Virus record (IMG/VR): IMGVR_UViG_3300020476_000160
Span: 1 to 23,241 of that record
Origin: a virus
Strand: one strand, 5' to 3'
Length of the DNA: 23,241 nt
The position numbers and the translations under genes were made by a program. Under the pieces are notes generated by a model, which was not told the DNA's origin, did no database searches, and saw nothing but the letters and a program-made list of their open reading frames with translations. Shown here piece by piece: positions 1-23,241 of this stretch; within the stretch, counting starts at the first letter, position 1; each line of letters opens with the position of its first letter.

Positions 1-1
1 T

Positions 2-49
2 TATGAAGCAATCAATAATGCCAGAAAAAACAGACGATTTTATATGTAA
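2..49 (+). CDS. C-terminal tail of an upstream gene (partial)
   Basis: The frame starting at base 2 is open from the left edge to a TAA at 47-49 and reads YEAINNARKNRRFYM. The basic, helix-prone tail and the position of the stop before a GC-richer non-coding stretch suggest the end of a gene that begins outside the window. Fifteen residues are too few to name a family. The alternative is that the upstream gene ended earlier and this is chance. Confidence 0.4.
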   Translation, partial: YEAINNARKNRRFYM

Positions 50-152
50 TAGGGGGCCATAGAGCCTCGGGTACGGGACAGGAGCTCAACCTTATACAAA
101 GAGCCACTTTTAATCTTACTCTTGTAGTATAGACAGTAGCTCCATCCCACCA
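50..152 (+). ncRNA. Candidate structured RNA in intergenic region
   Basis: This stretch is clearly richer in G and C than its surroundings and has no convincing ORF. Nested pairing is visible: GGGA (75-78) with TCCC (145-148), GGAGCT (81-86) with AGCTCC (138-143), TATAC (93-97) with GTATA (127-131), and AAGAG (99-103) with CTCTT (119-123). Together these form one long irregular hairpin of about 74 nt. Directly after the closing pair comes ACCA (149-152), like a tRNA 3' end, but no T-arm, D-arm or anticodon arm can be drawn, so it is not a normal tRNA. It could be a processed small RNA, an mRNA leader for the gene at 171, or a 3' stabilising structure of the upstream gene. Function unknown. 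Confidence 0.4.
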
Positions 153-170
153 GATTTTAGAGGATTTTAG

Positions 171-335
171 ATGATTTTATATACAGAAGTACAATTAGAA
201 AATGCATACAATGTGTACAGAACGCATCAAGTGAAAAAAGACATGAGTTTTTTGAAGTTAGAAGATTTTAGGCTTCTATTCGAAGAAATTATGGAAGTAG
301 TATATTATGAACCAGAAACAAAGGAAAGCCGCTAA
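171..335 (+). CDS. Small conserved-looking phage protein, 54 aa
   Basis: ATG at 171 opens a 54-codon frame ending in TAA at 333-335. The product begins MILYTEVQLENAYNVYRTHQ and is acidic and helix-rich (EDFRLLFEEIMEVVYYE). An AGAGG at about 159-163 gives reasonable spacing as a ribosome binding site. The gene overlaps the start of the next one (307), the same packing seen through the cluster. I recall similar short proteins in marine T4-like phages but know no function for them. No membrane segment or metal motif is visible. Confidence 0.7.
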   Translation: MILYTEVQLENAYNVYRTHQVKKDMSFLKLEDFRLLFEEIMEVVYYEPETKESR

Positions 336-519
336 AGAAACATTTGTTACAGTTTTTACAGGATTAGTAATTAACTGGCCAATCAGTTTAGGATTTTTAT
401 ATCTTTGTATTGATATATTAGAATTGTCAACCTTGTCAACATCTATTGTTGTTACAGTAGGTATGACTTTAGTTGCACTGTTAAGAGTGTTTACTATACG
501 AATGTATTATGAAGATTGA
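307..519 (+). CDS. Small two-helix membrane protein, DUF7220-like
   Basis: The 70-aa product starts with a basic segment (MNQKQRKAAKE) and carries two hydrophobic stretches, about residues 13-35 and 43-60, split by a short acidic turn (DILELS). It ends in a basic/acidic tail (RVFTIRMYYED). This basic N-terminus, TM, TM and R-x-x-T/V-I-R pattern matches small phage membrane proteins grouped as DUF7220, by my recollection. Function is unknown; holin-like or envelope-modifying roles are possible but unsupported. It overlaps both neighbours, so it is probably translated with them as a unit. Confidence 0.7.
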   Translation: MNQKQRKAAKETFVTVFTGLVINWPISLGFLYLCIDILELSTLSTSIVVTVGMTLVALLRVFTIRMYYED

Positions 520-709
520 GGGAAAAAAAGAATTAGTTTGGACAACCGATTACACAAATGTATTAATAGCAGATATTAGTATCATCATTGTATTAATGTT
601 GTTGACTGTATTTTGGAAAGATCAAAGAATATTAATGTTTGTAGGTCTTTCAATCTATAGTTTTTTTACAGTATTGTGGCATTTTCCACCAGGATTAATG
701 ACTTATTAA
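509..709 (+). CDS. Small membrane protein, 66 aa
   Basis: ATG at 509 lies inside the end of the preceding gene (11-nt overlap). The product has a polar start (MKIEGKKELVWTTDY) and two hydrophobic segments, about residues 18-35 and 41-60, with a KDQR hinge. This gives a helical hairpin with both ends on one side. No catalytic or metal motif is visible. Together with the previous gene it forms a pair of tiny membrane proteins. I do not recognise the family. Confidence 0.6.
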   Translation: MKIEGKKELVWTTDYTNVLIADISIIIVLMLLTVFWKDQRILMFVGLSIYSFFTVLWHFPPGLMTY

Positions 710-711
710 TT

Positions 712-897
712 ATGGCAATAAAATTTGAAAAACATACAGGCCCAGCTAAATGTTGGAAATGTGGAACATATATTGAAGATGATGTTGAATATTATTTAGC
801 ATTAGATATGATAGGAAGGCCTTCATTAGATGCTGAACAGTTTATTCAACCACTACCAGAATTTTGTCAAAGATGTTATGAAAAGTTTAAAGAATAA
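712..897 (+). CDS. Small zinc-ribbon-like protein, 61 aa
   Basis: I chose the ATG at 712 (MAIKFEKHTGPAKCWKCGTY), two bases after the previous stop. The longer frame from a GTG at 676 overlaps the previous gene by 34 nt and adds an unrelated-looking start. Two CxxC pairs are present: C14-x-x-C17 and C52-x-x-C55, about 34 residues apart, the arrangement of a zinc ribbon or knuckle. The middle part is acidic (EDDVEYYLALD). Such proteins may bind nucleic acid or a partner protein, but no specific role is readable from the sequence. Confidence 0.65.
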   Translation: MAIKFEKHTGPAKCWKCGTYIEDDVEYYLALDMIGRPSLDAEQFIQPLPEFCQRCYEKFKE

Positions 898-898
898 A

Positions 899-967
899 AG
901 CTCGTGTAATCGTAGAGCTAGAATAGAGTCGATTGGCGTCCTTCCGCACGGTATGGGTTCATTACAC
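899..967 (+). promoter_or_regulatory. Candidate pseudoknotted RNA leader upstream of 1045
   Basis: AGCTC (899-903) can pair with GAGCT (915-919). The loop between them holds GTGTAAT (904-910), perfectly complementary to ATTACAC (961-967). The two pairings are compatible as an H-type pseudoknot. Between them lies a GC-rich stretch containing GCG/CGC pairing around 936-948. A terminator-like hairpin and then a ribosome binding site follow. Aptamer, terminator and RBS in this order is how riboswitches and attenuators are built, but I cannot match it to a known class. It could also simply be an intergenic small RNA. Confidence 0.35.
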
Positions 968-993
968 AACTGCATACTTATGTAAATTGCTAG

Positions 994-1033
994 AACTCCC
1001 GCTCAGCATGTTTAGCAGGGCGGGGAGTTTCTT
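994..1033 (+). terminator. Terminator-like hairpin before gene at 1045
   Basis: AACTCCC (994-1000) pairs with GGGAGTT (1023-1029). After a one-base bulge, GC (1001-1002) pairs with GC (1020-1021). The 17-nt loop contains further short pairing. A short T-rich run (TTTCTT) ends at 1033, and a GGAGA ribosome binding site follows at once. It could terminate the upstream operon or act as an attenuator for the gene at 1045. Confidence 0.55.
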
Positions 1034-1044
1034 AGGAGAACATT

Positions 1045-1275
1045 ATGAAAAATAAAACAAATCCAGTAAAAAAAAATATGGATAAATTTCATAAACCGCG
1101 TACGCATAAAGATAAGACAAAGTACGATAGAAAATCTGAATCAGAAAAAATGCAAGATGATTTAGAACCAATCTGGCATCCAACAGAGTATGATGAATCA
1201 GATGATTTAGAAGATGCCAAAGTAGTTGAAGATGAATATAGAAAATTAAATGAATTTATCTCTAGAGGCATTTAG
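1045..1275 (+). CDS. Hypothetical charged protein, 76 aa
   Basis: A good ribosome binding site (AGGAGA, 1034-1039) precedes the ATG. The N-terminal 35 residues are strongly basic (KNKTNPVKKNMDKFHKPRTH), while residues 38-70 are acidic (DDLEPIW, DESDDLED, EDEYRKLNEF). The protein looks disordered with a short C-terminal helix. No family is recognised. Its leader contains a pseudoknot candidate and a terminator-like hairpin, so its expression may be regulated in cis. The next promoter starts just after its stop codon. Confidence 0.6.
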   Translation: MKNKTNPVKKNMDKFHKPRTHKDKTKYDRKSESEKMQDDLEPIWHPTEYDESDDLEDAKVVEDEYRKLNEFISRGI

Positions 1276-1278
1276 TAG

Positions 1279-1306
1279 TTGACAATACAGCAATTGCTGT
1301 TATAAT
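1279..1306 (+). promoter_or_regulatory. Sigma70-type promoter with 14-bp palindrome in spacer
   Basis: A perfect -35 (TTGACA, 1279-1284) and perfect extended -10 (TGTTATAAT, core 1301-1306) are separated by 16 bp. The spacer holds the perfect palindrome ACAGCAATTGCTGT (1287-1300), which could be an operator. The predicted start of transcription, about 7 nt after the -10, coincides with the ATG at 1313, so the mRNA would have no or almost no leader. It probably drives the DUF3310-like gene and the replication operon behind it. The stretch TTGCTGTTATAATA (1294-1307) recurs in the promoter at 19404. Confidence 0.8.
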
Positions 1307-1312
1307 AGATAT

Positions 1313-1627
1313 ATGGCTGAAAAAATAAATTATAAATTTAGTGAAGATAAAGTTCAAAAAGAATTAGAGAAATACATAATTGATACATATCATCAACATT
1401 ATAATAAAAACAAATTTCAAGCAACAGAATTTATTATCGACGGAGGGCATGGAGAAGGTTTCTGTATAGGAAACATTTTAAAATATGCTCAGCGTTATGG
1501 TAAAAAAAATGGCTATGATAAAAACGATCTTATGAAAGTTTTACATTATGGCATAATCGCACTTCATGTGCATAATTTAAATAATGAGGAAAGTGAAACC
1601 AATGAATATAAGTCCAGAAACCCTTGA
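1313..1627 (+). CDS. DUF3310-like protein, 104 aa
   Basis: The C-terminal half, DGGHGEGFCIGNILKYAQRY followed by GKKNGYDKNDLMKVLHYG, matches the DUF3310 pattern of a G-N-I/A-x-K-Y-x-x-R-x-G-K-K core followed by a D-L-x-K-x-x-x-Y helix. That family is widespread in phages, and its biochemical role is not firmly established to my knowledge. The start lies right at the expected transcription start, so translation may be leaderless. Its 3' end overlaps the start of gp45 by 26 nt, which links it to the replication operon. Confidence 0.75.
   Translation: MAEKINYKFSEDKVQKELEKYIIDTYHQHYNKNKFQATEFIIDGGHGEGFCIGNILKYAQRYGKKNGYDKNDLMKVLHYGIIALHVHNLNNEESETNEYKSRNP
1583..1592 (+). promoter_or_regulatory. 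RBS of gp45, RegA-operator-like
   Basis: AATGAGGAAA lies 9 nt upstream of the chosen gp45 start (1602). It contains the Shine-Dalgarno core and matches what I recall of the T4 RegA target ahead of gene 44 (AAUGAGGAAAUUAUG). Since RegA is encoded in the same operon (8907), this is a plausible site of translational repression of the clamp. A similar ATGAGGAAAAATATATG lies ahead of the gene at 19464. Confidence 0.45.
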
Positions 1628-2270
1628 TATACTAAGGAATTTTTCAACAATCAATTCAGGGTTGACAGTTAAGGAAGGAAACGAACTTAAAACTGTATCA
1701 GCCATGAAAAACATCTTTGCAAAAGCAATTGTAACGGAAGATTTTGATAAGGAACATTCAATATATGATCTATCAGAATACTTAGGTGCTGTTTCTTTAT
1801 TTGATACTCCAACCTTTGAGTTCAATGCAGAAAAAGTAACTGTTTCAGAAGGCGATAATAGTGTTCAATACTATTACGCTGATCCACAAATGGTAATATC
1901 TCCACAAAAAGATATTAACATGCCGGATCCTGAAATTACTTTTGATATTGATGAAAGTGTTTTAGATTCATTACTAAAAGCTTCGTCAGTACTATCATTG
2001 CCAGATATGGTATTGTCTAGTGACGGAACAACAGTTGTTTTAACTGTTAAAGATAAAAAGAATTCTACTTCTAATGTCTTTAGTAAAACAGTTGCACAAG
2101 GTAATGGCTCTACTTACGAAATGTTTCTTAGAATGGAAAATATCAAAGTAATTCCTGGTGATTATACAGTCTTTGTATCTTCACAAGGTATTGCACAATT
2201 TACAAATAGGAAACAAGCTGTAGAATACTTCATAGCATTAGAACCAGATTCAAATTATACTGGATCCTAA
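1602..2270 (+). CDS. 45: Sliding clamp, DNA polymerase processivity factor gp45
   Basis: The 222-aa product aligns with T4 gp45 (228 aa) over its whole length: MNISPETLDILRNFSTINSG against the T4 start MKLSKDTTALLKNFATINSG, then IYDLSEYLGAVSLF, then YYADPQMVISP. It ends FIALEPDSNY against T4 YVVALEADST. As a trimeric ring it tethers gp43 to DNA and, in T4, also activates late transcription through gp55/gp33, which fits the late promoters here. The frame stays open upstream to an ATG at 1584, but I prefer 1602: it has AGGAAA at suitable spacing and matches the T4 N-terminus. The clamp-loader gene follows after 2 nt. Confidence 0.93.
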   Translation: MNISPETLDILRNFSTINSGLTVKEGNELKTVSAMKNIFAKAIVTEDFDKEHSIYDLSEYLGAVSLFDTPTFEFNAEKVTVSEGDNSVQYYYADPQMVISPQKDINMPDPEITFDIDESVLDSLLKASSVLSLPDMVLSSDGTTVVLTVKDKKNSTSNVFSKTVAQGNGSTYEMFLRMENIKVIPGDYTVFVSSQGIAQFTNRKQAVEYFIALEPDSNYTGS

Positions 2271-2272
2271 TA

Positions 2273-3211
2273 ATGAGAGAAGAATTTCTATGGGTTGAGA
2301 AATACAGACCTAGAAATATTGTTAATTGTGTTCTACCAACAGAAACAAAAAAGATATTTATAGATTTTGTAAACAATAACGAAATCCCAAACTTACTGTT
2401 ATGTGGAACAGCTGGTGTTGGTAAAACAACAGTTGCAAAAGCATTATGCAATGAGTTAGGAGCTGATTGGGTTCTTATCAATGGTTCAGAAGAAAGAAAC
2501 ATTGATACATTAAGAGTTAAAGTAAAACAATTTGCTTCAACAATATCTTTAAGTGGTGGTCCAAAGATTGTTATTTTAGATGAAGCTGATTATCTTAATC
2601 CACAGTCAACACAACCTGCTCTTAGAGGATTTATAGAAGAATATTCTAAGAATTGTAGATTTATATTTACTTGTAATTATAAAAATAGAATTATACAGCC
2701 ACTGCATTCAAGATGTAGTGTAGTGGATTTTACGATTGAAGCGATTCAAAAACCACAGATCGCTCAACAAATATTTCAGAGAATCCTGCAAATACTTAAT
2801 GATGAAAATGTGGATTACAATGAAAAGGTAGTTGTAGAAGTAATCAATAAGTTCTTCCCCGATTTCCGAAGAATGTTGAATGAGATACAAAAGTACTCAG
2901 CTTCAGGAAAAATTGACAGCGGGATTCTCGCTAATTTAGATGATGAAAACTTAAACGAATTGTTAAGTTTTGTCAGAGAGAAGGAATTCTCTAAAATGAG
3001 AAAATGGGTTGCTATGAATATTCATAATGATCCACAAAATATATACAGAAAAATATATGAAAGCTTTTTTACGAAATTTGAAAAAAATAGTATTCCACAA
3101 GCTATTATTATTTTAAGTGATTATACATATAAGTCAGCTTTTGTAGCTGATCAAGAAGTAAACATGGTTGCATGTTTAACAGAGTTAATGATGGAGTGTA
3201 AAATAACATGA
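2273..3211 (+). CDS. 44: Clamp loader large subunit gp44 (AAA+ ATPase)
   Basis: This AAA+ ATPase, with gp62, opens gp45 and loads it on primer-template DNA. Visible motifs: WVEKYRP near the N-terminus, Walker A GTAGVGKTT (45-53), Walker B ILDEAD (101-106), and the SRC motif (146-148) with the arginine finger R147. At 312 aa it is close to T4 gp44 (319 aa). The start lies 2 nt after the gp45 stop and has no clear Shine-Dalgarno sequence, which suggests translational coupling. In T4 gene 62 follows directly. Here a DNA modification cassette comes between, and gp62 appears only at 8536. Confidence 0.95.
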   Translation: MREEFLWVEKYRPRNIVNCVLPTETKKIFIDFVNNNEIPNLLLCGTAGVGKTTVAKALCNELGADWVLINGSEERNIDTLRVKVKQFASTISLSGGPKIVILDEADYLNPQSTQPALRGFIEEYSKNCRFIFTCNYKNRIIQPLHSRCSVVDFTIEAIQKPQIAQQIFQRILQILNDENVDYNEKVVVEVINKFFPDFRRMLNEIQKYSASGKIDSGILANLDDENLNELLSFVREKEFSKMRKWVAMNIHNDPQNIYRKIYESFFTKFEKNSIPQAIIILSDYTYKSAFVADQEVNMVACLTELMMECKIT

Positions 3212-3822
3212 GTGACGAAAAACAATGGTTAGGTAATTGGGCACTGATTCCAGATGGATTTCCAGATAGTGATGGATTAGTTAAGTTTATTTTAGACCAT
3301 TATGAACCAATACCTGCAGAACTGGCAGATAGTGTTATTAGAAAAGATTACAGAAATTGTGAAATCCGTGGTCTTGATAAGAGAAAGGAAATTGCATTGA
3401 CTAATCTATGTTACTCACATTTTTACGAAGCCAATCGAAATATGTATAATTTTGATATAGAGTGGATCAATGATTTACAATTCACGACATATCATGCAGC
3501 TGATCCTGATTCAAAAGATAAAATGAGAAGGAAACCAGGACACTATGTAATGCATCAAGATGTTGAAACAAATGACGAAGGAACATTACCTAGACCTTTC
3601 AATAGAAAACTCTCAATGACAATAAATTTGAGTGATCCAGACGATTATGAAGGAGGAGATTTTCGATTTGAAAGTGGTATAAACGAATTACCTTATGAAG
3701 AAAGTAGAAAGAAAGGCTCGATACTTATATTTCCTTCATTTTATATGCATGAAGTAACACCTGTTACAAAGGGAACACGCCATTGTCTTGTTACATGGAT
3801 AGAGGGTCCAAAATGGAGATAA
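3208..3822 (+). CDS. 2-oxoglutarate/Fe(II) oxygenase, PKHD type
   Basis: The 204-aa protein carries the iron triad of the prolyl-4-hydroxylase-like family: H116-x-D118 (VMHQDVE) and H181 (FYMHEV), with R191 (GTRHCLVTW) as the likely 2-oxoglutarate ligand. The core strands LSMTINLSDPDDYEGGDF are typical of PKHD enzymes. The ATG overlaps the gp44 stop (ATGA), so it is co-translated. Such oxygenases are common in marine T4-like phages with mostly unknown substrates. Its place at the head of the 7-deazaguanine cassette raises the possibility of a role in base or protein modification, but this is only inferred from context. Confidence 0.88.
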   Translation: MSDEKQWLGNWALIPDGFPDSDGLVKFILDHYEPIPAELADSVIRKDYRNCEIRGLDKRKEIALTNLCYSHFYEANRNMYNFDIEWINDLQFTTYHAADPDSKDKMRRKPGHYVMHQDVETNDEGTLPRPFNRKLSMTINLSDPDDYEGGDFRFESGINELPYEESRKKGSILIFPSFYMHEVTPVTKGTRHCLVTWIEGPKWR

Positions 3823-3826
3823 AAAA

Positions 3827-4342
3827 ATGATTTATAAATCAACAAAATATTTTAAAGAGATAGGTCCTTGTGCTTATCGTAACCATAAGTCTGATACAGA
3901 CTGTTATCTACTACATGGCTATTGTAGATCATTTAAATTTGTATTTGGGTGTAATAATTTAGACAGACAAGGATTTGTAGTTGACTTTGGAGGACTGAAA
4001 GATGTTAAAAGACAATTACAAGAATGGTTTGATCATACAGTCATTCTTCAATCTGACGATCCTTTAGTTTCTACATTTAGACAATTAGAAGAACAAGGCC
4101 AATGTAAATTACAAACATTTCCTTTAATCAGTAGTGAAGGGTTAGCTGAATGGACAGGAGAATATGTTGATTCAGTTCTTCAAGAAAAATATAAAGGTAG
4201 ATGTTGGGTTATTGAGAGTGAACATATAGAGGCAGAAAAAAATAGTGCTATATATTATCCACAAGATAATCCAGATAGAATTGATTTTGAAACATTAGTT
4301 GAAATCAATAAAGAAATATTATCAGGAGATTTACCTTTATAA
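3827..4342 (+). CDS. queD: QueD-like 6-carboxy-tetrahydropterin synthase
   Basis: QueD converts dihydroneopterin triphosphate, the FolE product, to 6-carboxy-tetrahydropterin, step two of preQ0 synthesis. Family features: C26 at the catalytic position, H30-G-Y32 where HGH is usual, the FVVDFGGLKDVKR segment (VDF..LK), D69-H70 (WFDHT), and a likely C-terminal Glu in VIESEHIEAE. Probable zinc ligands are H20 and H30, while the third ligand of the classic motif is replaced by Tyr. The length (171 aa) exceeds the bacterial enzymes (about 120 aa). GGAG at 3815 serves as RBS. The HGY form may be a phage subfamily; that it is active is inferred from the complete pathway around it. Confidence 0.85.
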   Translation: MIYKSTKYFKEIGPCAYRNHKSDTDCYLLHGYCRSFKFVFGCNNLDRQGFVVDFGGLKDVKRQLQEWFDHTVILQSDDPLVSTFRQLEEQGQCKLQTFPLISSEGLAEWTGEYVDSVLQEKYKGRCWVIESEHIEAEKNSAIYYPQDNPDRIDFETLVEINKEILSGDLPL

Positions 4343-4461
4343 TGTGGATTTACGAAACAAAAGCTGGAACATATAAAGAAGATAGTTTAATTAAGTTATT
4401 AGTTACTATTTACAAACATAGATTTCATCATTTAGTAAATGATGGTAAGTGGATAGATTGA
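4342..4461 (+). CDS. Small ORF between queD and queE, 39 aa
   Basis: The ATG shares its A with the queD stop (TAATG), and its TGA shares a base with the queE ATG (TGATG). The 39-aa product begins MWIYETKAGTYKEDSLIKLL and ends HHLVNDGKWID. The exact head-to-tail overlaps on both sides argue that it is translated. No motif is recognised. It may help couple translation or be a small partner protein. Confidence 0.6.
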   Translation: MWIYETKAGTYKEDSLIKLLVTIYKHRFHHLVNDGKWID

Positions 4462-5360
4462 TGTTATATTCAGAAATTTTTAGAAGTATTCAAGGAGAAG
4501 GTATTTACACAGGAGTTCCAACTGTTTGGTTGAGACTATTTGGTTGTAACTTAGAGTGTAATGGATTTGGACAAGATGATCCAACTGATCCTGATTCTTA
4601 TGTCTTACCTTATCAAGAAATAGACTTGACTGATATTACAGTACCAGAAGAATTACCAGTATTTTCTTATGGTTGTGATTCATCTTATTCTTGGTCAAAG
4701 AGATTTAAGAAACTTCAAAGAACAGGAACGCCAGAGGAAGTAGCTAAACAATTATATGATATAATGTATGATAATAGAACTCATGTAGCTTTTACAGGTG
4801 GAGAGCCAATGATGAAAGCAGGTCAAAAGAATATTGTTAAAGTTATGAAACATTTAAGAGAACATTTTACAGTTGATAATCATAGAGGTTATTTAACGAA
4901 TGTAACTTTTGAAACAAATGGTACTAGAAAGATTGAAGATGAACTGAAAAATCAAATTATCTACGATAGTACTAGTCAAATTACTGAATACTTTTTTTCA
5001 GTAAGTCCTAAAATATGGAGTACAAGTGGAGAGAAAGATAGAATATGTCCTGATATTGTAAGAGGATATCAAGATGCATGTGGCCATTTTGATGGTTATC
5101 AAGGTAATAAAGAACCACAAGGACAATTAAAATTTGTATGTAATGGAACAGATCAATCTTGGGACGAAATAGAAGATGCAGTAGCATCATTCAGACATTC
5201 TGGAGTTCGTTATCCGATCTGGATAATGCCAGTAGGTGCTACAGAAGAAAGTCAGAATAAAGAGCATGTAGCGAAGATAGCAGAACAAACAATGGACAGA
5301 GGATACAATGTATCAGCTAGAGTTCATTGTTACATTTGGGGAAATCAGATAGGAACATAA
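4461..5360 (+). CDS. queE: QueE-like radical SAM 7-carboxy-7-deazaguanine synthase
   Basis: QueE rearranges 6-carboxy-tetrahydropterin to 7-carboxy-7-deazaguanine with a radical SAM [4Fe-4S] cluster. The N-terminus MLYSEIFRSIQGEGIYTGVP is diagnostic, and AFTGGEPM is the SAM-binding GGEP motif. The cysteines are unusual: FGC29NLEC33N would normally continue as x-C-D-T, but about 38 residues are inserted before C72-D-S-S-Y-S-W. I take C29, C33 and C72 as the cluster ligands, giving CX3CX38C. I chose the ATG at 4461 over an in-frame GTG at 4449 because it matches the family N-terminus and overlaps the previous stop. At 299 aa it is longer than E. coli QueE (about 220 aa). Confidence 0.9.
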   Translation: MLYSEIFRSIQGEGIYTGVPTVWLRLFGCNLECNGFGQDDPTDPDSYVLPYQEIDLTDITVPEELPVFSYGCDSSYSWSKRFKKLQRTGTPEEVAKQLYDIMYDNRTHVAFTGGEPMMKAGQKNIVKVMKHLREHFTVDNHRGYLTNVTFETNGTRKIEDELKNQIIYDSTSQITEYFFSVSPKIWSTSGEKDRICPDIVRGYQDACGHFDGYQGNKEPQGQLKFVCNGTDQSWDEIEDAVASFRHSGVRYPIWIMPVGATEESQNKEHVAKIAEQTMDRGYNVSARVHCYIWGNQIGT

Positions 5361-5361
5361 C

Positions 5362-6177
5362 ATGGCAGAAATGATAACAAGCGGAAAAGAAAAAGTAAGA
5401 GGATCAACTGTTCTTTTATATAGTGGTGGAATGGATAGTTTAATGATTGATTATCTACTTAAACCAAATCTTTTATTGAATATTAGTACGAATTCAGCTT
5501 ATGATGAAAGAGAAAGAAAATCATTTCCAGAATCTGTATATGAAGAAGGCAAAGATATTATTTATCTTAATGATGTTCTTAATTTAAGAGATTATGAAAG
5601 AGATGATGCTATAGTTCCAAATAGAAACGCATATCTTATATTGTTAGCTTCTCATTATGGAGAAACAATATGGTTAGGTTCTGTTCATGGAGATAGATCA
5701 TTCGACAAAGATGAAGCCTTTTATGGTCATATGGAGACATTATTAAACCATATGTGGCAAGAACAACATTGGACAGAAGAAAGAAACTTTACAATAAGTT
5801 CTCCTTTTAAAGATAGAACTAAAACAGATTTAGTTGATGAATATTTACTTAAAGGTGGAACGGCAGAAGAATTATTACAATCATATTCTTGTTATGAAGG
5901 AGAAGAAAAACATTGTGGACATTGTAAAGCCTGTTTTAGAAAATGGGTAGCATTAGAAAATAATGGAATTATGACAGGAATTGAGTATTGGCAAAAAGTT
6001 CCATGGGAAGCTCCATGGTTAGATGAAATTTTATTACAAATTTTTAATGGTGGTTATCGAGGAAAAGAAGATCAAGATATTGTAGATGCTTTAGATAAAA
6101 CACCGAAACACACATTACTTGATCATTATCAAACACAAGCAAATCATTTATTAAGAACAAGGGAATTTAAATTATGA
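5362..6177 (+). CDS. queC: QueC-like 7-cyano-7-deazaguanine (preQ0) synthase
   Basis: QueC uses ATP and ammonia to turn 7-carboxy-7-deazaguanine into preQ0. The PP-loop SGGMDS is at 21-26, after a beta strand (STVLLY). The structural zinc site C177-X7-C185-X2-C188-X2-C191 (SCYEGEEKHCGHCKACFRKW) is the canonical QueC signature, and VPNRNAYLILLASHYGE is the family's nucleotide-pocket segment. The 271-aa length is near or slightly above bacterial QueC (about 230), with the excess at the C-terminus. There is no fused amidotransferase domain of the Gat-QueC type, so conversion on to archaeosine is not indicated. Its TGA overlaps the folE ATG. Confidence 0.93.
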   Translation: MAEMITSGKEKVRGSTVLLYSGGMDSLMIDYLLKPNLLLNISTNSAYDERERKSFPESVYEEGKDIIYLNDVLNLRDYERDDAIVPNRNAYLILLASHYGETIWLGSVHGDRSFDKDEAFYGHMETLLNHMWQEQHWTEERNFTISSPFKDRTKTDLVDEYLLKGGTAEELLQSYSCYEGEEKHCGHCKACFRKWVALENNGIMTGIEYWQKVPWEAPWLDEILLQIFNGGYRGKEDQDIVDALDKTPKHTLLDHYQTQANHLLRTREFKL

Positions 6178-6830
6178 AAACAGATAAAAAATTAGGATAT
6201 GAAGTTAGAAAATATCTTATTAAGAAAGGTGTTGAAACACCTATAGTTGATGTTAAATTAGATCGTGAAGAAAAAATAGATTTAATTAGAGCTAATATGA
6301 GAACAATTATTGAAGTTTTAGGACTTGATACTCAAGATGATTCAATTAGTGGATCAGCTGAAAGAGTTGCTAAAATGTATATTGACGAATTATGTGCTGG
6401 GTTAGATTATAATAAATTTCCTGCAGTCACAGTATTTGACAATAAAATGGGATACAATCAAATGGTCTTACAAAAAGATATTACATTTCATTCAATGTGC
6501 GAACATCATTTTGTAAATTTTCATGGATTAGCTCAAGTAGCTTATATTCCAAATGGTAAAGTAGTTGGATTATCAAAATTAAATAGAATTGTAAACTTCT
6601 TTGCTAGAAGGCCACAAGTTCAAGAGAGATTAAATGAACAGGTATTCTATGCTTTAGAATATATTTTAAAAACATCAGATATTGCTGTCTTAATGCAAGC
6701 AGAACATTTATGCGTTAAGTCAAGAGGAATACATGATCAAAATTCAGGTATGACAACTTCAAAACTTGGTGGTGGATTTTATGATATCGCAAAACTTAGA
6801 AATGAATTTATGGTGTTGGCAAGTCAATGA
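6174..6830 (+). CDS. folE: GTP cyclohydrolase I (FolE)
   Basis: FolE makes dihydroneopterin triphosphate from GTP, the entry step to preQ0 (and to folate). The zinc ligands are visible: C109 and H112 in HSMCEHHFVNFHG, and C180 in EHLCVKSRG. Other hallmarks are VVGLSKLNRIV, RRPQVQERL and the GMTTSKLGG tail. The length (218 aa) and residue numbering are almost those of E. coli FolE (222 aa). The ATG overlaps the queC stop and the TGA overlaps the dpdA-like start. Having the first enzyme on the phage genome suggests the pathway does not depend on host pterin flux. Confidence 0.95.
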   Translation: MKTDKKLGYEVRKYLIKKGVETPIVDVKLDREEKIDLIRANMRTIIEVLGLDTQDDSISGSAERVAKMYIDELCAGLDYNKFPAVTVFDNKMGYNQMVLQKDITFHSMCEHHFVNFHGLAQVAYIPNGKVVGLSKLNRIVNFFARRPQVQERLNEQVFYALEYILKTSDIAVLMQAEHLCVKSRGIHDQNSGMTTSKLGGGFYDIAKLRNEFMVLASQ

Positions 6831-8113
6831 AATTTGAATATGTAATATCAGGACTAACAATGGGAATAGATGATCTCTATTATAATCCCAAAGTTGCAGC
6901 TCCATACATTCATCACATGAATCAAAAGATTATAGATATGAATGAGAAATATGATTATCAGAATATGTCTATACTCTTTAATGCTCATACTGAAAGAACG
7001 CATGGTGTAACTATGAACGATACTATGAATCATAGTTGGCATAGAATATTTGCTGATTCAGGTGGATTACAACTCGCTAGAATGAAAAGTGGAATTACAC
7101 CAGAAGTAAAAGATAAAATTTATCATCATCAAGCTAAGTATTGTGATGTTGCTATGATATTTGATGAAATACCTATTGAGTATGATTTAAATTTGACTGG
7201 TGGTAATTCAATGAAAGCTGATATAACTGGTCGAAGATTTGTTAGAGAAGATTTAGAAAAGACAGCTATAGCTACTAGAGATAATGTTAAAAGACAAATA
7301 GAAGTTTTCAAGAAAGAAAATTCTAGAGCTAAGATTATGTTAATCTCACAAGGTCAAGATGTAGATTCTTGGAGAAAATATATTGAAGTTATTTGTGATG
7401 GATTAGATGATGAAGAAATAGAAACAATGTGTACAGGAATTTCTCTTGGTTCACAATGTAATGGTAATCATTTCGCTCATAGAATGGAAATGATATATGC
7501 CGCAAGAGAGTATCAAGTACCCGATTCTTTAAGAAAGAACATACATTTACTAGGCGTAGGCAATCCAAATGCTCTCATGCCGTTTATAGTGTCTCCTAGG
7601 TACTTTGATTTCATAGATAACTTATCTTATGATTCTAGTTCACACGCATCATCTTGGTTTTTCTCAAGATATAGAGATAAGAATTACAAACAAATTACAC
7701 TAGAGGCTCCGTTTAGATCAAAGAAATTATTACAAGATATTGTAGAGAATGATTTAAGACCTGTAATAGATGATATTTTAAATGATCATTCAGAAGCTTT
7801 TGCTGAGTTCGGTGTAACTGATTCTGATTTTATTATTAATGAATCAACAAAATGGTCTATTCATAATAAAGAAAAAGAGAGAAAATTTATTAGACCAGGT
7901 GGAGAAGATGCTTACAGATTATTAGTTTGGTATTGGGTTACAAATACAGTTCAACATTTTATGGACGAATTAAATAGAAGAAAAGTTAAACCACATGATG
8001 AAACAGGATTATCTAGTATTAATAATTATGAAGAATTTACAAAATATTGGTTGCCAAGACAAAGAGCTCCACAAAAAGTGAGAGAATATTGGCCGAGTAG
8101 GTTAGATGTATAG
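6827..8113 (+). CDS. dpdA: DpdA-like DNA guanine transglycosylase
   Basis: DpdA is a relative of tRNA-guanine transglycosylase that swaps guanine in DNA for a 7-deazaguanine base. TGT-fold landmarks appear in order: FADSGGLQ (75-82) with D77 at the base-binding/general Asp position, MIFDEIP (110-116), ISQGQ (173-177), TGISLGS (203-209), LLGVGNP (241-247), and YDSSSHAS (268-275) with D269 as the likely nucleophile. No C-terminal zinc site of the bacterial tRNA enzyme is seen. Together with FolE, QueD, QueE and QueC in the same operon, DNA rather than tRNA is the probable substrate (inference from known phage systems). With QueC as the last base-forming enzyme seen, the modified base is probably preQ0 unless other genes lie outside the window. 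Confidence 0.88.
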   Translation: MKFEYVISGLTMGIDDLYYNPKVAAPYIHHMNQKIIDMNEKYDYQNMSILFNAHTERTHGVTMNDTMNHSWHRIFADSGGLQLARMKSGITPEVKDKIYHHQAKYCDVAMIFDEIPIEYDLNLTGGNSMKADITGRRFVREDLEKTAIATRDNVKRQIEVFKKENSRAKIMLISQGQDVDSWRKYIEVICDGLDDEEIETMCTGISLGSQCNGNHFAHRMEMIYAAREYQVPDSLRKNIHLLGVGNPNALMPFIVSPRYFDFIDNLSYDSSSHASSWFFSRYRDKNYKQITLEAPFRSKKLLQDIVENDLRPVIDDILNDHSEAFAEFGVTDSDFIINESTKWSIHNKEKERKFIRPGGEDAYRLLVWYWVTNTVQHFMDELNRRKVKPHDETGLSSINNYEEFTKYWLPRQRAPQKVREYWPSRLDV

Positions 8114-8549
8114 AAAATATGATAAAATTTATTATGATTGGCATGATTATGCACATGATATGAAAGAAGTTAAAGCTTTAGAATTTAATCATGTGGTTGG
8201 AATATATAGAGGTAGCTTAGGAATGGCGGCCCATATATCAAATGTTTTTGAAGTACCTATGTCAATAGTAGGATTTCAAACAAGAGACGGTAAAGATAAA
8301 GAACCTTATATGATCTGTAGAAAAGGTGGTTTAAAAAAAGACACAACAAACATTTTAGTTGTTGACGATATCTACGATTCGGGTTATACTATGAATAGGG
8401 TAATAAAATTTTTATCACACCCTTCTATAAATAAAATTCAGGGTTTTTGTCTTTTCGGAAAAGATAATGATCTTAATGTTTCTTGTGCTAATATACATGA
8501 TGGTTCCTGGATTGTTTTTCCATGGGAGACATTAGATGAATCCGTTTGA
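8106..8549 (+). CDS. Purine-type phosphoribosyltransferase
   Basis: Type I phosphoribosyltransferase fold: VVGIYRGSLGMAAHISN (30-46) forms the PPi-loop region, and ILVVDDIYDSGYTM (83-96) is the PRPP-binding motif with its paired acidic residues. WIVFPWE near the end resembles xanthine/hypoxanthine/guanine enzymes. The length (147 aa) fits small purine transferases (about 150 aa). It overlaps the dpdA-like gene by 8 nt and gp62 by 14 nt. Since DpdA releases free guanine, a transferase that returns guanine to GMP would recycle it toward GTP, the FolE substrate. That link is my inference; uracil or another base cannot be excluded. Confidence 0.85.
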   Translation: MYRKYDKIYYDWHDYAHDMKEVKALEFNHVVGIYRGSLGMAAHISNVFEVPMSIVGFQTRDGKDKEPYMICRKGGLKKDTTNILVVDDIYDSGYTMNRVIKFLSHPSINKIQGFCLFGKDNDLNVSCANIHDGSWIVFPWETLDESV

Positions 8550-8910
8550 TTTTGTCAAATCTATAACTTACACTAAACAAGATATTATGAATGACTTAAA
8601 TAAGTCAGAGTATGAATCTTTTTTAGTTAATCGAGCACTTTCTTATTATCAAGATTGTATTCTTTATGCCAATGAAATGAACCGTAGATTTGAACTAGAA
8701 GTCCGTTTACAATATCACTATTTACTAAATACAATTAGAAAAAGAAAACGATTTGCCAAATGGCAAAAACCGTTAAAGATTGACGATTTGAAAATCGTTA
8801 TGGAATACTACCAAGTATCTCGAGCAAAGGCAGAAGAATATTTAAATATTTTATCAGAAAATAATATCGCGATACTGAGGAAAAAAATGAATAAAGGTGG
8901 AGTGAAATGA
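8536..8910 (+). CDS. 62: Clamp loader small subunit gp62
   Basis: The middle of this 124-aa protein aligns with T4 gp62: FLVNRALSYYQDCILYANEM against T4 FMVENALSQFPECMPAVYAM, YHYLLNTIRKRKRFAKWQK against FNYLMAAVPRGKRYGKWAK, and MEYYQVSRAKAEEYLNIL against LAKRYQVNTNDAINYKSIL. It is shorter than T4 gp62 (187 aa), mainly lacking the C-terminal domain, as in other marine T4-like phages by my recollection. It pairs with gp44 to load the gp45 clamp. Here it is split from gp44 by the modification cassette but remains directly upstream of regA, as in T4. Its TGA overlaps the regA ATG. Confidence 0.88.
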   Translation: MNPFDFVKSITYTKQDIMNDLNKSEYESFLVNRALSYYQDCILYANEMNRRFELEVRLQYHYLLNTIRKRKRFAKWQKPLKIDDLKIVMEYYQVSRAKAEEYLNILSENNIAILRKKMNKGGVK

Positions 8911-9305
8911 GTTATGACATAGATAATATGTTAGAAATCTCTTTCAAAGAAAATGATGATTTTCTAAAAATTAGAGAAACATTAACAAGAATAGGAGTAG
9001 CGTCTAGAAAAGATAAAACGCTATATCAATCTTGTCATATTCTTCACAAAAGAGGTAGATACTATCTGGTTCATTTTAAAGAATTATTCGCATTAGACGG
9101 AAAAGAATCATCAATAACAGAAAACGATATAGCTAGAAGAAACGCAATTTCTAGATTATTAGAAGAATGGGAATTACTTTCCATAGTCAATGCATCCCAA
9201 GCCCAAGAGCCTTTAGCCCCAATGAGTCAGATTAAAGTTCTACCACACAAAGAAAAAGATGAGTGGAACCTAGTCGCTAAGTACAACATTGGGACAGCTA
9301 AATGA
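8907..9305 (+). CDS. regA: Translational repressor RegA
   Basis: Very close match to T4 RegA (122 aa): DDFLKIRETLTRIGVASRKD, LYQSCHILHKRGRYYLVHFKE, AISRLLEEWELLSIV and LPHKEKDEWNLVAKYNIG all align without gaps to the T4 protein. RegA binds AU-rich ribosome binding sites of early mRNAs, including those of the clamp and clamp-loader genes and its own, and blocks translation. A T4-like target is visible before gp45 (1583). In T4 gene 43 comes next; here the lipase gene overlaps the regA stop (ATGA). Confidence 0.96.
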   Translation: MSYDIDNMLEISFKENDDFLKIRETLTRIGVASRKDKTLYQSCHILHKRGRYYLVHFKELFALDGKESSITENDIARRNAISRLLEEWELLSIVNASQAQEPLAPMSQIKVLPHKEKDEWNLVAKYNIGTAK

Positions 9306-10069
9306 TCGAATTAAAACACGAAACAGAAAAAAGAGCAATGTTCGCAAGATTTGCGAAGTATGCTTATAAAAATATTAAAGAAGCTCGTGAAGGAGCTAAA
9401 TTAGAAGGGTATCCTAAAACAGAATTTTTTGATGTTAAAGGAGCTCAAGTTTATATTTTTTATGATGATTATGATTTAATAATATCATGTCGTGGTACTC
9501 AACCCGGAGAAATGAATGATATTATGGCAGATTTAGAAGTATTTAAATCTGATTCAGTAACAGGTACAAAGATACATCAAGGCTTTAAAGAAGAAGTAGA
9601 TAAAATTTATGGCTTGGTTGAAGCAAGAGTTAAACTACATGAAGATAGAAAGATTTGGGTAACAGGTCATTCATTGGGCGGTGCAATGGCCACTATACTA
9701 GCACAGAGATTAGAATTTGCTGGTGGATATGATGTTGATACATTGTACACTTATGGTTCACCAAGAGCTGGTGGTCCTAAATTTAGAGCATGGTGCGACA
9801 AGCATTTGAATCATCAAAGATTCGTTAATAATAATGATGTTGTTCCTTGTGTTCCTACATTTTTTAGATGGAGACACACAGGAAAATGTCATTATATTAA
9901 ATCAACAGGTGAAATAACCAATCTTGGTCGTTGGAGTTCAGAAAGAATTCGCGATAAAGGTTGGAGTTTATTAAAAACTATATTTAAAGGAAGATTAGAT
10001 TTAATATCTGATCATAACATAGAAGATTACATTTTTCACTTAGAGGCAGCTTCAATTCACCATAAATAA
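9302..10069 (+). CDS. Class 3 lipase-like alpha/beta hydrolase
   Basis: The 255-aa protein shows the class 3 lipase order: YDLIISCRGTQ (oxyanion strand), KIHQGF, nucleophile elbow WVTGHSLGGAMA with S124, LYTYGSPRAGG, then FVNNNDVVPCVP with D179 and a His in the C-terminal SDHNIEDYIFHL as the likely third triad member. No signal peptide or membrane segment is seen, so it acts in the host cytoplasm or is released on lysis. Possible jobs are attack on host membrane lipids during infection or lysis, or lipid recycling; neither is proved. It is translationally coupled to regA. Lipases are uncommon within a T4-type replication cluster. Confidence 0.88.
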   Translation: MIELKHETEKRAMFARFAKYAYKNIKEAREGAKLEGYPKTEFFDVKGAQVYIFYDDYDLIISCRGTQPGEMNDIMADLEVFKSDSVTGTKIHQGFKEEVDKIYGLVEARVKLHEDRKIWVTGHSLGGAMATILAQRLEFAGGYDVDTLYTYGSPRAGGPKFRAWCDKHLNHQRFVNNNDVVPCVPTFFRWRHTGKCHYIKSTGEITNLGRWSSERIRDKGWSLLKTIFKGRLDLISDHNIEDYIFHLEAASIHHK

Positions 10070-10074
10070 TACTT

Positions 10075-10356
10075 ATGTATTGGTTTTTAATTAGAAGTAT
10101 TGTTTCAGCTGTTTTAGGTAGTCAGTTTTATAAATGGTATGCAAGTACTAAAATTGGAATATATTTTCAAAATCGTATAGATCAGTTTTTAGATTATATA
10201 GCTGAAAAATATGATATAGAAATTATGAAGAAACAATCAAAGTTTGAAAAAGATTATCCTTTGATGATGAAAAGAATTGAAGCACTGGAATTAGATGTAT
10301 ATAAAGATGGTGTTGAAAGTATTGAATATGATGTGAAAGGAGAAGGTACGGATTAG
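10075..10356 (+). CDS. Hypothetical protein with N-terminal hydrophobic segment, 93 aa
   Basis: The N-terminus MYWFLIRSIVSAVLGSQFYK is hydrophobic enough for a membrane anchor. Residues 30-80 are charged and predicted helical (FQNRIDQFLDYIAEKYDIEI, then KRIEALELDV). It begins 5 nt after the lipase stop and its TAG overlaps the GTG of the ATP-grasp gene, so it sits in the same transcription unit. No family is recognised. A membrane-anchored helical partner of a neighbour is possible. Confidence 0.6.
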   Translation: MYWFLIRSIVSAVLGSQFYKWYASTKIGIYFQNRIDQFLDYIAEKYDIEIMKKQSKFEKDYPLMMKRIEALELDVYKDGVESIEYDVKGEGTD

Positions 10357-11405
10357 TGGAAAAGTTTAGTTCATTTACAGAAGAAAAAGGCAAACCTTAT
10401 AAAATAGCGTTATTAGTTCATACAGGTGCTCAAACTAGAGATATATCTCAACCGAAGTCTGATTCACGCCTTCTTGCAGATAGAGCTGAAAAACTTGGAA
10501 TTAAAACTTTTATCGGTGATTTTGTTGGTATGCATACAGAAAAGAAAGGTGATAAAAGATTAATATATGCTTTTCCAATGGATAAGGAAACGAATCAAGT
10601 TAAATTACCTACTCCAGATCAAGATAAACTTGAATATCAAAAACCTTTTGAATGTAGTCCAGAAGATACTATAATAATGCCGAGAGGTCTTGGAACTGCA
10701 GGATTAACTAATAGTCGTTATTGGTATGATATGATTAAAGAATTTGAAGCAGAAGGATATTTTATTTTAAATTCTTTAGACGCTAGAGATATATGTACTA
10801 GTAAATATCTTACTTATTTAAAATTTTTACAACATAATGTTAGAACACCCAAAACAGCACCAATAGTACATTCTGATGGTGCAGAACATGCTTTTGAACA
10901 ATTAGACACTAAGTTTCCAATTATTTTAAAAGCATCAACAGGAACTCAAACAGGAGTTGGAGTTGTTATTGTAGAGAGTATGAGATCATTAAAAGCTATG
11001 GTTCAAATGTTACATCTTTATAATAAATATATAGCGCTTATCATTCAAGAATTTATTCCAATAAAATATGATATTAGAATTATTGTATTTAATGGTGAAA
11101 TAATCGGTGCTATGAGAAGAAATGTTATGTCAGATGATGCAAGAAGTAATGTTTCATTAGGAGCAGAAATGCAACCTTTTGAACCAACAGAATTAGAAAT
11201 TTCTGAAGCTATAAGAATAGCAAAGATTACAAAAACAAAATTAGCGGGAATTGATTTTATTCCAGCTAAAGATAGAGAGAAAGAATTACCATATTGTTTA
11301 GAAGTAAACGCAGCTGTAGGCCTTGCTGGTATAGAAAAAATATCAAAAGAAAGTCCAACAGAAAAATTTTTAAATGCACTATTTGATAGATCAATATGGA
11401 AATAA
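10356..11405 (+). CDS. RimK-like ATP-grasp ligase
   Basis: ATP-grasp features run in order: an N-terminal pre-ATP-grasp domain (about 1-140), KYLTYLKFLQHNVRTPKTAP (entry to the ATP-grasp fold), FPIILKASTGTQTGVGVVIV (glycine-rich ATP loop with the conserved Lys), IIQEFIPIKYDIRIIVFNGE, and EVNAAVGLAGIEKI (metal-binding Glu-x-Asn). This matches RimK-type ligases that add amino acids such as glutamate to a protein or peptide carboxyl end. T4-like marine phages often carry such a gene annotated as S6 modification; the phage target is unknown. The start is GTG at 10356, overlapping the previous TAG (TAGTG), with AGGAGAAGG about 10 nt upstream. Confidence 0.87.
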   Translation: MEKFSSFTEEKGKPYKIALLVHTGAQTRDISQPKSDSRLLADRAEKLGIKTFIGDFVGMHTEKKGDKRLIYAFPMDKETNQVKLPTPDQDKLEYQKPFECSPEDTIIMPRGLGTAGLTNSRYWYDMIKEFEAEGYFILNSLDARDICTSKYLTYLKFLQHNVRTPKTAPIVHSDGAEHAFEQLDTKFPIILKASTGTQTGVGVVIVESMRSLKAMVQMLHLYNKYIALIIQEFIPIKYDIRIIVFNGEIIGAMRRNVMSDDARSNVSLGAEMQPFEPTELEISEAIRIAKITKTKLAGIDFIPAKDREKELPYCLEVNAAVGLAGIEKISKESPTEKFLNALFDRSIWK

Positions 11406-11412
11406 TGTTTTA

Positions 11413-11420
11413 TATAAATA
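11413..11420 (+). promoter_or_regulatory. T4-type late promoter (TATAAATA)
   Basis: Exact T4 late-promoter box TATAAATA, just after the stop of the ATP-grasp gene. It is 31 nt upstream of the next ATG, with GAGGAAA as RBS in the expected leader. In T4 this box is read by gp55 with gp33 and gp45. It would give the small membrane protein and the IscA-like gene late expression. Confidence 0.7.
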
Positions 11421-11451
11421 AATATACCTAACTAAAAATAGAGGAAAAAAT

Positions 11452-11613
11452 ATGATAGACTTTATCAAGGCCAGATTGGCTGAAAGAACATCATGGGACG
11501 GAGCAGCTATTATAGCAGTAAGCTTACTAGTTATCTGTGCCGCACCAATAGTCAAGTTATTAGCTTGGCCAGCATTGGTGTATGGTTTGTGGACTTTGTA
11601 CAAGGAGGAATAA
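11452..11613 (+). CDS. Small membrane protein, 53 aa
   Basis: Short frame starting MIDFIKARLAERTSWDGAAI, with a strong RBS (GAGGAAA, about 11441-11447). An amphipathic start is followed by a hydrophobic region from about 18 to 49 that can form two membrane helices split by PIVK, and it ends LWTLYKEE. I recall very similar short proteins in marine T4-like phages, function unknown. A late promoter at 11413 suggests a late or structural/lysis-related role. Its tail carries AAGGAGG, a possible ribosome binding site for the IscA-like gene. Confidence 0.8.
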   Translation: MIDFIKARLAERTSWDGAAIIAVSLLVICAAPIVKLLAWPALVYGLWTLYKEE

Positions 11614-11623
11614 AGACCTTTTA

Positions 11624-11950
11624 ATGGTCATTGATCTTACAAACGAAGCAATAGAAAAACTTCTAGAAAAGACTTCCGATAATAAGAATATTAGAATCGG
11701 AGTGAAATCATCCGGATGCAATGGTTTCAAATATCTCTTTGATTATCTTAAAGATGATCCAAAAGAAGATGATATTGAATTAAATTACGGAAAATTTAGT
11801 ATCTGGATAGACCAACCTTCAGTTGAATATCTGTATGGTATGACACTGGATTATCAAGTTGATGGAATAATCAACGAAGGATTTACATTCATAAACCCAA
11901 ACGCGTCAGCGTATTGTGGTTGTGGAGAATCCTTTACTTTAAAAGTGTGA
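11624..11950 (+). CDS. IscA/HesB-like iron-sulfur carrier protein
   Basis: The 108-aa product matches the A-type Fe-S carrier family end to end: MVIDLTNEAIEKLLEK, IRIGVKSSGCNGFKYLF with the first Cys, DYQVDGIINEGFTFINPNAS, and the CGCGESFTL tail with the other two cysteines. It could deliver clusters to the phage QueE (4Fe-4S) or to host enzymes during infection. Hits of this kind are frequent in marine T4-like phages. I chose the ATG at 11624; the frame is open back to 11582, but that part overlaps the previous gene. The AAGGAGG at 11602 is a rather distant RBS (15 nt). A strong terminator follows the gene. Confidence 0.9.
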   Translation: MVIDLTNEAIEKLLEKTSDNKNIRIGVKSSGCNGFKYLFDYLKDDPKEDDIELNYGKFSIWIDQPSVEYLYGMTLDYQVDGIINEGFTFINPNASAYCGCGESFTLKV

Positions 11951-12024
11951 GAGCTCTTCTACTCTAAGAAGGCTTTGATCAAAATATAAACTCTATTGTA
12001 GTCAATTTATTTTCACTTTTAATT

Positions 12025-12054
12025 AAAAAGGCGTGTTTTAACACGCCTTTTTTT
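12025..12054 (+). terminator. Intrinsic terminator
   Basis: A perfect 13-bp stem AAAAAGGCGTGTT / AACACGCCTTTTT (12025-12037 with 12040-12052) with a 2-nt loop as drawn, in practice a slightly larger loop, runs into a T tract ending at 12054. It ends the transcript carrying the IscA-like gene. Being A-rich on its left arm, it could also work for the opposite strand. A late promoter begins within its T tract. Confidence 0.9.
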
Positions 12055-12061
12055 ATAAATA
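12054..12061 (+). promoter_or_regulatory. T4-type late promoter (TATAAATA)
   Basis: TATAAATA starts at the last T of the terminator. With initiation expected near 12068, the leader would be about 38 nt and contain AGGGGAAG before the ATG at 12106. It should drive late expression of the two large exported-looking proteins. Confidence 0.75.
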
Positions 12062-12105
12062 CAAGTATATAGAAAATTTCATTTCAAGTAAGGGGAAGAA
12101 CTAAA

Positions 12106-13638
12106 ATGAGAAAGATAGGCATTTTTACAATGTTTCTATTAACGGTAAGTTTGTGGTCAACACAGCTGATAGCAGACCAAACTGGCGATTGTACTGCAGG
12201 CTCGGAGTTTTGTGAAAATAATAATCAAACAACTACCAGCACTAGCACTAACACCAATACCAATAATAATACTAACACCAATACCAGCACAAATACTAAC
12301 ACCAGCACCAATACTAACACAAGTACTAGCACCAATACTAACACCAACACTAGCACAAATACTAATGCTAATACCAATGTTAATACGAACACTAGCACCA
12401 ATACAAATAGCAATACAAATGTAAATACCAACACCAATAGCAACACTAATGCAAACACTAATGTAAATACCAACACTAGCACTGCAACAAATACAAATGC
12501 TAATACAAATACAAACACTAATACAAATGCTACAACTTATACTGGTAGTTCAACCAATACAAATGCTAATACAAATAGCAATACTAATGTCAATACTAGC
12601 ACAAGCAACAATGTAAATACAAATGTAAATACAAATAATAGCACGAGCAATAATACTAGCAATAATACAAATACTAATACTAGCACGAGCACTAGTAATA
12701 ATACTAACACTAATAATTCAACTGTAAATTCAACAGCTAGCAATACAAATGTAAATACAAATACTAGCACAGTAGATCAAACAGTTAATAGTACTAGCAC
12801 ATCAAATAATACCAATACCAACAATAATAATAACACTTCAAATAGCACATCAAATAATACAAATGTTAATAAAAATGAAAGTACAAGTACATCAGATAGT
12901 AATGTAACAACAAATAATACTAATAAAAACGAAAACACCAATAAAAATGAGAACATTAATAAAACCGATCAAACGATTAAGCAAGAGATTACTACCAAGG
13001 CTCCGCCTGCTAGTGCTATTGCACCTTCCATCGGCTCTAGTTACTCTCAGGACTTGTGTACCACTGGTGTATCCGGTGCTTTTCAAGGCCAAGTCTTTGG
13101 TTTATCAGGTGGTAAAAGCGTTAGGGATATGAATTGTGAAAGGATTAAACTTTCTAAAACAGTCTATGATATGGGTATGAAGGTAGCGGCTGTATCTTTA
13201 ATGTGCCAAGATGCAAGAGTATTTCAAGCAATGGAAATGGCTGGAACTCCATGTCCTTACATGGGCAAGATTGGAAGTGAAGCAGCTGAAGCTTGGGAAG
13301 AAAATTCAAAAGATAGACCAGATGCTAAAGAATATGCTAATAAAAAGAAACCGACACGAGCTGAAAAGAAAGCTGAAAAGAAAAGATTGAAAGATGAAGC
13401 TGCAGCAAAAAAGGCCGAAGAAAAACGAATTGCAAGAGCTGTAAAAGATTCCGAAGATAAGATGAATGAAACACTTGAGAAAAAGAAGAAGGCATTTATT
13501 GCACAATGTTCAGCTGAACCTAATCCAACTAGAGAAAGAATTCAGAAAGATGTTGTAGGAGCTATTGATTCGATTGTAACTCCAAAAACAAAAACAAATA
13601 AACAATGTGCTAAAGAATGGGAAAATTTAAATATATAA
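12106..13638 (+). CDS. Secreted-looking Asn/Thr/Ser-repeat protein, 510 aa
   Basis: The N-terminus is a typical signal peptide (MRKIGIFTMFLLTVSLWSTQ, likely cut after LIA, near residue 23). Residues about 40-290 are almost only N, T and S with some V, A and K, built from degenerate T-N-T-N/T-S-T units. A folded cysteine-containing domain follows (about 305-395: DLCTTGVSGAFQGQVFGLSG, then NCERIKLSKTVYDMGMKVAA and AGTPCPYMG). Next come a Lys/Glu/Ala-rich helical stretch (about 415-470) and a C-terminal segment with two Cys. I recall the folded domain from other marine phage proteins, but its function is unknown. It sits behind a late promoter and overlaps the next, also exported-looking gene by 22 nt. 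Surface display, adhesion or envelope binding are possible roles. Confidence 0.82.
   Translation: MRKIGIFTMFLLTVSLWSTQLIADQTGDCTAGSEFCENNNQTTTSTSTNTNTNNNTNTNTSTNTNTSTNTNTSTSTNTNTNTSTNTNANTNVNTNTSTNTNSNTNVNTNTNSNTNANTNVNTNTSTATNTNANTNTNTNTNATTYTGSSTNTNANTNSNTNVNTSTSNNVNTNVNTNNSTSNNTSNNTNTNTSTSTSNNTNTNNSTVNSTASNTNVNTNTSTVDQTVNSTSTSNNTNTNNNNNTSNSTSNNTNVNKNESTSTSDSNVTTNNTNKNENTNKNENINKTDQTIKQEITTKAPPASAIAPSIGSSYSQDLCTTGVSGAFQGQVFGLSGGKSVRDMNCERIKLSKTVYDMGMKVAAVSLMCQDARVFQAMEMAGTPCPYMGKIGSEAAEAWEENSKDRPDAKEYANKKKPTRAEKKAEKKRLKDEAAAKKAEEKRIARAVKDSEDKMNETLEKKKKAFIAQCSAEPNPTRERIQKDVVGAIDSIVTPKTKTNKQCAKEWENLNI
12229..12990 (+). repeat. Degenerate AAYACY/AGYACY low-complexity repeat
   Basis: About 760 bp of short degenerate units such as AATACTAACACC, ACTAGCACC and AATACAAATGTT, encoding runs of Asn, Thr and Ser. 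Codon third positions vary (AAT/AAC, ACT/ACC/ACA), so selection appears to hold the amino-acid pattern rather than the DNA. It is coding throughout, in frame with the 12106 gene, with no stop and no spacers, so it is not a CRISPR array. Slippage or recombination could change its length. Confidence 0.85.
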
Positions 13639-16541
13639 TACTACTAGTAACTTGTCTATTCACGACAAGTGCAATAGCTGATAATAACACGAGCTGTTCT
13701 AACAATCAAAATTGTTATGACAGTAGTGTTTATGTCTATGAAGGTGGTCAAGACCTTATAGACCTTTACAGTATGTCAGGTACAACCAACTTAAATTCAG
13801 GTGATGATCAATGGTCCTCCCAAGTATCTCTTGGTATGGAATGGAGTAGATGGGGACAAACTTGGGGGCATGCAAGAATGTCAACCAATGGTTGTGTAAA
13901 CCTTAGAGGAGGCTCTTCAGGAGGCAATTCATCAAACTGTAACGACTACACACCACAATCCTTACCTTATAGAAATTATACCTTATATCCTTTTTGGACT
14001 GATTTAATTAGAGGAACAGCATCAGGCGGACAAAGTTCCAAGATGTTATTTAAAGACTTTGGTGATTATGTTGTCTTTGGTTGGTATTACTTAAAAGAAT
14101 ATCATAGAAGTTCAAGTAATAGTTTTGAAGCAATCCTTTACGATAATAATTCATACGAATACAGATACAGAGAATTAGATATTATTCAGCATGATGTTGT
14201 TATAGGTGAACAAGGTAGTAGTTCAGAAACAGAGACATTTTTATACTATAATGATGGACAAAGTGGCTACGCTACTTTAGATGCTTATTTAGCAGGATAT
14301 GGTGGTCCTGATATTGAAAATGGTGGATCTTTATATTCAGGTACACTTTCAGAGATGTGTGCTATAAATGCACTTTACAGTACAGAGTGTTCAGGTTATG
14401 CAGCTGCACTTTTAGCTCAAGAATGTGCTGCTAACGCATTATATAGTGAATCATGTTCTGGATATGCAGTAGCTTACTTTAATCAACAATGTGGAATTAA
14501 TACTTTGTATGATGAAGAATGTACAGGTTATGATGCAGCATACTTAATTCAACAATGTGATTTAGATACATTATATTCTAGTCAATGTGATGGTTATAAT
14601 TCAGCATTAGCAGCAGAAGAAGCTTTATGGGAAGCAATTTATGGATCCACTGATGATGATTTGTATGGTTATGATGGAAGTGATGAATACGGATATGAAG
14701 ATGAATATGGATATGATGAATATGGTAATGCTTATACCCAAGATGATATGTGGTATGATGAAGAATTTGATGAATACTTAGACCCTAATGATCCTTGTTA
14801 TCAAAATGCTTGTGAAGGATTTACAGATGCTGATTGGTATGCACTAGACATAGAACAATTCGGTCAAGAACAAGTTGATGAATGGTATGGAAATGATGTT
14901 CAATTTTCTGATGAAGGTTATATTGATTATGGAGATCAAACAGAAGAAGAATATTGGACAGAAATTGATGATGGAATGAATGAGTATGATGCAGAACAAG
15001 AAGCAATATGGCTTGCAGAAGAAGAAGCGTGGCAACAAGAAGAACAGAGAATGTATGAAGAAGAAATGGCCATGATAGAAGAACAAGAATTAGCATGGGT
15101 AGAAGAAGAAGCTTTCTATGAAACTCTTGAAACTGATGCTGATTGGTATGATTATGAAGTAGAAGAATTTGGTCAAGAACAAGTTGATGAATGGTGGGGA
15201 GAAGAAGTATCTTTTAATGAAGAAGGATTTGTAGAAGAAGCTTATTGGGAAGAAGATTTGTATGCAAATGTTGATGATATTTACATTTTAGAAGAAACAA
15301 TAGGTGTAGAGATATTTGTAGAAGAAGAATGGTCAACTGATGAAGAATTAGATATCTATGAAGAAGTATTAGAAGATTATGAATTAGAAGCATTAGAAAC
15401 TCAAGAAGAGGAAGTCTTTGAAGAATTTGAAGAAACTTATGAAGAGGAAGAACTTTACATAGAAGAAGATGAAGCCTTTGAAGAACTTATTAATGAGGAA
15501 GAATTAGAAGAACTTATTAATGAGGATCGTGAAGAAGAATTTTTTGAAGAAGCTCAAGAAGAAGAACTGTTTGATGAAGAAGGCGATGACAGTAATGACT
15601 CAGGATCCAATAATCAAAGAGAAAAGAAAAGTACTATAATGATAGCTCAACAGCAAGTACAACAAGAACAACAAACAATACAACAGGCTGTATCTCAAGA
15701 TTCAGCTCCTAGTAGTTCACAGGCAGTTGTATCAGCAATAGATTTTGGTGGTACACAACAAGATCAATCAACAGTAGCAGATGTCTTACAAGAACAATTA
15801 GATGATGGCTCAGGTAGTACAACAGGTGGAAGTTTTGACAGTAATTCATTTTCAACTGGTGGTGGTACTATGGTAAGTAGTAATCAACAACAACAAATAT
15901 CAGAATCTACAGGTGATACACAAATAATGGAACAACAAGAACAATTAACAGGTCAATCACAAATACAAGTAGCAGAAGTAGTTGGTGCAGGACCAGCAGT
16001 ATCAGCTTTTGAAGTATCTGAACAACAACAAGAGCAACAACAAGAACAACAAGTATTGACTTTTGATGATGGTTCTAGTTTTACAGTAGCAGATCAGAAC
16101 TTTGAAAGTTCTTTTGATGATGCATTAGGATCAGGACAAAGTATTGGCCAGTTTTTATCAAATCAAGCTCCAAGTTTTGCTAAGTTTGATATAGCACCAC
16201 CAACTGTTAGTGAACAACAAGTATCATCAGCTGTAGAATCATTAGCTGATAGAGTGGGTTCACAAGTAGCAGCACAGAACTTACAAACACAATTAGATAC
16301 TGTACAAGAAGGTGGTGGGTTTGATGTAGATCAAACAGCAACAGTTGCGTACATAGGGTATAGCTCAGGATTTTCAGATTATACTGGACAAGCACAATTA
16401 TCTGATAGAGATGATTGGTATATATCTAAAACATTATATAAAGATAATAAAATAGATGATAATAAATTCAGTTTTTATATGATGGCGGGTAAAACGCAAA
16501 AGAAATTACAAGAAATGATAAATAGTCAGTATAAACAATAA
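13617..16541 (+). CDS. Large modular exported-looking protein, 974 aa
   Basis: The ATG at 13617 lies inside the end of the previous gene. Parts in order: signal peptide (MGKFKYIILLVTCLFTTSAIA, 1-21), then a globular domain to about 225 resembling a NIDO-like beta domain (MSTNGCVNL, LYPFWTDLIRG, SFEAILYDNNSYEYRY). Next are four 22-residue cysteine repeats (248-335) and a strongly acidic Tyr/Asp/Glu-rich region (about 340-675) with an internal duplication. A Gln/Ser-rich stretch (about 685-860) follows, then a conserved-looking end (YISKTLYKDN ... MINSQYKQ). I recall similar C-termini in marine T4-like phages, apparently virion- or lysis-associated, but cannot assign a function. The composition suggests extracellular or periplasmic metal or surface binding. 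It is cotranscribed with the 12106 and 16553 genes. Confidence 0.82.
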   Translation: MGKFKYIILLVTCLFTTSAIADNNTSCSNNQNCYDSSVYVYEGGQDLIDLYSMSGTTNLNSGDDQWSSQVSLGMEWSRWGQTWGHARMSTNGCVNLRGGSSGGNSSNCNDYTPQSLPYRNYTLYPFWTDLIRGTASGGQSSKMLFKDFGDYVVFGWYYLKEYHRSSSNSFEAILYDNNSYEYRYRELDIIQHDVVIGEQGSSSETETFLYYNDGQSGYATLDAYLAGYGGPDIENGGSLYSGTLSEMCAINALYSTECSGYAAALLAQECAANALYSESCSGYAVAYFNQQCGINTLYDEECTGYDAAYLIQQCDLDTLYSSQCDGYNSALAAEEALWEAIYGSTDDDLYGYDGSDEYGYEDEYGYDEYGNAYTQDDMWYDEEFDEYLDPNDPCYQNACEGFTDADWYALDIEQFGQEQVDEWYGNDVQFSDEGYIDYGDQTEEEYWTEIDDGMNEYDAEQEAIWLAEEEAWQQEEQRMYEEEMAMIEEQELAWVEEEAFYETLETDADWYDYEVEEFGQEQVDEWWGEEVSFNEEGFVEEAYWEEDLYANVDDIYILEETIGVEIFVEEEWSTDEELDIYEEVLEDYELEALETQEEEVFEEFEETYEEEELYIEEDEAFEELINEEELEELINEDREEEFFEEAQEEELFDEEGDDSNDSGSNNQREKKSTIMIAQQQVQQEQQTIQQAVSQDSAPSSSQAVVSAIDFGGTQQDQSTVADVLQEQLDDGSGSTTGGSFDSNSFSTGGGTMVSSNQQQQISESTGDTQIMEQQEQLTGQSQIQVAEVVGAGPAVSAFEVSEQQQEQQQEQQVLTFDDGSSFTVADQNFESSFDDALGSGQSIGQFLSNQAPSFAKFDIAPPTVSEQQVSSAVESLADRVGSQVAAQNLQTQLDTVQEGGGFDVDQTATVAYIGYSSGFSDYTGQAQLSDRDDWYISKTLYKDNKIDDNKFSFYMMAGKTQKKLQEMINSQYKQ
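14358..14621 (+). repeat. Four tandem 22-aa cysteine repeats
   Basis: The unit is C-x9-C-x11 with the core C-x-x-N/D-A/T-L-Y-x-x-x-C-x-G-Y-x-x-A, at residues 248-269, 270-291, 292-313 and 314-335. Examples are CAANALYSESCSGYAVAYFN and CGINTLYDEECTGYDAAYLI. Eight cysteines at regular spacing suggest a disulfide ladder or metal sites in an exported protein. Similar motifs occur in other marine phage and bacterial proteins by my recollection. Confidence 0.85.
14823..15230 (+). repeat. Duplicated 33-aa unit in acidic region
   Basis: Two copies of a unit with the pattern TDADWY-x6-FGQEQVDEW-x3-V-x-F-x-x-EG lie at 14823-14921 and 15132-15230, 309 bp (103 codons) apart. About 19 of 33 residues are identical, including the whole FGQEQVDEW block. 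The stretch between them is Glu/Ala/Gln-rich and probably helical. This points to internal duplication of a roughly 100-residue module. Confidence 0.8.
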
Positions 16542-16552
16542 GGAGAATTAAA

Positions 16553-16984
16553 ATGGCTGAAATAGAAGTAGCGGGAGTTAAAGCAAGTGGTTCTAAACTA
16601 CTTTTGATTCTCCCTTTAATAGGAACTCTTATAGGTGGCCTTTGGGGTGGATTTGAACTTTACAATAGATTATTAGTAGCTGAAAAGAAATTAGCTTTAA
16701 TGCAACCAGCACAAATACAAGCTGAAATGGATAAGTTAGTAGCACTTACAGATGTTATAAAAGATAATCTACAAGGAGAAATTACAACTGCAGTTAGACT
16801 TGCTAGAGAAGTAGAAACAAGCTCTGCAGAAACTCAAAGACAAATTAGAACTGATGTTTATGAAATGGAGCGAGAAATGCAGAAGCGTTTTCGTGAAATG
16901 GATCAAGACATTAGAGATAATAGATCAGATTTAGAAGAAAAGATATCCACTATCTTAGAAAATCCACTTAATGATGTGGAGTAA
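16553..16984 (+). CDS. Membrane-anchored coiled-coil protein, 143 aa
   Basis: One hydrophobic segment (about residues 16-36, LLLILPLIGTLIGGLWGGF) is followed by a long charged helix with heptad-like spacing, from LLVAEKKLALM to IRTDVYEMEREMQKRFREMD and EEKISTILE. This is a TM anchor plus a coiled coil of about 100 residues. RBS AGGAGA (16542-16547). It closes the cluster after the two exported-looking proteins and overlaps a tiny membrane ORF at its end. A spanin-like or envelope-connecting role is possible in view of the shape, but nothing specific supports it. Confidence 0.7.
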   Translation: MAEIEVAGVKASGSKLLLILPLIGTLIGGLWGGFELYNRLLVAEKKLALMQPAQIQAEMDKLVALTDVIKDNLQGEITTAVRLAREVETSSAETQRQIRTDVYEMEREMQKRFREMDQDIRDNRSDLEEKISTILENPLNDVE

Positions 16985-17063
16985 AATTCCCGTATGGGTT
17001 ATATCTACACTTGTCTATGTGATAGGTGGTGGACTTATGTTTGTTATTATGTTTTATACTTGA
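16974..17063 (+). CDS. Tiny single-TM membrane peptide, 29 aa
   Basis: The frame starts in the last codons of the previous gene (ATG at 16974) and encodes MWSKIPVWVISTLVYVIGGG followed by LMFVIMFYT. It is a short basic start and one continuous hydrophobic helix. The overlap and clean TM profile suggest a real gene, for example a holin or regulator of the preceding membrane protein. At 29 codons chance cannot be excluded. Confidence 0.5.
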   Translation: MWSKIPVWVISTLVYVIGGGLMFVIMFYT

Positions 17064-17092
17064 TACCGCAGGTACACTTTTTGTATAATATA
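17058..17092 (+). repeat. 35-bp direct repeat, copy 1 (promoter)
   Basis: This 35-bp sequence is identical to 17710-17744 and spans a complete sigma70-type promoter. Identity stops sharply on both sides, so just the promoter is duplicated, 652 bp apart. Confidence 0.95.
17060..17089 (+). promoter_or_regulatory. Sigma70-type promoter upstream of structured RNA
   Basis: TTGATA (17060-17065), an 18-bp spacer and a perfect TATAAT (17084-17089). Initiation would fall near 17096-17098, a few bases before the closing stem of the structured RNA (17101). The -35 box overlaps the stop codon of the 29-aa ORF. Confidence 0.8.
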
Positions 17093-17100
17093 TGTCATAC

Positions 17101-17219
17101 GATTGAGAAAGTCAGTTCTATAGAAACTGATTCAGGAAACAAGAAGTTTTCAGAGTAGGTCGGTTGTTGAGTTCATGATAGACTACAACTGTAAACGAAA
17201 TCCTACTCCTTTCTCAATT
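17101..17219 (+). ncRNA. Candidate multi-branched small RNA
   Basis: Five helices fit together without conflict. P1: a 10-bp perfect stem ATTGAGAAAG (17102-17111) with CTTTCTCAAT (17209-17218), extended by a G-U pair. P2: TCAGTT (17112-17117) with AACTGA (17125-17130). P3: GAAAC (17136-17140) with GTTTTC (17146-17151), one bulge. P4: GAGTAGG (17153-17159) with CCTACTC (17202-17208), stacked directly on P1. P5: CGGTTGT (17161-17167) with ACAACTG (17185-17191), one G-U, 17-nt loop. No ORF covers it, and a good promoter ends just upstream. It may be an independent small RNA or the 5' domain of a long leader for the gene at 17378. It matches no class I know. Confidence 0.7.
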
Positions 17220-17377
17220 ACGGTTGTGGATAATAAACTAAGTATTAGAAATCGAAAGTGGGAAAATACGGGACAACAAACAAACGAAAAAGGCACGCAG
17301 AAACCTTGTTAAAAACTGATGAGTAAAAAGGAAGCTTCTTAATTGAGGCTTTCCTTGAATTTAATTATGGAGAAAAA
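17220..17377 (+). other. Non-coding leader after structured RNA
   Basis: No ORF is seen. Weaker pairings are possible: GTTGT (17224-17228) with ACAAC around 17274, enclosing TAATA/TATTA, and AAGG/CCTT around 17290-17306. The stretch ends in the hairpin at 17328 and an AUGGAG-type ribosome binding site for the gene at 17378. It probably forms the rest of the leader transcribed from the 17060 promoter. Confidence 0.4.
17328..17356 (+). terminator. Hairpin ahead of gene at 17378 (terminator or leader element)
   Basis: AAGGAA plus GCTTC (17328-17338) pairs with GAGGC plus TTCCTT (17345-17356), with one bulged T and a 6-nt loop TTAATT, giving 11 bp. The downstream run GAATTTAATT is only moderately T-rich. 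It may end the structured RNA or act as a 5' mRNA element. Confidence 0.45.
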
Positions 17378-17710
17378 ATGGGATATATAAATTTAACTAA
17401 TTCGTTAAGATACGGACCTACAGGAAAAAAAAGAAAGTCATATTATAAGACTAAAAGTTTATCAACTAAAAAACAATCAACTACAAATTCAACACTAAAA
17501 CCTTCTTATCAAGAATCTGAAAGAATGAAACAGATTCGTGAATTTAATGAGAAGTATCCTTCAGCGGCTAGTTCAGGCTTAGGAAATACAAGAAAGCCTG
17601 ACGATTCTTACAAGAAAGAAACATCAAAGAAATACACAGTAGCCATAGGTTATAATAAAGGTGGATATCAAGTAATACCTAAATCAGAGATAAAAGATAT
17701 TGGAAAATAA
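17378..17710 (+). CDS. Hypothetical basic protein, 110 aa
   Basis: GGAG RBS at 17369. The first half is basic and Ser/Thr/Lys-rich (GPTGKKRKSYYKTKSLSTKK), likely disordered. The middle has ERMKQIREFNEKYPS, and the C-terminal third (KYTVAIGYNKGGYQVIPKSE) looks like a small folded unit. I recall this C-terminal motif from other marine phage proteins without known function. The gene lies behind a 280-nt leader with the five-helix RNA, so RNA-based control is possible. Confidence 0.7.
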   Translation: MGYINLTNSLRYGPTGKKRKSYYKTKSLSTKKQSTTNSTLKPSYQESERMKQIREFNEKYPSAASSGLGNTRKPDDSYKKETSKKYTVAIGYNKGGYQVIPKSEIKDIGK

Positions 17711-17744
17711 CTTGATACCGCAGGTACACTTTTTGTATAATATA
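17710..17744 (+). repeat. 35-bp direct repeat, copy 2 (promoter)
   Basis: Identical to 17058-17092. TTGATA is at 17712-17717 and TATAAT at 17736-17741, with an 18-bp spacer. Initiation is expected near 17748, 5 nt before the ATG of the next small ORF. It probably drives 17753 to 18850. The stop codon of the upstream gene lies just before the -35 box, the same geometry as copy 1. Confidence 0.85.
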
Positions 17745-17752
17745 GGTACAAA

Positions 17753-17857
17753 ATGATAAAAACAAATATAAAAACTATTCATTCTCTTTCAAGAAAAGAG
17801 AAAAAAGCAAATAAAAAATTGTATAATAAAAAAGTGAGGAATCAATGTCATTATTAG
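17753..17857 (+). CDS. Small basic ORF, 34 aa
   Basis: This frame, MIKTNIKTIHSLSRKEKKAN and onward, is very basic (about 11 Lys/Arg in 34). It begins about 5 nt after the predicted transcription start, so its mRNA would be nearly leaderless. Its end overlaps the start of the next gene (17845). TCTCTT/AAGAGA can pair within it. It is either a short leader peptide coupled to the next gene or simply an untranslated leader. Confidence 0.4.
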   Translation: MIKTNIKTIHSLSRKEKKANKKLYNKKVRNQCHY

Positions 17858-18267
17858 TAATCGGAACCCAATATAAAGAAAATTATAATACTACAGGTGA
17901 GGGTGAGCCCTACTGGAAGTTCAAAGGCGGTTCTGAATACCTTGTTTCTATTCCAGAAGGAATGTCTCAACAAGAATGTATTAATGAGGTTACTCCATTA
18001 ATTGAATATAAAAATGAAATGTCTGAGGAATTTGTCCTTGGTCTTTTTACTGCAGAAGATGATTATCAATCTGATTTTGAAAAATCTCAAATTGAGTATG
18101 AAGTTTATGGTGGTTATAAAGAACCTAGACTTGAAAAAGTTGATGGTGTTTGGAAATATACTAAAAGATTTGAAAATGAGAATGGTGCATATATTGATAC
18201 ATGGACTATTAAAAAAGGCCATGAAACTTCTGACCACACATATCATCTTGAACCAATTGGAAGTTAA
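17845..18267 (+). CDS. Hypothetical phage protein, 140 aa
   Basis: The product starts MSLLVIGTQYKENYNTTGEG and is acidic, with mixed strand/helix composition (YWKFKGGSEYLVSIPEG, then EYEVYGGYKEPRLEKVDG). RBS GTGAGG at about 17834. The LVIGTQYKENY start recurs in small marine phage proteins I recall, but no function is known. It lies 3 nt before the next gene and is probably transcribed from the repeated promoter at 17712. Confidence 0.75.
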   Translation: MSLLVIGTQYKENYNTTGEGEPYWKFKGGSEYLVSIPEGMSQQECINEVTPLIEYKNEMSEEFVLGLFTAEDDYQSDFEKSQIEYEVYGGYKEPRLEKVDGVWKYTKRFENENGAYIDTWTIKKGHETSDHTYHLEPIGS

Positions 18268-18270
18268 TTT

Positions 18271-18702
18271 ATGCCAGTAGAAAAAAGTGAAGAATTAGAA
18301 GGTTCTTGGGTTGGACAAGAAAAACAGAGATATGATTTTGTTCTCAAACTTTTAGAACAAAAATCAACAACACGAGGTTATTGGGTTTATCGAATGACAG
18401 ATAGACATGGTAACAATTTTATTGCCTTTGATGGTAGAGAACAATGGAACCTTCCAGCTACGAAAGAATTTACACACGAATCACAACATAAACAAGAAGA
18501 AGGCTATACAGGTGATCATAGATTGCAAGAAGGAGATTGTTTTACTTGTAAAGCAACAGTCAATAGACACGATATAGCACAGTATAAATATGGTAGTCCA
18601 GATAGTAAATTTAAACAAACTGTACTAAATAGAATTAAATTAAAGGAATTCATTGGTAGAACTGATGGATATAAATCATATAATGAAGAAACAGAGAATT
18701 GA
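18271..18702 (+). CDS. Hypothetical protein, possible OB-fold, 143 aa
   Basis: The order of the segments TRGYWVYRMTDRHGNNFIAF, EGDCFTCKATVNRHDIAQY and KFKQTVLNRIKLKEF looks like five short strands of a small beta barrel with a K-x-T-V-L-N-R-I/V-K end. I have seen this in small phage proteins, and it suggests an OB-like nucleic-acid-binding fold. This is a pattern judgement only. Cys90 and Cys93 (CFTC) form the only CxxC. It overlaps the next gene by 20 nt. Confidence 0.7.
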   Translation: MPVEKSEELEGSWVGQEKQRYDFVLKLLEQKSTTRGYWVYRMTDRHGNNFIAFDGREQWNLPATKEFTHESQHKQEEGYTGDHRLQEGDCFTCKATVNRHDIAQYKYGSPDSKFKQTVLNRIKLKEFIGRTDGYKSYNEETEN

Positions 18703-18850
18703 AGATGTAAAAGAAGCTTTTATTGGAATGAAGGATCCAATACGAAGAATATTTTATCTTGAGAGAGCTTATAAAAGAGCTAAAAATCCAGAATTCAAAA
18801 AGTTGTGGCTTGATAAAAAAGAGCAACTTTTGAAAATTTATAACAAATAA
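18683..18850 (+). CDS. Small basic helical protein, 55 aa
   Basis: I use the ATG at 18683 (MKKQRIEDVKEAFIGMKDPI). The frame is open further upstream only through non-ATG codons inside the previous gene. The product is basic and almost wholly helical (RRIFYLERAYKRAKNPEFKK). No family is recognised. A late promoter and hairpin follow its stop. Confidence 0.65.
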   Translation: MKKQRIEDVKEAFIGMKDPIRRIFYLERAYKRAKNPEFKKLWLDKKEQLLKIYNK

Positions 18851-18854
18851 TTGT

Positions 18855-18862
18855 TATAAATA
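18855..18862 (+). promoter_or_regulatory. T4-type late promoter (TATAAATA) before hsp20
   Basis: Exact late box 65 nt upstream of the Hsp20 start. Initiation is expected near 18868, exactly at the 5' foot of the hairpin at 18869, so the late mRNA would begin with a stem-loop. Confidence 0.65.
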
Positions 18863-18868
18863 TAATAT

Positions 18869-18896
18869 GTAATCGCCGAAAGGGGTTACTTTTTTT
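18869..18896 (+). terminator. GNRA-capped hairpin with T7 tract
   Basis: GTAATC (18869-18874) pairs with GGTTAC (18884-18889, one G-U). After a bulged G, CC (876-877) pairs with GG (882-883). The loop is GAAA and seven T follow. It has all parts of an intrinsic terminator for the 17753-18850 operon, but it also forms the first bases of the late transcript toward Hsp20. Confidence 0.75.
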
Positions 18897-18926
18897 AAAC
18901 CTTGCTTACTAATAGGAGGAAACTTT

Positions 18927-19379
18927 ATGAATAAGTTAAGCATATGGGACGATTTCAGTCCCTTCACAATAGGATTCGGTTCAGTTTTTAATGAACTAGA
19001 TAGAGTCCGATCATTACCACAAACCAATTATCCACCTTATAACATCCGTAAGGGTGCTGAGGAAGATTCTTATATTATTGAATTAGCATTAGCTGGATTT
19101 TCAGAAGAAGATGTGACTGTTTCAGTCAAAGAATCTAATCTGACTGTCTCAGGTGAGCTTAGTGATAAGGATAATGGATTTGTTCATCAAGGTATCTCAC
19201 AACGAAAATTCTCAAGGAACTTTGTTCTTGCAGATGATGTTGTGGTTAAAGGTGCCGATCTTTCAAATGGAATACTTTCCATTTATGCTGAAAGAGTAGT
19301 TCCGGAAGAAAAGAAAGCCAGAACTATTGAGATTGGTAAGGTCTCAAAATCTACTAAGAAACAATTCTTGAGTGAATAA
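18927..19379 (+). CDS. Hsp20/alpha-crystallin small heat shock protein
   Basis: The 150-aa product has the alpha-crystallin core at about 35-140: YNIRKGAEEDSYIIELALAG (strand pair), FSEEDVTVSVKESNLTVSGE, and FSRNFVLADDVVVKGADLSN with the family's G-I-L-S-I continuation (NGILSIYAERVVP). A C-terminal I-E-I motif (TIEIG) probably mediates oligomer contacts. RBS AGGAGGA (18915). Hsp20 is conserved in T4-like cyanophages and related marine phages, where it may help virion protein folding. The late promoter upstream fits that. Confidence 0.93.
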   Translation: MNKLSIWDDFSPFTIGFGSVFNELDRVRSLPQTNYPPYNIRKGAEEDSYIIELALAGFSEEDVTVSVKESNLTVSGELSDKDNGFVHQGISQRKFSRNFVLADDVVVKGADLSNGILSIYAERVVPEEKKARTIEIGKVSKSTKKQFLSE

Positions 19380-19392
19380 ATAAAAATAGTTG

Positions 19393-19418
19393 ACGCTGAG
19401 GACTTGACTTCTCAGCGT
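19393..19418 (+). promoter_or_regulatory. 8-bp inverted repeat around -35 box
   Basis: ACGCTGAG (19393-19400) and CTCAGCGT (19411-19418) are perfect inverted copies with a 10-bp spacer. The spacer carries the -35 box, and the right arm fills most of the -35/-10 spacer. It may be an operator for the 19404 promoter, or the remains of a terminator for hsp20 (the hairpin is followed by TTTG only). Confidence 0.65.
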
Positions 19419-19431
19419 TTGCTGTTATAAT
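19404..19431 (+). promoter_or_regulatory. Sigma70-type promoter with extended -10
   Basis: TTGACT (19404-19409), a 16-bp spacer and extended -10 TGTTATAAT (core 19426-19431). TTGCTGTTATAATA (19419-19432) is identical to the promoter at 1294-1307, with the same spacer length. Initiation near 19438 coincides with an ATG of a 9-codon ORF. It drives the AT-hook gene and those after it. Confidence 0.78.
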
Positions 19432-19463
19432 AATAGTATGACTTTAATTATGAGGAAAAATAT

Positions 19464-19682
19464 ATGAGTTATTGGAATAAATTTGTTGAATTTTTAATTG
19501 GTGAACCTTCCGGTGAACGAGCTAGAGATTCTAAAGGTCGTTATATAAAAGACGATAAATCAACTTCTAATGTCAATGAAGCCTATAAAGATGGTAGAAA
19601 ACCTAAAGCTAAAGCTAAGCCAAAAGCTAAAGCTAAAAGAGGTAGAGGCCGTCCTAAGGGTTCTAAAAACAAAAAGAAATAA
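19464..19682 (+). CDS. AT-hook DNA-binding protein, 72 aa
   Basis: The C-terminal half is Lys/Ala-rich (RKPKAKAKPKAKAKRGRGRP) and ends in RGRGRPKGSKNKKK, containing the AT-hook core R-G-R-P-K. This motif binds the minor groove of AT-rich DNA, and the K-A repeats resemble histone H1-like tails. Residues 1-30 may fold (SYWNKFVEFLIGEP). It is a likely nucleoid or transcription factor early in infection. RBS is within ATGAGGAAA (19452), which looks like the RegA-type site ahead of gp45. The TAA overlaps the next ATG. Confidence 0.8.
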   Translation: MSYWNKFVEFLIGEPSGERARDSKGRYIKDDKSTSNVNEAYKDGRKPKAKAKPKAKAKRGRGRPKGSKNKKK

Positions 19683-19837
19683 TGGTATTGTTATATAAAA
19701 GAGCAGCTTTAGATCACACTAAAAAATGTACATCACAAGGTCAAGGTGGGCGTAGTAGAAGAATAAAAATATCTATGTCAACTATGAATAAAAATAAAAA
19801 GCGTTCATATAAGAAATATCGTGGCCAAGGAAGATGA
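19682..19837 (+). CDS. Small highly basic protein, 51 aa
   Basis: The ATG shares a base with the previous TAA. The product starts MVLLYKRAALDHTKKCTSQG and ends STMNKNKKRSYKKYRGQGR. I recall the M-N-K-x-K-R-x-Y/F-K-K/R-Y-R-G-Q-G-R/K ending from small proteins in marine T4-like phages, so it is likely real though under 60 codons. About one third of its residues are Lys/Arg, so nucleic-acid binding is likely. Its 3' end overlaps the next gene by 17 nt. Confidence 0.75.
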   Translation: MVLLYKRAALDHTKKCTSQGQGGRSRRIKISMSTMNKNKKRSYKKYRGQGR

Positions 19838-20192
19838 AACACTAAATACTTATTATCCATTATATGATGATGGACTTTATACAGAAGTCGTACATGAAAA
19901 TGGAGAAAAGGCAATCAAAATTTTAAAAGGTAATTATAAAGATATTATCTATCAGTATGGAAAAGTAGAATTAATTCCTAGAGCTGAATCTGAAATACCT
20001 ACTATTAATTTTGATAGAGCTGTTAGATCATGTCCCGAAGATTTAATAAATAAAATTTCTGAGGACGAAGAATTTAATCAACTTATGGGTGATATTCTCA
20101 TAGAGTTATTAGCCAATCAAGGCATACAGGAATACAATTATGGAATACAGCAAAGAGTTCAGACAGAGACTAACGAAAGAAATAACAAGTGA
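19821..20192 (+). CDS. Hypothetical acidic protein, 123 aa
   Basis: The start is GTG at 19821, the only plausible one upstream of the conserved-looking body. It reads MAKEDETLNTYYPLYDDGLY, then VRSCPEDLINKISEDEEFNQ and MGDILIELLANQGIQEY. No strong RBS is visible, so translation is probably coupled to the overlapping basic gene. The mixed strand N-terminus and helical C-terminus give no recognised family. Its end overlaps the endolysin gene by 53 nt. Confidence 0.65.
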   Translation: MAKEDETLNTYYPLYDDGLYTEVVHENGEKAIKILKGNYKDIIYQYGKVELIPRAESEIPTINFDRAVRSCPEDLINKISEDEEFNQLMGDILIELLANQGIQEYNYGIQQRVQTETNERNNK

Positions 20193-20640
20193 TGAAGGTT
20201 GTGTACTTTCAATATATGAAGATCATTTAGGTTATAAAACTGTCGGCATAGGACATTTAATTCTACCTACAGATGAAGAATGGGGTAAAAGTATAGGAAC
20301 TCCAATTACACAAACAAGAGCAGATGAATTATTTTTTTATGATATAAACATTGTGCTTAAAGAATGTGAAGAACGATTTCATAACAACTGGAGAGATTGG
20401 CCAGAAGAAGTTAAACTTATAATAGCTAATATGGCTTATAATTTAGGAGGTCCTAGATTATCAAAGTTTAAAAAAATGTTAGCTGCTATTAATAAAAAAG
20501 ATTATAAGACAGCATCTAAAGAAGGTTTAGATTCTAAATGGGCAGACCAAGTGTATAATCGTGCAAGACGATTAATGGATAGGTTACGAGATATTGATGT
20601 AACTGATAAATTTGATAAGGATGGAAAATTAATAAAATAG
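20140..20640 (+). CDS. T4-type lysozyme/endolysin (GH24)
   Basis: This muramidase cuts peptidoglycan at lysis. The GH24 triad is plain: E19, D28 and T34 in SDEGCVLSIYEDHLGYKTVGIGH, matching T4 lysozyme E11, D20, T26. Later blocks also fit: IANMAYNLGGPRLSKFKKML for the T4 INMVFQMG region, and SKWADQVYNRARRLMDRLRD for the T4 SRWYNQTPNRAKRV region. The length of 166 aa compares with 164 in T4. No signal peptide is seen, so a holin elsewhere is needed. Unlike T4 gene e, it lies directly before the DNA polymerase region. Confidence 0.94.
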   Translation: MEYSKEFRQRLTKEITSDEGCVLSIYEDHLGYKTVGIGHLILPTDEEWGKSIGTPITQTRADELFFYDINIVLKECEERFHNNWRDWPEEVKLIIANMAYNLGGPRLSKFKKMLAAINKKDYKTASKEGLDSKWADQVYNRARRLMDRLRDIDVTDKFDKDGKLIK

Positions 20641-20649
20641 GAATATATT

Positions 20650-20877
20650 ATGAATGGTGAAATGGCAAAGACCTTGAGAGAGGCATTAATTATTAAATAT
20701 GAAGGTGAAATAGCAGAAGCTAGAGCAAACATACAAGTTTATTTAGCGAATCCTGTTGGTATTGGAGAGCATCCAGATATCATATCTGCAATGGATACTC
20801 AAATAGAAAAAATGGCACATGCAGAAGAAAAACTGTTAGCCGTAAAAAATCATTTTGTACCCGAAAGAGTTATTTAG
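20650..20877 (+). CDS. Conserved-looking small helical protein, 75 aa
   Basis: The product begins MNGEMAKTLREALIIKYEGE, followed by an Ala/Glu-rich helix, a loop NPVGIGEHPD, and a second helix (AMDTQIEKMAHAEEKLLAVK), making a helical hairpin. I recall near-identical proteins in other marine T4-like phages, function unknown. Its TAG overlaps the GTG start of DNA polymerase, so the two are translationally coupled. Confidence 0.78.
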   Translation: MNGEMAKTLREALIIKYEGEIAEARANIQVYLANPVGIGEHPDIISAMDTQIEKMAHAEEKLLAVKNHFVPERVI

Positions 20878-23241
20878 TGCATTTTTATACAAATGTACAG
20901 AAGTATAAAGACTTCATATTAGCTCGTGGTATAAAGAATGGTGAAAGATATATAAAGAGATTAAAATACGAACCTACTTTATATATCCCAACAAAAAAAT
21001 CTACAGCACATAAATCTATAAGAGGTGAATTCTTACAAGCTAAGAAATTCAAATCTATTAATCATGCTCGAAATTGGAGAAAAAAATTCAAAGATACGAA
21101 TGTTGATATTCATGGATTAGATTCATGGGAATATACTTATATTAATGAAGTATTTCCTAGTAATGTAGAATTTGATCTTAAAGAATTAAATATTCTTTGT
21201 ATTGATATAGAATGTGAATGTGAAAATGGATTTCCAGAACCTGTTGATGCAGAAGAAAAAGTAAATGCTATCACAATAAAAGTATTCGGTAACCCAACAA
21301 TTCATGTTATTGGTACAGACAATTTTGAATTCAAAACAGATAATCCCAATATAAAATATTATAAATGTCAACATGAAAAACAGTTATTGAAAACATTTAT
21401 GGAAGTTTGGAAAGAACTTGATCCTGATATAATTACAGGTTGGAATGTTGAAACATTTGATATTGCATATCTTATTAATAGAATTTGGAAATTATTTAAT
21501 TGGGATACAGTTACAAATTTATCACCACACAAATTAGTTACTTCAAGAGAATGGTTTTATATGGGTCAAAAGAAAATGATTTCATATAATATATCTGGAA
21601 TATCTATATTAGACTATTTACAGATGTATAAAAAGTTTACATACATTACTAGAGAAACTTATAGATTAGATCATATAGCCCAAGTAGAATTAGGTAAAAA
21701 GAAGATTGATTATTCAGAATTTGGTGCTATGCATTTGTTCTATAGAAACGATTATCAAAAATTTTTAGAATATAATATTCGCGATACAGAACTTGTCGAA
21801 GAACTAGATGATAAATTAAAATTAATGGATTTATTACTTACCATGGCATATAGTGCTAAGTGTAATTATGAAGATGTATTTGGTTCAGTTCGATATTGGG
21901 ATTTACTTATTTACAATTTTTTAAAAAAGAAAAGTATGATCCCACCACCAAAGAAAGGATCCCAAGATTCAAGAATTGTTGGAGCCTATGTTAAAGAGCC
22001 ACAAGTAGGTCAACATGAATGGGTAATGTCATTTGATTTAAATAGTCTATATCCACATTTAATTATGCAATACAATATGAGTCCAGATACTCATTTAAAA
22101 GATAAGTTTAATCAAGAAATATCTGTTAAACAATTATTAGAAGGTGAAGTTGATATAACATCATTGACAAATACAACAGTTACACCTAACGGCGCTATGT
22201 TTAATATAGATAGACAAGGCTTCTTACCTGAACTATTAGAAGAAATTTATGATGAAAGAGTGTTGACTAAAAATAAAATGATACAACACAGGAAAGAATT
22301 AGAAGATTTAGATAAAGAAGATTTAATAACAAAAAAGAAATTAGAGTATGCTATAACTGCTGAGAATAATAATCAGATGGCTAAGAAGATTGCCCTTAAT
22401 AGTTGTTATGGTGCTTTAGGGAATCAATATTTTAGATACTTCAATAGAGATATAGCTGAGGGAATTACAACAGCTGGTCAGTTAAGTATTAAATGGGTAG
22501 AGAAAGCTGTTAATGAATACATGAATAATTTATTAGAAAGTGATGATGATTATGTAGTTGCGATTGATACTGATTCAATTTATGTTAGATTTGATGAATT
22601 GATTAAAAAAGTAAGTCCAAAGAATCCTGTAGAATTTCTAGATACGATTGCTAGAGAAAAAATAGAACCTATGATTAATGAATCTTATGAAGAATTATCT
22701 TCATATATGAATGCTTATGAAAATAAAATGAATATGGGTAGAGAAGTCATTGCTGATAAGGGTATATGGACAGCTAAGAAAAGATATATTCTTAATGTAC
22801 ATGATTTAGAAGGAGTTAGATACAGAAATCCTAGATTAAAGATGATGGGTATTGAAACAGCTAAATCTTCAACTCCAATGTGGTGTAGAAAGAAATTAGA
22901 AAAAGGTCTTAAAGTTGTTATGAATGAAACAGAACATGATGTTTGGGAGTTTATTAAAGATGCTTGGAATGAATTTAAACAATTACCAATAGAAGAAATA
23001 GCTTTTCCAAGAGGTGTTCAGAATGTTACAAATTATCATAATGCCGCTTCAATATATAAGAAAGGAACTCCTATTCATGTAAGAGGTTCACTTCTTTACA
23101 ATAACTTGTTGTATAAATACAATATAGATAAGAAATATCCTGTTATTACAAATGGGGAGAAAATAAAATTTTGTTATTTAAAGGTCCCGAATGTAATCAA
23201 CGAAAATGTTATTTCTTTTGTTAATGCATTGCCTAAAGAAT
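20877..23241 (+). CDS. 43: B-family DNA polymerase gp43 (5' part, runs off the window)
   Basis: Open from GTG at 20877 (TAGTG overlap with the previous stop) to the right edge, 788 codons. Exonuclease motifs: ExoI IDIEC with D110/E112, ExoII GWNVETFDIAYLINRI, ExoIII YNIRDTELVEE. Polymerase motifs: A SFDLNSLYPHLIMQYN with D387, B KKIALNSCYGALGNQY, C AIDTDSIYVRF with D564/D566, and the thumb-side WTAKKRY. The order and N-terminus match T4 gp43 (898 aa). The missing end should include the clamp-binding tail. No strong Shine-Dalgarno is seen at the start, and no hairpin like the T4 gp43 autoregulatory operator is evident. Confidence 0.96.
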   Translation, partial: MHFYTNVQKYKDFILARGIKNGERYIKRLKYEPTLYIPTKKSTAHKSIRGEFLQAKKFKSINHARNWRKKFKDTNVDIHGLDSWEYTYINEVFPSNVEFDLKELNILCIDIECECENGFPEPVDAEEKVNAITIKVFGNPTIHVIGTDNFEFKTDNPNIKYYKCQHEKQLLKTFMEVWKELDPDIITGWNVETFDIAYLINRIWKLFNWDTVTNLSPHKLVTSREWFYMGQKKMISYNISGISILDYLQMYKKFTYITRETYRLDHIAQVELGKKKIDYSEFGAMHLFYRNDYQKFLEYNIRDTELVEELDDKLKLMDLLLTMAYSAKCNYEDVFGSVRYWDLLIYNFLKKKSMIPPPKKGSQDSRIVGAYVKEPQVGQHEWVMSFDLNSLYPHLIMQYNMSPDTHLKDKFNQEISVKQLLEGEVDITSLTNTTVTPNGAMFNIDRQGFLPELLEEIYDERVLTKNKMIQHRKELEDLDKEDLITKKKLEYAITAENNNQMAKKIALNSCYGALGNQYFRYFNRDIAEGITTAGQLSIKWVEKAVNEYMNNLLESDDDYVVAIDTDSIYVRFDELIKKVSPKNPVEFLDTIAREKIEPMINESYEELSSYMNAYENKMNMGREVIADKGIWTAKKRYILNVHDLEGVRYRNPRLKMMGIETAKSSTPMWCRKKLEKGLKVVMNETEHDVWEFIKDAWNEFKQLPIEEIAFPRGVQNVTNYHNAASIYKKGTPIHVRGSLLYNNLLYKYNIDKKYPVITNGEKIKFCYLKVPNVINENVISFVNALPKE

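Follow-up and report, generated by a model that had tools for sequence, protein, structure and literature searches.

The window analysed here, a 23,241-base stretch of DNA held as an IMG/VR virus record, probably carries the gene of a new, independently acting phage RNA, not a switch for the neighbouring gene. By its sequence the window is that of a marine T4-like phage, and its DNA polymerase shares 48-49% identity with the T4-like cyanophage counterparts. At the sequence level the locus has what is expected of a stand-alone non-coding RNA (ncRNA) gene, namely its own promoter, its own terminator and independence of context, and we are rather confident that it is a phage gene of this kind, ending in a terminator-like hairpin of its own. 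The account that best explains the whole, which we hold to be reasonably probable, is that of a structured RNA of ~270 nt, running from promoter to hairpin and most likely acting in trans. RNA structure, extent, promoter and recurrence in several contexts can be read from the DNA, and transcription is what we infer from them (Table 1).

Table 1. Features of the candidate RNA locus and of its surroundings (window coordinates)
Feature	Position	Strand	Details
ORF	16974..17063	+	29-aa membrane-type (MWSKIPVWVISTLVYVIGGGLMFVIMFYT); upstream of the RNA; read from sequence
Sigma70-type promoter TTGATA-18-TATAAT	17060..17089	+	spacer with family-wide CCGCAGGTACAC
Putative ncRNA gene, ~260-270 nt	17097..17356	+	homology to L109, L114, L127 and L108 over the whole stretch
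P1 closing stem	17102..17111 with 17209-17218	+	10 Watson-Crick pairs and one G-U; from the fold
P2 hairpin	17112..17130 (17112-17117/17125-17130)	+	loop CUAUAGA, palindrome CUAUAG
P3 hairpin	17135..17151 (17135-17140/17146-17151)	+	loop AAGAA
P4 stem GAGUAGG/CCUACUC	17153..17208 (17153-17159/17202-17208)	+	encloses P5
P5 hairpin	17166..17189 (stem 17166-17170/17185-17189)	+	loop palindrome UCAUGA, 17173-17178
Competing-pairing segment	17209..17269	+	17209-17225 pairs with the P1 5' strand or with ~17250-17265
3' module	17285..17333	+	hairpin AAGG/CCUU (17290-17293/17304-17307), 10-nt loop CACGCAGAAA, then UUAAAAA and AUGAGU
Terminator-like hairpin	17328..17356	+	AAGGAAGCUUC..GAGGCUUUCCUU
ORF	17378..17710	+	110 aa; downstream of the RNA; not tied to the RNA in relatives
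Second exact promoter copy, 33 nt	17711..17743	+	closes the slot

Four further IMG/VR copies were located via neighbouring proteins and sequence patterns; three are full (L109, L114 and L127), whereas L108 is cut at its 5' end by the contig end. L105 carries the same copy as L109, and L098 the same as L108. The copies align with the window from the promoter through the terminator-like hairpin, so that the conserved sequence extends to ~17356 and the RNA is about twice as long as the sequence-only reading had marked when it placed the 3' boundary at 17219. Identity to the window amounts to 98% and 93% over two segments in L109 (neighbouring genes 77-88%), 92% in L108 (neighbouring genes 78-86%) and 89% in L114, with the Hsp20 gene of L109 and L108 as the exception among the neighbours at 95-96% (96% in L109); in these two the RNA is more conserved than most genes beside it, which either strong selection or recent exchange would explain. 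The phage Hsp20 gene of the window (18927-19379) is itself 94-96% identical in DNA between phages, most of whose other genes stand at 73-88%.

The searches for more distant relatives returned the known copies. A covariance model (R1), built on the RNAalifold structure of the alignment A1, gave the copies 243-325 bits, these members having been in the model; its scores are mainly sequence-based because that structure dropped P1, probably since L098 and L108 are cut there by the contig end. The covariance search that had been suggested for this RNA, run over 50 related records, HTVC008M and Mosig among them, recovered the known copies and no further ones, together with matches of 8-13 bits that we take as chance. 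By BLAST against 50,697 phage records, a 3.9-kb query gave no match to the RNA, and the RNA alone gave just matches with E values of 0.09-5, among them one in Akh-2; the match in a Listeria record falls in an apparent protein C-terminus, and a 17-mer of P-RSM6 scored 5.9 bits with the covariance model, so both were set aside. The pattern scans also returned one Planctomycetota contig, as well as the IMG/VR stretches L113, L125 and L126, which were rejected as non-homologous.

The five copies, the window included, lie on separate contigs and represent three or more genomic settings. The genes downstream of the RNA correspond between the window and L108; a cyclase gene precedes it in L109; and in L114 and L127 it stands beside the major capsid gene (named by eye) on the opposite strand, where, being antisense to the capsid-gene operon, it can be neither the leader of this operon nor its by-product. 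The next element after the RNA in the four other copies is a tRNA-Asp, a further promoter or the capsid gene in convergent orientation; in L108 a terminator-like hairpin comes between the RNA and the tRNA-Asp. This tRNA-Asp lies directly beside L108 in the tRNA scan, which found none in the window or L109.

The sequence-only reading had also proposed a sigma70-type promoter belonging to the RNA, and this is borne out by the relatives. The element upstream of the RNA has 11 of 12 matches to the sigma70-type consensus, which makes it near-consensus, and in the 2.5 kb examined no sigma70-type match is better than this element and its exact copy. All full copies retain it, as TTGAAA or TTGACA, an 18-nt spacer and TATAAT, and the distance from promoter to first helix is nearly unchanged in them. 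The same promoter element is present in 15 viral stretches. Its position predicts a 5' end at 17096-17097. The stop codon of the 29-aa ORF upstream overlaps the -35 element, and an equivalent reading frame is also found in L001-L003 and L104.

Folding of 17097-17219 recovered all five helices of the earlier reading, with the 10-bp closing stem and the 7-bp stem. The seven pairs of P4 are perfect and are extended by UCG/CGA. The first of them changes from G-C in the window to A-U in L114 and L127, and L108, L114 and L127 all lack both partners of one A-U pair; this comparison is a hand alignment in which L114 and L127 have a bulged A. The stem of the terminator-like hairpin covaries as well (CUUC/GAAG in L127 vs CCUC/GAGG in L114), and its 3' side is followed by GTTTTT in L108 and by a poor T run in the window. 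Compensatory changes, to which the sequence-only reading had looked, are therefore present in the homologues, with one compensatory pair and one two-sided loss in P4 and a covarying terminator stem; conserved over five copies, the locus has the character of the structured ncRNA that had been claimed. The covariation is thin, drawn as it is from five sequences, some of them close to one another. P1 is invariant in four sequences and the P5 stem in five, the inner P5 part of the window fold being absent in L114; P2 has a single U-A to U-G change among the copies, and P3 a G-U to G-C change, with its terminal pair gone in L114 and L127. As these changes are one-sided at most, covariation neither supports nor refutes these four helices.

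The 3' strand of P1 may have a second partner. RNAalifold, with the contig-cut copy included, pairs 17209-17225 with 17250-17265, whereas single-sequence folds pair it with P1, and two inserted T residues in L114 could make the alternative helix longer; the RNA might switch from one pairing to the other. A possible pseudoknot combines CGGUU (17221-17225)/AAUCG (17250-17254) with GUAUU (17242-17246)/AAUAC (17265-17269). In the centre lies a variable hairpin, which has a long form in L109 and L127 and a short one in the remaining copies, though L114 and L127 share a locus.

The folding energy of 17097-17219 is supporting, not decisive, evidence; homology is what decides. Tested against dinucleotide shuffles as had been suggested, its minimum free energy is -35.9 kcal/mol (shuffle mean -22.95, sd 3.35; z -3.87), and 0 of 200 shuffles were as stable. 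On energy alone the claim of an order far beyond random was overstated: among 966 stretches of 123 nt from both strands of the window, this one ranked 14th by z and 5th by energy (ranks that are noisy, each stretch having 30 shuffles), the top of the ranking includes a repetitive coding region and terminator regions, and the copies of two relatives reach a z of just -2.1. Such figures are what a chance fold of an AT-rich intergenic stretch would have in its favour; we give this explanation hardly any credence, considering the 89-98% conservation across contexts in which the flanks differ, the compensatory changes and the conserved promoter. Somewhat better placed, although still quite improbable, is a cis-acting leader, in which the RNA would form the 5' UTR of the 17378 gene and act by attenuation or by masking its start. 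The interval between the RNA and 17378 holds no second promoter, the two competing partners of 17209-17225 are switch-like, and the weak terminator of the window makes read-through likely. However, a conserved link with the downstream gene is missing: no homologue of 17378 follows any of the four other copies (L108, L109, L114 and L127), each of which ends in a terminator-like hairpin of its own, and the covariance search did not find the RNA in HTVC008M and Mosig, the pelagimyophages that alone among the 50,697 phage records encode relatives of the 17378 protein. Control of 17378 in cis, one of the two roles first offered for the RNA, thus finds no backing in the relatives, and the other, regulation in trans, is favoured, as the contexts differ, each full copy has its own promoter, no 17378 homologue follows the other copies and phages bearing 17378 do without the RNA.

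The 3' half of the RNA raises two other explanations. The strand at 17240-17327 is purine-rich, nearly invariant and mostly unpaired, and such conservation of a mostly unpaired strand points to a ligand. This would suit an Hfq- or CsrA-type sRNA whose A-rich purine 3' half (ACAACAAACAAACGAAAAAGG), in which GGA recurs several times, would bind a host RNA chaperone or act as a sponge for a translational repressor, and the richness in ARN triplets and GGA and the terminator-type hairpin at the end go in the same direction. Nevertheless, the GGA motifs are not all conserved (AGATAA in L108, GUGAAAC in L114), and we regard this alternative as improbable. The same half might instead encode a 22-aa peptide starting at GTG or TTG (MGKYGTTSKRKRNAETLLKNNE), with the structure as its leader. 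The frame is open in five of five copies and the peptide is basic; on the other hand, changes are spread evenly over the codon positions (3 sites each, by hand count), the stop codon is not conserved in L108 and L109, no Shine-Dalgarno sequence is found, and the upstream lengths differ by 2 and 7 nt, all of which makes a small protein gene very improbable.

The sequence-only reading could not match the RNA to a known class, and the same holds for the database scans. The window and 14 related loci have no Rfam match at the gathering threshold, a local Rfam scan of 16950-17400 gave a best E value of 4, and ARAGORN found no tRNA or tmRNA in the window. The GOLLD, ROOL and OLE models gave nothing at the gathering threshold in the window and the 14 loci, nor did the local scan match them with E values of up to 10. 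Matches to U12, snoRNA, DnaX and trypanosome LSU models in the window, the RNA or its relatives have low scores and were dismissed as chance, and a hammerhead-like CUGAUGAG/GAAAC in the window is not conserved in relatives.

A partial likeness is to the DUF805 RNA (Rfam RF03081), which is typed as cis-regulatory. It concerns the 3' module, near-invariant in the five sequences, which shares with that family a 4-bp stem and a 10-nt loop ending in CAGAAA, followed by UUAAAAA and AUGAGU. The best score with its model is the 24.6 bits of L127 (E 0.0076, all families, 136 nt), against a gathering score of 51.1, so that membership is not supported; the window reaches 18.8 bits, and among 14 control genomes a single one exceeds the cut-off. 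Here, in contrast, the module makes up just the tail of an RNA that is larger, it lacks ~20 nt that separate the halves of the model, and the genes that follow differ between copies, so the RNA does not stand upstream of one gene type as a cis-regulator would.

The loops of the 5' domain suggest how RNA molecules might meet. It contains two 6-nt palindromes only, those in the P2 and P5 loops. Two palindromic hairpin loops occurred in 0 of 1000 shuffles and one in 5.6%; the window's own fold scores one, as a U-G pair edges one palindrome, and L114 scores two. The P5 loop is UCAUGA in the window, L109 and L114, UCGCGA in L108, and UCAUUGA in L127, an imperfect palindrome that self-pairs only around a central U-U mismatch. 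In OLE and GOLLD, double changes of adjacent bases in loops were taken as evidence for kissing loops (PMC12286853). The change from UCAUGA to UCGCGA resembles such covariation and, as one double change, would be weak evidence for it; by our own estimate, a palindrome-keeping AU to GC double change has a chance of ~3-8% given two loop changes. Multimerisation through the palindromic loops, which we draw from this analogy, is speculative and rather unlikely.

GOLLD and ROOL, large ornate phage RNAs with cryo-EM structures (PMC12286853), are likewise phage-encoded and stand-alone with no known protein partner, and have symmetric palindromic loops, one changing between palindromes. They often lie near tRNA genes; of the loci compared here, L108 has a tRNA-Asp as its direct neighbour and L100 and L101 have one in the slot, and the window and L109 have none. 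In contrast to GOLLD, often >800 nt, and to the many hundreds of nucleotides typical of these RNAs, the present one has ~270 nt and no Rfam match. An abundant ORF-less transcript of the Vibrio phage ICP1 is also a phage ncRNA of no known class or function (PMC7567579), although at ~800 nt it is longer, and the BLAST search of the RNA against phage records gave no sign of a relation. Another system to be considered is the phage-encoded pRNA of phi29, with its closing helix, its hairpins and loops that pair between molecules. The 5' domain is similar to it in size, closing helix and hairpins; the difference is that the Rfam scans gave no match to it and that the loops here are self-complementary. 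T4-like packaging is not known to involve an RNA.

In the mechanism that we propose, host-type (sigma70) RNA polymerase would start at ~17096 from a promoter used repeatedly in this phage group, and the transcript would end at the hairpin near 17328-17356. The 5' domain would form a folded scaffold in which P1 closes a junction of P2, P3 and P4/P5, and the 3' half would offer its purine strand, with one small hairpin module. Acting in trans, the RNA might then bind a protein of the host or the phage, or associate with further molecules of its own kind via the palindromic hairpin loops; apart from multimerisation, the main possibility is that the 3' strand binds a protein.

The RNA occupies a slot whose contents adjoin or lie between copies of the same promoter, slot relatives being those that have the gene at 16553 upstream or the one at 18271 downstream. 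The slot contains a tRNA-Asp in L100 and L101, and nothing, with one promoter only, in L104. A second RNA of ~165 nt occupies it in L001 (2787-2956), L002 (552-721), L003 (1634-1801) and L026 (3800-3968); this RNA has four two-sided compensatory pairs and, in addition, a change of AUCUA/UAGAU vs AUCUU/AAGAU noted by eye; a covarying stem bears its palindromic loop AGGCCU, which is invariant, and comparison with the window RNA revealed no relation. A third RNA, of ~290 nt, is present in L010 (551-845) and is the same in L004, L005 and L006. Its 3' module has a GUGG/CCAC hairpin, as in the DUF805 RNA family, with the loop AAGGCCGAAA (15.7 bits with that model), and a match of 6.4 bits (E 0.011 in 401 nt) is suggestive of just this module being shared with the window RNA. 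A more far-reaching reading, by analogy, is that of a new small phage RNA family forming homo-oligomers through its palindromic loops, as a small counterpart to the cages of GOLLD and ROOL, in a slot where unrelated structured RNAs and tRNAs swap; we consider this whole picture unlikely.

Few phage-encoded structured RNAs other than tRNA are known, and most of them have no assigned function. To these the present RNA adds a compact case with predicted defined ends, several homologues and a loop open to a multimerisation test, and its short length eases cryo-EM, gels and in vivo work in comparison with GOLLD or ROOL. The slot of these marine T4-like phages, in which RNA genes swap between copies of one promoter, is a place to seek more of them.

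Other features of the window and its relatives were noted in passing. The same promoter in L085 (663-760), and in L086, L090 and L091, precedes a leader of ~95 nt before a small gene; its fold has a z of just -1.0, and it is closed by a long stem, GAGAGAAGAAA/UUUUCUUCUCUC. A cluster at 4449-8549 of queE-, queC-, folE- and tRNA-guanine-transglycosylase-like genes with a phosphoribosyltransferase (folE and the latter assigned via HMM, the remaining genes named by eye) suggests 7-deazaguanine modification of DNA or RNA. Adjoining the slot, two large low-complexity ORFs (12106-16541; Asn/Thr repeats and Glu-rich composition) match no Pfam family. Finally, a strong intergenic structure at 11951-12055 (z -3.9) has at its 3' end a perfect terminator-like hairpin, AAAAAGGCGTGTTTTAACACGCCTTTTTTT.
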